From the NCBI GenBank assembly GCA_030739735.1, contig JASLYQ010000007.1, forward strand, positions 1 through 64,000: a DNA stretch of 64,000 nt. The letters are read 5' to 3'. Every line of letters starts with the position of its first letter. The first letter of the stretch is position 1. The notes below the pieces were generated by a model. It saw nothing but the letters and a program-made list of their open reading frames with translations. It searched no databases and had not been told where the DNA came from. Shown piece after piece: positions 1-64,000 of this stretch. The translations under genes were made by a program, and so were the position numbers. The DNA comes from Alphaproteobacteria bacterium. GTDB lineage: Bacteria; Pseudomonadota; Alphaproteobacteria; UBA7887.

Positions 1-80
1 CAAGCGCTCGGCGCGCCTCTGCGGGCGTGTCTCCTTTGAGCGCCGAGTGCGGGCGGATGGTGTTGTAGTCGTGGCGCGCT
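1..80 (-). pseudogene. IS3-family transposase, C-terminal fragment
   Basis: The reverse strand reads DYNTIRPHSAL followed by KGDTPAEARRAL, the end of the integrase core of IS3-family OrfB transposases (known family motif). Upstream, at about base 80, homology stops abruptly and a dispersed repeat begins, so the catalytic part is missing. The 3' end runs off the window. It is a relic of an insertion sequence and marks the left side as accessory DNA. The exact IS is not identifiable from 26 residues. Confidence 0.7.
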
Positions 81-236
81 GAACTTTCCCAAGACCGCCC
101 ATTTTACGTCGCCACGGGCCAGTTAAGCCGGCAAAGAGAGGAAGGCGGAGACGGGCGTACGGAATGGTAGGTATCGAGCCTCCGCATCAACGTTTTGCCC
201 AAGTTCGGTAAAGGTGGCATCGAGCCCCCGCAACCA
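81..236. repeat. Dispersed repeat R, copy 1
   Basis: First of six copies of an intergenic repeat found only in the first 10.4 kb. Its core is the string GGCAAAGAGAGGAAGGCGG followed by GTACGGAATGGTAGGTATCGAG. This copy also has the left block GAACTTTCCCAAGACCG and the right block with GTTTTGCCCAAGTTCGG. Inside it, GTAGGTATCGAGCC and GGTGGCATCGAGCC form a direct repeat about 40 bases apart. The sequence is open on the reverse strand, but differences from copy 2 fall on all codon positions, so it does not look coding. Confidence 0.75.
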
Positions 237-242
237 ATAATT

Positions 243-281
243 AAGCCGCTAATCCAATGGGTTAGTGGCTTTTTTCTTTTT
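243..281 (+). terminator. Terminator-like hairpin after repeat copy 1
   Basis: AAGCCGCTAATCC pairs with GGTTAGTGGCTT around a short loop and runs into a T-rich tract on the plus strand. Hairpins with T tracts also follow repeat copies 2 and 3, so the hairpin may be part of the same mobile or transcribed unit. Confidence 0.6.
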
Positions 282-385
282 GACGCTAATGCCGACTCCC
301 AGAAAAGTGCGCGCGGGTTCAAAGGTTGACCCGTATCGGCATGGATTAAGCCCCATCTAGGAAATTCCGGTTTCTAATCTGATCC

Positions 386-817
386 CTAGGTTTGAGGGTC
401 GTTCTTAGAGCCGGGGTTATTGGACATGCCGGGAATGTCTTCTATCAAGTCGATAAACATGGGGTCGTCCGGGCCGGGTAGGGAGTTGCCGCCCTTGGCT
501 ATGTCATCTGGTGTGATGCCCGGTATGTAGCCACTTGTTTTAAAGGGGTTGGGCGCGAGAGGCGGCGGCATTGCCACAGAGGTGCCAAGCATATTGGGCA
601 CAGAGGCGGCGGCATTGCGGCTAATTTTTCCGATCGATGTCGAGAGTGTACGTGAAATTTTAGGCATCATCGAATCTGGATTTATAACGCGTACCGCTCC
701 GGGGGCTATCGGGGCCGCGGCAATACGTGCGTTCTGGGCCGCGGCTGGCTGCACGGTACCGAAGGCGAGGCTGAGGGCAGCGGCAATGGCGAAACTGCTC
801 GTGGTGGTAATACGCAC
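386..817 (-). CDS. Small secreted protein, paralog of the one at 9816-10136
   Basis: A 143-residue protein of unknown function with a clear Sec signal peptide (MRITTTSSFAIAAALSLAF, cleavage near AAAQ). The mature part is rich in Pro, Ser, Asn and Met and shows no known domain. A GTG start is used; the paralog has ATG at the same place. The segment ISRTLSTSIGKISRN recurs in the paralog, while the C-termini differ and the NPDSMMP block sits at a different position. About 125 bases of upstream DNA are also duplicated, including a CRP-like palindrome. A periplasmic or surface role is inferred only from the signal peptide. Confidence 0.55.
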   Translation of the reverse strand: MRITTTSSFAIAAALSLAFGTVQPAAAQNARIAAAPIAPGAVRVINPDSMMPKISRTLSTSIGKISRNAAASVPNMLGTSVAMPPPLAPNPFKTSGYIPGITPDDIAKGGNSLPGPDDPMFIDLIEDIPGMSNNPGSKNDPQT

Positions 818-907
818 GGTACTCTCCTATCTGTCTTCTGGCACCGCCCTGTGCGGGGCCGTGTTGTCTTGAACAATCAGAAGCTATGCTGGAAGGCGTG
901 ATGGAGA

Positions 908-923
908 AGTGACGCCTGTCACA
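908..923. promoter_or_regulatory. CRP/FNR-like palindrome upstream of the 386-817 gene
   Basis: On the reverse strand the sequence is TGTGACAGGCGTCACT, matching the CRP consensus TGTGA-N6-TCACA at 9 of 10 positions. It lies about 90 bases upstream of the GTG start. The identical 16 bases occur upstream of the paralog at 10227-10242, while flanking positions have diverged. Binding by a CRP-family regulator is an inference. Confidence 0.5.
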
Positions 924-997
924 AAGTAATCTTACTAGGGCGCTGAGCGCCGATTTTTCCGAGAGCCGTGGCCGCGGCCGCGATAGCGGCACCGCGA

Positions 998-1117
998 GGC
1001 AGTTAGGGCAGTAAAGAGAGGAAGGCGGAGGCGGGCGCACGAAATGGTAGGTATCGAGCCGCCGCATCAACGTTTTGGCCAAGTTCGGTATAGGTCGCAT
1101 CGAATCTCCTCGACCAA
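998..1117. repeat. Dispersed repeat R, copy 2
   Basis: Core AAAGAGAGGAAGGCGG and GGTAGGTATCGAGCC are intact, as is the right block GTTTTGGCCAAGTTCGG. The left block (CTTTCCCAAG) is absent: the core directly follows the duplicated upstream region of the secreted-protein gene. The right end, TCGAATCTCCTCGACCA, resembles a tRNA 3' end; this is a resemblance only. Confidence 0.75.
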
Positions 1118-1142
1118 CCTTTTCACGATAAAGCAATGAGTT

Positions 1143-1168
1143 AGCCGCCCTTTGGGGCGGCTTTTTTT
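1143..1168 (+). terminator. Intrinsic terminator after repeat copy 2
   Basis: A perfect stem AGCCGCCC / GGGCGGCT with loop TTTG is followed by a run of T on the plus strand. It is followed by GGTTGCAAAACGGTTGCACGCG, a pattern partly repeated after copy 3. Confidence 0.75.
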
Positions 1169-1261
1169 GTGTCCGGTTGCAAAACGGTTGCACGCGTTTT
1201 TTTGGCGCTGTCCGTGTCAGTTCGGTGTTCTCAATCGCACGTGTCCTTTCATCCTTTACTT

Positions 1262-1579
1262 TCAGAAATCTGAGTTATTTTCATTCCAAGGCGTCAGCGT
1301 CTTGTAGAAAATAGCCTGCTTAATGTTGGTGCCTTTTAAGTTAGTTGTGGAGATGTATACCTCACTCAAGTCAGTTCCACTCAAGTCTACCCCACACAAG
1401 GTAACCTCATTCAAGTTGGCCTTATACAACTTGGTGCCAATAAAGTCGGCACCAATAAAGTCGGCATATGGCTTGTTCGCTAAGCGTTTTTGTTCTGTTA
1501 ATTGTTTGGTTCGTCGCAGCTTCAGGGCGACGGTCAGAGGGTGTTGGTGAGGTGGTGAAGAAACGACCACGTATTTCAA
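1262..1579 (-). pseudogene. Truncated pentapeptide-repeat protein
   Basis: The 105-residue frame has about seven pentapeptides of the A(D/N)LxX kind and ends in TLTPWNENNSDF, closely matching the end of the full gene at 2695-3894 (TLTPWGEDNSGC). No signal peptide or N-terminal cap is present; residues 1-35 look unrelated. Downstream DNA (CAGTTCGG...TTACTTTCAG) is also shared with the full copy, so a segment was duplicated and then lost its 5' part. It could still be a short expressed protein, but a remnant is more likely. Confidence 0.5.
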
Positions 1580-1620
1580 CTATCTTTTGGTTTTTCGCCA
1601 GAGCGTGTTACGCTGCTGTG

Positions 1621-2064
1621 ATGAACGTGCGATTTACGCTAACGCTCACGGCGCTCGCCGCGTTGGTGCTGGCCGCCTGCAACGGCCAGAGATTGCCGGC
1701 CAGCACGGCGCCAATGACCGCCCAAGGGGACACCGGCGCCGCCTTTCAGCCGGTTACCGATGTGCCGATCCCAGACGGTGCGCGACTCGACAGCGAGCGC
1801 AGCCTGGTGCTCGGCGGGCAGGACAATTGGACCGGGCGGCTGGTGTTCAATGTCGGCGAATCCCCCTCCGAAGCGTTCGCCCTCTACCATCAGGAAATGC
1901 GGCGTTTTGGCTGGCGCCTAATCACCAGTGCGCAGTCTGAATCAAGCGTGCTGGCATTCTCTCAAGGAGAGCGCATTGCCACCATCCGGATCGAAGGCCG
2001 CAACCTTTCTGGCACCACCGTCACCATTATAATGTCGCCCCGCCATGCGGGCGGCGATAACTAG
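1621..2064 (+). CDS. Putative lipoprotein of unknown function
   Basis: A 147-residue protein starting at ATG 1621. The frame is open further upstream, but the upstream part overlaps the pentapeptide remnant and the signal peptide begins here. The lipobox LVLAAC places the lipidated Cys at residue 20. The mature part has a compact domain (about residues 50-140) with VPIPDGARLD, FNVGESPSEAFALYHQEM and GWRLI, like envelope lipoproteins described only as hypothetical in related bacteria. It stands alone, followed by a dispersed repeat and a terminator. Confidence 0.65.
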   Translation: MNVRFTLTLTALAALVLAACNGQRLPASTAPMTAQGDTGAAFQPVTDVPIPDGARLDSERSLVLGGQDNWTGRLVFNVGESPSEAFALYHQEMRRFGWRLITSAQSESSVLAFSQGERIATIRIEGRNLSGTTVTIIMSPRHAGGDN

Positions 2065-2173
2065 GTACAGGTGACGCCGCTCGGAGAACGAGGCGGGTGG
2101 TTTGAGCCGGGAGGCAGAGATGGAAAGTATTTTTATTTCTCCAACGGGCGTAAGAATCTTATCGCCCGCGACG

Positions 2174-2302
2174 CCGTGGTGCCATGGCCATGTGCCGGTG
2201 AACTTTCCCAAGCGCGGCCATTCTATGTCGCTACGAGCCACTTAGGCCGGCAAAGAGAGAAACGCGGAGACGGGCGTACGGAATGGTAGGTGTCGAACCC
2301 CT
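2174..2302. repeat. Dispersed repeat R, copy 3
   Basis: Shares the extended left block (GGTGCCATGGCCATGTGCCG, then GAACTTTCCCAAG) with copy 6 and the core with all copies. The right block with GTTTTGCCCAAG is missing. A terminator-like hairpin follows within 30 bases. Confidence 0.7.
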
Positions 2303-2325
2303 TCAGCAAATTGTATCAATGACTT

Positions 2326-2349
2326 AACCGCTCTTTGGGGCGGCTTTTT
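2326..2349 (+). terminator. Terminator-like hairpin after repeat copy 3
   Basis: AACCGCTC / GGGCGGC with loop TTTG and a T run, nearly the same as the hairpin after copy 2. About 30 bases later CTTGCACGCGTTTTT also matches the DNA after copy 2. The stretch from here to 2694 has no gene that I can recognise. Confidence 0.6.
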
Positions 2350-2694
2350 CGTGTCTGCTTACAGAATGCTTGCACGCGTTTTTGGAAAGTGCAGGCAAAA
2401 GGGCATCGAACCTGACGGTTAGGGGTTGATGTTAACTCCATGTTTGATGCAGGCCTAATCACCCTGGCCGACGATTATTCAGCGATCGTTAGCGATCGCG
2501 TCTTGGATATGTCCAGGGGTTACGGGCGGTTGTAGGGAAAACGCTAAGGCTCCCGGGGGGAACGAACGTCATATCCGTCGAAGGCTGCGATCGCCTATCA
2601 CCGCGAAGACATATTCGTCGCTTAAATAGTTGACCGATTTCGGTTCGTGTCAGTTCGGTTTTCTCAATCACACGTGCCCTTTCGTCCCTTACTT

Positions 2695-3894
2695 TCAGCA
2701 ACCTGAGTTATCTTCACCCCAAGGCGTCAGCGTCTTGCAGAAAATAGCGTGCTCAATGTTGGTATCATGCAAGTTAGTGGTGGAGAGGTCTACCTCACTC
2801 AAGTCTACCTCACTCAAGTCGGCCTCACTCAAGTTGGCACTACTCAAGTTGGCAAAACGCAAGTCGGCAAAACTCAAGTTGGCCTTACTCAAGTTGGCAA
2901 AACGCAAGTTGGCATTCTCCAAGTCGGCACCAATCAAGTCGGCGGAACTCAAGTTGGCACCAATCAAGTCGGCACCAATCAAGTAGGCAGAACTTAAGTT
3001 GGCATTCTCCAAGTCGGCACCAACCAACTTGGCAGAACCCAAGTCGGCATCACGCAAGTGGGCCTCTTTCAAGTCGGCACTCCTCAAGTCGGCAAAACGC
3101 AAGTTAGCACCAATTAAGTTGGCACCACTCAAGTTGGCACTCCACAAGTCTGCATAACTCAAGTTGGCACCACTCAAGTTGGTACCACCCAACTTGGCAC
3201 TCCTCAAGTTGGCACTACTCAAGTTGGCATTCTCCAAGTCGGCACCACTCAACTTGGCCAAAAACAAGTCGGCGCCACTCAAGTCGGCACCACCCAAGTC
3301 GGCACTACTCAAGTTGGCATTCTCCAAGTCGGCCTCACGTAAGTTAGCCTCACTCAAGTTGGCCTTCTCCAAGTTGGCAAAACTCAAGTAGGCAGAACTC
3401 AAGTTGGCCTTCTCCAAGTTGGCACTCCACAAGTAGGCAGAACTCAAGTTGGCCTTCTCCAAGTCGGCACCACCCAACTTGGCCAAAAACAAGTTGGCAT
3501 TCTCCAAGTCGGCTTCACGCAAGTCAGCTTCACTCAAGTTGGCCTTCTCCAAGTCGGCACCACCCAACTTGGCCAAAAACAAGTTGGCATTCTCCAAGTT
3601 GGCAAAACTCAAGTAGGCAGAACTCAAGTTGGCATTCTCCAAGTCGGCACCACCCAACTTGGCCAAAAACAAGTCGGCACCACCCAAGTCGGCACTACTC
3701 AAGTGGGCCTCACTCAAGTCGGCACTACTCAAGTTGGCCCCACTCAAGTTGGCCCCACTCAAATCACACTCTGCACAGCCATTGAGCGCTTGAAGTTTCA
3801 GGAGGTCAGTTTCATCAAATGCGGTGGCAGCTCCGCTGCCACAGAGGGCCATCGCCGAAACCAAGAGAGCAGTCAGTTTTTGGAAGTTCCACAT
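2695..3894 (-). CDS. Secreted pentapeptide-repeat protein
   Basis: A 399-residue protein with a signal peptide (residues 1-25), a short cap with two Cys (NGCAECDLSGANL) and then more than 50 tandem pentapeptides of the A(D/N)LxX pattern up to about residue 365. It ends in a tail with FCKTLTPWGEDNSGC, a form common at the end of exported alphaproteobacterial pentapeptide proteins. The fold should be a right-handed quadrilateral beta-helix in the periplasm or outside the cell. Longer blocks such as ENANLFLAKLGGADLE recur, showing recent internal duplication at DNA level. Function unknown; nothing suggests a Qnr-type gyrase role. Confidence 0.8.
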   Translation of the reverse strand: MWNFQKLTALLVSAMALCGSGAATAFDETDLLKLQALNGCAECDLSGANLSGANLSSADLSEAHLSSADLGGADLFLAKLGGADLENANLSSAYLSFANLENANLFLAKLGGADLEKANLSEADLREADLENANLFLAKLGGADLEKANLSSAYLWSANLEKANLSSAYLSFANLEKANLSEANLREADLENANLSSADLGGADLSGADLFLAKLSGADLENANLSSANLRSAKLGGTNLSGANLSYADLWSANLSGANLIGANLRFADLRSADLKEAHLRDADLGSAKLVGADLENANLSSAYLIGADLIGANLSSADLIGADLENANLRFANLSKANLSFADLRFANLSSANLSEADLSEVDLSEVDLSTTNLHDTNIEHAIFCKTLTPWGEDNSGC

Positions 3895-4305
3895 TATTTA
3901 CTGCCTCCCCCCTATTCTTCGTCATATCACGCGTTTAGCAGATCTACCACTTACCCTTGGATCAAGGAGCGTGATCCATGGTGCAGCACTACAACACGGT
4001 CAGGCTATCGCGCTCGACTACGACAATGTGCGCGCCAGAATCGACGACGGCTATCTCGGCTGACCCGGTGATTCGCACCCAGGTGCACGCTAAAACATCA
4101 AGCTCTAGTCCTGTTCGTGATAGACTCGCGTAAGGGCGATCCTGCTGCGACGGAGGCTGCGCAGAAATGCGTTCAGGGCATCAAGGATGGGGCGGCATGG
4201 ATTGTTCCGAGCGCGCCGCCTATAATCTTCAATATCAGCCGGTTCGGCTTCGGAATCGATGAATGGGCCAAACAACCTTAGGAATGGGCAAGGAATTTTC
4301 GTGAC
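3895..4305. other. Intergenic, possible gene remains
   Basis: No intact gene. A plus-strand frame ending at 4063 closes with AIALDYDNVRARIDDGYLG, and another ending near 4280 contains VIDSRKGDPAATEAAQKC and WIVPSAPPIIFNISRFGFG without a start codon. Both read like coding sequence but I cannot assign a family. I saw no convincing Zur box ahead of the DUF3299 gene at 4306. Confidence 0.3.
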
Positions 4306-5037
4306 ATGGTTGGTACTGTGAGATTTTCCATCCGGGATGGACTGCGTGGTGTGGCGGGGCTTTGGCTCGCTATGGTGGTGGTCGCTTCGGCTGAGGCCGA
4401 TCAGGCCAGGACCCTCCAGTGGGAGGATTTGCTGCCGGAGGCCCTGTACGATGTGGAAGTCAGGGCTGTGGCCCTGCAGGAAAAGATGAACCAGCTCACA
4501 CCCCAAGCGGTGGAAGCGTACCGGCGTGTGGCCGACGAGCGTCTGGTGCGTGACAAACTGGCTTCTGGCCTGATCACGGAAGAGGAGTTGAGCGACTGGG
4601 ACCGCCAATTGCTCGCTGACAAGCCAGGTGAGGTGAATCCGGACGCGGTGGCGTTCTGGGACGAGGTAGATAGCACGCGCGATGCGATGGAGGGGCTCGA
4701 CGGCGTGGTCGATGACCGGAACAACGGCCATCTCGTGCGTATTCCGGGATATGCCTTACCACTCGAGTTCGATGGTACCGCGGTCAGTGAGTTTTTGCTC
4801 GTGCCCTATGTCGGGGCCTGTATTCACTCGCCGCCACCGCCGCCCAATCAAATCGTGTTCATCAAGGTATCGGAGCCGTTCTCCAGCAAAGGGTTGTTCA
4901 CACCGGTGTGGGTCGAAGGAGTTCTGAATACAACTCTTGACTCGCACGAACTCTCCCTAGTAGATGGTAGAGCACCTATCGATGTCGGATACAGGATAGA
5001 GGGAGCGGTGGTGGCCCCGTACGAAGAAGAGTTTTGA
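4306..5037 (+). CDS. DUF3299 periplasmic protein
   Basis: A 243-residue exported protein: signal peptide 1-32, a helical charged region (about 36-130) and a C-terminal DUF3299 domain with LLVPYVGACIHSPPPPPNQ near residue 170 and GLFTPVWVEG near 205, the hallmark motifs of this family. It is 10 bases upstream of an ABC ATPase gene, and a permease gene follows. From memory, DUF3299 proteins sit beside MacB-like ABC transporters in zinc-responsive operons (zrg-type in Vibrio, PA4063-4066 in Pseudomonas), so a role in metal handling at the envelope is inferred. The His-rich binding protein of those operons is not present here. Confidence 0.75.
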   Translation: MVGTVRFSIRDGLRGVAGLWLAMVVVASAEADQARTLQWEDLLPEALYDVEVRAVALQEKMNQLTPQAVEAYRRVADERLVRDKLASGLITEEELSDWDRQLLADKPGEVNPDAVAFWDEVDSTRDAMEGLDGVVDDRNNGHLVRIPGYALPLEFDGTAVSEFLLVPYVGACIHSPPPPPNQIVFIKVSEPFSSKGLFTPVWVEGVLNTTLDSHELSLVDGRAPIDVGYRIEGAVVAPYEEEF

Positions 5038-5047
5038 GTAGAGTTCC

Positions 5048-5824
5048 ATGGGACTGACGGCAGAACGTGATAACCCTCGTCTAGAATCGGAATCGTATGG
5101 CGAGGGTGAAAAAGCCCTCCCGATCGTTGCGGTTCAGGACCTGAGCTTTCGTTGGAGTGTCCGGGCGCCCTATGTTCTGGGCATTGGCGAGCTCTCGATC
5201 CAACGCGGTGAGCGCATTTTTATTGAAGGCCCGAGCGGCAGCGGCAAAACCACGCTCTTAAATCTGCTCGCAGGCGTGGTGACGCCTGATTCCGGCCATA
5301 TCGTTATTCTTGGCACGGATATCGCCAGCTTGAGTGGCCCCGAGCGCGACGCCTTTCGGAGCGCCCATATAGGCTTGGTCTTTCAGATGTTCAATCTGAT
5401 TCCCTACCTGTCAGCGATTGAGAACGTGTTGCTGCCGTGCCGTTTTTCACATGCGCGTCGCGCTGCGCTGGCGGAAGCAGGCACCACGCCGCAGGAAGAG
5501 GCGCATCGCCTGTTTTCTCATTTACAGCTCGATTCCGAGCACCTCTTGCGCGGCTCCGTCACGCGCCTCAGTGCCGGCCAGCAGCAACGGGTTGCAGTGG
5601 CCCGTGCCTTGATCGGCAAGCCTGAACTCATGATATGTGATGAGCCGACCTCTGCGCTCGATGCCGACGCGGCGCGCGCCTTTCTCCAGCTGATTTCTGC
5701 CGAGGCGGCCGCCTCTGGGGCGACATTGGTGTTTGTCTCCCATGACCGGAGCCTTGCCGGTATGTTCGATCGCACGGTCGAACTGCCCAAGATCAACCAA
5801 CCTGCCGGAGCATTGGGGTCATGA
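5048..5824 (+). CDS. ABC transporter ATP-binding protein, MacB/LolD type
   Basis: A 258-residue ATPase. Walker A is GPSGSGKTTLL near residue 59, the Q-loop is VFQMFNLIPYLS, the signature is RLSAGQQQRVAVARAL (LSAGQ instead of LSGGQ), Walker B is LMICDEPTSALD and the switch His is in FVSHD. The size and Q-loop place it with the MacB/LolD mechanotransmission group. Its stop overlaps the permease ATG by four bases, implying coupled translation. It powers the permease encoded next, probably with the DUF3299 protein on the periplasmic side. Confidence 0.88.
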   Translation: MGLTAERDNPRLESESYGEGEKALPIVAVQDLSFRWSVRAPYVLGIGELSIQRGERIFIEGPSGSGKTTLLNLLAGVVTPDSGHIVILGTDIASLSGPERDAFRSAHIGLVFQMFNLIPYLSAIENVLLPCRFSHARRAALAEAGTTPQEEAHRLFSHLQLDSEHLLRGSVTRLSAGQQQRVAVARALIGKPELMICDEPTSALDADAARAFLQLISAEAAASGATLVFVSHDRSLAGMFDRTVELPKINQPAGALGS

Positions 5825-7089
5825 CCGCGCCGCTGTTTGGTCTGGCACGGCGAAGCCTGTTCAACCGGCGGGTTACGGCCGGCCTGACCGTGCTCACCAT
5901 TGGCCTCAGCGTCGCCCTGCTGCTGGGTGTCGAGACGGTCCGTTCCGGGGCACGGCTGAGCTTCACCAACACGATCTCGAGCACGGATCTAATCGTGGGC
6001 GCCCGTACGGGACCGACTCAACTGTTGCTCTACTCCGTGTTCCGCATTGGCAATGCGACCAATGGCATATCCTATGAAAGCTACGAGGAGGTCGCGAGCT
6101 GGCCCAACGTGGCTTGGGCCGTGCCGCTCTCCCTTGGCGATTCCCATCGCGGTTTCCGCGTCCTCGGAACCACAGATGAATATTTTTCATACTATCGATA
6201 TGGAAGAAAACAACCCCTGGCTTTTGCCGAAGGCGCGCCTTTCGCCGACGCGCATGACGCCGTGATTGGCGCCGATGTGGCGGACGCGCTAGGTTATAGC
6301 ATCGGCAGCTCACTCGTGGTCGCGCACGGGCTTGATTCCCTGGGCCAAACCGATCATGACGACGAGCCATTTCATGTCACCGGCGTGCTGGCCCGCACAG
6401 GCACCCCGATTGACCGCACCGTCCATGTCAGCCTGCAGGCGATCGAGCAGATTCATGACGGCTGGGAGGACGGCATGCCGCCTCGGCCGGGGCACGATAT
6501 CGAGAGGGAACACGAGCACGACATGGAAGCCGAGCCGCTGGCGATCACGGCTATCCTTCTCGGCGTAACGTCGAAGCTTGCGACGCTCGATATCCAGCGC
6601 AAGGTGAATACATACGAAGTCGAGCCCCTGCTCGCGATCCTGCCGGGCGCCACGCTGCAGGAACTATGGGACAGTATCGGCACACTGGAATCCGCCCTGC
6701 TGGCAATTTCGGTCATGGTCGTCGGCACGGGCCTGCTAGGCATGATGACGGTCAGCCTTGCCGCCTTGAACGAGCGTCGGCGCGAGATGGCGATCCTGCG
6801 ATCGGTTGGCGCGCGCCCGGCCCATATATTCGGCCTGCTTGTGCTCGAATCCGGCATACTGGCGCTGGCCGGAGCACTGGCTGGCCTGGCTATGCTTTAC
6901 GCTCTCTTGGGAGTCCTTCAGCCTTTCATCCAGGCAAGCTTCGGCTTGCATCTAACCATTGATGCGCCTTCGCTCTGGCAGTGGACCGTGCTTGGCCTAG
7001 TCGTTCTGGCAGGTTGCCTCGCCGGTATCATTCCAGCGACCCGCGCCTATCGCAACACTTTGGCCGACGGCCTGATCGTTCAGACCTAA
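5821..7089 (+). CDS. ABC transporter permease, FtsX/MacB-like, with His-rich loop
   Basis: A 422-residue permease with one transmembrane segment near residues 20-40, a large periplasmic domain and three C-terminal segments (about 290-315, 335-365, 385-405), the FtsX/MacB topology. The periplasmic domain carries two clusters of likely metal ligands: DHDDEPFH near residue 177 and GHDIEREHEHDMEAEP near 224. These clusters are not expected of a generic LolC or MacB protein and support a divalent-metal function. The substrate is not established. Confidence 0.82.
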   Translation: MTAPLFGLARRSLFNRRVTAGLTVLTIGLSVALLLGVETVRSGARLSFTNTISSTDLIVGARTGPTQLLLYSVFRIGNATNGISYESYEEVASWPNVAWAVPLSLGDSHRGFRVLGTTDEYFSYYRYGRKQPLAFAEGAPFADAHDAVIGADVADALGYSIGSSLVVAHGLDSLGQTDHDDEPFHVTGVLARTGTPIDRTVHVSLQAIEQIHDGWEDGMPPRPGHDIEREHEHDMEAEPLAITAILLGVTSKLATLDIQRKVNTYEVEPLLAILPGATLQELWDSIGTLESALLAISVMVVGTGLLGMMTVSLAALNERRREMAILRSVGARPAHIFGLLVLESGILALAGALAGLAMLYALLGVLQPFIQASFGLHLTIDAPSLWQWTVLGLVVLAGCLAGIIPATRAYRNTLADGLIVQT

Positions 7090-7113
7090 AAGGTCACGGG
7101 CTCTGCGGCTCGC

Positions 7114-7363
7114 ATGAATCCGCTTCGGGCTTGACGACGGCGATAGCCGGGGTGCGCTGAAGCTCGTCGACATCACCTCGACCTCGGAGTGGCAGGTCGG
7201 CACCGTAAGCCCCTACTTCGGCAGCCACGAGCTCAGCTATCTGCCATTTCCCGGAGAGATGATTACCGAGCGGACCAACCTCGCCTTCATTTACGTCTCT
7301 ATGGACAGCAAAAAAACTGTCGATCTCCGCGAATTTCTGAAGTCGCGGCTGGCGGAAGGTTAG
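7114..7363 (+). pseudogene. Unassigned gene remnant, C-terminal part
   Basis: An open frame of about 82 codons with no usable start codon near its beginning reads like real protein: LVDITSTSEWQVGTV, LSYLPFPGEMITERTN, LAFIYVSMDSKK and LREFLKSRLAEG before the stop. It lies between the permease and the SRPBCC gene. The family is not recognised. I treat it as the tail of a truncated gene. Confidence 0.35.
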
Positions 7364-7402
7364 CCGGAGGCCGCCTTGACTTAGAAAATATTTGGCCGCA
7401 AC

Positions 7403-7879
7403 GTGGACACATATGCGGTGGTGTGCCGGCCGCCGACAAACGGCAGCGTGCCGCACGCCCAGGCCCTGAATGTCAAGAAATCAGCTTCATTCAAGGCGAG
7501 CGCGGATGAGGTCTGGCACGTTATCAACGAATTCGGTAGTTTGCAAAAATGGCATCCGTGGTTCGCGGACTCCACATTGTACACTGAGAATGGTGCTCTG
7601 CATCGCTTGGTCGTGGCCAGTGACGGCGCCTGGGTCGTCGAGAGCTTGGAGGCTTATTCGTGGGCCGGCAAGTCGTACACCTACAGCATCGTCGACGGCG
7701 TATTCCCGATCGCGAACTACACCGCGACCATCGCGGTGAGTGAGTCCGGCACTGGCTCGACCATAACCTGGTCGTCGTCCTTTGACGCTGCGGGCATGGC
7801 GGACGAGGAAGTTGTGAAGCTCGTCATCGACGCCTATCAGACCGGCTTCAAGGGCATCGCCACAATCACCGGCGAATAG
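7403..7879 (+). CDS. SRPBCC (polyketide cyclase/Bet v 1-like) protein
   Basis: A 158-residue protein. From residue 24 it has the SRPBCC pattern: VKKSASFKASADEVWHVINE, then FGSLQKWHPWF, and a C-terminal helix VVKLVIDAYQTGFKG. Such START-like folds bind hydrophobic ligands. The first 22 residues end in PHAQALNVKKS, which looks like the end of a signal peptide whose hydrophobic core is missing; the N-terminus may therefore be damaged. No operon partner; a gene remnant precedes it and a dispersed repeat follows. Confidence 0.65.
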   Translation: MDTYAVVCRPPTNGSVPHAQALNVKKSASFKASADEVWHVINEFGSLQKWHPWFADSTLYTENGALHRLVVASDGAWVVESLEAYSWAGKSYTYSIVDGVFPIANYTATIAVSESGTGSTITWSSSFDAAGMADEEVVKLVIDAYQTGFKGIATITGE

Positions 7880-7932
7880 CGCCAGGAACCACAGGTGACT
7901 AGCCTGATTCAGGTGGTCCAGCCTTTATGAGA

Positions 7933-8047
7933 GAGTTAGACCGGCAAAGAGAGGACGGCGGGGACGGGCGTACGGAATGCTAGGTATCGATCCCCCCAAC
8001 GTTTTGCCCAAGCTCTGTAAAGGTCGCATAGAGCCCCCGCAACTACC
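7933..8047. repeat. Dispersed repeat R, copy 4
   Basis: Contains the core (CCGGCAAAGAGAGGACGGCGG, GTACGGAATGCTAGGTATCGA) and the right block (CAACGTTTTGCCCAAG, GGTCGCATAGAGCCCCCGCAA). A short deletion removes the GCCTCCGCAT stretch present in copies 1 and 2. No terminator hairpin follows this copy. Confidence 0.7.
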
Positions 8048-8410
8048 CCAATATTGCGCTAGCGATTTAGTGCTGTGGCTATAAATTACGAATCTGGTTC
8101 AGACAGAAAGTAGTTTGCTACAAAAGCAAGACCAGACGACTTGGTTTAGAATCATCGGCTCCACCCCCAGGTTCGAACTTGAATCTGGTCACCGCTAGAT
8201 GCCCGTGATGCTGTGTGTCAGTTTGTCGAGGCGGCACCACGTCGGCAGTTGTTCGCAGGCATCATTGCGCTGATTAACGGACTGTGTGGGTCGCCCTTTG
8301 AGGACGCTTCCGCATGGCTCGGCAGTGTCGGCCTCAAGCCGTCCAACTATGGCATTCTCGATGGCAGAACATTGACCAAATACATTGAGGTGGGCCATAT
8401 TCAAGAGCCA
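8048..8410. other. Intergenic; possible tRNA-end remnant and unassigned frame
   Basis: Around 8142-8165 GGTTTAGAATCATCGGCTCCACC resembles a decayed tRNA T-arm plus acceptor end and shares GGCTCCACC with the 3' end of tRNA-Ala at 12736. A plus-strand frame from 8213 (LINGLCGSPFEDASAWLGSV) runs into the antisense of the epimerase gene; it may be a remnant but I cannot name it. Confidence 0.25.
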
Positions 8411-9415
8411 TTAGCCGAATGGATCGGTCCGGATCCAATCGATTGTTTCGCGCAACAAGGTTGGGATACCACGCACCTTTACGCCTAGGCTATCGCGCCG
8501 GGTGAAATCGAACCCAGTGGAAGTGACCGGTTTCTCGGTCAGCGGCGCGGGCATCTTCATGTCGGGGAGAATTATTTGAATCTCGGCATAAATATCTTGC
8601 CAATGCCAACTGTCATACACGCCGAAATAGCGCCCTGATGCACCTGGATTTTCGTAGGCCGCCATAAACAGCGCCGCCAGATCATGCAAGTGGATCATTG
8701 AGGTCGAAGTGTTGGGCACTGTCTCATGACGGCCCTCCCGCCCTTCGATCAGAGCCTTAAGCCAGACATGAGGATTGCCATTCATCTGCGCTGGCAAAAT
8801 CACGGGCCCGAACATGCCGGTCGGCAAGAGAATCGATAGTCGAATATTGTTCTCTTCCGCAAATTTGATTGCAGCCTTCTCCATCACGGTTTTGGTGGCT
8901 GAGGTATACTTCTTGGATCGACATTGCACCTTTTCATCGGACCAATGGTCGACCTCGTTCTTAACCGGGATCGGGGGCAAGGGATTGGTGCTGCTGGTGC
9001 TGCTGCAGATCACCACGTTTTTGATGCCTTGGCGCGCACCGGCGCGCATAATATTCATACAGCCATTGACCGTAGGCATGATGATTTCGGCACAACCCTG
9101 TTCGTCATCCATTTCCCGCGCCGGTATGCCCGAGGGACCGGCATATGTCGGAATAAGACAGGCTATGAACACACAGTCGACGCCATCGAGTGCGTCATCA
9201 AAATCCCCAATATTGGCCATGTCGGCACTCGCTAAGGTCAAACGCTTTGATGCGCCGGGCAGCGCCATTAAATAGGGCGCCTTGCTTGGCGCGTCCTTGT
9301 CGCGCATGGTACCGCGAATCCGATAGCCTCGATCGAGCGCGGCTTTGACGATATTTGAGCCCACTAGGCCACTGGCCCCTACGACACAGAGGGTTGATTC
9401 TGATGGAGTCATCAC
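8411..9415 (-). CDS. NAD(P)-dependent epimerase/reductase, extended SDR
   Basis: A 334-residue extended SDR of the dihydroflavonol-reductase/epimerase group. The N-terminal nucleotide motif is VVGASGLVGSNIV (GxxGxxG), followed by DALDGVDCVFIAC, the catalytic-Ser region VVICSSTSST and the Tyr-Lys region KKYTSATKTVMEKAA. The Tyr and Lys are separated by four residues rather than three, which is unusual. The C-terminus has the usual substrate-domain pattern ending LLRETIDWI. It is flanked by dispersed repeats. Substrate unknown. Confidence 0.8.
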   Translation of the reverse strand: MMTPSESTLCVVGASGLVGSNIVKAALDRGYRIRGTMRDKDAPSKAPYLMALPGASKRLTLASADMANIGDFDDALDGVDCVFIACLIPTYAGPSGIPAREMDDEQGCAEIIMPTVNGCMNIMRAGARQGIKNVVICSSTSSTNPLPPIPVKNEVDHWSDEKVQCRSKKYTSATKTVMEKAAIKFAEENNIRLSILLPTGMFGPVILPAQMNGNPHVWLKALIEGREGRHETVPNTSTSMIHLHDLAALFMAAYENPGASGRYFGVYDSWHWQDIYAEIQIILPDMKMPAPLTEKPVTSTGFDFTRRDSLGVKVRGIPTLLRETIDWIRTDPFG

Positions 9416-9815
9416 CGACAGCCTGTTGAATCGTTAAAATGAATCGTGACCAGCCCCTAACGACCGGGCCAGTTTGATTGTTAGTTCATGACCAGCCTCT
9501 GGTCCATCGGGACGATAGTTACCTTATCCAGGGTCGAATTCGGTAGCTGCCTGATTTTCTCCTGCCTTCTTGGCCAATCAGGCCGGCAAAGAGAGGAATG
9601 CCGAGACCGGCGTACGGAATGGTAGGTATCGAGTCACCAGCCCTACATGGAAGATCTATAAACAGTCCCGTCTTGCTTTCGAGAGTTAGCCCTATCTTAA
9701 CCGAAGGAGATGTGTGGTTTGAGTGCCTTATGCTACCATCAGTGAGTACCGGGAAAGACTAATCAGGGGAATGCCGTCATGGTCGGCGTGGAATATCTGA
9801 AGCCTACCCTCAACA
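9416..9815. other. Intergenic with repeat copy 5
   Basis: Apart from repeat copy 5 (9577-9638) no gene is visible. A short plus-strand frame at 9779 begins MVGVEYLKPTLNITAERL and then runs into the antisense of the secreted-protein gene, so it could be the start of a gene cut by the segmental duplication. Confidence 0.3.
9577..9638. repeat. Dispersed repeat R, copy 5 (core only)
   Basis: Core only: AGGCCGGCAAAGAGAGGAATG and GCGTACGGAATGGTAGGTATC. Left and right blocks are absent. Confidence 0.65.
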
Positions 9816-10136
9816 TCACCGCCGAGCGTTTGACCTGCCGGGCATCATCGAATCTGGATTTACTACAGAGGTGCCAGGCGTATTGGCCACAGAGGTGGCG
9901 GTATTGCGGCTGATTTCTCCGATTGGCGTCGAAAGTCCACGCGAGATTGTAGGCATCCTCGGCACGGCCGTGACAATGGGAATCCTCATTCTAGTAACGC
10001 TTATCGCCCCGGCCGGGTTGGGCATAGTAATCGAGCGCGGGCTGAAAGTCTTCTGGGCTGCGGCTGTCTGCACGGCACCGAAGGTCAGACTGAGGGCAGC
10101 GGCAATGGCAAAACTGCTCGTGGTGGTGATACGCAT
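9816..10136 (-). CDS. Small secreted protein, paralog of the one at 386-817
   Basis: A 106-residue protein with signal peptide MRITTTSSFAIAAALSLTF and AAAQ cleavage site. The start is set at ATG 10136 because the signal peptide is conserved from there. It shares STPIGEISRNTATSV with its paralog but has a different middle segment and a shorter C-terminus ending just after NPDSMMP, so the two have been rearranged as well as mutated. Upstream DNA including the CRP-like palindrome and a copy of repeat R is duplicated too. Function unknown. Confidence 0.5.
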   Translation of the reverse strand: MRITTTSSFAIAAALSLTFGAVQTAAAQKTFSPRSITMPNPAGAISVTRMRIPIVTAVPRMPTISRGLSTPIGEISRNTATSVANTPGTSVVNPDSMMPGRSNARR

Positions 10137-10226
10137 GGTATTCTCCTCTCTACGTCCTGGCACCGCCCCGTGCGCTGCCGTGTTGTCTTGAACAACCAGA
10201 AGCTATGCTGGAAAGCGTGATGGAGA

Positions 10227-10242
10227 AGTGACGCCTGTCACA
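10227..10242. promoter_or_regulatory. CRP/FNR-like palindrome upstream of the 9816-10136 gene
   Basis: Same 16 bases as at 908-923 (reverse strand TGTGACAGGCGTCACT), about 90 bases upstream of the start. Exact conservation in two otherwise diverging copies suggests a functional operator; the regulator is unknown. Confidence 0.5.
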
Positions 10243-10317
10243 AAGCAGTTTTATTAGGGTTCTGAGACGCTAATTTTCCCGAGAGCCATGGCCACGGTCG
10301 CGATAGCGGTGCCGGAC

Positions 10318-10412
10318 CGTGGTGCCAGGGCCGTGGGACGGTGAACTTTCCCAAGACCGACCATTCTATGTCGCGACGAGCGAGTTGGGGCGGTAAAGAG
10401 AGGAAGGCGAGG
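10318..10412. repeat. Dispersed repeat R, copy 6
   Basis: Has the extended left block (GTGGTGCCAGGGCCGTGGGAC, GAACTTTCCCAAGACCG, CCATTCTATGTCGCGACGAG) and the start of the core (GGTAAAGAGAGGAAGGCG). The rest of the core and the right block are missing; different DNA begins near 10412. Confidence 0.7.
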
Positions 10413-10447
10413 GCGTCCCGGAGAACGCCGCCGGGGCGGTCAAGTAG

Positions 10448-10570
10448 TATACCAAGGCCGCCTCGAATGTCGCCGTCAACCCGGCCAATACCGCTCGCCT
10501 CCAGTCAATTGGCGCGCCACCTCAAATAATGCAGGCTGAATCGTTTGGCATGTACCTTGGGGTAGAGTTA
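10448..10570 (+). pseudogene. Possible TctC/Bug-type binding-protein tail
   Basis: The frame reads SNVAVNPANTARLQSIGAPP followed by ESFGMYL, similar in pattern to the last helices of tripartite tricarboxylate transporter binding proteins (NPEV..RL..LG..P......F). An in-frame TAG lies just upstream at 10445. If correct it is a short relic. The remaining DNA between 10137 and 10770 shows nothing else beyond the repeat and the duplicated upstream region. Confidence 0.25.
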
Positions 10571-10770
10571 TCATTCTCTCATGCGATTGTTGGGTGCATA
10601 CTTGTTCTTCAGTGTTGCGCTTCTTGTTGATCCGCTAGTCCACGCGTTCGCGACGGTCTTGAAGAGCGAGAACGTTGCACCAATGCCGACGATCAACTGA
10701 CGCGCTTACCTCCGTTTGGTGTTTCCCACTGGCAGGGTGCACCTGAATGAGACCAAATAGAGAGGAATAT

Positions 10771-11895
10771 ATGACTAGCCAATTGTTTTCAGCCTTGAAG
10801 ATAAAAGATGTCGAACTGGTAAACCGAATTGTCATTGCACCCATGTGCCAATATAGCGCCAAGAAAGGCGTGCCCAACGATTGGCACCTGATGCACTTGG
10901 GCCAGTTTTCCGTATCCGGAGCTGGGTTAGTAATTGCCGAGGCAACGGCGGTTGAGGCCATCGGCCGTATATCCCCAGGCTGCCCGATCCTCGAAACCGA
11001 TGAGCAGGAAGAGGCCTTCGCTCGCATCGTGAAGTTTTTTGATGATTTTGGTGTTGCCCAAGCGGGTATCCAGCTTGCTCACGCCGGGCGCAAGGCTTCG
11101 ACCGATATGCCGTGGAACGGTGGCAAGCCGTTGAGCCCAGATCAAGGCGGCTGGAATACAGTTGGCCCGTCTGCCGAGCCGTTTGAAGACGGTTGGCATA
11201 CGCCGGCAAAAATGACTCGCGAGGACATGGACCGCATTCGCGATTGTTTCGTCGCATCTGCCAAACGTGCCGACCGGATCGGTTTTAAGGTAGTCGAACT
11301 GCATGGTGCGCACGGCTATTTGATGAGCCAGTTCCTTTCGCCAATCGCCAATCACCGCACAGACGAGTACGGTGGCAGCCTCGAAAACCGCATGCGCTAT
11401 CCTCTTGAGATATTTAATGCAGTCCGCGCCGTGTGGCCGGAAGGCAAGGTCTTGGGAGTGCGCTTGTCCGCTACCGATTACGACGAGCCGGGCATCACCA
11501 TAGAAGAGTCCGTCGAGGTCTCGAAGGCGCTGAAGGAGCTTGGATGTGATTTCATTGATTGTTCGTCCGGCGGCAACTTGGCGACCCGTCCGCCGGTAGG
11601 AACTACCGGACCGGGTTACCAGGTGCCCTTCGCCGAAGCCATCAAGAAGGGCAGCGGTATCATGACCATGGCGGTCGGCATGATCCGTGACCCCCATTTG
11701 GCTGAGGATGTGGTGGCATCGGGTAAGGCCGATCTGGTGGCGTTGGCGCGCGGCATGCTCTACGACCCACACTGGCCAATGCATGCGGCTGACGTACTTG
11801 GTGTCGAGGCGTCCTATCCGCCACAATACATGCGTTCGCGCCCAAGCCTGTGGCCAAAAGCATTTCCTGAGTTTCAGCAAGCAGCGGCTGACTAA
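10771..11895 (+). CDS. NADH:flavin oxidoreductase, Old Yellow Enzyme family (YqjM-like)
   Basis: A 374-residue FMN-dependent ene-reductase. ATG 10771 is chosen over an upstream start because AGAGAGGA sits in front and the conserved N-terminus SALKIKDVELVNRIV begins there. IAPMCQYSA places Cys at residue 26, as in the YqjM (thermophilic-like) subclass. HAGRK, LHGAHGYL, the FMN-binding NHRTDEYGGS and the C-terminal ALARGMLYDPHWP are all present. It should reduce activated C=C bonds with NAD(P)H in the cytoplasm. No operon partner; the physiological substrate is unknown. Confidence 0.9.
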   Translation: MTSQLFSALKIKDVELVNRIVIAPMCQYSAKKGVPNDWHLMHLGQFSVSGAGLVIAEATAVEAIGRISPGCPILETDEQEEAFARIVKFFDDFGVAQAGIQLAHAGRKASTDMPWNGGKPLSPDQGGWNTVGPSAEPFEDGWHTPAKMTREDMDRIRDCFVASAKRADRIGFKVVELHGAHGYLMSQFLSPIANHRTDEYGGSLENRMRYPLEIFNAVRAVWPEGKVLGVRLSATDYDEPGITIEESVEVSKALKELGCDFIDCSSGGNLATRPPVGTTGPGYQVPFAEAIKKGSGIMTMAVGMIRDPHLAEDVVASGKADLVALARGMLYDPHWPMHAADVLGVEASYPPQYMRSRPSLWPKAFPEFQQAAAD

Positions 11896-12048
11896 TCCAG
11901 ACTATTGGGAGGTCGGCTCGGTAAGGTCATCAATGGGGTTCATGGTATCAACCGGGTAATTTACAGAGCATGAACTCTATTTTTTAGCAACGAAACTTGT
12001 TGTTATACAAAACAAAGTGCATGTACCAAATATAGGAAAACACAAATC

Positions 12049-12558
12049 ATGAAGAAACTCACAGTAATCTTTATAATAACATGTTTGGTCACGGTGGTTT
12101 GTGGAGTAAATATAACTGTGGCGGACGAGGCCAAGCCAGAATGGCAATTCATGCAGACGGCAGAGAAGGCAGAAGTCACTTCCGAAACAACTTTGGTGAT
12201 GCTGTCAGGCCGCGACATCTTTGCCTTCACCGACCGTCCTTATCGTAAGCACGCATACATCACGACTGAAACGTTTGCTTCACTGTGGGGCGAAGGTGGG
12301 ACGTTTAGGGAAAACCCACCTAATGCAGTGCTGACATGGGTCTCAGGAGAGAATATGAAGGAAAGCGAGATTATAATAAATGGTGGGGAGTGGCATGGCG
12401 ACGGTAGAGTGACGTATTCTTATACTTTAGAGGCCGGGGACGTGCCGGAGCTCAGCATCACCACGCCATCTCTTTTTATTGATGGGTATGAGTGCCTGTG
12501 CACGTTTTTATACATAGTATGCTTACGTGGAATCACAGGGATTAACATGTGTTCGTGA
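12049..12558 (+). CDS. Secreted protein of unknown function, AT-rich gene
   Basis: A 169-residue protein with a signal peptide (MKKLTVIFIITCLVTVVCGV). The mature region has FAFTDRPYRKHAYIT, FASLWGEGGTFRENPPNAVL and YSYTLEAGDVPEL, a beta-rich pattern I cannot assign. The last 20 residues contain Cys and hydrophobic residues and may follow a frameshift. Base composition is clearly lower in GC than the neighbours, including the intergenic DNA before it, which suggests recent transfer. It lies just outside tRNA-Ala, in the accessory block. Confidence 0.55.
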   Translation: MKKLTVIFIITCLVTVVCGVNITVADEAKPEWQFMQTAEKAEVTSETTLVMLSGRDIFAFTDRPYRKHAYITTETFASLWGEGGTFRENPPNAVLTWVSGENMKESEIIINGGEWHGDGRVTYSYTLEAGDVPELSITTPSLFIDGYECLCTFLYIVCLRGITGINMCS

Positions 12559-12735
12559 TTCAATGAAAGCGCAACAGGGCCTATCGGCAACCCCGTCACG
12601 AGCTTCGATCATCGACCGGATCCTGGGCTGAGATTGCAAGCCTCAGCGGTTAACCATTCGTTGCCAGAGTGTTGCCAAACGCTCGATCCAGAAAGGATCA
12701 AGGAGTTATGATCTCTCGCAACCCCTTGATTTATC

Positions 12736-12811
<76 letters not shown>

Positions 12812-12899
12812 GTATGTTTGGTGGGCGTTCGGGCGCCTCTACAGCCGCCAAACTAGAACATTTGCCGCGCCTTTGGAACTAGTTTGATGGTGTGCCGGA

Positions 12900-13205
12900 T
12901 CAGTTCTTTCGGTCCTTATCGCCGACCAACACGTTGGCGTCGTCCTTGTCGTCCTTGGTGGTCAGGGGGGCGTCATCCACGTCGTTCTCGGTGTCGTTCT
13001 CAGCGTCGTCATCCACCACTTTCTTCGGTTTCTTCGAGGGCGCGGGTTCGGCGGGTTTTGGCGCTGCGCGCGTCGGCTTTGGCTTGATTACGGCCTCGAC
13101 CACGGTCTCACACTTCGGACATGTGGGTGGCAAATTTCCCATGTCATAAAACTTGGCGCCACAGCTTGTGCAGAGATGCTTGTTACCCAAGTCTTTCGTA
13201 GCCAT
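12900..13205 (-). CDS. FYDLN-acid family protein (TIGR02300)
   Basis: A 101-residue protein starting at MATKDLGNKHLC. A zinc-ribbon-like N-terminus CTSCGAKFYDMGNLPPTCPKC is followed by a Pro/Lys linker and a long acidic tail (DDDAENDTENDVDD), the composition that defines this alphaproteobacterial family. The family motif FYDLN appears here as FYDMG. It is divergent from aroA, the usual place. Function is not established; the acidic tail ends in a charged KDRKN. Confidence 0.85.
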   Translation of the reverse strand: MATKDLGNKHLCTSCGAKFYDMGNLPPTCPKCETVVEAVIKPKPTRAAPKPAEPAPSKKPKKVVDDDAENDTENDVDDAPLTTKDDKDDANVLVGDKDRKN

Positions 13206-13379
13206 CGTGCTATCCTTTCTCAACGCGTCTCACCACAGCGTGGTCGGAGGTCGCCTTTGCCATGATCGCCAACCGCCTGTCAAAGCAAAATTGCCCCGGC
13301 GCCAGCTCTCGCATATGCGCGCCATCCATGCTAGGGCTCGCGCAAAGAAGCAATTCAATCGAGCGACAGTAGAAACAGC

Positions 13380-14708
13380 GTGCAACCCTTGCAATCAACA
13401 GCAACCGGCACACTTGGGGGCGACATTGTCGCGCCCGGCGATAAATCTATTTCCCACCGCGCGCTCCTGCTTAGCGCCCTGACAGTGGGGCAAACCGAGA
13501 TCGACGGCCTGCTCACGGCCGAGGATACGCTAGCTACGGCGGCGGCGATCTCTGCGCTGGGTGCGCCGGCCAGTTACGATGAGGCTGGACGTTGGCACGT
13601 CACCGGTGTCGGTGTCGGCGGCCTCAGTGCGCCCGAAGGGGTGCTTGATCTTGGCAATAGTGGTACCGGCGCGCGCCTCCTGCTCGGCGTCTTGGTTGGG
13701 CATCCGCTGAGCGCGGTGTTGACGGGCGACGACTCCTTACGCTCGCGCCCCATGGCTCGCGTTACGGAGCCGCTCTCGCGCATGGGCGCGCATTTCGTCT
13801 GCGCTGACGGAGGGCGGCTGCCCATCACCGTGACCGGTACGGCTGATCCGCTGGCGCTGGACTATCGCTTGCCCGTGCCCTCAGCGCAGGTCAAATCCGC
13901 GTTGTTGTTGGCGGGTCTTTCGGCCGCAGGCCAGACAACCATCATCGAATCCAAGCCAACGCGCGACCACTCAGAGCGCATGCTGCGCTTGTTCGGTGCC
14001 AACGTGAGCAGCGATACCGAGGCGGATGGTGGCAAGCGAATTACGCTGGAGGGCCAGCCCGAGCTTGTCTCGCCTGGATCGTTGACGGTGCCGGGGGATC
14101 CCTCGTCGGCTGCCTTTCCCCTGGTCGCGGCATTGCTGGTGCCGGGCTCGCGCGTGACCGTTGGCGGTGTCTGCATCAACGCGTTGCGCACCGGCCTATA
14201 CGAAAGTCTGAGCGAGATGGGGGCCACATTGGAGTTCGCCGAGACAGGCGAAGCCTGCGGCGATAGCGTAGCGGACCTCCACGCCAGTGCTAGCGCGCTT
14301 CGCGGTGTGACGGTCCCCGCCGAGCGAGCTCCACGCATGATCGACGAGTACCCCATCCTGGCTATCGCCGCCGCCTGCGCTAGTGGCACTAGCCGCTTTG
14401 AGGGTCTGGGTGAACTCAGGGTCAAGGAAAGCGACCGGCTGGCGGCGATCACCGACGGCCTGGCCGCCAACGGTGTCACGGTTGAAGGTGATGCGGATAG
14501 CCTGACCATAATGGGCGCCGGCGGCCCGCCACCTGGTGGCGGTACGGTCGTAACCCATGGCGATCACCGCATTGCCATGGCCTTCCTAATCTTGGGCCTG
14601 GTCACACGGCGGCCGGTGACCATCGACGACGGCAGCATGATCGCCACCAGCTTTCCCGGCTTTGCCGAACTGATGGGCGGTCTAGGCGCCTGCATCACCC
14701 AGCCATGA
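13380..14708 (+). CDS. aroA: 3-phosphoshikimate 1-carboxyvinyltransferase (EPSP synthase)
   Basis: A 442-residue enzyme of the shikimate pathway joining shikimate-3-phosphate and PEP. It begins at GTG 13380, with PGDKSISHRALLL near residue 20. Other landmarks are LGNSGTGARLLLG, DDSLRSRPM, SAQVKSALLLAGL, TRDHSERML, PGDPSSAAFPLVAA, ELRVKESDRL and GDHRIAMAF. The SAQVKSA and TRDHSE context fits class II enzymes. The stop overlaps the start of cmk by four bases, giving a conserved aroA-cmk-rpsA order. Confidence 0.96.
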   Translation: MQPLQSTATGTLGGDIVAPGDKSISHRALLLSALTVGQTEIDGLLTAEDTLATAAAISALGAPASYDEAGRWHVTGVGVGGLSAPEGVLDLGNSGTGARLLLGVLVGHPLSAVLTGDDSLRSRPMARVTEPLSRMGAHFVCADGGRLPITVTGTADPLALDYRLPVPSAQVKSALLLAGLSAAGQTTIIESKPTRDHSERMLRLFGANVSSDTEADGGKRITLEGQPELVSPGSLTVPGDPSSAAFPLVAALLVPGSRVTVGGVCINALRTGLYESLSEMGATLEFAETGEACGDSVADLHASASALRGVTVPAERAPRMIDEYPILAIAAACASGTSRFEGLGELRVKESDRLAAITDGLAANGVTVEGDADSLTIMGAGGPPPGGGTVVTHGDHRIAMAFLILGLVTRRPVTIDDGSMIATSFPGFAELMGGLGACITQP

Positions 14709-15367
14709 TTATCGCCATTGACGGCCCGGCGGCGTCCGGTAAAGGCTCGCTCGCGCGGCGTTTGGCCGAGCGTTTCGATCTCGCCCATCTCGATACCGGT
14801 GGGCTCTATCGCGCCACGGCCTTGAGAGTGCTCGATGCTGGCGCCGATCCCGCTGACCCCGCCACAGCCGAAGCCGCCGCCAAAGCCTTGGACGTGACGG
14901 GCCTCGACAGTCCGCGTTTGCGCGATTCTGATGTTAGTGAAGCAGCGTCCCTCGTGGCCGGGGTGCCAGGTGTGCGCGCGGCCCTTCTCGCCTTTCAGAG
15001 GGATTTTGCACATAGCCCGCCGTGTGGTGCTGCCGGTGCTGTGCTTGATGGCCGCGATATTGGCAGCGTGGTGTTACCGGAGGCGGATGTGAAGTTCTTC
15101 CTCACCGCCAGCGCTGAGGCCCGCGCGGACCGGCGCCATAAGGAGTTGCGGCAGCGGGGCACGGAGAGTATAAGAGCCGCCGTTCTGCGGGAGCTCGCGG
15201 AACGGGATTTGCGAGACGAATCGCGTGATACGGCTCCGATGGTGCAGACGCCCGACGCGCTGCTGTTGGATACGACGAATTTGGATGCCGATGCCGCTTT
15301 TGCGGCAGCGGTGAAACTTGTTTTGGCGCGGCAGCAGCGAGCTGTACCGGAACACCGAGCCGAGTAA
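14705..15367 (+). CDS. cmk: Cytidylate kinase
   Basis: A 220-residue NMP kinase phosphorylating CMP and dCMP. IAIDGPAASGKGSLARRLA is the P-loop at the N-terminus, followed by LDTGGLYRA, the CMP-binding DGRDIGSVVLP and the lid region ADRRHKELRQRG. It overlaps aroA by four bases and precedes rpsA by about 40, as in many proteobacteria. Confidence 0.95.
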   Translation: MIIAIDGPAASGKGSLARRLAERFDLAHLDTGGLYRATALRVLDAGADPADPATAEAAAKALDVTGLDSPRLRDSDVSEAASLVAGVPGVRAALLAFQRDFAHSPPCGAAGAVLDGRDIGSVVLPEADVKFFLTASAEARADRRHKELRQRGTESIRAAVLRELAERDLRDESRDTAPMVQTPDALLLDTTNLDADAAFAAAVKLVLARQQRAVPEHRAE

Positions 15368-15405
15368 GAGAACCGGCCGGCTAACCGAACTTGAGGCGCA
15401 ACATT

Positions 15406-17274
<1,869 letters not shown>

Positions 17275-17316
17275 GTCGCCGCAGCTCTCGCTCGCGCCTG
17301 CCGCGAGGCACTCAGG

Positions 17317-18231
17317 ATGGCGTTCGATAGCGATGTGCTGATAGACCGACGGCGCCTCAAGCGCCGGTTGGCTACGTGGCGCCTGTTGGCGCTAATCTCT
17401 CTGCTTGCCGTTGTCGCGGTGGCCTTCTTGCGCGTGCCGAGTCTGCCTGGCAGCCAACATATCGCCGTGTTGTGGGTCGAGGATATCATTTTTACCGATC
17501 CCTACCGCGACGCCGCCATCGAGGCGCTGGTCGACGACCCCTCAGTCGCCGCCGTGATGGTCCATATTGACAGTCCCGGCGGCACCACGTTTGGCTCCGA
17601 GGCCCTGTATCGCGGCTTGCTGAAAGTCGGGGAGGTCAAGCCGGTGGTTGCGGTGATGAACCAGCTGGCGGCCTCGGGCGGTTACATGACCGCATTGGCC
17701 GCTGACTACATTGTGGCCCGAGAGTCGACCATCACGGGCTCGATCGGTGTGGTCCTCGAAGCGACTAACTTCGTCGGACTGATGGAGAAGCTGGGTATTG
17801 AGAACGATACCATCACCAGCGGGCCGTTGAAGGCACAACCCAACCCGTTGAGCCGGCTCAGTCCGGAGGCCCGTGCGGCCACGCGTCAGGTCGTTGATGA
17901 TATCCACGTCATGTTCGTCAGCATGGTTGTCGAGCGCCGTGGCATGAGCGAATCCGAGGCGCAACGCCTCGCAGACGGGCGCATCTACACCGGGGCGATG
18001 GCTAAGGAGAACGGGCTCATCGACGCCATCGGCGGCGAGGAAGTGGCCATTGCCTGGCTGGAAGTGGCGCGCGATGTTGAGCCCGAGCTGCCGCTGCTCG
18101 ACGTGCAAATCGACTATCCGGAAGAATTGCTCGATAAACTTCTTTCGGAATCGATTGGAAAATCCCAGTTACTTGAAAGACTTAGACTTGACGGGCTGGT
18201 CTCGCTTTGGCAACCTCGCGGTATCGAATAG
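17317..18231 (+). CDS. sppA: Signal peptide peptidase SppA, short form
   Basis: A 304-residue membrane-bound serine protease of peptidase family S49. One transmembrane helix (residues 21-40) anchors it. The nucleophile Ser120 is in NQLAASGGYM and the general base Lys172 in SGPLKAQPNP, with HIDSPGG upstream: the Ser/Lys dyad of bacterial SppA. It is the half-length form found in Bacillus and alphaproteobacteria. It should degrade cleaved signal peptides in the inner membrane. It lies between rpsA and ihfB and is probably cotranscribed. Confidence 0.9.
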   Translation: MAFDSDVLIDRRRLKRRLATWRLLALISLLAVVAVAFLRVPSLPGSQHIAVLWVEDIIFTDPYRDAAIEALVDDPSVAAVMVHIDSPGGTTFGSEALYRGLLKVGEVKPVVAVMNQLAASGGYMTALAADYIVARESTITGSIGVVLEATNFVGLMEKLGIENDTITSGPLKAQPNPLSRLSPEARAATRQVVDDIHVMFVSMVVERRGMSESEAQRLADGRIYTGAMAKENGLIDAIGGEEVAIAWLEVARDVEPELPLLDVQIDYPEELLDKLLSESIGKSQLLERLRLDGLVSLWQPRGIE

Positions 18232-18327
18232 AAATTTTTGGGGGACTCTAGCCGCCTGTCGCAGCACCTGTTTGTCGAGACCTGGGGTTGAAGCGATGGA
18301 CGCGCATCTGATGAGTGGGCACGTGTC

Positions 18328-18609
18328 ATGACCAAATCCGAATTGATTCAGGCTATGACCCAGGACAATCCGCACCTCTATCATCGCGATGTAGAGCGCA
18401 TTGTCTCGACCGTGTTTGGTGAGATTTCAGACGCTCTGGCGCGCGGTGATCGTGTCGAGTTGAGAGGCTTCGGTGCCTTTTCAGTTAAGGCGCGAGCCGC
18501 CCGTGTGGGCCGCAATCCGCGTACCGGCGCGGCGGTGGCGGTACCCGAGAAATTTGCGCCGTTCTTCAAGTCTGGCAAGGAGTTGCGTCAGCGGGTTAAC
18601 GAGGCGTGA
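18328..18609 (+). CDS. ihfB: Integration host factor beta subunit
   Basis: A 93-residue HU/IHF-family DNA-bending protein. MTKSELIQ begins the helical body and [22 protein letters not shown] leads to the DNA-intercalating arm in two parts, with NPRTG carrying the Pro. It pairs with IhfA to bend DNA in recombination and transcription. Position after rpsA is conserved. The start at ATG 18328 is 96 bases after sppA. Confidence 0.93.
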
Positions 18610-18625
18610 GCGCTCGGGCCTGGAC

Positions 18626-18937
18626 GTGAAGCTGCTGTGGCGTGCGGCGGCGCTGATTTTCGCGGCCATTGCGGTAGCCTTCGCCGTCGCCAATCGCCAG
18701 TCCGTCACTATCTCCCTGTCGCCGATCCCCGCTAGTGTCGAATTGCCGCTTTACCTTCTCGTGCTGGGCGTACTGGCGCTCGGTGCAGCGTTCGGCGGTC
18801 TCAGCAACTGGCTTGCGACCGGTGGTAGACGCCGAGCAGCGCGCGCCAGCCAACGCCAAGCTGCGGCCTTGGAGCGCGAGGTTGTGGAATTGCGTGAGGG
18901 CCGCGCACTTGCCAAGCCGCGGCGCGACGCGTTGTGA
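18626..18937 (+). CDS. lapA: LapA family (DUF1049) membrane protein
   Basis: A 103-residue protein starting at GTG 18626. Two transmembrane segments (about 5-20 and 40-65) are separated by AVANRQSVTISLSPIPASVELP, given in parts: VANRQSVTISLSP and ELPLYLLVLGVLALG. A basic region and a helix follow. In E. coli LapA works with LapB in lipopolysaccharide assembly control. It is 16 bases after ihfB and shortly before pyrF, a typical alphaproteobacterial position. Confidence 0.8.
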   Translation: MKLLWRAAALIFAAIAVAFAVANRQSVTISLSPIPASVELPLYLLVLGVLALGAAFGGLSNWLATGGRRRAARASQRQAAALEREVVELREGRALAKPRRDAL

Positions 18938-19015
18938 TGTCTTGATATTGCCGCCACGGGATCGGATGTGTTACGCCCGCCGGGGTTCGAGGAACACTGT
19001 CATGGAGGATAGCCC

Positions 19016-19747
19016 ATGACCGCAGCCGACCGCGCCGGGCAGATCATTTGTGCCGTCGATACCAGCGACGCCGACGAAGCCAGCATGCTGGCTGGTGCAC
19101 TCGCCGGTCGTGTCGGCGCGCTCAAGCTGGGTCTAGAGTTCTTTTCCGCCAATGGTCCGGACGGCGTGCGCCAGGTCGCCGCGGGTAGCTTGCCGATCTT
19201 CCTTGACCTCAAGCTCTACGATATTCCCAATACGGTCGCCCGCGCGCTTCACGCTGCAGCACCGTGTGATCCCATGATGATCACGCTTCATGCCAGTGGC
19301 GGCGCGGCGATGATGCGGGCGGCCGCAGCCGCGGCCATGCGGATCGCCGATGGTGCGGACGGGCGGTGTCCGTTGCTGCTGGCCGTGACCGTGCTGACGA
19401 GTTTTAATGAAGACGACATCGCTACCGTTGGTATGCACGGACCCATTGCCGACCAGGTCAGGCGGCTCGCCGAATTGGCCCAGGATTGCGGCATGGACGG
19501 TGTTGTGGCCTCGGCTCACGAGATCACCACGATCCGTCAGCTCTGTGGTGACGAGTTCAAGGTAGTGGTACCCGGCATCCGTCCGGCCTGGTCGACTGCG
19601 GATGACCAAAAGCGCATCGTCACGCCGGCGGACTCGGTGCGCAACGGCGCCGACTATCTGGTCATCGGCCGACCCATTACGAGTTCGGACGATCCGGCTG
19701 CTGCCGCTGAGCGTATTGCCGACGAGATGGCGACGATATCCGGTTGA
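19016..19747 (+). CDS. pyrF: Orotidine 5'-phosphate decarboxylase
   Basis: A 243-residue TIM-barrel enzyme giving UMP from OMP. The N-terminal ICAVDTSDADEA, catalytic FLDLKLYDIPNT (D-K-x-x-D), VVASAHE and the phosphate-binding end VVPGIRPAW and DYLVIGRPIT are all intact. A strong ribosome-binding site, GGAGG, precedes ATG 19016. It leads directly into trpF with three bases between. Confidence 0.95.
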   Translation: MTAADRAGQIICAVDTSDADEASMLAGALAGRVGALKLGLEFFSANGPDGVRQVAAGSLPIFLDLKLYDIPNTVARALHAAAPCDPMMITLHASGGAAMMRAAAAAAMRIADGADGRCPLLLAVTVLTSFNEDDIATVGMHGPIADQVRRLAELAQDCGMDGVVASAHEITTIRQLCGDEFKVVVPGIRPAWSTADDQKRIVTPADSVRNGADYLVIGRPITSSDDPAAAAERIADEMATISG

Positions 19748-19750
19748 CCG

Positions 19751-20413
19751 ATGATCAGCGTAGTCAGCGCAAAGATTTGCGGCCTGAGCGACGAGGCGTC
19801 TTTGGCGGCAGCGCTCGCCGGTGGCGCGCGGCGTGTCGGGTTTATCTTCTTTCCTCGCTCACCTCGGTATCTCGAAGTGGAGCGAGCGGCGGCCTTGGCG
19901 GCGCGCGTGCCAGAGGGCGTCGACCGGGTCGGTGTTATGGTCGATCCTGGCGACGATCAGCTAGCGCGCCTGCTGGCCAAGGTGCCCCTTGAAATGGTCC
20001 AGCTGCATGGCAGCGAGAGCCCCAGTCGCGTCGCCGATGTGAAGCAGCGCTACGCCTGGCAGGTGATCAAGGCCATCCCCTTGGCTACCGCTGCCGACCT
20101 CGCTGCCGCCGAAGCCTATGAGCGTGTAGCCGATTGGCTGTTGTTCGATGCCAAGGCACCGCCCGGTGCGGCCCTGCCAGGCGGGCGCGGCGTAGCTTTC
20201 GACTGGCGGCTGTTGAGTGATCGCCGGTGGCGGCTGCCGTGGCTGCTCTCGGGTGGGCTCGATGTCGATAACGTCGCCCACGCGGTGGCTCTCACCGGCA
20301 CCGAGCATGTCGATGTCTGCTCCGGTGTCGAGGTGCGGCCAGGGCAAAAGGACGCGGTTAAGATAGGCGCCTTTCTGGCCGCGGTGGCGGCCCTGACGCG
20401 AACCAAAGAGTGA
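19751..20413 (+). CDS. trpF: Phosphoribosylanthranilate isomerase
   Basis: A 220-residue barrel enzyme of tryptophan synthesis. AKICGLSDE holds the catalytic Cys at residue 8, FIFFPRSPRY follows, and later come VQLHGSE, DWLLFDAK (general acid Asp), WLLSGGLDVDNV and VDVCSGVEVRPGQKD. It is followed by trpB after six bases, giving the trpF-trpB-trpA cluster common in alphaproteobacteria. Confidence 0.95.
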   Translation: MISVVSAKICGLSDEASLAAALAGGARRVGFIFFPRSPRYLEVERAAALAARVPEGVDRVGVMVDPGDDQLARLLAKVPLEMVQLHGSESPSRVADVKQRYAWQVIKAIPLATAADLAAAEAYERVADWLLFDAKAPPGAALPGGRGVAFDWRLLSDRRWRLPWLLSGGLDVDNVAHAVALTGTEHVDVCSGVEVRPGQKDAVKIGAFLAAVAALTRTKE

Positions 20414-20419
20414 GCGTAA

Positions 20420-21631
20420 ATGACGGCAATCAACAGCTATCGCGAGGGTCCCGACGAGCAGGGCCATTTCGGCAATTTCGGCGGCCGCTTCGTAGCCGAA
20501 ACCCTGATGCCGCTGATCCTCGACCTCGAGCGCGCCTATGGCGAGGCCAAGGTCGATCCTGCCTTCGCGGCGGAGTTCGACGACCTGATGGCCCATTACG
20601 TGGGTCGGCCGAGCCCGCTTTACCTTGCTCAGCATCTTAGCGAGCAGCTTGGCGGTGCGCGTATCTATTTCAAGCGCGATGAACTCAATCACACCGGTGC
20701 CCACAAGATCAATAACTGCATCGGTCAGATTTTGCTGGCGCGGCGCATGGGAAAAACGCGGATCATCGCCGAAACTGGCGCTGGCCAGCATGGCGTTGCC
20801 ACAGCAACCGTCTGTGCGCTGTTCGGGTTGCCGTGCACGGTCTATATGGGCGAGACAGATATCGTTCGTCAGCAACCCAATGTCTTTCGCATGAAGCTCT
20901 TGGGCGCGGAGGTGTGCTCGGTGACCTCGGGCACGGCAACCCTGAAGGACGCAATGAATGAGGCACTGCGCGACTGGGTAACTAATGTTGAAAATACCTA
21001 TTACATCATCGGCACTGTGGCCGGTCCGCACCCATACCCTGAGCTGGTGCGCGACTTCCAGTCGGTGATTGGGCGCGAGGCGCGCGAGCAGATTCAGGCT
21101 GCCGAGGGCCGTCTTCCGGATACCCTGGTGGCCTGTATCGGCGGCGGCTCGAATGCTATCGGCCTGTTCCACCCCTTCCTCGACGATCGCGACGTGCGCA
21201 TCATCGGCGTTGAGGCCGGCGGTGAGGGCGTCGAGACCGGACGCCACGCGGCCTCGCTCAGCAGCGGTACGCCTGGCGTGCTGCACGGCAACCGCACCTA
21301 TCTGCTGCAGGATGATGATGGCCAGATCGCCGACGCCCATTCCATCTCGGCTGGGCTCGATTATCCTGGCATCGGTCCGGAGCATGCCTGGCTGTACGAG
21401 CAGGGCCGCGTGGATTACGTCTCGGTTACGGACAGCGAAGCGCTAGACGCCTTCCAGCTCTGTTCGCGCCTCGAAGGCATCATCCCGGCGTTGGAGCCGG
21501 CGCATGCGCTTGCCCATGTGATCAAGATTGCACCCGACCTGCCGAACGACCATCTCTTGGTAATGAACATGTGCGGCAGAGGCGACAAGGATATCTTCGC
21601 CGTGGCGGAGAAGCTGGGTGTGAGGCTGTGA
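20420..21631 (+). CDS. trpB: Tryptophan synthase beta chain
   Basis: A 403-residue PLP enzyme making tryptophan from indole and serine. [14 protein letters not shown] contains the PLP Lys (residue 96); [19 protein letters not shown] and [12 protein letters not shown] are family motifs for the catalytic Glu and the phosphate-binding loop. [13 protein letters not shown] is the conserved N-terminus. The stop overlaps the GTG of trpA. Confidence 0.97.
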
Positions 21632-22440
21632 GTCGGATCGAGAAGCGCTTTGCGGCCCTGGCGGACGATGGTCGTGCGGGCCTTGTGGTTTTCGTCATGG
21701 CGGGCGATCCGGATGCCAAGCGCGGGCTGGCACTGGTCAAGCGCCTGCCGGCCGCTGGTGCCGATGTCATCGAGCTCGGCATGCCGTTCACCGATCCCAT
21801 GGCCGACGGACCGGCCATCCAGCTGGCCGGGCAGCGCGCCCTCGCAGCGGGCCAGACTCTGGCCAAGACGCTTGCGATGGTGCGGGAGTTTCGTGATGGT
21901 GACGACGACACGCCGATTATCCTCATGGGGTACTACAATCCTGTCTATGTCTACGGTGTTGAGCGCTTTCTCGATGACGCCCTGGTCGCCGGCGTGGATG
22001 GCCTGATCGTCGTCGATCTGCCGCCGGAGGAGGATGAGGAGCTTTGTCTTCCCGCCCTCGAGAAGGGCGTCGCCTTCGTCCGTCTGGCGACGCCGACCAC
22101 GGACGATGAGCGCCTACCGGTAGTGCTGCGTAACACCAGCGGTTTCCTGTATTATGTTTCGATCACCGGCATCACCGGTGCCGGGGCGGCTGACCAAGAC
22201 GCGATGGCCGCGGCGGTGGCGCGGCTAAAGCATCGTACAGACTTGCCGGTGGTGGTCGGCTTTGGCATCAAGACGCCGGAGCAGGCGGCGGCGGTAGCGC
22301 GCCATGCCGATGCGGCAGTGGTGGGCTCGGCCTTCGTCGACCGTATTGCTATGGCCGAGCGTGACGGTGGCGATCCCATTGCGTCGGTGGTCGAGCTGGT
22401 CGAGTCGTTGGCTGCTGGCGTGCGTGGCGCGCGAACATAA
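21628..22440 (+). CDS. trpA: Tryptophan synthase alpha chain
   Basis: A 270-residue barrel subunit cleaving indole-3-glycerol phosphate. GTG 21628 is the start, overlapping the trpB stop by four bases; it places the catalytic Glu in [16 protein letters not shown] at the normal distance. Other motifs are [22 protein letters not shown] (catalytic Asp), [11 protein letters not shown] and [11 protein letters not shown]. Confidence 0.96.
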
Positions 22441-22459
22441 GGAAAAAGTAGAGCGAAGC

Positions 22460-23437
22460 ATGAGTTGGCTCAATAATTACGTCAGGCCAAAGATCAGGGC
22501 GCTGGTGACACGTCGTAATGTGCCAGATAATCTGTGGGACCAGTGCCCATCCTGCGACCAGATGATCTTCCACCGCGACCTAAAATCGAAACTCTATGTC
22601 TGCCCCCATTGCGATTACCACATGGCGATCGGCAGTGAGGACCGTTTCGCGGTGCTCTTCGATGATGCCAGCTACACCGCGATCGCGCTGCCCGAAGTGC
22701 CTGTCGATCCTCTGCGTTTTCGTGACACCAAGCGCTATGTGGACCGGCTCAAGGATGCTCAGACCAAGAGCGGATGCCAGGATGCGGTGAGTGTTGTGCA
22801 TGGCGCCATTGGCGGGTGTCAGGTGGTGGCCTGCGCCTTCAATTTCAGCTTTATGGGGGGCTCCATGGGTATGGCTGTAGGCGAGGGTCTAGTGGCGGCA
22901 TCCAAGTTGGCTATTCTGCAGAAGGCACCGTTGATGGTATTCCCGTCCTCTGGCGGCGCCCGCATGCAGGAGGGTATTTTGTCGTTGATGCAGATGCCGC
23001 GCACCACCATCGCCGTCAATGAGGTACGTGAGAAAGGCCTGCCGTATATTGTTGTACTAACTAACCCAACTACTGGCGGCGTTACCGCCTCCTTCGCCAT
23101 GTTGGGTGACATCACCCTTGCTGAACCCGATGCGCTGATCGGCTTTGCTGGCCCGCGGGTCATCGAGAGCACGCTGCATCAGACCCTGCCCGAGGGCTTT
23201 CAGAAATCCGAGTATCTGCTCGAGCACGGTATGGTCGATGCCGTAGTGCACAGACACGAGATACGGCCGACCTTGATTCGCCTGATCTCGTTGCTTACGT
23301 CGCCGCTGCCCGACGCCGATGTGGTCGACCTAGTCGAGCGCAGCGTGGCCATTCCGGAGCTGGGCGAGGTCGTGCCGAAAGCGGAAATGCTGCCGCCAGA
23401 GCCTCACGACGATGACGCCCCCCTTGCCGAGAAGTGA
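22460..23437 (+). CDS. accD: Acetyl-CoA carboxylase carboxyltransferase beta subunit
   Basis: A 325-residue subunit of acetyl-CoA carboxylase. The start MSWLNNYVRPK at 22460 is chosen because the upstream open frame is antiphase with trpA. The N-terminal zinc ribbon has CPSCDQMIFH and YVCPHCDYH. The crotonase-fold core includes FSFMGGSMGMAVGEG, FPSSGGARMQEG and PTTGGVTASFAMLGD. The partner AccA is not in this window; accC is at 63283. Its last 26 bases overlap folC. Confidence 0.95.
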   Translation: MSWLNNYVRPKIRALVTRRNVPDNLWDQCPSCDQMIFHRDLKSKLYVCPHCDYHMAIGSEDRFAVLFDDASYTAIALPEVPVDPLRFRDTKRYVDRLKDAQTKSGCQDAVSVVHGAIGGCQVVACAFNFSFMGGSMGMAVGEGLVAASKLAILQKAPLMVFPSSGGARMQEGILSLMQMPRTTIAVNEVREKGLPYIVVLTNPTTGGVTASFAMLGDITLAEPDALIGFAGPRVIESTLHQTLPEGFQKSEYLLEHGMVDAVVHRHEIRPTLIRLISLLTSPLPDADVVDLVERSVAIPELGEVVPKAEMLPPEPHDDDAPLAEK

Positions 23438-24665
23438 AGCGGTCCTCGACCGCCTTCTGCGCCTGCACCCCAAGCGAATCGACCTGTCGCTCGGCCGCAT
23501 CGAGCGGCTTCTGACGGCGCTCGGTAATCCGGAGCAGACCCTGCCGCCGACGGTGCATGTCGCCGGCACCAACGGCAAGGGCTCGCTGATTGCCTTCCTG
23601 CGCGCAGCGCTGGAGGCGGAGGGCCACAAGGTGCATGTCTACACCTCGCCCCACCTAGTCGCCTTCGCCGAACGCATCCGTCTTGCCGGGCGCCTAATCG
23701 ATGACGATGCGCTTGCGGCCTTGCTCGATGAGTGCGAAGCGGCTAATGCCGGCGCGGCCATCACTTTCTTTGAGATCACCACTGCAGCGGCAATGCTCGC
23801 CTTCTCCCGTAGCCCAGCCGATATGTTGCTGCTCGAGACCGGGCTTGGTGGGCGCCTCGATGCCACCAACGTTCTTGATGCGCCGCGGCTGACGGCAATC
23901 ACACCGATAGGCCTCGACCATCAGCAATTCCTTGGCGATAGCCTGGCCGAGATCGCGGCGGAAAAGGCGGCGATCACGCGTCCGGGCGTGCCTTGCGTGG
24001 TCGCCATGCAGCAACCAGAAGCCTGGGACGCCATCGCGAAACGGGACGCGCCGACGATCTTGGAAGGGCGTGACTGGTCGATCGCAGGCGATGTTGATGG
24101 CATGACCTATCGTGCCGGCCCGCGCGAGTTGCGTCTGCCCCTGCCGCCACTTCCCGGACCCCATCAGATCGCCACGGCGGGCCAGGCGGTAGCTTGTCTT
24201 GAATTGCTGGGCATAGATGCGCCGCGTTTTGCTAGTACAGTCTGGCCAGGCAGGCTGCAGCGGCTCGACTCCGGTGCCCTGATTGAGTGCCTGCCGCCGG
24301 GTTGCGAGCTATGGCTCGACGGCGGCCACAATGCCGATGCCGGGGTGGCGCTTACGGCTCACGCTAAGGCGGCCTGGGCTGACCGGCCGCTGGCACTCGT
24401 TGTCGGCATGCTCGATAGCAAGTCGTCCGAGGCCTTTCTCGAGTCGCTTGCTGCTCTTGCCGACCACGCCGTGGCGCTGGCCATTCCAGGCCATGCGCAA
24501 AGCCTGTCAGCGGCCGAGATTGCCACTGCGCTGCCAGCCTGCGAACAAGCCAACGACCTACAAGAGGCGTTGACAGCCTGTCCGGCTGACGCTCGCATCC
24601 TTGTCTGCGGCTCGCTTTATCTGGTGGGGCAGGCACTTGCCGAGAACGGCACGCCACCCCAATAA
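23412..24665 (+). CDS. folC: Bifunctional folylpolyglutamate/dihydrofolate synthase
   Basis: A 417-residue Mur-ligase-like enzyme adding glutamate to folates. VHVAGTNGKGSLIAFL is the P-loop, VYTSPHLVAFAERI and FFEITTAAAMLAF follow, then LLETGLGGRLDATNV and LTAITPIGLDHQQFLGDS. The C-terminal domain has LWLDGGHNADAG. The start lies 26 bases inside accD, so translation is probably coupled. It ends nine bases from the convergent trxA. Confidence 0.94.
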   Translation: MTPPLPRSEAVLDRLLRLHPKRIDLSLGRIERLLTALGNPEQTLPPTVHVAGTNGKGSLIAFLRAALEAEGHKVHVYTSPHLVAFAERIRLAGRLIDDDALAALLDECEAANAGAAITFFEITTAAAMLAFSRSPADMLLLETGLGGRLDATNVLDAPRLTAITPIGLDHQQFLGDSLAEIAAEKAAITRPGVPCVVAMQQPEAWDAIAKRDAPTILEGRDWSIAGDVDGMTYRAGPRELRLPLPPLPGPHQIATAGQAVACLELLGIDAPRFASTVWPGRLQRLDSGALIECLPPGCELWLDGGHNADAGVALTAHAKAAWADRPLALVVGMLDSKSSEAFLESLAALADHAVALAIPGHAQSLSAAEIATALPACEQANDLQEALTACPADARILVCGSLYLVGQALAENGTPPQ

Positions 24666-24674
24666 ACCAAGGCG

Positions 24675-24995
24675 TTAGATATTCGACTCGACCCAGGCGT
24701 CGAGCGTGCTCTTGGGCATGGAGCCCACTTTCATGGCTGCCACTTCACCACTCTTGAACAGTAGCAGGGTTGGGATGCCCTGAACCCGGTATTTGTTGGG
24801 GGTTTTAGGATTCTCGTCGATATTGAGTTTGGCGATAGTCAACCGCTCGCCATATTCGTCCGAAATCTCCTTGAGCAGTGGCGCGATCTGCTTGCACGGG
24901 CCGCACCATTCTGCCCAGAAATCCACGAGAACGGGGGTTTCAGCGTTGAGAACGTCCTGCTCGAAGGTAGCGTCCGAGACGATCGTGGTTGCCAT
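24675..24995 (-). CDS. trxA: Thioredoxin
   Basis: A 106-residue cytoplasmic disulfide reductase. The active site is WCGPC (Cys31, Cys34) in [16 protein letters not shown], and the cis-Pro loop is [16 protein letters not shown] precedes ATG. It is downstream of addA with 57 bases between, in the usual alphaproteobacterial addB-addA-trxA-folC neighbourhood. Confidence 0.96.
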
Positions 24996-25052
24996 AAATT
25001 GCTCCTGAACTCAGCTTTTGAAGGAAAAATGTAGGTACCGATCGGCGGCGCG

Positions 25053-28000
25053 TCAAGCTGGAGCATGCGCGTCAAGCAGCGCATTGGGTAGCGCCATCAG
25101 GGCCGGTTGCTCGGTCCACAACAAGCCGCAATGTATGCGATGGCCGGGATAAATGAGGCGCAGCCCAGCCCTATAGGCGGCCATTTGACGCAAATAGGGC
25201 GCGGGTGCGTCAGCTGGTGTGGCGGGCGCACCGCGCCCTGTCTTGTAATCGACCGCCAGCACGGCATCGTCGGTCACGACGAGACGGTCGATCTGGCCTG
25301 ACAGTACGGCACCGCTCACGGGCAGGGCGCCGGCAATGGGCACCTCGGCCCGGCTACCGGGGCCGAATACTGGGCCGAAATCCGCACTATCCATGACGGC
25401 GAGGGTGGCTGCGGTGATCTCCTCACATGCCTCTGGGGACAGTGTCAGAGCTGGACGGGCAAGAAAGCGTCGGCAGGCCTCCGCCCGCTCGGTTAGTGCC
25501 AGGTTGGGCAGGCTTTGCAGCAAGCGGTGAATCAGGCGACCGCGCTCCGCCGCAGTTCCCACCTCCGGCGCCAGCGGCGATCGTGTTGGGGGCTCCTCCG
25601 CCAGCATGGCCGACGGCACCAGCGGTACCGGTGGTGTTGGCTCGGGCGGTGGCAGATAACGCGTCCAATCCGGAGCCTTGGCGCTGCGCGATACGTCGCT
25701 CGGCTGCGAGACCGAATCGGGTTCTGCCGCTTGGTTGACCTGGTGGCGCAGGATAGGTGTGCCCGGTGTGCCGTCGCCGACCGGCTTGCCTAGCTCTTCC
25801 AGTCCGGTGCGCACCAGATGATACCAGCAGTCCACAGGCTCTTTACGACGGTCGCGCCAACCGCAGACGTAGAGCCGGTCGGCCGCGCGGGTCATCGCCA
25901 CATAGAGTAGGCGGCGGTACTCCTCACGGTCGCGGCCCTTGGCTTCCTCGATCCAGGCCTCCGACAATCCGTTGCGCATGGCCGCTGACGGCGGCCAAAG
26001 CACGCCCTCATTCTCCGGGTCCCAGGCCAGCATCGGCGAGTGGGCAGGAGCTTGCAGGCTGTCGGGTAGGAATACGATAGGCGCTTCCAGGCCTTTTGCA
26101 CCATGCACCGTCATTACCCTGACGGCGCCGCCGCCCCCCCCGACATCAAGGTCGCGCTTGACCACCACGTCGCCACTGTCGAGCCAATGCAGGAAGCCCT
26201 GCAAGCTGGGCAAGTGTGCCCGCTCGAAGGCCAAGGCCTGAGCCAGCAGTTCGTCAAGTGGGTCGATGGCCTCCGTGCCGAGGCGGGCGAGAATGGCCTG
26301 TCTGCCGTGAGGTCGGCTCAAGGCTTCGGCAAACAGCTCATAAGGTGTCATCCGGTCGGCACGCGCGAGCAGGTCCGACAGCGTACGCGCCGCAACACCC
26401 CAGCTCGCCTTGAGATGTTGGCGTCCCAGCAGAACCTGCCACAGGTTGCGCTCTCCACGGCCATAAGCCAGTGAGAAAAGATCGTCGTCGTCGAGGCCGA
26501 ACATCGGGCTCTTCAGTGTCTCGGCCAGGCTGAGATCGTCGTCGGGCAGCAGTAGGAAGCGGCCGAGCGAGAGCAGGTCCATAACGGCAATGTGATTGGT
26601 CAACACCAGCCGGTCGATACCGGCGACCGGCACATCGCGTTCCTTGAGGCGGCGTACCAACTCGTCCATGAAGGTGTTGCGGCGGCGCACCAACACCATG
26701 ATGTCACCGGGCTGGATGGTGCGGTCGTGGGACTCGAGCCGGTCGCTGCCGTTGCACATTGCGGCGATGCGTCCGGCCAGGATATCGGCGAAACGGCTTT
26801 GTGAGCTCTCGCCCTCTCCGCGCTCGACGGGCGGCTTCCAGGGAGCGGGCATATCCTCAGCCTCCGGCTCGACGGGTGCCCAGAGCTCTACTAGTCCGGC
26901 CTGGCCGATGCGCGCGGATTCGTGTGCGACGTCGCTTTCACCGAAGAGCAAGCCGTCGCGCGCTGCGGCATCGGCGAAGACTCTATCGACTGTATCCAGA
27001 ACGGCGGTGGTTGAGCGAAACGAAACGTCCAGCGGCACCTGCTCCCAGCGACGTTCGGCGGCCTGAACGCGGGCGCGGAACTGCTCGCGGGTACCGGCGA
27101 AGATACGCGGGTCGGCGCGTTGGAAGCCGTAGATTGACTGCTTGGCATCGCCGACACCGAATATGGTGCGCGGGATATCGCGTGCTCCGGCTCCGGCGAA
27201 AAACTCATTCGCCAAGGCCTCAACCACGGCCCACTGGTCTGGGTTGGTATCCTGTGCCTCGTCGACAAGAATATGGTCAAGGCCGCCGTCGAGCTTATAG
27301 AGCACCCAAGCGGCGCGGCCAGAGCCCGCCGCTAGGAGGGCCTGTGTGTGTAGGATTAGATCATCATAATCAAGCCAGTTGCGGGCGCGCTTTTTCGCAT
27401 CATAAGCGTCGAGCAAGGCGGTAGCGAAGATCAGGATTGCTTCCGTCGCTTCGGCGATCGTGGCGTTTCGCAGCCGCTGATCAAGCGCCAGAAGACGCTT
27501 AGCCTCCGCGATTAGGGGCTCCTCGGCAGAAGTATCGACCTTCTTGGTCAAAAGTTTGGCACGAAGCTTTCCATCCTTGGTAAAGAAGGCGAGTCGATAG
27601 GTTGCGAAGTTATCGTGTCGTGCGTCGGCATCATCAAGAGCAAGCCAGTCGGCGATGACGCGGCCGTGTTCGGCGTCTCTGGCGGAGCCTTCGGTTAGCG
27701 CGGCGGCGGCAGCCCGCAAGGGGTCGCGTGCGAAAGTGCCATCGGCGCAGGCCTCACGTAGCACGCTGTCTGACGTTTCGCCGGCTGCCAACTCGAGACG
27801 GTCACGCAGGCTCGTTAGCAGCCCCACCACCCCGCCGTGCCTGAGGCGCAGGCGCGCTAGACGACCGCGTTCGCGGGTTAGTTCCGCGAGCAGGTCGGCA
27901 AGCCGCGTCTCATGCACATTGCGAGTGATTACGTCGAGTGCGCGGGCCAGTGCATCACCGCTGTCCGGGTCGATGTGCGCGATCAGTTCCTCACGTGCTG

Positions 28001-28490
28001 TGCCCAGGAGGTCTTCCGCCGAGCGCTCGTCGACCACCTCGAAGTGAGGTGAAACGCCGGCCTCGAGCGGGAAGCGTGCGAGCAACGTCTGACAGAAGGC
28101 GTGGATGGTTTGGATGCGCATGCCGCCCGGCGTCTCCAGCACCGCGGCGAGCAGGCGGCGGGCGCGCTCGACCAGCTCGGGTGACGGTGCGGCGCCCGAC
28201 AGATGCTGAAGTTCCGACTTGAGTTCGTCAGCCGGCATGACTGCCCAGCGGCCGAGTCTGTGCGCGAGCCGGTTGGCCATCTCGGCCGCCGCGGCCTTGG
28301 TGAAGGTGAGGCAAAGGATGCGGTTGGGCAGCGTCGGCGTTTCGTCGCCGCCGAGCATTAGGCGCAGTACGCGATCGGTCAGCACCTTGGTCTTGCCGGT
28401 GCCGGCTGAGGCCGCGACCCAGATCGAGACTGTGGGATCGGACGCGCTGCGCTGGGCGGCATCGGCGCGGGAGATGCTTTCGCTCATCAC
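25053..28490 (-). CDS. addA: Double-strand break repair helicase-nuclease AddA
   Basis: A 1145-residue UvrD-like helicase with a C-terminal RecB-type nuclease. Walker A is AASAGTGKTKVLTDRVLRLM at residues 26-45, helicase motif II is HILVDEAQDTNPDQW, motif III IFGVGDAKQSIYGFQRADP (in part), motif VI LLYVAMTRAADRLYVCG. The nuclease motif is VLAVDYKTGRG near residue 1090. With AddB it processes DNA ends for RecA loading. It overlaps addB by four bases. Confidence 0.93.
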   Translation of the reverse strand: MMSESISRADAAQRSASDPTVSIWVAASAGTGKTKVLTDRVLRLMLGGDETPTLPNRILCLTFTKAAAAEMANRLAHRLGRWAVMPADELKSELQHLSGAAPSPELVERARRLLAAVLETPGGMRIQTIHAFCQTLLARFPLEAGVSPHFEVVDERSAEDLLGTAREELIAHIDPDSGDALARALDVITRNVHETRLADLLAELTRERGRLARLRLRHGGVVGLLTSLRDRLELAAGETSDSVLREACADGTFARDPLRAAAAALTEGSARDAEHGRVIADWLALDDADARHDNFATYRLAFFTKDGKLRAKLLTKKVDTSAEEPLIAEAKRLLALDQRLRNATIAEATEAILIFATALLDAYDAKKRARNWLDYDDLILHTQALLAAGSGRAAWVLYKLDGGLDHILVDEAQDTNPDQWAVVEALANEFFAGAGARDIPRTIFGVGDAKQSIYGFQRADPRIFAGTREQFRARVQAAERRWEQVPLDVSFRSTTAVLDTVDRVFADAAARDGLLFGESDVAHESARIGQAGLVELWAPVEPEAEDMPAPWKPPVERGEGESSQSRFADILAGRIAAMCNGSDRLESHDRTIQPGDIMVLVRRRNTFMDELVRRLKERDVPVAGIDRLVLTNHIAVMDLLSLGRFLLLPDDDLSLAETLKSPMFGLDDDDLFSLAYGRGERNLWQVLLGRQHLKASWGVAARTLSDLLARADRMTPYELFAEALSRPHGRQAILARLGTEAIDPLDELLAQALAFERAHLPSLQGFLHWLDSGDVVVKRDLDVGGGGGAVRVMTVHGAKGLEAPIVFLPDSLQAPAHSPMLAWDPENEGVLWPPSAAMRNGLSEAWIEEAKGRDREEYRRLLYVAMTRAADRLYVCGWRDRRKEPVDCWYHLVRTGLEELGKPVGDGTPGTPILRHQVNQAAEPDSVSQPSDVSRSAKAPDWTRYLPPPEPTPPVPLVPSAMLAEEPPTRSPLAPEVGTAAERGRLIHRLLQSLPNLALTERAEACRRFLARPALTLSPEACEEITAATLAVMDSADFGPVFGPGSRAEVPIAGALPVSGAVLSGQIDRLVVTDDAVLAVDYKTGRGAPATPADAPAPYLRQMAAYRAGLRLIYPGHRIHCGLLWTEQPALMALPNALLDAHAPA

Positions 28491-31435
28491 CTACCCTCCC
28501 GCTCGGTCGCTGACCACTCGCCGACACGGGCCAGATGTTGGTAGTCGCTATAGCTCGGTGCGGCGGCTGGGGTTGGGCGGGCGATATAAGGGGTCTGGTC
28601 TTGGTCAAAGGCGGTAACAAGCTTATTCAGCCCGGCCACCGCTTCTGCCGCTAACTCCGAGGCATCGTGCTTCAGGGCACGGATTGTGCCTACTTCGCGT
28701 CCCCCGCCAATGTGCCAGTAGGCGAGCGGCCCGAGGCCGTGCACGGAAAGACCGGGAAAGCCACTGGCAAGGGCGATCGCCGCTTCGAGTGGTAATTGAG
28801 GCGCAAAGCCGGCCGCGACCTCGGTCTCACTCGGCACGCCACCGGTTTTGTAGTCGATGATATACGCCTTGCCCTCCCCATCGAGATCGATGCGATCGGC
28901 GATAGCGCTAACACTGAAAGGCTCTGCCCCGGTGAGGTTCAGGCTGCCGACAATCTCTGTGTGGCTGACTAGGCCGGCGCCGCGACGTTCTCCTTCCCTT
29001 GCCAGGAACCATTTCGCAATGCGCTCGAAGCGGGGCCAGAGAAAGGCCCAAAGACCGGGATAGGCTTCGGCCTCCACCATGGCCTGTCGTCCTATTTCGA
29101 GCAGCCTGTCTTCAGCGTCATCGGGGAATGGCTCGCTCGTCCGGCTGATAAATTCGTGCAAAGCGTGGTGGATGTATCGACCGAACTGGGTCGGGCCGAG
29201 CGTGGCATCGATCGGATCTAGTGCCTCTAGACCCAATATGTGCTGGGCGAATATATCATAAGGGTCGCGCATCCAGCGCTCGATGTGGGTGACAGAAAGG
29301 CGGCGCGGGCGGGCGGCGACCGGTGGCCGCGGCTCGGGCGGTGGCAGGGGCTGTGGCGGTCCCTCGGGCGCGTCGAGCGCATTGTACCACTGCTGCCAAA
29401 GGGGGTCGCGGATGATTCCGGCGCCGCTCACGCCTTCGAGTACGGTATCGAGGCGCACCAGCCAGCGCGAGGGAACCGTCGGTGTGCCGTCCACCTTCTC
29501 GGCGCGGGTCAACACCACCTCGGGTGCACAAAACAGTTGCGCGAAGTCGTGCGCGGCGAGGCCCACCGCGCGCTCTGACAAGGGCAGGCCAAAGGAATGA
29601 CGCATGGGCCGGCTCAACCAGGGATTGGCTGTCACCTCGCCTGGCCAGCTCGCTTCGACTAACCCGCCCAGAATGATGCGGTCAGCGTGTTGTAGGCGCG
29701 CTTCCAACGGTCCCCATATGGCCAGACGCGGATGAACACCTGCGTGTGGCCGCACCACCGCACGTGCCAGCAAGGCCTCAATCAGTGCCGGATATTCGGC
29801 TGCCGAAATGGCATGCAGGTCTTCAGCCGTCGCTAGCAACTGCTCGAAAAGCGCTGCCGCGACGCTGCCGGCCTCGCCCTGCCACAGGGCACCGGCGCCG
29901 TCTTGCTCGTCATCGCTGGCGAGCCATTCAGCAAATACCAAGTGGTCGTGCACCAGATCGGTGAGGGCTACCGGGCGTGTGCGCTTGAGCCGGCGCAGCA
30001 GGGGTGTTGCTGCCTCTTCGAGTGGTCTTAGCCAGGCGCGCAGACTCTTGTAGTCGCCGAGTGCCCGGTGCAAGCCGGCGAAGCCCGGGCCCGGCCGCGG
30101 TCCGCGTAGGCAGGCACGCTCCAGTTCTCGCGCCCGGGCACGGAAGGCGGCTCGTTTCTCGGCGCCCGCTGCCAGGGGATGCTTCAGCAGTGACAGTAGT
30201 GGCACCGGTGCCAGCTCTTCCCGTAAAGCGTCGAGCGTTAGGCGCAGGAAGGTGCCGGGTATGGTTTTGGCCAGGGGCCGCCCGGCGGAGTCGTCAACGG
30301 TGATGTTCCAGCGGCCAAGTTCGGCGCGAACGCGACGTGCGAGATCGCGGTCGGGCGTGACTAGGGCGGCGGTGCGACCCGGCTGCTCCATAGTCTCCCG
30401 CATGAGAAGGGCAACAACACCGGCCTCGGCGCGCGAATCGGAACAATCGATGCGGCTGAGTCCGCTGGTCGCCGCTACAGCGTCTAGGTAAGCGAGGTCA
30501 GCCCAGGCGTGGGCTGTGGCCTCAGGCCGCATGACCTCACGCGCGAGCGCGGCGCGGTCGTCATCGCCACCGCCGCCCCAGGGCCAGGCCTGCACGTCTT
30601 CGCGCTCGATGCCGAGGCGCTCGAGCAGTTGAGCCATACCGAATTGTGGGTGAGTTTCGCCGAGCGCGCGCCAGCTCTCGTCGTCGAGCCCACGGTCGAG
30701 TCCGGGTAGGACTATGGATCCTTGCGGTAGCGTGGCCACGACGGCAAGCAGATCGGCTGTAGCCGGCACGCTGCCAGTGGAGCCGGCGGCGATCACCGGT
30801 ATCTCCGGCGGATGTTCCTGCCAATGTGAGGCAAGCGCCGCCAGCATACGGTTGCGGCGTTCGGCTGGGTCGATGCCGTGGCGGCTGGCGAGCAGGCTCG
30901 GCCAGGCCTCCGTTACGATGCGCAGGAAGTGAAGCGTCTGCTGCCAATGCTCGGCGAGATCGCCCTCGACTAGCGTTTTCAGGCCGGCGAAGTCGAGGCG
31001 CGCGGTCTGTACCTGGTCGATCAACCGCGCCAGCTCGCCGGCCAGGCGCACGGCCTGGCCTTGGTTGGAGCGTGCGCCGGCACGCCCAGATTCCCATTGC
31101 CGTATCAGTTGTGCCAGCAGCAATTGTCGTTCGAGCTCGCCGATCGCGGGTGGACAGTCGAGTGCTATTTCACCCGTATCGTTATCCTCACTGAGTGCTA
31201 ACTCGTCCTCATCGACATCGCCGATGGCGCTCATCGTCGGCAGCAGCATCGGCCCGCTGCTCAAGCGCAGAAATGCCTCGCGCAGGCTGCGCACCGCCCG
31301 CCGCGTCGGCAGTAGCAGCGTAACGCCGCTCAAGGATAGCGGTGTATCGCCATGCTCGGCAAGCACGCCCTCCGCCAGGGCATTGACGAAGGAGACGCCG
31401 GCGGGAATTGTGAAGAGCTTTCCCGCTCGGGCCAT
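28487..31435 (-). CDS. addB: Double-strand break repair protein AddB
   Basis: A 982-residue partner of AddA in the alphaproteobacterial form. ATG 31435 (MARAGKLFTIPAGVSFVNAL) is chosen; the open frame upstream overlaps murU. An inactive helicase-like N-terminus has VTLLLPTRRAVRSLREAFL, and the C-terminal nuclease domain has AYIIDYKTGGVPSETEV and QLPLEAAIAL. It starts two bases after murU, so tsaE-amgK-murU-addB-addA forms one tightly packed unit. Confidence 0.9.
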   Translation of the reverse strand: MARAGKLFTIPAGVSFVNALAEGVLAEHGDTPLSLSGVTLLLPTRRAVRSLREAFLRLSSGPMLLPTMSAIGDVDEDELALSEDNDTGEIALDCPPAIGELERQLLLAQLIRQWESGRAGARSNQGQAVRLAGELARLIDQVQTARLDFAGLKTLVEGDLAEHWQQTLHFLRIVTEAWPSLLASRHGIDPAERRNRMLAALASHWQEHPPEIPVIAAGSTGSVPATADLLAVVATLPQGSIVLPGLDRGLDDESWRALGETHPQFGMAQLLERLGIEREDVQAWPWGGGGDDDRAALAREVMRPEATAHAWADLAYLDAVAATSGLSRIDCSDSRAEAGVVALLMRETMEQPGRTAALVTPDRDLARRVRAELGRWNITVDDSAGRPLAKTIPGTFLRLTLDALREELAPVPLLSLLKHPLAAGAEKRAAFRARARELERACLRGPRPGPGFAGLHRALGDYKSLRAWLRPLEEAATPLLRRLKRTRPVALTDLVHDHLVFAEWLASDDEQDGAGALWQGEAGSVAAALFEQLLATAEDLHAISAAEYPALIEALLARAVVRPHAGVHPRLAIWGPLEARLQHADRIILGGLVEASWPGEVTANPWLSRPMRHSFGLPLSERAVGLAAHDFAQLFCAPEVVLTRAEKVDGTPTVPSRWLVRLDTVLEGVSGAGIIRDPLWQQWYNALDAPEGPPQPLPPPEPRPPVAARPRRLSVTHIERWMRDPYDIFAQHILGLEALDPIDATLGPTQFGRYIHHALHEFISRTSEPFPDDAEDRLLEIGRQAMVEAEAYPGLWAFLWPRFERIAKWFLAREGERRGAGLVSHTEIVGSLNLTGAEPFSVSAIADRIDLDGEGKAYIIDYKTGGVPSETEVAAGFAPQLPLEAAIALASGFPGLSVHGLGPLAYWHIGGGREVGTIRALKHDASELAAEAVAGLNKLVTAFDQDQTPYIARPTPAAAPSYSDYQHLARVGEWSATEREGR

Positions 31436-31437
31436 TC

Positions 31438-32154
31438 TCAGCGGATCTCCGCGAGCGTCTGTTCGACGTGCTCCAGGGCCGTAGGCGTGCCCACATGAAG
31501 CCATTCGCCGTCATGCACGATGGCATACAGGCGGCCCGCTTCGGCAGCCTTATCGTAGACCCAGTTGAGCGAGAAGGCGCCGTCGGGGCAATTCGCGAAC
31601 AGTCGCGGGTGAAAAATTTGCACGCCTGTAAACAGATAGGGTGCGATCTCCCTTTCGCGCCGCCGGCGTACCGCGCCGTCGGGAGACAGCACGAAATCGC
31701 CACGGCCGCTGTAGCCGTGGGCCCGGACGGTGGCATTGGTGAGCAAGAGCGCGTCCATACGCGCATCGCACCAGGTCTCGGCGAGCCGCAGCAGTGCGGA
31801 TTTAGGCCCGTCGAGCATGACCACGTCGCTATTGAGTACGAAGAACGGTGCCCCGCCGAGATGGGGAAGAGCGTTAGCGACCCCGCCACCGGTATCGAGC
31901 AACTCGGTTTCGTGGCTAATGACGATCTCTGGTGCCGTGCGGCCCTCGAGATGCTTGTGCACGCGCTCGGCCAGGTGATGGGTGTTGACTACCACGCGCG
32001 CGATTCCCGCAGCGGCGAGCCTGTCGATGGCCTGGTCGAGCATGGTGGCGCCGTCGACTACCACCAAGGGCTTGGGCAGGGTATCCGTGATTGGGCTCAA
32101 GCGCTGGCCGCGCCCGGCCGCCAGTACCATCGCAGTCGTCGGCATGGCACTCAT
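31438..32154 (-). CDS. murU: N-acetylmuramate-1-phosphate uridylyltransferase MurU
   Basis: A 238-residue nucleotidyltransferase. MVLAAGRGQRLSPITDTLPK is the sugar-nucleotide pyrophosphorylase signature, followed by LLDTGGGVANALPHLG and FFVLNSDVV. Its four-base overlap with an AmgK-like kinase identifies it, as in Pseudomonas putida, as the step forming UDP-MurNAc from MurNAc-1-P in the recycling route that bypasses de novo synthesis. Without the partner it would only be called an NTP transferase. Confidence 0.85.
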   Translation of the reverse strand: MSAMPTTAMVLAAGRGQRLSPITDTLPKPLVVVDGATMLDQAIDRLAAAGIARVVVNTHHLAERVHKHLEGRTAPEIVISHETELLDTGGGVANALPHLGGAPFFVLNSDVVMLDGPKSALLRLAETWCDARMDALLLTNATVRAHGYSGRGDFVLSPDGAVRRRREREIAPYLFTGVQIFHPRLFANCPDGAFSLNWVYDKAAEAGRLYAIVHDGEWLHVGTPTALEHVEQTLAEIR

Positions 32155-33134
32155 GGATGCGGTATCCCACGCAGCGGCGGCGGCAGGTAGCGATCGAACC
32201 AGGCCCGGACATCCGACAGCACAGGATGGGCAAGGTCGCCTTCGAGAAGACGCCAGACATAGGGGATCATACTGAGATAGGAGGGCTTACCATCGCGTCG
32301 ACAAAGGCGGGTGAAGATCCCGATGATCTTGATATTGCGCTGGCCGCCAAGAATCGCGAACGCGGCGCGAAAGGCTTTTGGGTCGAGCTGCGGGCTGGCG
32401 GCGAGGTAGCGCGTGATCATTGCCTCGACGAGATCAGCCGGAACCTGACGACGCGCGTCCTCCAGCAGCGAGACCAGGTCATAGGCGGGCGAGCCGGCCA
32501 GAGCATCCTGAAAATCGAGCAGGCCGACCCGTGCCAGGCCTTCACGCCCCGATAGCCACATCAGATTGTCGGCGTGGTAGTCTCGCAGGACTGTGACCGG
32601 CGCACCAAGAACGGACATGGGCAAGACCCCGTCCCAGGCTTCGTGAAAGGCCTCGCGCGCAGCTGAGTTGGGTGTGGCGTCCATGGCCGGCATGTACCAG
32701 TCGAGCAATAGGTCGGCCTCGGCGAAGTAGGTGGCTTTATCGTAGGGTGCGAGCCAGTCTGCCGGTGCATGAGTTTGCAATTCGACGAGCAAATCGATGG
32801 CGGCTGTGTAAAGTGGCGCTGCGTTGGCGCCATCGTTGAGCACGCGGGTATAAGTATTGTCGCCCAAGTCCTCGAGAAGGGCGAGGCCCGAGCCGGTTTC
32901 CACTGCCATGACCTTTGGCGCGCTGCAGCCGACGTCGCGCAAATAGCTGGCAACGGCGACAAACGAGGTGATGTCTTCCGGCGGCGGTGCATCCATTAGC
33001 ACGGCAGTCCCACCGTTGTGGTGTAGGCGCTCGTAACGCCGGAACGAAGCATCTCCCGCCAGCGGTGCGCGCGCCGCTGCACTCCAGCCAATGGTGTCGA
33101 GGAAGCGGATGATCTCGGCTTTGCGCCCTGTCAC
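32151..33134 (-). CDS. amgK: Anomeric MurNAc/GlcNAc kinase AmgK
   Basis: A 327-residue aminoglycoside-phosphotransferase-fold kinase. GTG 33134, overlapping the tsaE stop, is the likely start (VTGRKAEIIRFLDTIGW). The catalytic loop is VLRDYHADNLMWL and the metal site LLDFQDALAGSPAYDLVSLL. LAGDASFRRYERL is the glycine-rich ATP loop. It should phosphorylate MurNAc at the anomeric carbon, feeding MurU. Confidence 0.85.
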   Translation of the reverse strand: MTGRKAEIIRFLDTIGWSAAARAPLAGDASFRRYERLHHNGGTAVLMDAPPPEDITSFVAVASYLRDVGCSAPKVMAVETGSGLALLEDLGDNTYTRVLNDGANAAPLYTAAIDLLVELQTHAPADWLAPYDKATYFAEADLLLDWYMPAMDATPNSAAREAFHEAWDGVLPMSVLGAPVTVLRDYHADNLMWLSGREGLARVGLLDFQDALAGSPAYDLVSLLEDARRQVPADLVEAMITRYLAASPQLDPKAFRAAFAILGGQRNIKIIGIFTRLCRRDGKPSYLSMIPYVWRLLEGDLAHPVLSDVRAWFDRYLPPPLRGIPHP

Positions 33135-33559
33135 GCGGCCGCTCCCATGCGGCAAAGGCTCACGCGGCGACCGCCGTTGGCAAAGGCCATCTCGATATCG
33201 AGACGCGTCGGCGGCAATAGCGCTTCTGCGCGCTCGGGCCATTCCATCAGGACAATACCCTCGGCCAGGGCATCTTCGATGCCGAGCTCCCAAAGCTCTT
33301 CCGCATTCTCCAGCCGATAGAGGTCGAAATGCGCGACGGGAGAGGGCGCAAGCGCATAGGTCTGCACCAGGGTAAAAGTCGGACTCGGCACGTCCTCGTC
33401 ACCGCCCAGCGCACGAATAAACGCCCGCGCGAAGGTCGTCTTACCGACGCCGAGTGGTCCGCGCAGAGCAATCAGATCACCCGCACGCGCTTCCGCCGCA
33501 ACCTCCGCCGCCAAGGCAGCAAGGGCAGTCTCGTCCGCTATTTCGCGCGTCGCGCACAT
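33131..33559 (-). CDS. tsaE: tRNA t6A biosynthesis ATPase TsaE
   Basis: A 142-residue P-loop ATPase needed, with TsaB and TsaD, for threonylcarbamoyl-adenosine at position 37 of tRNAs. GPLGVGKTTFARAFIRALG is the P-loop, VPSPTFTLVQTY and HFDLYRL are the family motifs, and VLMEWPERA ends the core. It opens the amgK-murU-addB-addA set. tsaD is 5 kb away in this window. Confidence 0.92.
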   Translation of the reverse strand: MCATREIADETALAALAAEVAAEARAGDLIALRGPLGVGKTTFARAFIRALGGDEDVPSPTFTLVQTYALAPSPVAHFDLYRLENAEELWELGIEDALAEGIVLMEWPERAEALLPPTRLDIEMAFANGGRRVSLCRMGAAA

Positions 33560-33600
33560 CGGTACGGTTGTAGCGTGGTGCCGCCACCGGCGGCAATGAA

Positions 33601-34890
<1,290 letters not shown>

Positions 34891-34985
34891 ACCGGTCCTC
34901 TCCTGGGATGCTCGCCGAAATTGGCAATTTGTGTGGTCTTGCTGCGAGGCCCGTTAGGTAGCAGCGGCTGCCTCTTGCGGCAAGC

Positions 34986-36761
34986 TCACAGGGCGTCGTT
35001 GAAGCGATCGATATGGTCGGCGATGTGCCGCGGGTCGGTCTCGCGCATCACCCGCCGTGCAAGTTCCTGAGCGGCGGCGGCGTCGACGGCACGGATGCGG
35101 CGCTTCACAGCGGGCAGGTTGCCGGGCACCATTGACAGGTCCGTGAGGCCCAGGCCCACCAGTAGCGGCGCGAGGCGCGGCTCGCCGGCGATCTCGCCGC
35201 ACAGGGTCAGTGGCCGACCGGCGCGCCTAGCCGCCTCGGCAGTGAATTGTACGAGCTTGAGCACGGCTGGGTGTAGCGGGTCGTAAAGGTGCGCCACATG
35301 TTCGTCGCCGCGGTCGACTGCCAGGGTGTACATGGTCAGGTCGTTGGTACCGATGGAGAGAAAGTCGCATTCGGTGCAGAGCCGGTCGGCCGACAGAGCC
35401 GCGGCGGGTGTCTCGATCATGGCACCGAGCGCGGGCAGGGGGTTGGCGATGGCGATACCGTCGCGCTGTAGTCTCCGCGCCACACGCCGCATGGCGGCGC
35501 GGGTGCGGCGCACTTCCTGCGGGGCTGTGATCATCGGTAGAAGTATCTGCAAAGAGCCGTAGCGGCCGGCGCGCAGCATCGCTTCGAGCTGCGTCTCCAG
35601 GAGCTGTCGGTCGCTCAACGAGAGGCGGATCGCTCGCAGACCGAGGGCCGGATTGGTTCCGACCTGTGCTGCAACATTTTCTTCAAGGGCATATGCGAGC
35701 TTGTCTGTGCCGATATCGAGCGTGCGCGCAACCACCGGGCTGCCACCCATGCCCTCGACCATGTCGCGCAGGACCGCGAATTGGGCGTCGGCATCGGGTG
35801 GGTCGTCGCGATTCATGTAAAGGAACTCGGTGCGCAGCAGGCCAATGCCCTGGGCCCCGCTTTCGAGCGCTGCCCCAAGCTCGCCAGGTAGCTCGAGATT
35901 GGCGCGTAAGCACACCGAAACCCCGTCGCGGGTCACGGCCGGCATGTCCCGCAGCTTCGTCAAGGCGCGGCGCTCGCGTCGCAGCGTGGTGCGCCGACGC
36001 TTTGCCGTCGCCACGGTTTCGGCCTTCGGCGCTACGGTCAGGCTGCCGCTAGCGCCATCGACGATAACGCTGTCGCCCTCTTTCACGCGCGTGCTAAGCT
36101 CCGCGATGCCAACGACTGCTGGCAGACCCAGCGAGCGAGCCATGATCGCGGTGTGTCCCTGCGGTCCGCCGAACTCAGTGGCGAAACCGCCGATGCGATT
36201 GGGATCGAGGAGGGCTATATCGGCGGGCGACAGCTCCTGGGCGATCAGTACGGTACCGGCAGCAAGGCCTGAAAAGGCATCCACCGGTGCCTCTGTGAGG
36301 TGACGGATCAGCCGCCCGGCCACGTCGCGCACGTCCTGGGCGCGCTGCGCCAGATAGGTATCGTCCATCGCTGCGAAGGCATCGGCGATGGCACTGAGTT
36401 CGGCTTTGACTGCGGCTTCGGCGTTGATTCGCGTATCGTCGATGCGGCGGTAGACGCCGCGCACCAAGCGCGAGCCAGTCAGCATCTGCAAATGGGCATC
36501 GAGTAGAAAAGTCATCTCGTCGCGTGCTGCGCCAGGTAGCCGTTCCGCTTTTGCAATAAGTGTCGTCAACTCATCGCGGGCCGCCTCTACAGCGCCGCCG
36601 AAGCGCGTCTGTTCGTCGGCTACGGCGCGTGCCGGTAGGTGGCGCTCGGGCACGTCCATGCCGCCGCCGGCTACCACATGTGCCGGCCCCAGCGCGATGC
36701 CGCCGGATACTCCGATGCCCGAGAGGCACCGCTCGCCCCGGCGGTGGCGCTCAATCTTCAT
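34986..36761 (-). CDS. ptsP: Phosphoenolpyruvate-protein phosphotransferase (PTS enzyme I)
   Basis: A 591-residue enzyme I. Its length matches PtsI-type enzymes; there is no N-terminal GAF domain as in classical PtsP. The phospho-His is in GGPQGHTAIMARSLGLPA near residue 200; the PEP-binding half has LLRTEFLYMNR, TLDIGTDK and LCGEIAGEP. It overlaps the HPr gene by 11 bases. With no sugar permease nearby, a regulatory phosphorelay is likely. Confidence 0.92.
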   Translation of the reverse strand: MKIERHRRGERCLSGIGVSGGIALGPAHVVAGGGMDVPERHLPARAVADEQTRFGGAVEAARDELTTLIAKAERLPGAARDEMTFLLDAHLQMLTGSRLVRGVYRRIDDTRINAEAAVKAELSAIADAFAAMDDTYLAQRAQDVRDVAGRLIRHLTEAPVDAFSGLAAGTVLIAQELSPADIALLDPNRIGGFATEFGGPQGHTAIMARSLGLPAVVGIAELSTRVKEGDSVIVDGASGSLTVAPKAETVATAKRRRTTLRRERRALTKLRDMPAVTRDGVSVCLRANLELPGELGAALESGAQGIGLLRTEFLYMNRDDPPDADAQFAVLRDMVEGMGGSPVVARTLDIGTDKLAYALEENVAAQVGTNPALGLRAIRLSLSDRQLLETQLEAMLRAGRYGSLQILLPMITAPQEVRRTRAAMRRVARRLQRDGIAIANPLPALGAMIETPAAALSADRLCTECDFLSIGTNDLTMYTLAVDRGDEHVAHLYDPLHPAVLKLVQFTAEAARRAGRPLTLCGEIAGEPRLAPLLVGLGLTDLSMVPGNLPAVKRRIRAVDAAAAQELARRVMRETDPRHIADHIDRFNDAL

Positions 36762-37038
36762 CGAATCGGGACTCGACGAAGCGGCAAAGCGCCACCACTG
36801 CCGCTTCTGCCTCGGCGCCGCTCGCCAGCACCTCGATCTCGCAACCCGGTGCAGCCGCCAGCATCATCAGGCCCATGATAGAGAGGCCGGACACGGTCTG
36901 GCTGTCGCGGCGCACGCTGATTTCCGCGTCGTAATCTTTGGCCAGCTTGACGAAGTGCGCGGCCGCGCGCGCGTGCAGGCCGCGCTTGTTGACGATGGTT
37001 ACATTGCTGCTATGAACGCCGTTCGCATCCGGACTCAT
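36751..37038 (-). CDS. ptsH: HPr-like phosphocarrier protein
   Basis: A 95-residue HPr. The phosphorylated His22 is in NKRGLHARAA and the regulatory Ser region is TVSGLSIMGLMMLAA, as in alphaproteobacterial HPr controlled by HPr kinase. It takes phosphate from the enzyme I encoded downstream. It overlaps gpsA by four bases, linking the PTS pair to gpsA and tsaD. Confidence 0.92.
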   Translation of the reverse strand: MSPDANGVHSSNVTIVNKRGLHARAAAHFVKLAKDYDAEISVRRDSQTVSGLSIMGLMMLAAAPGCEIEVLASGAEAEAAVVALCRFVESRFDED

Positions 37039-38024
37039 CGCCTCTCCCCCTCTGCCTCGCCGCGGAATGGACGGGACAAAACTGCCCCGATCGTGCTTTC
37101 CAGATCCGCGCCTTCGTGCAACAATGCGTGGGTCGCCGTCGCGATCGGCATATCAACCCTCAAGCGCGCTGCGAGCTGCGTCACGGCACGCGCTGTGGCA
37201 ACGCCCTCAGCAACGGTAATACAGCCGCGCATCAGCGATTCTAATGTCTCACCGCTGCCGAGCGCCAGTCCGAGCGCATAATTCCGTGACCGGGTGCTGG
37301 TGCAGGTGAGGCTGACGTCGCCGACGCCCGACAGGCCCATGACCGTCTCACCGCGTCCGCCCAGCGCCACCGCCAGACGCGAAATTTCAACCAGGCCGCG
37401 GGTGATGAGTGCGGCGCGGGCACTGTCGCCAAAGCCGCGGCCCATCGTGATGCCGCAGGCGATGGCGAGCACGTTCTTGAGCGCGCCACCGATTTGTGCG
37501 CCGACCACGTCGTCGCTGACATATGGTCGAAAAGTTGGCCCGCCAAGCACCGCCACTACCGCCTCGCCAAGCTCGGGCGTGCTCGCGGCCACGGTCGCCG
37601 CTGCGGGCAGATCGCGCGCCACCTCGGCGGCAAAGGTGGGTCCCGTGAGCACGGCTACGGGCCGTTCTGGCAGGGTGTCGCCGACCACGTCGCTCATCAG
37701 GGCGCCACTCCCAATCTCGATGCCCTTGGCACAGATCACCGGCGCGCCGGGAATATCGCGAAGATGCATGCACAGCGTGCGGATATGCTGTGCCGGCACC
37801 GCCAATAACATCACCTCGCCACTCGCTTCCAGTAGGCTCGCCGTGGGCGCGATCGCCGGCCCAAGGCTGACGCCCGGCAGGTATGCGGTATTCTCTCGCT
37901 GTATCGCCAGGGTTTCTGCAAGCTCTGCCTTGCGCGTCCACAACGCGACCTGGTGGCCGCGGCGGGCGGCAAGCACTGCCAGCGCGGTGCCCCAGGCGCC
38001 GGCGCCGAATACACCGACCTTCAT
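37035..38024 (-). CDS. gpsA: Glycerol-3-phosphate dehydrogenase [NAD(P)+]
   Basis: A 329-residue enzyme supplying glycerol-3-phosphate for phospholipids. VFGAGAWGTALAVLAARRGH is the nucleotide site, ICAKGIE and LTGPTFAAEVARDLP follow, and GGALKNVLAIACGITMG carries the catalytic Lys. It overlaps tsaD by four bases. Confidence 0.95.
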   Translation of the reverse strand: MKVGVFGAGAWGTALAVLAARRGHQVALWTRKAELAETLAIQRENTAYLPGVSLGPAIAPTASLLEASGEVMLLAVPAQHIRTLCMHLRDIPGAPVICAKGIEIGSGALMSDVVGDTLPERPVAVLTGPTFAAEVARDLPAAATVAASTPELGEAVVAVLGGPTFRPYVSDDVVGAQIGGALKNVLAIACGITMGRGFGDSARAALITRGLVEISRLAVALGGRGETVMGLSGVGDVSLTCTSTRSRNYALGLALGSGETLESLMRGCITVAEGVATARAVTQLAARLRVDMPIATATHALLHEGADLESTIGAVLSRPFRGEAEGERR

Positions 38025-39067
38025 GCTTTCACTCCTGCACCAAGGACGGCCGGCGCGGCATCGTCGAGCGGCCAGCGTGCCCTAGCCGGCGACGCCAAGT
38101 CGTCGGCCAGGCCCATGCGCAAACGCTCGATCCCGGCCCAGGCAACCATTGCGCCATTATCCGTACAAAGCGCTGCCGGTGGCGCCACCAGATGCAGGCC
38201 GAAGGTCTTGGCCACCTCGCCGAGGCGGGTACGCAAATACCGGTTTGCAGCGACGCCGCCGGCCACGACTAGCGTGTCGCCAGAACCCCGAAAGTGGGCT
38301 GCGGCATTGCGCAGACGGTCTTCCAGCACCACTGCCACAGTCTCCTGGAAGGCGGCAGCCAGATCCGCAATCTCAGTCGTATCTGGCTCGTGGCCGAAGC
38401 TGTCGACTTGCCGTGCCAACGCCGTCTTGAGTCCGGAAAACGAAAAATCACAGCCCGGCCGGCCGAGCATGGGTCGGGGCAGGGGGTAGCTTCCGGCGGT
38501 GCCGTTCAGTGCCACGCGTTCCAACGCCGGGCCGCCAGGATAGCCGAGCCCGAGGCAACGTGCCGCCTTGTCGAAAGCCTCGCCAAGCGCATCGTCGAGA
38601 GTGGTGCCGAGACGCCGGTAGTGGTCAACGCCTTCGACGATCAGCAGTTGGCAATGGCCGCCGGAGATCAACAGCAGAAGATAGGGAAACGGTACCGGCT
38701 CAACGAGGCGCGCTGAGAGTGCGTGCGCTTCGAGATGGTTGACCGCGGCGAAGGCGAGCCCGTGTACCGCGGCGATGGCTTTGGCGGTCATCAACCCCAC
38801 CATGACGCCGCCGATCAGGCCGGGACCGGCAGTTGCCGCGACACCGTCGAGAGCGGCAAAATCCACGTCAGCTTCGGCGAGGGCGCGACGCACCAGACCG
38901 TCGAGATGGTTGATATGGCTGCGCGCCGCAATCTCCGGCACCACGCCGCCATAGGGTGCATGGTCGGCGAGTTGCGACAGTACCAGATTGGCGCAAATCT
39001 CCCCCTCGCTGTCCACAATGGCGGCGGCGGTCTCGTCGCAACTCGTTTCAATTCCCAGTACCAGCAT
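38021..39067 (-). CDS. tsaD: tRNA N6-adenosine threonylcarbamoyltransferase TsaD
   Basis: A 348-residue ASKHA-fold protein transferring the threonylcarbamoyl group to tRNA A37. GIETSCDETAAAIVD is the N-terminus; metal ligands are in HINHLDGLV-type and NHLEAHALSARL; LLISGGHCQLL, FSFSGLKTAL and LVVAGGVAANRYLR are family motifs. It is divergent from hemC, the usual arrangement in alphaproteobacteria. Confidence 0.96.
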   Translation of the reverse strand: MLVLGIETSCDETAAAIVDSEGEICANLVLSQLADHAPYGGVVPEIAARSHINHLDGLVRRALAEADVDFAALDGVAATAGPGLIGGVMVGLMTAKAIAAVHGLAFAAVNHLEAHALSARLVEPVPFPYLLLLISGGHCQLLIVEGVDHYRRLGTTLDDALGEAFDKAARCLGLGYPGGPALERVALNGTAGSYPLPRPMLGRPGCDFSFSGLKTALARQVDSFGHEPDTTEIADLAAAFQETVAVVLEDRLRNAAAHFRGSGDTLVVAGGVAANRYLRTRLGEVAKTFGLHLVAPPAALCTDNGAMVAWAGIERLRMGLADDLASPARARWPLDDAAPAVLGAGVKA

Positions 39068-39134
39068 TAGCTCTCGCGCTAGTATAAGCTACGCAGGAAC
39101 GTTCTTGTGGGAACCAATAGACCGGCATGCGCCC

Positions 39135-40058
39135 ATGACCAAGCCTTCCTTGCGTATCGGCACGCGCGGCAGCCCTCTCGCGCTGGCTCAGAGCGAAGAG
39201 GTGCGCGACCGCCTCAGCGCAGTCGATGCCGCTTTGGTGCTTGAGGTCGAGGTTATCCGGACTACGGGCGATGCTATCCTCGATCGGTCCCTTGCGGAGA
39301 TCGGCGGCAAGGGCTTGTTCACCAAGGAGATTGACATGGCTCTGCTCGACGGTCGCATCGATCTCGCGGTGCACTCAATGAAGGACGTGCCGACGGAGGT
39401 CGCATCCGGCACGGTAATTTCTTGTGTGCTCGAGCGCGAGGATCCGCGCGACGCCTGGATCTCGCGCCATGGCGGCGGCCTCGAAGGCCTTCCCTCAGGC
39501 GCTGTGGTCGGCACCGCTTCGCTGCGTCGCGGTGCCCAGGTGCTGCATCGTCGCCCCGACGTGATGGTGGTGCCCCTGCGTGGCAATATCGGCACGCGCC
39601 TCGACAAGGTCGGCCGCGGCGAGATAGATGCGACATTGCTGGCGCTGGCCGGGCTCAGGCGTCTCGGGCGTGCCGACGCGGCAAGCACAGTTCTGGCCAC
39701 TGAGGACATGCTGCCGGCAGTGGCCCAGGGTGCCATCGGCATCGCTTGCCGCGCGGACGACGATGCCATGCTAGCGCGTCTCACCGATCTTGATCACGCG
39801 CCGAGCCACCACGCCGTTGTTGCCGAGCGCGCCATGCTGGCGCGCCTTGAGGGCTCCTGCCGCACGCCGGTCGCTGCCTTGGCGGAAGTCGAAGGCGAGA
39901 TCCTCATTATGCGTGGCCTGGTGGCCACACCGGACGGTACGGCTGTGCACGAGGCGCGCGACAGCGCGGTCGTCACCGATGCCGTGCTGCTTGGTGAGCG
40001 CGTCGCCGAGACCCTGCTCGATCAGGCCGGCCCTGGCTTCGTGATTGGAGCCGGCTGA
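39135..40058 (+). CDS. hemC: Hydroxymethylbilane synthase (porphobilinogen deaminase)
   Basis: A 307-residue enzyme joining four porphobilinogens. The start MTKPSLRIGTRGSPLALAQ at 39135 is chosen over an open frame reaching into the tsaD antisense. HSMKDVPTEV is the catalytic Asp region; the dipyrromethane cofactor Cys is in LEGSCRTPVAAL. Its TGA overlaps the ATG of the next gene by one base. Confidence 0.95.
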   Translation: MTKPSLRIGTRGSPLALAQSEEVRDRLSAVDAALVLEVEVIRTTGDAILDRSLAEIGGKGLFTKEIDMALLDGRIDLAVHSMKDVPTEVASGTVISCVLEREDPRDAWISRHGGGLEGLPSGAVVGTASLRRGAQVLHRRPDVMVVPLRGNIGTRLDKVGRGEIDATLLALAGLRRLGRADAASTVLATEDMLPAVAQGAIGIACRADDDAMLARLTDLDHAPSHHAVVAERAMLARLEGSCRTPVAALAEVEGEILIMRGLVATPDGTAVHEARDSAVVTDAVLLGERVAETLLDQAGPGFVIGAG

Positions 40059-41707
40059 TGCGTCTTTTACTCACCCGCCCACGCCGGGATTCTGAGGCCC
40101 TGGCCGCGCGCCTTTCTAAGATGGGTATCGAGACCCTGATAGCGCCGGTGTTACAGATTGCGCCGCTGTCCGCTGACCTGCCCGAGCTCGGCGAGAACGA
40201 GACCGTACTGCTGACCAGCGCCAACGGTGCTCGCTCGCTGGCTCGTGCCAGCGAGCGCCGCGATTTTCGCTTGCTTGCAGTCGGCGACGTCACGGCTGAA
40301 ACGGCGCGTGCCGCGGGCTTTAGCGACGTGACCTCCGCGGCAAGGGATTCGGATGCTCTGATCCGCCTGGCTGTCGATCGAGCCGGTAGCGAGAACGGCG
40401 GCGTGCTGCACATCACCGGCGGTCATGTGGCCGGCGATATGGAAGGAAAACTCACTGCTGCCGGGCTCTCCTACCGCAGCGTGACACTCTACGAGGCGCG
40501 CTCGGCGGAGACCTTGTCGAAGGTTGCGAGAACGGCGTTGTCGGAAGGCGCGCTCGACGGTGTGATACTCTATTCACCGCGTAGCGCGCGCGTACTGCGC
40601 GAACTCCTTGCGGCCGCGGAACTCGGCGAGGCACCGAGGCGTATGACGGCTTATTGCCTGAGCGATGCCGTTGCCAAGGCGGCCGGTGAAGGCTGGCGCC
40701 GGGTCGCCGTTGCCATGGCGCCGGACACCGAGTCGTTTCTGGCTCTGCTCGATGCAGTGCCTGCGAAGCATGCCCGCACGTCGGCTTTGATGCGCTACGG
40801 TGCCTGGGGCTTGGTCGGCGTCCTGGTTCTGGCGGTCGCCTATGCTGGCGCGCGGGTTTCGCAAGAGCTGCCCTTGCTCTCGCCTTCCATCGTCGCGCCG
40901 CAGCTGGAGGCGGAGCCGGCGCCGGCGCGGCTAATGCCCCCGGCGGTCTATACGAGAGACCCGCGCGTCGATGCCATGGAATCTCGTGTGGGCATGCTGG
41001 AAACCCTTCTTGCACGTGCCCCCGAGGCGGTGACCGCCGATGCCCTGGCTGCTCTGGCAACAAGCTTCACCGTCGAAAGCGACACGCTGCGCCACGAGAA
41101 CCACGCTTTTGCGACCCAGCTTTCGGCGCTCGGCGAGCGCCTTGCAAGGCTAGAAAATCAGATTGCCAGAACCGACGAGGGCGCCTTCCGCAGCGGTGCG
41201 CTGTTGCTCGCGGTTGGCCAGCTTCGTGCGGTCATGGCGCGCGGCGTGCCGTTCGTCGAGCCTCTTGCGACGCTTGCCGTCCTGGCGGACGACGACGACG
41301 ATATTGCCAATTTTCTGCCGTCGCTTGAGGCCGCGTCGGAGGCTGGCCTGGTCGACGAGGCCGCTTTGTTGGCGCGCTTTCCGGCGCTGGCGCAGGCGGT
41401 CTTGCAGAGCCTGACCACGCTCGAGGATCCAGACTGGCTGGACGAGACCCTGGCCGAGGTCAAAGACTTAATCTCGGTACGCCGAATCGGTGAAATTCCG
41501 GGCGACGAAGCCGAGGCGGTGTTGGCGCGTACCGAGGTGCGTCTTGGCGCCGGCAAGCTGGTGGAGGCAGTGTCCCTGGTCGAAAGCCTGGGCGAGAGCG
41601 AGGCGACCGAGGACTGGCTTGGCGACGCGCGGGCGACGCTGGCGGCGCGTGCCGCCCTCGATGCGGTCAGCAGCGTCGTGTTGGCGCGGGTCGGCGAGGG
41701 CGGCTGA
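40058..41707 (+). CDS. hemD: Uroporphyrinogen-III synthase fused to a mitofilin-like membrane domain
   Basis: A 549-residue two-part protein. Residues 1-235 are HemD: RLLLTRPRRDSEALAARL, LLTSANGARSLA, LAVGDVTAETARAAGF, ITGGHVAGDM and VILYSPRSAR. A transmembrane helix follows (about 247-266, GLVGVLVLAVAYAGA), then a Pro-rich linker, a predicted coiled coil (about 300-375) and a C-terminal helical domain with FVEPLATLAVLADDDDDIA, like the alphaproteobacterial mitofilin/Mic60 family (COG4223). In relatives these are usually adjacent genes. The reading frame is continuous. HemD cyclises hydroxymethylbilane; the membrane part may tether it beside HemY. Confidence 0.85.
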   Translation: MRLLLTRPRRDSEALAARLSKMGIETLIAPVLQIAPLSADLPELGENETVLLTSANGARSLARASERRDFRLLAVGDVTAETARAAGFSDVTSAARDSDALIRLAVDRAGSENGGVLHITGGHVAGDMEGKLTAAGLSYRSVTLYEARSAETLSKVARTALSEGALDGVILYSPRSARVLRELLAAAELGEAPRRMTAYCLSDAVAKAAGEGWRRVAVAMAPDTESFLALLDAVPAKHARTSALMRYGAWGLVGVLVLAVAYAGARVSQELPLLSPSIVAPQLEAEPAPARLMPPAVYTRDPRVDAMESRVGMLETLLARAPEAVTADALAALATSFTVESDTLRHENHAFATQLSALGERLARLENQIARTDEGAFRSGALLLAVGQLRAVMARGVPFVEPLATLAVLADDDDDIANFLPSLEAASEAGLVDEAALLARFPALAQAVLQSLTTLEDPDWLDETLAEVKDLISVRRIGEIPGDEAEAVLARTEVRLGAGKLVEAVSLVESLGESEATEDWLGDARATLAARAALDAVSSVVLARVGEGG

Positions 41708-41714
41708 GGCGGGC

Positions 41715-43043
41715 ATGGTCCGCGTCCTCGCTTATTTCGCGTTTCTCGCCGCGCTCAGCGCGGTAGGCGCATGGATCGCTGAGCGGCCGGGCAGTGTGAC
41801 GCTTGTCTGGCAGGGCTGGCAAATCGATAGCTCGGTGGCTGTGTTTGCCGCCATGCTGGCTATTGTGGCAGTAACCCTTACCGGATTTATCCTACTCTAT
41901 CGCTGGCTGATCGTAAGTCCACGACGCTTTCTCCGAGTCAGAGAGGAGCGTCGCCACCGGCGTGGCTGGCGGGCGCTGACGCGAGGGCTCGTCGCCGTCG
42001 CGGGCGGCGATTCTCCCGGTGCCAGAAAAGCCGCAGAAGAGGCGGAGGTCCTGCTTGGCGAGCCACCGATAACACTGCTGTTGACCGCCCAGGCGGCGCA
42101 ACTCGATGGCGACCAACAGGCCGCGGCGACCGCGTTCCGGCGCATGCTAGAGCACGAGGAGACGGAGTTTCTGGGCTTGCGTGGCCTGTTGGTGCGGGCG
42201 GTGCGTAAGGGCGACAGCGAAACCGCGTTAGCGCTAGTGCGGCGTGCCTTCGAGATCAATCCGGACGCTGGCTGGGTGCTCGATAATCTCGTTGAACTTG
42301 AGGTTGCCGGCGGCAATTGGCGGGGTGCGGAGCTGGCGCTCAACAAGGTCGTACGCGCACAACGGTTGAGCCGCGCCGAAGGTAAACGCAAGCGGGCACT
42401 GTTCGCATACCAGCGCGCCAAGGTTGCTGCCAATGAGGGCCGCTTTAAGGAAGCGCTGAGTGAAGCCCGCGCCGCGCTCGACAAGGCGCCTAATTTCGTG
42501 CCAGCGGCGGTATTGGCAATTGGGCTGTTGAAGGACAGCGATCGCACGCGCGAAGCTCGCCGCCTGGCCGAACGGACTTGGGCGCTGTCGCCCCACCCCG
42601 ATCTAGCCGACGCCTACGCGAAGATGGCTGACGGTGAAGCTTTGGCCCGGGTCAAGGCGCTTGAAACACTGGTGGCGGCCCGTGACGATTCGTCGGCCGG
42701 GCACCTAGCGCTCGCAGAAGCCGCACTTGCCGCTAGGTTATGGGGGTCGGCGCGGTCGCATCTAAACCGCGTCATCGAATCGCTGCCAACGACCACGGCT
42801 TTGCGCCTGATGGCCCTAGTCGAGGAAGGTGAGAACGGACCGAGTGATGCTTCACGGGATTGGTGGCGCCGTGCCAGTGCGGCGCCGCCTGATACGACCT
42901 GGATCTGCGGCCGTTGCTATGGCAGCCATGCTGAGTGGTCGTTGCAATGTCCTGCGTGTGGTGCCGTCGACAGCCTGCGCTGGGAGAGCCCTGGACAGGC
43001 TAGACCTGCACCCGCGCCGGCACCGCTGCTGCTGGGGACATGA
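41715..43043 (+). CDS. HemY-like TPR membrane protein
   Basis: A 442-residue protein, ATG 41715, seven bases after the hemD fusion. Two N-terminal transmembrane segments (about 4-22 and 38-62, with FILLYRWLI) precede TPR-like helices (80-370; EEAEVLLGEPPITLLLTAQA in part). The C-terminus has ICGRC and CPACG, two CxxC pairs forming a rubredoxin-like zinc knuckle. This is the alphaproteobacterial HemY_N/COG3898 family following hemC-hemD; it is not protoporphyrinogen oxidase. Its role is not defined. Confidence 0.85.
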   Translation: MVRVLAYFAFLAALSAVGAWIAERPGSVTLVWQGWQIDSSVAVFAAMLAIVAVTLTGFILLYRWLIVSPRRFLRVREERRHRRGWRALTRGLVAVAGGDSPGARKAAEEAEVLLGEPPITLLLTAQAAQLDGDQQAAATAFRRMLEHEETEFLGLRGLLVRAVRKGDSETALALVRRAFEINPDAGWVLDNLVELEVAGGNWRGAELALNKVVRAQRLSRAEGKRKRALFAYQRAKVAANEGRFKEALSEARAALDKAPNFVPAAVLAIGLLKDSDRTREARRLAERTWALSPHPDLADAYAKMADGEALARVKALETLVAARDDSSAGHLALAEAALAARLWGSARSHLNRVIESLPTTTALRLMALVEEGENGPSDASRDWWRRASAAPPDTTWICGRCYGSHAEWSLQCPACGAVDSLRWESPGQARPAPAPAPLLLGT

Positions 43044-43046
43044 GAT

Positions 43047-43362
43047 AAGCGCTGTTCGGGACAGGCTCGATGCCATTGGACCGACCCGCTACGCCGGGGT
43101 CTGCGAGCGCGAGAAGATCAAGCCAGAGGATCTAGCCAGCCTCGATGGCAGGGAGTTTACCGCCCTCGACCTGCCGCTCTGCCTACGCGAGCGTATCCTC
43201 AAGGCCAGTGCCTATAATGAAACCTGAGATGAGCTAGAGCCTCCGTCAGAAAACTGGCTCCCATGTCCCAAATATACTGATGACGCACATGGCTGGTTCA
43301 CCGCAGACTTCGAGACACCGCATCTGAAAAACGACAAGGCGTTGCTTGGCGCACTTGGCTGA
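43047..43362 (+). pseudogene. Remains of a SAM-domain/nucleotide cyclase-type protein
   Basis: The first part (to stop 43227) reads RLDAIGPTRYAGVCEREKI, then LASLDGREFTALDLP and RERILKA, matching the sterile alpha motif found at the N-terminus of some class III cyclase proteins. A second frame (about 43270-43362) reads DAHGWFTADFETPHLKNDKA and ends LLGALG, matching the typical C-terminal tail of cyclase-TPR proteins (GWFTEGFDTPDLKEAKALL, from memory). The central part is gone. No start codon is present. I infer one gene with a large internal deletion. Confidence 0.5.
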
Positions 43363-43420
43363 GGTCCGCAGGTGGCGTACAAACCGTTTGCGATAAGCAT
43401 GAGCACAACGGGAGGATTCT

Positions 43421-44452
43421 ATGGCGAATAAGCTTCTTCCGACCTCCGGCGTTGGCTCCTACGCTCAGCCGGACTGGTTGATCGATCGTGAGGCGCTTGC
43501 CGCTGGCTCGCCGCCGCGCGTGCGGCGCAAGGGGCTTTGGCGTGTCGAGCCGAAATTCCTGGAAGAGGCACAGGACGACGCCACGATCATTGCCATCCGC
43601 GACCAGGAGCGCGCCGGCATCGATATCATCACGGATGGCGAGACGCGCCGCGAGAGTTATTCTAACCGCTTCTCGACGGCGCTCGACGGCATCGATACCG
43701 AGCGTGTCGGCACAGCCACCTCGCGCAAAGGTACTCCCAACGACGTGCCGTTGGTGAGCGGGCCCATCAAGCGCTGCAAGCCTATCGGCGTGCGCGACGT
43801 CGAGTTTCTGCGCGCCAACACCGACCGTCAGATCAAGGCGACGCTGCCCGGTCCCTTCACCATGTCCGAGCAGGCCGAGGACGCCTATTACAAGGATCCG
43901 GAAGCGCTCGCCATGGCCTATGCGGAGGCGGTGAATGCGGAAATGCGCGACCTCTTTGCCGCTGGTGCCGACGTGGTGCAGATAGACGAGCCTTTCGTGC
44001 AGGCGCGCCCCGACAATGCCAGGGCCTATGCCATCCCCGCCATCGACAAGGCGCTGGAAGGTATCAAGGGCACGACGGCGCTACATCTCTGCATGGGCTA
44101 CGCGGCGATGATCAAGCAGCGCTACGACGCATATCACTTCTTGACGGAGTTGGCCGAGTGCACGGTTGATCAGATTTCGCTGGAGACGGCGCAGCCCGAC
44201 CTTGATCTCTCCGTGCTTGCTGAGCTGTCGGGCAAGAACATCATCCTCGGCGTTATCAACATGAATGACATGGCGATCGAAGCACCTGAGACCGTGGCGG
44301 AGCGAATCGAGCGCGCTTATCCCCACGTGCCGCCCGAGCGCATCATCCCGGCGCCGGACTGCGGCTTCAAATATATCGCCCGCGAAATCTCTTTTGCCAA
44401 GCTGCAGGCGCTTGTTGCAGGAACCGATCTGGCGCGCTCACGCCTCTCCTAA
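43421..44452 (+). CDS. MetE C-terminal-like (methionine synthase II family) protein
   Basis: A 343-residue protein with the UROD/MetE barrel and none of the MetE N-terminal half. LPTSGVGSYAQPDW begins it; DIITDGETRRESY, KATLPGPFTMS and DVVQIDEPFVQ follow. Zinc ligands are suggested by TALHLCMGY (His, Cys) and the final PAPDCGFKYI (Cys). A ribosome site, GGGAGGA, precedes ATG. It transfers a methyl or alkyl group to a thiol; the substrate is not known. Its stop overlaps the convergent SDR stop by four bases. Confidence 0.85.
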   Translation: MANKLLPTSGVGSYAQPDWLIDREALAAGSPPRVRRKGLWRVEPKFLEEAQDDATIIAIRDQERAGIDIITDGETRRESYSNRFSTALDGIDTERVGTATSRKGTPNDVPLVSGPIKRCKPIGVRDVEFLRANTDRQIKATLPGPFTMSEQAEDAYYKDPEALAMAYAEAVNAEMRDLFAAGADVVQIDEPFVQARPDNARAYAIPAIDKALEGIKGTTALHLCMGYAAMIKQRYDAYHFLTELAECTVDQISLETAQPDLDLSVLAELSGKNIILGVINMNDMAIEAPETVAERIERAYPHVPPERIIPAPDCGFKYIAREISFAKLQALVAGTDLARSRLS

Positions 44453-45216
44453 AAGAGCGAATAGGCACCGTCGATCAGGAAGGTATCTCCGGTGTGATAC
44501 TGGCTAGCGTCGGCCGTGAGGTAGACGGCGATGGCGCTAAAATCTTCGGGTTGGCCCCAGCGGCGCGTTGGTACGCGTTTAAGCACCCGATCCTGCACCA
44601 CCTCCTGGGCCATCCAGTCGCGCGTCATGGCAGTCTTGATCCAGCCGGGCAGGATGGCGTTCGCGCGAATCTTGTAGCGGCCGAGTTCGACGGCGAGCGC
44701 ACGAATCATCGATATCATCGCCCCTTTCGAGGCGCCGTAGTGCTGGCCGCGGGCCTGGCCATGGATCGCAGCCAGGCTGGCGGTTCCCACCAGAGAGCCG
44801 CCCTCGCCGCGCTCGACCATATGCCGTGCGGCTGCGCGCAGGGTATAGAAGGCACCGTCGAGATTGACCGACAGCACGCGGTGCCATTCCTCGGTGGTCA
44901 TCTCGATGAATGGCCCGCCTCGGCCGCTCACGCCGGCATTGGCAAAACAGGCGTCGATACCGCCGAATTCGGCCACCGCGGTGGCGAAGGCGTCCTCACT
45001 GGCGGCTTCGTCGGTGACGTCACAGATTTGGGCCAAGACCTGCCCACCGTGTATTTTCAGCTTTTCAGCCGCGGCTCCGGTCTTGTTTGGATTGCTGCCC
45101 CAGATCGCCACTGAGGCGCCGGCTTCCGCCAAGGCCTCTGCCATGGCGAGGCCGATGCCAGAATTGCCGCCGGTAATCAACGCCGCCTTGCCGTTGAGGT
45201 CGAAACTGCCGCTCAT
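44449..45216 (-). CDS. Short-chain dehydrogenase/reductase (SDR)
   Basis: A 255-residue classical SDR. ALITGGNSGIGLAMAEALAE is the cofactor site, CFANAGVSG the NAG motif, VGTASLAAIHG and YGASKGAMI the Ser-Tyr-Lys triad, and ILPGWIKTAMT the post-catalytic loop. It is divergent from the enoyl-CoA hydratase-like gene, with a 190-base spacer that carries strong inverted repeats, so shared regulation is possible. Substrate unknown. Confidence 0.88.
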   Translation of the reverse strand: MSGSFDLNGKAALITGGNSGIGLAMAEALAEAGASVAIWGSNPNKTGAAAEKLKIHGGQVLAQICDVTDEAASEDAFATAVAEFGGIDACFANAGVSGRGGPFIEMTTEEWHRVLSVNLDGAFYTLRAAARHMVERGEGGSLVGTASLAAIHGQARGQHYGASKGAMISMIRALAVELGRYKIRANAILPGWIKTAMTRDWMAQEVVQDRVLKRVPTRRWGQPEDFSAIAVYLTADASQYHTGDTFLIDGAYSLF

Positions 45217-45279
45217 GCTTTACTCCTCTCGTGAATGCAATCCGCCATAATCCGCCCTGGTTATCATGGTGACCAGGGT

Positions 45280-45368
45280 GCCAAATCCAATCGCCTCGTC
45301 AAGAATGGCCCTTTAGGCTGCCGCGCGTCGCGTGGCTGTAGGTCCTTGACGAGGCGGCTGGATTTGGC
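45280..45368. repeat. Long inverted repeat in a divergent promoter region
   Basis: Arms 45280-45303 (starting GCCAAATCCA) and 45345-45368 (ending TGGATTTGGC) match at 22 of 24 positions with a 41-base spacer. A second, shorter inverted repeat, CCTGGT...ACCAGG, lies just upstream at 45256-45277. There is no T tract, so it is not an intrinsic terminator. It could be a two-site operator, an mRNA hairpin ahead of the 45407 gene, or a small transposon relic. Confidence 0.75.
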
Positions 45369-45406
45369 GAAGACGCTGCCACGACAGTCTGATGGGAGAT
45401 CACAGA

Positions 45407-46192
45407 ATGAGCGACGAAGGCCGCATCCACAGCGTTCACGAGGGCGCCATATTCGAGATTGGCATCGATCGGCCGACTAAGCGCAACGGTTTTACGCCAC
45501 ACATGATGCGCGCTCTGGCCGAGGCTTACACTGCCTTCGAGGCCGACGATGAAGCGCGGGTGGGCCTGCTCTGGGCCGAGGGTGAGCATTTCACTGGCGG
45601 CCTCGATCTGCCAAAAATGGCACCGATCATGCAGCGTGGAGAGAGGTTGGTGCCGGAAAGTCTCATCGATCCCTTTGGCTTGCGCGAACCGCGCCTGACT
45701 AAGCCCATGGTGGTGGCGGTGCAGGGCTGGTGCCTGACCCTCGGAATCGAGGTTATGCTGGCGGCCGATATCGTGATTGCCGAAGAGACTGCTCGCTTCA
45801 CCCAGATTGAGGTGCAGCGCGGGTTGATGGCTTCGGGTGGCGCCACCATCCGCATGGCCGAGCGGGCGGGTTGGGGCAATGCCATGCGCTGGCTACTCAC
45901 GGGCGATGTGTTCGAGGCCGACGAGGCGCTGCGCCTTGGTTTTGTGCAGGAGTTGACACCTACTGGTCAGGCCCGCGTCCGCGCCCGTGAGGTCGCCGAG
46001 CGCATTGCCGCCCAGGCGCCGCTGGCGGTGCGCGCCTCGCTTCTCAATGCGCGTCTCGCTTTCGAGCAGGGGCCGGCCGCCGCTATCGCTAAAATCTACG
46101 ATGTGCAGACCCGCCTTGCCGCCACCGAGGATTTGCAGGAAGGTGTCAGGGCTTTCATCGAGCGCCGGCCGGGAAATTTCACAGGACGGTAG
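45407..46192 (+). CDS. Enoyl-CoA hydratase/isomerase family protein
   Basis: A 261-residue crotonase-fold protein. ATG 45407 is preferred over ATG 45392 because GGGAGA is correctly spaced before it. FEIGIDRPTKRNGFTPHM, EHFTGGLDLPKM (oxyanion-hole region) and VVAVQGWCLTLGIEVMLAAD are typical. The Glu pair of classic hydratases is not obvious: LTLGIEVMLAADIV keeps one Glu. It is seven bases upstream of the molybdenum hydroxylase genes, suggesting a shared CoA-thioester substrate. Confidence 0.85.
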   Translation: MSDEGRIHSVHEGAIFEIGIDRPTKRNGFTPHMMRALAEAYTAFEADDEARVGLLWAEGEHFTGGLDLPKMAPIMQRGERLVPESLIDPFGLREPRLTKPMVVAVQGWCLTLGIEVMLAADIVIAEETARFTQIEVQRGLMASGGATIRMAERAGWGNAMRWLLTGDVFEADEALRLGFVQELTPTGQARVRAREVAERIAAQAPLAVRASLLNARLAFEQGPAAAIAKIYDVQTRLAATEDLQEGVRAFIERRPGNFTGR

Positions 46193-46199
46193 GCAGGTA

Positions 46200-46670
46200 A
46201 TGAAATCCATCCTCTCCCTCACGGTCAACGGCGTTGCGCGCGATGACGCGGCAGCGGACAATCTGCTGCTGGTCGATTATTTGCGGGAGGTCGTCGGGCT
46301 GACTGGCACCAAGATGGGCTGCGACGGCGGCGAGTGCGGGGCCTGTACCGTGCTGATCGACGGCCAGCCGCGGCTTTCATGCATCACACTGGCCCAGGCT
46401 TGCACCGGCAGTGAGGTCGAGACGGTCGAGGGCCTGGCCGACGGCAGCAGGCTGTCGCCCCTGCAAAGCGCATTCAACGAGGCGCTGGGCGCGCAGTGCG
46501 GCTATTGCACACCGGGCATGATCATGGCGGCGGAGGGCCTTCTGCGGAGGAACGCGGAGCCGGCTGATAGCGAGATCCGCTTGGCGCTGGCTGGAAACAT
46601 TTGTCGCTGTACGGGCTATGTGAAGATCCTCAAGGCGGTGCATCTGGCTGTGGACGAGCGCAAGCCATGA
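46200..46670 (+). CDS. hcrC: [2Fe-2S] subunit of a 4-hydroxybenzoyl-CoA reductase-type enzyme
   Basis: A 156-residue iron-sulfur subunit starting [11 protein letters not shown]. The plant-type cluster Cys are 41, 46, 49 and 61 ([16 protein letters not shown]) and the second cluster Cys are 100, 103, 135 and 137 (QCGYCTPG and NICRCTGY). This layout is common to all xanthine-oxidase-family small subunits; the assignment to the HCR type comes from the FAD subunit two genes downstream. Its stop overlaps the next start by four bases. Confidence 0.85.
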
Positions 46671-48958
46671 GCCGCATCGGACGCATCGGCGCACCGCTAC
46701 CGCTGGTCGACGGGCCGGAGAAGGTCTCGGGCAAGGCGCTGTTTACGGCCGACATGGCGCCCGCCGGCGCGCTGGTCGGCAAGATTCTACGCAGCTCCTG
46801 GAGCCATGCGGGCCTCCTCGGCGTCGATGTCGAAAAAGCACGGGCACTGCCCGGTGTCGCGGCGGTGATTACAGGCGAGGCCTGCGACGTGCCCTTTGGT
46901 GTGCTGCCCATCGCCGAGACCGAGTACCCGCTGGCGCGCGACCGAGTACGCTATCGCGGCGAGCCCATTGCCGCCCTCGCCGCGGTGGACGAGAAGACGG
47001 CGCTCGCAGCGCTCGATCTGATCAAAGTGCGCGCCGAGCCGCTACCGGGCTATCACGACGTGCAGGCTGCGCTCGCCGAAGGCGCCGTGCAACTGCACGA
47101 AAAGCGTCCCGGTAATGTCGAGCGCGAGGTGACGTTCGAACTCGGTGACACGGTCGCCGGGTTCGCTGACGCGAATCTCGTGCGCGAGGAGACCTTCCAT
47201 TGTGCCGAGATCAACCATGTGCACATGGAGCCCAATGCCTCGCTGGCGAGCTGGGACGAAACTGATGGCCGGTTGACGCTGCACACCTGCACCCAGGTGC
47301 CTTATTACGTGCACCGCACCGTGGCCAGATGCTTGGGCCTCGACGAAGGTAGGGTGCGCGTGGTCAAGCCGCACATAGGCGGTGGCTTCGGTGCGCGCAC
47401 GGAAGCGCTCGGCTTCGAAGTGATCGCTGGACTGCTGGCTCGTGCTGCGGGCGGTACCGTGTCGCTGGTGTTGAGCCGCGAGGAGACTTTTCTCTGCCAT
47501 CGCGGCCGGCCGGAGACTGAGACGCGCATGAAGATTGGCCTCAAGAAGGACGGTAGCATAACGGCGGTGGAATGCGAGACCATCCAGCGCGGCGGTGCCT
47601 ATAGCGGCTACGGCATCGTCACCATCCTTTACGCGGGCTCGCTGCTCTACGGGCTCTACGAGCTGCCGACGGTGAAGTATCACGGCGTCCGCGTGCTCAC
47701 CAACACGCCACCTTGCGGCGCCATGCGCGGTCACGGCACGGTCAATGTGCGCTTTGCCTTCGAGAATCTACTCGATGCCATGGCGGACGAGTTGGGGCTC
47801 GACCCTTTTGCTGTGCGTCGTGCCAACCTGCTGCGGAAGCTCGGTTTTACGGTCAACGATTTGATGGTCAACAGCTACGGCGTGCCAGAATGTCTCGATA
47901 AGGTCGAGCGCGCGTCTGGCTGGGCCGACAAGCACGGCAAGCTGCCACCGGGCCGCGGCATCGGCATGGCGTGTTCGCATTATGTCAGCGGAGCCGCTAA
48001 GCCCGTGCACTGGACCGGCGAGCCCCACGCCACCGTGGTGCTCAAGCTCGATTGGGACGGCGTGGTCACCGTGCTCACTGGCGCTGCCGAGATCGGCCAG
48101 GGCTCCTCGACCATGGTCGCACAATGCGTCGGCGAGGTGCTGGGCTTGGGCATCGAGCGCCTGCGCGTTATCGCCGGCGACAGTGCCGTGACGCCCAAGG
48201 ATAACGGGTCGTATTCCTCGCGCGTCACCTTCATGGTTGGCAACGCGGCGATCCAGGCGGCCGAATCGTTGAAGACGGTTCTGGTCAAGGTGGCGGCTGA
48301 CAAGCTTGAAGCGGCGCCGGACGAAATCGAAGTGCTGGGCGAGGTCTATCGCGTGGCAGGCTCGCAGGACAAAGGTCTGGAATACAGCGAGATTGTCACG
48401 GCCGCCCTGGCGGAGAACGGTACGCTTACTGTGAGCGGCCATTTCTCGACACCGAAGGAGGCGCAGGGCGGGCACGCATATCGTGGTGCCGCCGTGGGCT
48501 CGACCATGGCCTTCAGCTATGCGGCGCAGGCGGTGGAGGTTTTAGTAGATCCCGTTACCGCGCAGGTCACCGTTGAGAAGGTCTGGGTGGCGCATGATTG
48601 CGGTAAGGCTCTCAACCCGCTCGCCGTTGAAGGCCAGGTGCAGGGCTCGGTGTGGATGGGCTTGGGCCAGGCCTTGTGCGAGGAGAACCGCTATCACGAC
48701 GGCTTACCCGTGCACGCTAACCTGATTGACTACCGCGTGCCGACCTTTGTCGATTCTCCCGACATTGCCGTCGAGATTGTCGAGAGCAACGACCCCAATG
48801 GCCCCTTCGGTGCCAAAGAGGCGGGCGAGGGCTCGCTCTCGGGCTTTTTGCCGGCGCTCGCTGGCGCCATCGCCGACGCTACGGGCTATCGCCCGCTAGA
48901 CTGCCCTATGACGCCGGATATGCTATTCAAGGCGTTGGCGAAAAGGAAGGCGGGCTGA
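46667..48958 (+). CDS. hcrA: Molybdopterin subunit of a 4-hydroxybenzoyl-CoA reductase-type enzyme
   Basis: A 763-residue molybdenum-cofactor subunit. ATG 46667 ([20 protein letters not shown]) is the start. [40 protein letters not shown] and [19 protein letters not shown] (the last with the catalytic Glu) are the cofactor and active-site motifs. Length and motifs fit HcrA and other xanthine dehydrogenase-family large subunits. The substrate is probably an aromatic or related CoA thioester; direction (hydroxylation or reductive dehydroxylation) cannot be read from sequence. Confidence 0.85.
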
Positions 48959-49920
48959 TGGAGCATCTGTCCGACTTCACGCTGCTGCGCCCAACGAGTG
49001 TCGAGGAGGCGGTGGCGGCGCGTGGTGCTCATCTTGGTGCGCGTATTCTTGCCGGTGGCACTGATCTTCTGCCCAATATGCGTCGCGGCCTGGTCGAGAC
49101 CGGTACGGTAATTGATCTGAGTGGTTGCGATGAGTTGCGCACCCTCGACGGCGGGCATATAGGTGCCATGGTGACGCTAGAGACGCTCGCTACGAACTGC
49201 GAAAATTATCCTGCCCTGGCTCAAGCCGCCGCGGCGGTTGCGGGGCCGACCCATCGTGGAGTTGCGACAGTCGGCGGCAATCTTTGTCTCGATACTCGTT
49301 GTATCTTTTATAACCAGAGTGAATGGTGGCGTAAGAGTAACGATTATTGTCTCAAATATGGTGGCGAAATTTGCCATGTGGTGCCTACGAGCAAGCGCTG
49401 CTACGCCGTCTATAGCGGCGATCTCGCGGCGGCGCTGATACTCTACGGCGCCGATGTTGAGATCGCTGGCGCCGAGGGTCGGCGCAGCATTCCGCTCGAC
49501 GCGCTGCTGCGTGACGACGGTATGGACTACCTGGCACTCCAAGATGGCGAATTGGTTGTCGCCGTGCATCTGCCGCCACAGTCCGAGTCCTTTTGCAGCG
49601 CCTATCGCGAGCTGCGCGTGCGCGGCTCGATTGACTTCTCGCTGGCCGGCGTCGCCGTCGGCCTTGTCGCGGAGGGAGATACTGTCAATACCGTTCGCGC
49701 TGGTATAACCGGCACGAACTCTGCCCCCCTCCTCGTCGAACTCCCCGGCGGAGACACCGGGAGCTCTGCCACGGATCTAGAAATACAAATCCAAAAAGTC
49801 GTTAGCCCCGTCCGTACCAGCCTCATCCAACCCCAATACCGCCGCCGCGCGGTTTCGGCGCTGGCAGCGCAGATGGTGCGGGACTTGGCAAATTCACCCC
49901 GAGTGCAAGATAATATTTAG
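48958..49920 (+). CDS. hcrB: FAD subunit with [4Fe-4S] loop, 4-hydroxybenzoyl-CoA reductase type
   Basis: A 320-residue FAD-binding subunit. ARILAGGTDLLPNMRRG is the flavin site and ATVGGNLCLDTRC follows. An insertion carries Cys115, Cys131, Cys139 and Cys148 (spacing 15, 7 and 8 residues), within FYNQSEWWRKSNDYC, GGEIC and SKRC. From memory this equals the spacing of the four Cys (122, 138, 146, 155) that bind the extra [4Fe-4S] cluster in Thauera aromatica HcrB. Ordinary xanthine dehydrogenase FAD domains lack it. It overlaps the large subunit by one base. Confidence 0.87.
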   Translation: MEHLSDFTLLRPTSVEEAVAARGAHLGARILAGGTDLLPNMRRGLVETGTVIDLSGCDELRTLDGGHIGAMVTLETLATNCENYPALAQAAAAVAGPTHRGVATVGGNLCLDTRCIFYNQSEWWRKSNDYCLKYGGEICHVVPTSKRCYAVYSGDLAAALILYGADVEIAGAEGRRSIPLDALLRDDGMDYLALQDGELVVAVHLPPQSESFCSAYRELRVRGSIDFSLAGVAVGLVAEGDTVNTVRAGITGTNSAPLLVELPGGDTGSSATDLEIQIQKVVSPVRTSLIQPQYRRRAVSALAAQMVRDLANSPRVQDNI

Positions 49921-50179
49921 CAATAGTTACTTATTTTTCAAAAAGTTCTTTCATGATTCCGATAATACAAGAAGTCGACAGGAAATGGTCGATAGAAACA
50001 TCTTCCATAAATACCGTAATTGTTAGATAACTATTACTATTTTATCGCGTTCCTGAGTGGTAAATTACGAAACGAACTCCACATCAGACTTCTTTGTTGT
50101 TTCAACTGGTTGTCACGGTTTATAGGGTACGGGAATGTCACGCTTTCTCCGCGGTTCCGCAGTTTTGTATGAGATTACT
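49921..50179. other. AT-rich intergenic spacer
   Basis: A clearly AT-richer stretch between two convergent gene sets. I see no coding frame, hairpin with T tract, or repeat in it. It may be transferred DNA associated with the accessory hcr cluster. Confidence 0.4.
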
Positions 50180-51097
50180 CTATGTCTTCGCCAGCGCCTC
50201 AGTGGTCAGCTCATACGCGCTCTGCAGTAGCCGGGTCGCGGCTTCGCGGGTCATAAAGCCAGCGTGGCTGGTTAGAGTAACGTTGTTGAGTTTTGTCAAC
50301 GGGTGGTCAGGAGTCAGCGGCTCTTCGGCGAAGGTATCTAGGGCGGCGTGGGCGATGCGGCCCTCTTGTAATGTTGACACCAGGGCGGCTTCGTCGACGA
50401 GGCCGCCGCGAGCAGTGTTGACGAGGATGGTGCTGGGCTTGAGGAGGGCCAAACGGCGGGCGTCGAGGATGCCTGCGGTCTCGTTGGTCAGCGAGACGTG
50501 CAGTGAGACAACGTCAGCCTCGGCCAGCAAGTCGTGGAGTTTGCGCGCCGTACATGGCAAGTCACTGGGCACGCCGCTGCGGTTCCAGGCGATCACGGAC
50601 ATCCCTAGCCCTGCGCCGAGCCGCACCATGGCGCGGCCGATGCCGCCGGTGCCGACGACACCTAATGTCTTGCCTGAAAGCTCGATGCTATCGAGGGTTG
50701 ACCATTGGCCGGCGCGCAAGGACCTGTCCATGGCGGCGAGCTTGCGCGCGGCGGCGAACATCAGGGCGACGGCATGTTCGGCTACGCTTTGGTTGCCATA
50801 GCCGCTGATGGTCTTGACAGCGATGCCGTGGCGTTCAGCTGCTTCCAAGTCGATATAGGACGAGGCGCCGGTGCCCATGAAGACGATAGTGTGCAGGTCG
50901 GGGCAGGCGGCGAGCAGGCTCTCGCCCATCCAAGTGTGATCGTTCACCACCACCCGACAGCCTACCACCATAGTGCGGACCTCGTCTTCGCTGGGGTCGG
51001 TGACCACTACGTTGAGGTCGGGCACGAGCGCGCGCATCTCCGGCGTGATAAGTTCGGCGAGAAACGCTGGGCAGTCGATGAAGCACGCCTCAGGCAT
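50180..51097 (-). CDS. D-2-hydroxyacid dehydrogenase
   Basis: A 305-residue NAD-dependent dehydrogenase. ATG 51097 (MPEACFIDCPAF) is chosen, overlapping the transporter stop by a few bases. NQSVAEHAVALMFAAARK, TLGVVGTGGIGRAMVRLG (GxGxxG), ILVNTARGGLVDEAAL (catalytic Arg) and AALDTFAEEPLTPDHPL (Glu) are present; the catalytic His is probably in LTSHAGFMT. It is probably cotranscribed with the DAACS transporter, which may bring in a related acid. Confidence 0.9.
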   Translation of the reverse strand: MPEACFIDCPAFLAELITPEMRALVPDLNVVVTDPSEDEVRTMVVGCRVVVNDHTWMGESLLAACPDLHTIVFMGTGASSYIDLEAAERHGIAVKTISGYGNQSVAEHAVALMFAAARKLAAMDRSLRAGQWSTLDSIELSGKTLGVVGTGGIGRAMVRLGAGLGMSVIAWNRSGVPSDLPCTARKLHDLLAEADVVSLHVSLTNETAGILDARRLALLKPSTILVNTARGGLVDEAALVSTLQEGRIAHAALDTFAEEPLTPDHPLTKLNNVTLTSHAGFMTREAATRLLQSAYELTTEALAKT

Positions 51098-52373
51098 CGC
51101 TTTCGATAACGCCCGCTTCTGGATCGGCAAAGGTGGTCTCGTTGAAGGCCTTCTCGCTCTTGGCGATGAGCAATGTCACCATGGCGTCGCCCGTGACGTT
51201 GACGGCCGTGCGCATCATGTCGAGCAAGCGGTCGACACCGATAATCAGGCCGATGGCCTCAACCGGAAGGCCAACCTGGATCAGCACCATCGAGAGCATG
51301 ATCAACCCGACGCCAGGAACGCCGGCGGTACCGATCGAGGCCAGGGTGGCGGTGAGGATCACCGTCAGGTATTCGGTCATGCCAAGGTCGACGGCGTAGA
51401 CGTGGCTGATGAACACTGTTGCCACGCCCTGCATGATCGCCGTGCCGTCCATGTTGATGGTGGCTCCCAGCGGCACGGTGAACGAGGCAACCGCGTTCTT
51501 CACGCCCATGCGGTGCTCGACCGTGTCCAGCGTTACGGGAATGGTCGCGTTGCTGCTGGCGGTCGAGAAGGCAAAGACCAGCGCTGCGCGCATCTTGCGA
51601 AAGAACATTAGCGGATTGGTGCGGCCGAGGAAGACCAGCAAAAAGGTGAAGACGCCGCACGCATGCAGCAGTAGCGCCACGACGACGCAAAGGAAATAGC
51701 TGGCGAGCGGCAGAATCACGTCGAACCCCTGCGTTGCGAAGGTCTTGCCGATGAGGCAGAAGACACCGATTGGCGCCAGACGCATGACAATACCGACCAT
51801 CTTCATGATGACCTCGTTGAGGTCCGTGAACAGCGAGCGCACGTGTTCACCGCGCTCGCCGGCAAGGGTCGCGGCGATGCCCAGTAGGATGGCGAAGACG
51901 ATGATCTGCAGCATGTTGCCATCAGCAAGCGCCGCTACTGGGTTGCTCGGAACGAGGTTGGCGATGACCTCGCTGAGCGGTGGTGCCTCGCGGCCCGTGA
52001 ACGCCACGTCACCCTCGACGATGAAGTCCTCGCCGGGCGAGACGACGACGGCGACGGTCAATGCGATGGTGATTGCGGTAGCCGTGGTGAAGAGGTAGAG
52101 CAGAATCGCTTTCAGCCCGATGCGCCCCAGTGCTGCAATATCGCCAAGCGCGGTGACGCCGCAGAACAGCGAGACGAAGACCAGCGGCACCACCAGCATT
52201 TTGAGGCCCGAGACGAACAGCTTGCCGATGGTGGCAAAGAAGCCACCGACCACGATATCGCCAACGAAAGCGGTCTCTGGGAAAAGTTGGTTGAGCAGCA
52301 CTCCCAGGATGGCACCCGCCACCATGGCGATAAGGATCTCCTGCGTCAGGCTGAATTTGTGCGTTTTGGCCAT
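51090..52373 (-). CDS. Dicarboxylate/amino acid:cation symporter (DAACS family)
   Basis: A 427-residue membrane protein of the glutamate/C4-dicarboxylate carrier family. N-terminal ILIAMVAGAILGVLLNQLF, the hairpin AFSTASSNATIPVTLD (Ser-rich HP1), TINMDGTAIMQGVATVF (NMDGT motif) and IGTAGVPGVGLIML (HP2) are clear. It takes up small acids with Na+ or H+. It is upstream of, and overlaps, the 2-hydroxyacid dehydrogenase gene. Confidence 0.93.
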   Translation of the reverse strand: MAKTHKFSLTQEILIAMVAGAILGVLLNQLFPETAFVGDIVVGGFFATIGKLFVSGLKMLVVPLVFVSLFCGVTALGDIAALGRIGLKAILLYLFTTATAITIALTVAVVVSPGEDFIVEGDVAFTGREAPPLSEVIANLVPSNPVAALADGNMLQIIVFAILLGIAATLAGERGEHVRSLFTDLNEVIMKMVGIVMRLAPIGVFCLIGKTFATQGFDVILPLASYFLCVVVALLLHACGVFTFLLVFLGRTNPLMFFRKMRAALVFAFSTASSNATIPVTLDTVEHRMGVKNAVASFTVPLGATINMDGTAIMQGVATVFISHVYAVDLGMTEYLTVILTATLASIGTAGVPGVGLIMLSMVLIQVGLPVEAIGLIIGVDRLLDMMRTAVNVTGDAMVTLLIAKSEKAFNETTFADPEAGVIESDA

Positions 52374-52407
52374 GTTTTCCCCTCCGTCTCGTGCGGAGAC
52401 GGTAGCA

Positions 52408-52812
52408 CTAGCGGAGAAGCGCAGCCAGTTCTGTGTCGTTCAACGAGTAGGGGAGTGCTACCAGGTGCGCCGAGCAGGAGCGGCAGTCGCTGCTGCCGAA
52501 GCCGGGTACGGGCACTGTCGCGCCATGGGCAAGCAGCGTCGCCGTCAGCGCACATTCGTCGCCTTCCGGTACAGGTAAAGCCGCGACATGGCCCGCCACG
52601 GTCAGCCGATCTACGTGCCAGCGCAACGCCTTATCCTTGCGCAAATGCCTGGCGCAGCGGGCGCGGATGCCTCCTGGCCCGCGGGCGCTGCCGAGATAGG
52701 CGTAGCGGCCAGGTGCGAACTCTGCTGTTTCTCGCACGAGCATGATGAGTAGGGCATAGGCGCCGGGCTTTCGCGGCAGGCTGTCGGCTGTGCGTGACCA
52801 GTCTCCGAGCAT
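52408..52812 (-). CDS. DUF123 GIY-YIG-like protein
   Basis: A 134-residue protein. GAYALLIML, GRYAYLGSARGPGGIRAR, RHLRKDKALRWHVDRLT and the end PGFGSSDCRSCSAHL match the DUF123 family, a GIY-YIG-like nuclease fold sometimes fused to endonuclease III. The domain is complete. Cellular role not established. Confidence 0.85.
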   Translation of the reverse strand: MLGDWSRTADSLPRKPGAYALLIMLVRETAEFAPGRYAYLGSARGPGGIRARCARHLRKDKALRWHVDRLTVAGHVAALPVPEGDECALTATLLAHGATVPVPGFGSSDCRSCSAHLVALPYSLNDTELAALLR

Positions 52813-52913
52813 GGCGTGAGTCTACCAACTCGGTGGACAGGTTTGGCAATGCGTTTCATGGTTCGCGCCGAAATCTTATCGAGCGAAAGGGATCAGCAAT
52901 ATGAGCACTGGCT

Positions 52914-53152
52914 TTGGGAGTGATGACAATTGCGTTGGCTGGCGTGGCGATAGCGGCACCGGTGGACGATAGCCGCTTAGTCGGCGATGCGGCCAAGCAC
53001 AACGACTGGGTTACTTACGGTAATGGCTATGACAACCAGCGCTTTTCGGGGCTCGACCAGGTCAACCGCGAGAGTGTTGCCACGCTTGTGCAGCGTTGGA
53101 CCTACCAGACTGGGATCAGCGCTAGCTTCCAGACAAGTCCGTTGATCGCCGA
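52914..53152 (+). pseudogene. PQQ-dependent dehydrogenase, N-terminal remnant
   Basis: The frame gives a signal-peptide-like start (MTIALAGVAIAAP) and then NDWVTYGNGYDNQRFSGLDQ and SVATLVQRWTYQTG, the start of PQQ methanol/ethanol dehydrogenases. Homology ends at SPLIAD near 53150. Nothing of the remaining roughly 500 residues exists; the following DNA belongs to a different gene on the other strand. Confidence 0.7.
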
Positions 53153-53454
53153 CAGTGGGCGTATGGACCGGCGGCAGCGGCTCTTCGGTGTAGCCGACCA
53201 AAGTGCGGTAGAACAGGCTCTCATTGCATCTCCGTAGCCCCTTAAGTTTGATGTATTGCTCTATATCCGAGAACTTGCGCTGCAGATTGGCCATGATGCG
53301 GTCGAACTGCACCGGCTCCGGCAGGGTTGCCATTGGCAGCAGTTCGCGCAGGTGAAGCCTGTCGACTCTCCTCTTCGGTGAAGGCAGTAGGCTTATTGAG
53401 TTTCCTGGCGTCGTTCAGGATGTCGACGCCGCGTAGCTGGTGTTTTCGAGCCAT
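53146..53454 (-). pseudogene. NAD-dependent malic enzyme, N-terminal remnant with frameshift
   Basis: On the reverse strand a start MARKHQLRGVDILNDARKLN leads to TAFTEEESRQ; after a frame change near 53362 the sequence continues LHLRELLPMATLPEPVQ, FSDIEQYIKLKGLRRCNES, LFYRTLVGYTEE and HTPTVGD, the N-terminal domain of malic enzymes (RNETLFYR, EELMPIVYTPTVG). It stops where the PQQ remnant ends. So two truncated genes meet tail-to-tail. Confidence 0.7.
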
Positions 53455-53529
53455 AGTCTCCTCTAAGTCTTAGAGCCTAATCGGGTTTGTCGACTTGCCA
53501 AGGCGGAATGCGCTTGGAAAGATGGCGCC

Positions 53530-54198
53530 ATGAAGAGTTTCGACAGCTATCGCAAGCGCGCGCTGGCCAATTGCGGCTCCGAAGAGGCGCTGGTCGAGAG
53601 GATGCCCGAAGTCAAATCGGCACGGGCGCTCTGCGCCATCAAGGATGACCGGTATCTCTCGCGCATGAGCCAGCGCGTGTTCTCGGCCGGGCTCAAGCAC
53701 GATATGGTGGCCAAGAAATGGCCCGCCTTCGAGGAAGCTTTTCTCGCGTTTGTGCCGGCGCGTGTTGCCAATATGCCCGAGGAAGACGTCGAGGCGTTAA
53801 TGCAGGACCGTCGTCTGATCCGTCATTGGCCGAAGATCAAGAGCGTGCCGGCAAATGCGCGGGCCATGATCGAGGTGACGGCCGATACCGGCTCCTTTGG
53901 CAAGTGGGTCACCGCCTGGCCTGTTGACGATACGGTGGGGCTGTGGGCGGATATCGGCAAGCGCTTCACCCAGATGGGCGGTGCCTCGTCACCCTATTTC
54001 CTGCGCTGGGTCGGCAAAGACACCTTCATGATCACGCCTGACGTCACCATGGCCCTGATTGAGGCCGAAGTCGTCACCCGCAAGCCCACTGCCAAGAAAG
54101 AGCTAGCGGCCGTACAGGAGGCCTTCAACGCCTGGGCGGCAGAATCCGGCCGGTCCTTGAGTGAGATCAGCCGCACGCTGGCGCTGGCGATGGGGTGA
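53530..54198 (+). CDS. DNA-3-methyladenine glycosylase I-like protein
   Basis: A 222-residue HhH-GPD-superfamily protein. QRVFSAGLKHDMVAKKWPAF, PEEDVEALMQDRRLIRH and PKIKSVPANARAMIEV align with E. coli Tag (QQAGLSWITVLKK..., EEDVERLVQDAGIIRH, GKIQAIIGNARA; from memory). It lacks the N-terminal zinc Cys/His and the C-terminal HxxxC of Tag, and the position of the conserved Glu near AGLSW is Arg. It is therefore a divergent relative and may not be a 3-methyladenine glycosylase. Confidence 0.75.
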   Translation: MKSFDSYRKRALANCGSEEALVERMPEVKSARALCAIKDDRYLSRMSQRVFSAGLKHDMVAKKWPAFEEAFLAFVPARVANMPEEDVEALMQDRRLIRHWPKIKSVPANARAMIEVTADTGSFGKWVTAWPVDDTVGLWADIGKRFTQMGGASSPYFLRWVGKDTFMITPDVTMALIEAEVVTRKPTAKKELAAVQEAFNAWAAESGRSLSEISRTLALAMG

Positions 54199-54325
54199 AA
54201 ATATCTTCTGATCTTTAAATACCTCGATTTATGGCATGGGCCGCATGCACGGACACGTTCCGCTTGCGAGGTCGACACTTTACGTGGACAAATAGCGCTA
54301 ACTGACTCGGGAGGGACAACGAATC

Positions 54326-55435
<1,110 letters not shown>

Positions 55436-55529
55436 CGGCGTTAATCTGGGGGTGGTTGTGGTTTGTAACCCGTGCAATAGCCCCTATTTCTGCCCCGTTC
55501 GGGGATCGGCATGGTTGCTGACGAGGAAA

Positions 55530-55898
55530 AGAGACGTGGCGGGCTCCAGCTATCTGATGGTGGATGTCGAGCGCGCCACGGTATGAGTGCTTACCGAGTA
55601 CCGTCAGGTTTTTGCCAAGCGCATCGCAGCCTGTAACGGCTGCGTAGTGGCTATCACGGGCGACAGCGTGCTCGCTATTTTCGTTATCGTTGTCGAGGTG
55701 GTGGAGGCTGCGGTCGAGATTTAGGCTATCTTAGCTGGACGTAACGACGCGCTGCCCGAGAATCGGCAAATGTATTTCTGTATTGGCGTGAATTTTAGTG
55801 ACATCGTCTGTTCGTCGGACAACGACCCAGAAATCGGTTGCGACCGGCTCATCCCGGGGGTCTCCGTCAACGAGTATGCAGCCGAGTTTGCCATGTAG
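55530..55898 (+). pseudogene. Class III adenylate/guanylate cyclase remnant
   Basis: One frame with two internal stops reads RDVAGSSYLMVDVERATV, stop, VLTEYRQVFAKRIAACNG, VVAITGDSVLAIF, VVEAAVEI, stop, AILAGRNDALPENRQMYFC and IGVNFSDIV. This follows the class III cyclase catalytic domain (DVAGYSRLM...EYR..F..RI..HGG..V...GDS.LA.F...V.AV..A...Q..L..RN..L...R...RIGVN.GD). Later residues are scrambled. The rest of the 55436-56139 gap holds only a terminator. Confidence 0.7.
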
Positions 55899-56002
55899 TT
55901 TGGGCTCAACACGACGTTACGCTTGAGGGCATCCTGCCGAATATCTGAAATTTCTATGTCTCTCCCGAGCGGACGTCGCTGATGGACATGCCTTTATAAG
56001 GT

Positions 56003-56040
56003 AAAGAAAAGGGGGGGGCGCGGCTGCCTCTCCGCGCCCC
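56003..56040 (-). terminator. Intrinsic terminator of nrdJ
   Basis: On the reverse strand GGGGCGCGG pairs with CCGCGCCCC around an eight-base loop, followed by CCCCTTTTCTTT. It lies 100 bases past the nrdJ stop and reads in the nrdJ direction. Confidence 0.75.
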
Positions 56041-56139
56041 TCAGTCTACAGGAGGAGTTGTCCCACCGAGGTGGGCGGTTTAGGCCTCCGGGGCCCTTGC
56101 GTCACCCGTCGCGGGCTTCGCCATGGCGTGCTCGGACCG

Positions 56140-59100
56140 TCACGAGCAGCCGCTGGTGCCGCCACAAGTATCGCATTTGAGGCATGTACCGTTGCGGACC
56201 AGAGTAAAGTTTCCACATTCCGAACAGGGATCTCCTTCATAGCCTTTGATGCGGGCCTCCACGACCTGGGCCCGGCGGCCGTCTTCGGCGCTGAGCGCCA
56301 CACCAACCGAGACCCCGGCCTGTCCCGCTCCGCTCGCGGCCGGCAGCGCCATGTCGGCTTCCGGTATCGCTTCAGCAGTGACTGTCGCCGTCGCCGCTGC
56401 GGCACCGCCGTCGAGCACTCTCAGGCGGCCACGCACGAAACCGGGGCTGACCAGCGCCTGTAGGCCTGCAGCGCGCTCTGCGTCAGGTGTCGCAGCGGCC
56501 ATGATCTCGCTTTGGCGTTCGCCCTTGCCGACGGAGTCGGGGCGCAGGTCTTCCGGCTTGACGTGGGCCAGATCGTTGCGATCAAGATAGGAGATTGCCA
56601 GCTCGCGAAAGACGTAATCGAGGATCGATGTTGACATGCGAATGGTGTCGTTACCTTCGACCAGACCACTCGGCTCGAAGCGAGTGAAGGTGAATGCCTC
56701 GACAAACTCTTCCAGTGGCACGCCGTATTGCAAGCCAATGGAGACCGCGATGGCAAAGTTGTTCATCAGGCTGCGGAAGGCTGCGCCCTCCTTGTGCATG
56801 TCGATAAACATTTCGCCGAGGCGGCCGTCATCGTACTCGCCTGTGCGCAGATAGACCTTGTGGCCGCCAACCACGGCTTTCTGAGTGTAGCCTTTGCGTC
56901 GATGGGGTAGGCGTTCGCGCTCATGCGCCTCGCGGGCCACGGCCTCGACCACACGCTCGGCAATAGCGCTTGCTGGCACCGCCGCTTCTTCGACTTGCTT
57001 TTCCTCGACCTCGTCTTCACTGACCAGTGCGCTAAGTGGCTGGCTTAGCTTCGAGCTGTCGCGGTAAAGAGCTGTCGCTTTGAGACCTAGTTGCCATGAC
57101 AGCTGATAGGCTTCTTGACAGTCTGTGATTGTGGCCGCGTTCGGCATGTTTATGGTTTTGGAGATAGCTCCCGAGATGAAAGGCTGGGCTGCTGCCATCA
57201 TGTGGATATGGCTGGTCCAGGAGAGCGCGCGGGTGCCCGTGCGCCCGCAGGGATTAGCGCAGTCGAATACGGACAGATGTGTCGGGTCCAACTCCGGCGC
57301 GCCCTCGACAGTCATGGCGCCGCAGCAATAGGTGTTGGCAGCCTCGATCTGCCCCTTGGTGAAGCCGAGCGCGGCAAGAATGTCGAAGGCGGGGTCGGCC
57401 AGCGAGGCCTCGTCGAGTTCGAGCGCATTGCGGCAGTAGTCCTCGCCGAGCGTCCACTTGTTGAAGACGAAGCGGATATCGAAAGCATCTGTGAGTGCGC
57501 CTTCGATACGCTCGATCGCGGCGCCGTCGAAGCCCTTAGTGGCGAGCGTCTGGTGATTGATGTGGGGCGCGCCGTCGAGCGTGCCCTTGCCTACCACGTA
57601 GTCAGTGATAGTCCCGATCTGGCCCTCGTCGTAGCCCAGTGCATCCAGCGCCTTTGGCACTACGCGGTTAATAATCTTGAAATAGCCGCCTCCGGCAAGC
57701 TTCTTGAACTTGACCAGGGCGAAATCGGGCTCGATACCGGTGGTATCACAATCCATGACCAGGCCGATGGTGCCGGTGGGCGCGATCACGGTCGCTTGGG
57801 CATTGCGGTAGCCGTGCTGGGTACCGAGCTCGACAGCCTCGTCCCAGGCGTGCGCTGCTGCTGCGGCCAGTGCCGCCTGCGGGCAGTTGGCAACATCGAG
57901 CGGCACTGGCACGACGCTCAGGCCCTCGTAGCCCTGCGCTTGGCCCTGGGCGGCGAGACGGTGGTTATGCATCACCTGCAGCATGGCACGGCGGTTGTCG
58001 GTATAGTTCGGAAAGGCGCCGAGCTCGCGCGCCATCTCGGCCGAGGTGCGATAGGCGGTGCCCGTCATCAGCGCCGTGAGAGAGCCACATAGTGCGCGCC
58101 CCTCCTCGCTGTCATAGCTGAAGCCCATGTTCATCAAGAGGCCGCCGATATTGGCGTAGCCCAAGCCGAGGGTGCGGAAGGCGTAGGAGCGCTCAGCGAT
58201 GGCGTGCGATGGGAACTGTGCCATCAGCACCGAGATTTCCAGAACCACCGTCCACAGCCGAACCGCGTGGTTGAAGCCGGCAATATCGAACTCGCCGTTG
58301 CTGTGGCGAAAGGCCATGAGATTGAGAGAGGCGAGATTGCACGCCGTGTCGTCGAGGAACATGTACTCTGAGCACGGGTTCGAGGCGCGGATGCGTCCGG
58401 ATGCGGGGCAAGTGTGCCATTCGTTGATAGTACTGTCGAACTGGATACCAGGATCGGCAGACTGCCAGGCGGCGACCGCCATGCTGTTCCACAGGCCGCG
58501 GGCAGAGACGGTTTCCGCCACCTTGCCGTCGGTGCGCCGGATCAGTTGCCAGTCGGCATCCGCCTGCACCGCTTCTATGAATTCATTGGTGACACGCACG
58601 GTGTTGTTGGCGTTCTGGCCCGAGACAGTGAGATAGGCCTCCGAATCCCAGTCGGTGTCATAGGTGCGCAGTTCAAGCTCCGTGTAACCCTGGCGCGCAA
58701 AGTCGATGGCGCGACGGATCGAGTTCTCCGGGATCATCGCTGCGCGGGCGCCGGCAATGGCCTTCTTCAGGGTCGGGTTGTCGGCGGGGCTGAAGCGGCT
58801 CTCGTCACCCATCTGGCAGGCGGTCATGATGGCGTTGAGGTGGCTAGACAGCAGCTTAGATCCGACCACTAGCGCCGCCACCTTCTGCTCTTCCACTGCC
58901 TTCCAGTCAATGAATTGGGCGATGTCTGGATGGTCGACGTCGACCACCACCATCTTTGCTGCGCGCCGTGTAGTGCCGCCCGACTTAATGGCGCCGGCGG
59001 CGCGGTCGCCTACCTTGAGAAAGCTCATCAGCCCCGATGAGCGCCCGCCTCCCGAGAGCGGCTCGTTCTCGCCGCGTAGGCCGGAGAAGTTGGAGCCTGT

Positions 59101-59766
59101 GCCTGAGCCGTACTTGAACAGGCGCGCCTCGCGTACCCAGAGGTCCATGATGCCGCCTTCGTTAACCAGGTCGTCGCTCACGCTCTGGATGAAGCAGGCG
59201 TGCGGCTGGGGGTGCTCGTAAGATGACTCGGAAGCCACGGTCTCGCCGGATTCGAAATCGACGTAGGTATGGCCTTGGGCCGGGCCGTCGATGCCGTAGG
59301 CCCAGTGCAGCCCGGTATTGAACCATTGCGGGCTGTTGGGTGCGGCCATCTGTGCCGCCAACATGTGGGAAAGCTCGTCGTGGAAAGCGCGGGCATCCTC
59401 CTCGCCATCGAAATAGCCGCCCTTCCAGCCCCAATAGGTCCAGGTGCCGGCCATGCGGTCGAAGACCTGGGTGGCGCGGGATTCGCTTCCCATCTCCGTA
59501 TCCGTCACCGGGCGTTTGCGCCAGAGCCATTCCGGCACGTCTGACTCGCGCACGGACTCGAGATCCTCTGGCACGCTGGCCTTGCGGAAATATTTCTGGG
59601 CCAAGATATCGATCGCCATCTGCGACCATGCCGCGGGGGCTTCTATCTCGTCATTCGAGAAGACGAGAGAGCCGTCGGGATTGCGAATTTCGCTCACCGC
59701 AGCACGGAAAGCCATGCCCTCGTAGGGCGATTCGCCGACAGTCGTGAAGTGTCGCGTGATGCGCAT
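56140..59766 (-). CDS. nrdJ: Vitamin B12-dependent (class II) ribonucleotide reductase
   Basis: A 1208-residue enzyme reducing ribonucleotides with adenosylcobalamin. Motifs include [75 protein letters not shown] (the PTGTI phosphate site) and [19 protein letters not shown]. The C-terminus has [18 protein letters not shown] in two parts plus CGGTSGC, a zinc ribbon typical of the long class II form. It works in air or without oxygen but needs B12. Candidate NrdR boxes lie upstream. Confidence 0.95.
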
Positions 59767-59851
59767 TTTTAGCCCTTCTGTAGCGTGGCCGTCTTAATCG
59801 CGGCCGTGAATCGCGCGAGGGCTACTAGATTTCGTGTCCCCTCAAGCGGAG

Positions 59852-59910
59852 ACCACTACATATAGTCGGATTATCAAAAAATGACAATAACACCATACCG
59901 TATCTGGTAG
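59852..59910 (-). promoter_or_regulatory. Candidate NrdR box pair upstream of nrdJ
   Basis: ACTACATATAGT at about 59854-59865 is a near-palindrome close to the NrdR consensus (ACACWATATATWGTGT, from memory). A second, weaker candidate, ACCATACCGTATCTGGT, lies at about 59892-59908, some 40 bases away. NrdR sites usually occur in pairs upstream of RNR genes. The nrdR gene itself is not in the window. I saw no cobalamin-riboswitch B12 box in this 178-base region. Confidence 0.55.
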
Positions 59911-59944
59911 GTAGGCGTGTCAATTAGGCAACAGATATCGGGGG

Positions 59945-61276
59945 TCAGCCTCCGTTTTGGTGTAGGAAGTCCAATGCTAGATTGCTCAGCGTGCGCACAC
60001 CGAGGCGCAGATAGGCCTCGTCGACGACGAAGTGGGGCGAGTGATTGGGCGCGGCGTCGGCGGGTGCGACATTGGGCAGGCGAGCGCCCATGAAGACGAA
60101 CATGCCGGGCACCTGTTGCTGATAGAAGGAAAAATCCTCATAGCCCATCACGGCCTGCGTCCGCTGTACCATAGTCTGGCCGGCAACGCGCTCTAGCGTC
60201 GGTAGCATGGTGCGCACTAGATCCGGCTCGTTATAGGCGACCGGCACGCCGTGGCCCCAGGAGACTTCCGCCGTGGCGCCTGCGCTCTCGGCGATGCCCT
60301 TTGCCGTGCGTGCGATACGCTCGTGAATGTCCCGGCGGACCTCGGACTTGTGGGTGCGCACTGTGCCGACCAACTCGACCCGGTCGGGAATGATGTTGTG
60401 GCGCACGCCGCCATGGATGCTGCCGATCGAGATGACCGCCGTCTCGTGGGTGTCGATCTGGCGTGAGTGGATGGTCTGCAATCCTAAGATGATCTGTGAG
60501 GAGACGACGATGGGGTCGATGCCGCGATGGGGCGCGGCGCCATGGGTCTGACGGCCGAACACCGAGATCTTGAGCACGTCGGCGCTGGCCAGCATTGGCC
60601 CTTCGGTGAAGAACAGCACGCCGGGGTCGCGGGCACCGATATGCAAGCCGAAGATGGCGTCGGGTCGCGGGTTGTCCAGCGCACCTTCTGCTACCATCAG
60701 TGAGGCGCCGCCTTCTTCGCCCTCGGGAGGGCCTTCTTCTGCTGGCTGAAAGATGAAAGTCACAGTGCCGGGAATGTGCTCACGCATGCCGGCAAGCACC
60801 TCGGCCGCACCCATTAGCATGGCGACGTGAGTATCGTGGCCGCAGGCGTGCATCACACCGACCTCCTGGCCGTTATAGGTAGTGCGCACGACAGACGCGA
60901 AGTCGAGCCCGGTCTGCTCGACCACGGGCAGCGCATCCATGTCGGCGCGCAGCGCCACGACCGGCCCCGGCAGCCCACCCACGAGTACGCCTACGACGCC
61001 GGTATGAGCTATGTCGGTGCGCACTTCGTCGAGGCCCAGGCTGCGCAGATGCTCGGCCACCAGCGCCGCGGTTCGGAACTCGCGATTGCTGAGTTCCGGA
61101 TTAGCATGAATGTCGCGCCGCCAAGCGATAACCCGGTCTTCCAACGCTGCCGCCCGTTCGTCGACATCTGCCCAGCGCGGTGACTGGGCGCTTGCCTGAA
61201 AGCTGGTGCCAAACAGTGCAAAACCGATCATAAAACTTGATAGCGCGCGCGCGCCAACCATCCTCAAACCCTCCAT
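59945..61276 (-). CDS. M20 family amidohydrolase, exported
   Basis: A 443-residue metal-dependent hydrolase. ATG 61276 (MEGLRMVGARALSSFMIGF) gives a signal peptide ending near ASAQ. WRRDIHANPELSNREFRTA, LRADMDALPVVEQTGL, MHACGHDTHVAMLMGAAEVL, FIFQPAEEG and the dimerisation-domain HGAAPHRGIDPI are M20D motifs (Cys and His metal ligands, catalytic Glu). Similar enzymes hydrolyse N-acyl amino acids or dipeptides; export suggests nutrient scavenging. Convergent features are absent; it is divergent from the NDUFA12 gene. Confidence 0.88.
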   Translation of the reverse strand: MEGLRMVGARALSSFMIGFALFGTSFQASAQSPRWADVDERAAALEDRVIAWRRDIHANPELSNREFRTAALVAEHLRSLGLDEVRTDIAHTGVVGVLVGGLPGPVVALRADMDALPVVEQTGLDFASVVRTTYNGQEVGVMHACGHDTHVAMLMGAAEVLAGMREHIPGTVTFIFQPAEEGPPEGEEGGASLMVAEGALDNPRPDAIFGLHIGARDPGVLFFTEGPMLASADVLKISVFGRQTHGAAPHRGIDPIVVSSQIILGLQTIHSRQIDTHETAVISIGSIHGGVRHNIIPDRVELVGTVRTHKSEVRRDIHERIARTAKGIAESAGATAEVSWGHGVPVAYNEPDLVRTMLPTLERVAGQTMVQRTQAVMGYEDFSFYQQQVPGMFVFMGARLPNVAPADAAPNHSPHFVVDEAYLRLGVRTLSNLALDFLHQNGG

Positions 61277-61373
61277 TATGATGCCTCTATGTAACATGGC
61301 GCGGCGCTAGACGGGACCCGGGGACGATGCCATATTTCCTACGTTGCTGGACACACGAGAGGACACACGGTCG

Positions 61374-61724
61374 ATGGGCGCGACGTTTGGTACCAAGCTC
61401 TTCACTCGCATGCATGGCCAGCGTGTCGGCGAGGACGCGGCTGGCAATGTTTATTACCGTGAGCGCAAGTCGAAGGCTGGCCAGCGCGAGCGGCGCTGGG
61501 TGATCTATGCCGAGGTGCCGGAGGCCTCGTCTGTGCCGCCGGTGTGGCAGGGCTGGCTGACACATACGTTGGCAGAGAGCCCGATCGAAGAGCCGCCCGT
61601 GGCGCGTCCCTGGCAGAGCCCGCGTGGGGCCAGCGTGACAGGCACGGCGGCGGTCTACTATCCGCTGGCTGGCGGCAAGCGCGACCGCACCACCGGCGAC
61701 TACGAGGCCTGGACCCCCGAATAG
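61374..61724 (+). CDS. NADH:ubiquinone oxidoreductase subunit NDUFA12 family
   Basis: A 116-residue protein from ATG 61374. FGTKLFTRMHGQRVGEDAAGN, YYRERK, RRWVIYAEVPEASSVPP and the end DYEAWTPE match the B17.2/NDUFA12 accessory subunit of complex I, which alphaproteobacteria share with mitochondria. In relatives it precedes mlaD, DUF2155 and aat; here only a remnant of mlaD remains. Confidence 0.93.
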   Translation: MGATFGTKLFTRMHGQRVGEDAAGNVYYRERKSKAGQRERRWVIYAEVPEASSVPPVWQGWLTHTLAESPIEEPPVARPWQSPRGASVTGTAAVYYPLAGGKRDRTTGDYEAWTPE

Positions 61725-61851
61725 GCAAGTTTTGCTGCCGGTGCTCCAGGATCACGCATCGACGTCTTGCAGGCGCTGGCGCGCTGGTCAGCTTGAATTC
61801 GTATACGCCTTCGCCGATAGTAACGGCGACCGATTCGCTGCTGGAGGTGGC

Positions 61852-62007
61852 ATGAAGTGCAATATCGTCGAGACCATCATTTCGCTGGAGCCCGGCGGTG
61901 ACACCGAGATACTCGGTAATGGCGACATGGTCCTTTTTACCGAAACGGCACTCGATCCCGCCAGCGTGGTCTACCACGTTCTGATGAACCCGAAGGACGA
62001 CCCATGA
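61852..62007 (+). pseudogene. mlaD: mlaD remnant with internal deletion
   Basis: The frame begins MKCNIVETI, like the start of MlaD (N(I/V)VETV...), then jumps to SLEPGGDTEILGNGDMVLF and TETALDPASVVYHVLMN, like its end (LEPGG...L..GG.I..TQ....L..L...F). The transmembrane helix and most of the MCE domain, about 90-100 residues, are absent. Some in-frame sequence upstream (LEFVYAFADS) may be displaced mlaD. Position between NDUFA12 and DUF2155 supports the identity. MlaD binds phospholipids in the outer-membrane asymmetry system. Confidence 0.55.
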
Positions 62008-62228
62008 TGTCGCCGCGCGACGGTCTGTTGCCGACCTGGCATGACGAGGACGGTGCGCCCGTTGCCTGTACAGAGAAGATCAAGGTCCTTAACGAGAACA
62101 TCATGGAGATTCGTGAGATGTGCCGCGAAGCACTCGAGGACGCGGCTCTGATGGGCTGCGACGAAGCGCAAATGCGTGCCGTGCTATTGACCCTGGTTCG
62201 CACCCTTGAGGAACCTTTCAAAGATTAG
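62004..62228 (+). CDS. Small conserved protein of the mlaD-DUF2155 locus
   Basis: A 74-residue soluble protein: LPTWHDEDGAPVACTEKIKV followed by helices NENIMEIREMCREALEDA and MRAVLLTLVRTLEEPF. Two ATG codons (62004, 62007) overlap the mlaD remnant stop. Similar small proteins occur between mlaD and DUF2155 genes in some alphaproteobacteria, as far as I recall. No known domain; function unknown. Confidence 0.6.
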   Translation: MMSPRDGLLPTWHDEDGAPVACTEKIKVLNENIMEIREMCREALEDAALMGCDEAQMRAVLLTLVRTLEEPFKD

Positions 62229-62637
62229 ACGGATCGGGTTGGCTCTCGTCGTCTGCGCCAGCGCCGCGTCGGCGCAGGGCGATCCTTTCGCGAATCAATG
62301 GGAGCCGGTCGGCGGCGCTCGGCTGGAGGCACTCGACAAGGTCACCGGGCGTATCTCGGTGGTCGAGGTGGCTACCGGCGAGCCGGTTGCTTTCGGCACG
62401 CTCGGCATCACTGTGGAATCCTGCTTTCGCCGTCCGCCCGAGTTGGCGCCGGACAGCGCCGCGCTTGTCAATGTCAGCGAAAGCCGTGAAGAGACTGCGC
62501 TGCCGAGACCGTTGTTCCGCGGCTGGATGTTTGCATCGAGCCCGGGCTTGTCGGGTCTGGAGCACCCAGTTTACGACGTCATCGTGCTCGACTGCATCGT
62601 GCCGGCGCCTCCCGATGACGAGGCAGAGGACGAATAA
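62206..62637 (+). CDS. DUF2155 secreted protein
   Basis: A 143-residue protein starting at TTG 62206 inside the previous gene; this gives a signal peptide (IRRIGLALVVCASAASAQG). The domain has ARLEALDKVTGRISVVEVAT, TLGITVESCFRRPPE, FRGWMFASSPGLSGLEHP and VYDVIVLDC, the conserved DUF2155 pattern with two Cys. Periplasmic location is inferred. It is convergent with aat, five bases apart. Confidence 0.85.
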   Translation: MRNLSKIRRIGLALVVCASAASAQGDPFANQWEPVGGARLEALDKVTGRISVVEVATGEPVAFGTLGITVESCFRRPPELAPDSAALVNVSESREETALPRPLFRGWMFASSPGLSGLEHPVYDVIVLDCIVPAPPDDEAEDE

Positions 62638-62642
62638 CCTAC

Positions 62643-63194
62643 TCAGGCGGTATCGCTGGTCGTAAAATCGGCCGGCAGCTTGATGGCGCGGGCGAGCAGG
62701 CTGAGATATTTGGCGCGGGGAACCTCGCGGGCGCCAAAGCGCTGTAAATGCTCAGTCACGAACTGCGTGTCGAGCAGGGCAAAACCACCGGCACGCAGCC
62801 GCTCGACGAGATGGACGAGCGCGACTTTGCTGGCGTCACGTCTGTGGCTGAACATGCTCTCACCAAAGAACGCCCCGCCAATGGCAACGCCGTATAGCCC
62901 GCCAACAAGCTCGTCATTGGCCCAACATTCTACCGAGTGCGCATGCCCCATGGAAAAAAGGTCTCGATAAAGGTTTTCGATGGTGCAGTTGATCCAGGTG
63001 CTTTGACGTCTCGGTGCGGGCTTGGAGCAAGCGGCTATCGTACCGGCAAAGGCTGTGTCCACTGCAACACGATAAGGCGCGCGCCGGATCACCTTTTGCA
63101 GCGAGCGCGGCACGTGGAACTCGTCGATCGGCAGGACCCCACGCTTGTCTGGATCGACCCAGTAGATGGTTGGGTCGTCGCGGCTCTCGCCCAT
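62643..63194 (-). CDS. aat: Leucyl/phenylalanyl-tRNA-protein transferase
   Basis: A 183-residue frame from ATG 63194. Motifs are RGVLPIDEFHVPRSLQK, the active-site region ECWANDELVGGLYGVAIGGA, FFGESMFSHRRDASKVAL and LLDTQFVTEHLQRFGA. It attaches Leu or Phe to N-terminal Lys/Arg for ClpS-ClpAP degradation. The conserved N-terminus ITAETLLRAYQWGLFPMGES is encoded in frame upstream to 63266, but no ATG, GTG or TTG exists there; see findings. If translation begins at 63194 about 24 conserved residues are lost. Confidence 0.85.
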   Translation of the reverse strand: MGESRDDPTIYWVDPDKRGVLPIDEFHVPRSLQKVIRRAPYRVAVDTAFAGTIAACSKPAPRRQSTWINCTIENLYRDLFSMGHAHSVECWANDELVGGLYGVAIGGAFFGESMFSHRRDASKVALVHLVERLRAGGFALLDTQFVTEHLQRFGAREVPRAKYLSLLARAIKLPADFTTSDTA

Positions 63195-63282
63195 GGGAAA
63201 CAGGCCCCATTGATAGGCTCTGAGTAGCGTCTCAGCGGTTATCGGCGGTGGACGCTGAGTATCTATGGCCTGACCTAGCTAT

Positions 63283-64000
63283 TCAGGAGTGGCTGTTGCC
63301 GCCTCTAAGCAATTTCTCGAGCCAGTGTATATCATATGCGCCGTTGGCAAAATCCTGCTCCATCATGATACGGCGATGCAGCGGCAGGGTGGTGGTGATG
63401 CCGTCAATGACGAACTCCTCCAGACTGCTACGAAGCCGCATGAGGCATGCGTTTCGATTGGGGCCATGAACGATCAGCTTGGCCACCATACTGTCGTAAT
63501 GGGGCGGCACGCTGTAGCCGGCATAGAGCGCGGAATCGACGCGCACGCCGAGGCCTCCTGGTGGGTGGTAGTCGCTGACCCGGCCCGGGCTTGGCACCAG
63601 TGTCTCTGGATCCTCGGCCGTGATGCGGCATTCGATGGCGTGACCGTAGAAGGTGACCTCGTCTTGGGTGATACTGAGCGGTGCACCAGCGGCGATGCGA
63701 ATCTGCTCACGTACCACGTCGATGCCGGTAATCATCTCGGTCACCGGGTGCTCCACCTGTAGGCGGGTGTTCATCTCGATGAAGTAGAAGGCCTCGTCCT
63801 GGTAGAGAAATTCTAGCGTGCCGGCCCCGAGATAGCCGATAGCCGTGACCGCCTCGACCACGCGCTGGCCGATCTCCATGCGCGTTTCAGCATTGAGCGC
63901 GGGCGAGGGTGCTTCCTCGACCAGCTTCTGGTGGCGGCGCTGTAGGGAGCAATCGCGCTCGCCGAAATGCAACACTGAGCCATGGCTGTCCGCCATCACC
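63283..64000 (-). CDS. accC: Acetyl-CoA carboxylase biotin carboxylase, C-terminal part
   Basis: The last 239 residues of AccC; the gene runs off the right edge. ADSHGSVLHFGERDCSLQRR, EEAPSPAL, GTLEFLYQDEAFYFIEMNTR, LQVEHPVTEMITGIDVV and HAIECRITAEDP are the ATP-grasp signature regions with the catalytic Glu and Arg; the C-terminal domain ends HWLEKLLRGG. It carboxylates biotin on AccB. aat follows 16 to 88 bases later depending on its start. Confidence 0.96.
   Translation of the reverse strand, partial: VMADSHGSVLHFGERDCSLQRRHQKLVEEAPSPALNAETRMEIGQRVVEAVTAIGYLGAGTLEFLYQDEAFYFIEMNTRLQVEHPVTEMITGIDVVREQIRIAAGAPLSITQDEVTFYGHAIECRITAEDPETLVPSPGRVSDYHPPGGLGVRVDSALYAGYSVPPHYDSMVAKLIVHGPNRNACLMRLRSSLEEFVIDGITTTLPLHRRIMMEQDFANGAYDIHWLEKLLRGGNSHS

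Follow-up and report, generated by a model that had tools for sequence, protein, structure and literature searches.

The operon and its relation to known systems

Three consecutive forward-strand genes occupy positions 4306 to 7089 of the window, the 64,000-nucleotide stretch of alphaproteobacterial DNA analyzed here, and Pfam searches (DUF3299, ABC_tran, MacB_PCD plus FtsX) agreed with the genes and coordinates given in a first-pass annotation of the sequence. The first gene (4306..5037, +) encodes a 243-aa DUF3299 protein resembling ZrgE and PA4066 (PF11736, E 3.5e-34), the second (5048..5824, +) a 258-aa ABC ATPase resembling ZrgC and PA4064 (PF00005, 6.7e-32), and the third (5821..7089, +) a 422-aa MacB/FtsX-type permease resembling ZrgB and PA4065 (MacB_PCD PF12704, 6.5e-15; FtsX PF02687, 1.5e-17), the first 4 bases of which are shared with the end of the ATPase gene. 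The DUF3299 protein, ZrgE-like and rightly recognized in that annotation as the partner of the permease, has an apparent Sec signal (by eye), a long insert N-terminal to the DUF3299 core, and a CIHSPPPPPNQ motif; it is the single PF11736 match in the genome, and its nearest solved relative is PDB 4hsp (phmmer 1.3e-20), which is named as PA4066 in PMC8561739. All three reading frames are open, and the motifs of the ATPase, read directly, are intact (Walker A GPSGSGKTT, signature LSAGQQQR, Walker B LMICDEP), this protein being 42-59% identical to its counterparts in five zrgA-linked operons. The permease is 52-62% identical to 49 orthologues, 47 of which have a ZrgA gene in the locus, and the alignment of these 50 rows, window included, holds 76 invariant columns. 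An AF2 model of the permease built with the 49 orthologues (pLDDT 83.1, pTM 0.71) places residues 52-274 as a domain between two long helices and, in structure comparison, matched MacB, LolE, and 5xu1, a non-canonical permease from Streptococcus pneumoniae (Z 18-24; Foldseek 1.1e-18 for 5gko).

By gene content and homology, the operon is a system of the Zrg/PA4063-4066 type, a known kind of bacterial metal-handling pump, without ZrgA. In Vibrio, the Zrg system comprises ZrgA (DUF2796), the permease ZrgB, the ATPase ZrgC, ZrgD, and ZrgE (DUF3299) (PMC9817125 Table 1, PMC9820375). The window shares the permease, the ATPase, and the DUF3299 protein with ZrgABCDE of Vibrio cholerae and V. parahaemolyticus but differs in the absence of ZrgA from the genome, in that neither a Zur-like gene nor a Zur box was found, in the gene order DUF3299-ATPase-permease, and in a permease loop with three histidines. 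Pseudomonas aeruginosa PA4063-PA4066, which has been described as Zur-regulated and for which pyochelin-Co export via PA4064-65 has been proposed (PMC11481552, PMC8561739), resembles the window in its split MacB-type ATPase and permease and in its DUF3299 protein PA4066, whereas the window lacks the His-rich PA4063/ZrgA, and Zur regulation was not found for it. The direction of transport by such systems is disputed, zinc uptake being reported in Vibrio as against pyochelin-cobalt export in Pseudomonas (PMC11481552). MacB of MacAB-TolC has the same 4-TM permease and MacB periplasmic core (AF2 model versus 5gko, Z 18.4; versus 5nik, Z 18.7), but the ATPase of the window is a separate protein and no HlyD/MacA-like protein was found among the nine window proteins scanned. 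LolCDE, on the other hand, also keeps its ATPase apart from the permease and has a common fold with the window permease (9rlc_E, Z 21.6) but pairs LolC with LolE, whereas the operon has one permease gene. LolC carries the Hook, which binds LolA. None of the operon proteins rose above a model cut-off among the NCBIfam matches listed; the best for the ATPase, LolD/DevA, was below cut-off, and the Lol models were far below theirs (lolCE 19.4 of 362 bits, LolD 154.5 of 307.75). In the portions of the literature that were searched, no description of ZrgA-less systems with His-rich permeases was found, and the word "histidine" is absent from the main text of PMC11481552.

Loop histidines and zrgA linkage across the family

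The first-pass annotation had singled out two histidine clusters in the permease, GQTDHDDEPFHVTG (residues 175-188) and PRPGHDIEREHEHDMEAEP (residues 221-239), both of which fall in the domain that separates the first long transmembrane helix from the second in the AF2 model. In the orthologue alignments, the first cluster is mostly a family motif, H-D-D-K-P-F, and only the second is unusual. The HDDEPFH stretch of the first (6355..6375, +) was rejected as a special feature because H179 is His in 245/245 relatives; column 185, occupied by H185 in the window, is His in 8/245. H169 (codon 6325..6327, +) and H212 (codon 6454..6456, +) are also His in 245/245, and the H109 column is His in 226/245. 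H212 immediately precedes a variable periplasmic loop (residues 213-238; 6457..6534, +), which carries the histidines of the second cluster (H225, H231, and H233) and of which residues 223-235 are predicted to be disordered (pLDDT <50). The loops of zrgA-linked permeases are short and patterned (W215, G218, SA...R.MDL.P), and, given their mean of 0.21 His, the three of the window have a Poisson P of 0.0014. The earlier emphasis on the histidines was thus justified for the second cluster, given that 0/174 linked relatives reach three, and misplaced for the first.

The final set consisted of 245 permeases, 174 zrgA-linked and 71 unlinked. Permeases were read from named contigs for the best 80 of 573 relatives; the class and phylum samples gave a match in 29/385 and 70/398 genomes, part of the matches being fetched; and a gammaproteobacterial-looking family (f190), picked after three ZrgA-less, His-rich cases had appeared in it, has the permease in 104/147 genomes and PF10986 (ZrgA) in 53/147, with 87 of its 110 permease places read as loci. 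Three loci (L224, L281, L285) were assigned to the zrgA-linked group on account of a PF10986 match on the same strand, at a distance of ∼5 to 10.5 kb upstream. Excluded were loci at contig ends (L019, L157, L127, L141, L153), distant loci with no linked ZrgA (L021, L022, L023, L158, and L159, with 18, 1, 1, 4, and 3 loop His, respectively), L085, in which the ATPase was not found, and L240, L242, and L266, in which the permease frames are broken or masked (each with 6 His and without ZrgA); in L013, the permease is absent. Eight plasmid loci were kept outside the counts. A loop was termed His-rich from three His upwards, and the window sits at this lowest qualifying count.

In the sequences compared, the His-rich loop is strongly associated with the absence of linked zrgA, family-wide. 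At least three loop His occur in 0/174 zrgA-linked permeases (all 0-2) versus 52/71 unlinked ones, with a maximum of 60; at thresholds of 4, 5, and 6, the linked group stays at 0/174, and the unlinked group stands at 47, 45, and 40 of 71. The frequency of His per loop residue is 0.009 in linked versus 0.19 in unlinked permeases, as compared with 0.034 versus 0.041 in the rest of the periplasmic domain, showing that the enrichment is confined to the loop. Loop length does not explain it, as within loops of 23-30 aa at least three His are present in 0/159 linked versus 8/14 unlinked cases. In f190, all 18 permeases whose locus contains ZrgA have 0-2 loop His, and genomes without ZrgA, as judged here and elsewhere by HMM searches of assemblies of which part are incomplete, have at least three in 43/52 (maximum 60). 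Where f190 genomes carry ZrgA outside the locus read, at least three are found in 11/17, and in three of the remaining six, ZrgA lies upstream at ∼5 to 10.5 kb. That 19/71 unlinked permeases lack a His-rich loop, among others L122, L015, L156, L215, L137, L090, and L133, shows that it is not obligatory. For example, the Falsiruegeria permease (L122) is without it although the whole genome is without ZrgA, and the genome of L133 (G132) has a broken zrgA remnant still in place, with an intact copy ∼10 kb off. Orthologues without loop His, which had been put forward as evidence against a metal role, therefore do exist but count only against an obligatory loop, the zrgA-linked ones being uninformative because ZrgA is still present there.

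Because relatedness matters, independent pairs were taken from a tree for which the loop was left out of the alignment (232 rows once near-identical ones were merged). At the threshold of three His, 4-6 independent pairs were for the association and 0 against (median p 0.031, identical with a FastTree tree), and at a threshold of 2, about 6 were for and 0.1 against (p 0.031); thresholds of 4 and 6 again gave 0 against, with too few pairs (median p 0.125; about 4 to 0 at threshold 4). The 52 His-rich cases are concentrated in few clades, and loop His occur in at least 7 clades that lack ZrgA. In the five genomes that hold both kinds of permease, the loop His counts without and with linked zrgA are 6/0, 7/0, 4/0, 3/0, and 0/1, and in two genomes of the same genus, the permease without ZrgA (G724) has 11 loop His versus 1 in its counterpart with ZrgA (G783), the two being 79% identical. 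The earlier proposal that the permease took over the metal role therefore gains comparative support from the split of 0/174 versus 52/71 and the independent pairs, spread over several lineages and agreeing with four of the five within-genome pairs; the 19/71 unlinked permeases without the loop stand against it.

Absence of ZrgA and of a Zur-like gene in the genome of the window

That a His-rich binding protein is missing, as the first-pass annotation had it for the operon, applies to the genome too: an HMM search with PF10986 gave 0 matches in the whole genome of the window (G000, 98.8% complete). A tblastn search of window positions 1-14000 with a ZrgA set revealed no ZrgA remnant, and the weak matches, e.g. 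0.012 at 6421-6522, fall on the His loop of the permease itself. ZrgA was found in 3/8 genomes of the same family. On the tree, the permease closest to that of the window (L132 of genome G088; SH-aLRT 96) belongs to an operon with the order DUF3299-ZrgA-ATPase-permease, which the window operon reproduces minus ZrgA; the loop has 0 His in L132 versus 3 in the window. A sequence at the ATPase N terminus, LTAERDNPRL, was considered as a remnant of the ZrgA C terminus and attributed to chance, as a position matrix ranked the best of the 111 sites available there 419 of 127,906. Neither a His-rich neighbor protein replacing ZrgA (none with >9% His across the 71 unlinked loci) nor a metal-gene neighborhood conserved across clades was found, the locations differing clade by clade.

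Zur-type consensus matches of at least 12/14 lie upstream of 52/173 zrgA-linked operons (leaving aside one linked row with insufficient sequence), 8/52 unlinked His-rich operons, and 0/19 other unlinked operons. Upstream regions were delimited by a simple gap criterion, and promoters may in some cases lie beyond them. Shuffled sequences rarely reach 12; the boxes are close to chance level in the majority of unlinked operons and near-perfect in the 8/52 that retain them. Upstream of the window operon (3956..4365, +), the best match to TGTTATANTATAACA was 9/14, at the level of shuffled sequences (mean 8.4); with a Zur position weight matrix, the best score was -2.0, compared with 17.0 (consensus 12/14) in the sister operon L132. 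The genome encodes ZnuA, and no Zur-type box was found at the znuA locus (L169). Two FUR-family proteins are present, one Fur-like and one Irr-like, the labels Fur, Irr, and Zur being assigned by resemblance, and a Zur-like protein resembling the FUR gene that adjoins zrgA in L155 is absent. Such a protein is present in 11/11 other genomes tested, including the sister genome, with a weaker match in G783 (69.7 bits), whose other candidate holds stops. With neither a Zur-like gene nor a Zur box found, the window operon seems to have left zinc-dependent Zur repression, and the zinc response that had been expected by analogy with related operons is unlikely here to run through Zur.

A possible role of the loop in metal loading

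The lineage of the window and several others without ZrgA carry a His-rich permease loop, which suggests that the role of ZrgA moved into the permease. On this basis, the window may encode a Zrg-type system of MacB fold that lacks ZrgA and Zur control and whose loop does the work of ZrgA in cis, a reading that we hold with evenly divided confidence. The disordered loop, rich in His, Asp, and Glu, would bind a divalent metal, Zn or perhaps Co or Cu, and, acting in cis as ZrgA does in trans, would load it onto the periplasmic domain, in which H169 and H179 are retained by all relatives and the loop begins directly after the invariant H212. MacB works by mechanotransmission (PMC11481552), and a similar ATP-driven movement of the periplasmic domain could pass on, release, or expel the metal or metal complex, the DUF3299 protein probably serving as a periplasmic accessory. 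The His-rich loop of ZrgA itself adds zinc sites in vitro and is dispensable in V. cholerae (PMC9820375); a loop alone therefore need not replace ZrgA. A wider reading, which we put just short of an even balance, is that loss of ZrgA has repeatedly been matched by the growth of a His-rich antenna, with between 3 and 60 His, at a single fixed position in the periplasmic domain of the permease, next to an invariant His, that antenna and ZrgA are interchangeable metal loaders of a mechanotransmitting MacB-type transporter, and that zrgA-less operons are self-sufficient, the one in the window even without Zur. If ZrgA can be exchanged for a permease loop, then the periplasmic domain with its three invariant His would be the place of metal handling, attention would turn to these residues, and binding and mutagenesis could be studied on a single protein. 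Searches by ZrgA or by Zur boxes would miss many such systems.

Alternatively, docking of ZrgA may fix the loop sequence in linked permeases, and after its loss the loop would drift, the His being incidental, above all in the window. The short, patterned loops of linked permeases and the 19/71 unlinked loops that differ without reaching three His fit such relaxed constraint, but drift leaves unexplained the composition of unlinked loops (His 19%, Asp+Glu 24%, Arg falling), the presence of at least three His in 36/36 unlinked loops longer than 30 aa, and the reappearance of repeats like HDEHDEH in separate clades, and we regard it as rather unlikely. It is also improbable that ZrgA-less permeases with a His loop form a class of their own that does something else, such as MacA-coupled metal-complex export or copper handling, in which case nothing was taken over: on the tree they are interspersed with zrgA-linked permeases (in at least 7 clades), with the window beside L132, and near-perfect Zur-type boxes are kept in 8/52. 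This explanation would accommodate the lack of a Zur-type box in most unlinked operons, a PCuAC gene near one clade, the report of PA4064-65 as a pyochelin-cobalt exporter (PMC11481552), and the HlyD/MacA-like gene that adjoins the ATPase, permease, and DUF3299 genes in Ruegeria conchae (L338). Least probable by far is a decaying or idle relic, which would suit an operon for which no ZrgA, Zur-like gene, or box was found and which might be without a promoter, but not one with three open frames, intact ATPase motifs, and a permease that retains the 76 invariant columns at only 52-62% identity.

The named plasmid cases kept outside the counts agree with the association of His-rich loops with the absence of linked zrgA. 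The Phaeobacter inhibens plasmid carries DUF2796, with a Fur-family gene immediately upstream of it, and has 0 loop His, and the plasmids of Ruegeria conchae and Rhodobacteraceae M382 have long His-rich loops, no DUF2796 in the stretch, and the order biotin/lipoyl-binding gene (HlyD-like by Pfam in Ruegeria), ATPase, permease, DUF3299. The Deinococcus radiodurans relative has no His-rich loop. Relatives in Shinella, Rhizobium, and Paracoccus have His-rich loops that are shorter.

Permease histidines

Three periplasmic histidines of the permease, H169, H179, and H212 (window positions 6325-6327, 6355-6357, and 6454-6456), are conserved as His in 245/245 permeases in the alignment of relatives and also in the distant homologues aligned; to our knowledge, no function has been assigned to them. 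The genome carrying the window encodes a second, distant MacB-like ATPase-permease pair (L158, G000:C1:36770-37981; 28% identity), which likewise lacks ZrgA and whose permease has 4 His in the loop equivalent to the His loop of the window permease.

zrgA and neighboring genes at related loci

At L133, a permease locus of genome G132, a zrgA remnant with a stop (G132:C213:2744-2908) lies between the DUF3299 and ATPase genes, and an intact zrgA is found ~10 kb from this remnant. At the zrgA-bearing locus L155, two genes adjoin zrgA: one is a Zur-like FUR gene, and the other encodes a protein with an HPHEW motif. On plasmids of Deinococcus, Shinella, and Rhizobium, the distant relatives (L340, L341, and L344) have the gene order alkaline phosphatase, small secreted-looking CPFC-motif protein, ATPase, permease; the phosphatase, a periplasmic enzyme of a kind that usually contains zinc, is encoded beside the pump. 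In Ruegeria conchae (L338) and Rhodobacteraceae M382 (L339), a membrane-fusion-like (biotin/lipoyl, HlyD) gene is paired with a His-loop permease and DUF3299, which suggests a tripartite export form. One clade of His-loop operons lacking ZrgA has a gene for a PCuAC copper chaperone nearby, on the opposite strand, at 7 loci (e.g. L256, 6561-6986).

Genes flanking the operon

Upstream of the operon and divergently oriented is a gene for a 399-aa pentapeptide-repeat protein (2695-3894, minus strand; Pfam PF00805, 2.2e-97), beyond which a short ORF (1262-1579, minus strand) encodes a C terminus resembling that of this protein (CKTLTPW/YKTLTPW). Two small minus-strand ORFs, 386-817 and 9816-10163, lie one on either side of the operon region, share the N-terminal stretch MRITTTSSFAIAAALSL, and apparently represent a duplicated gene.
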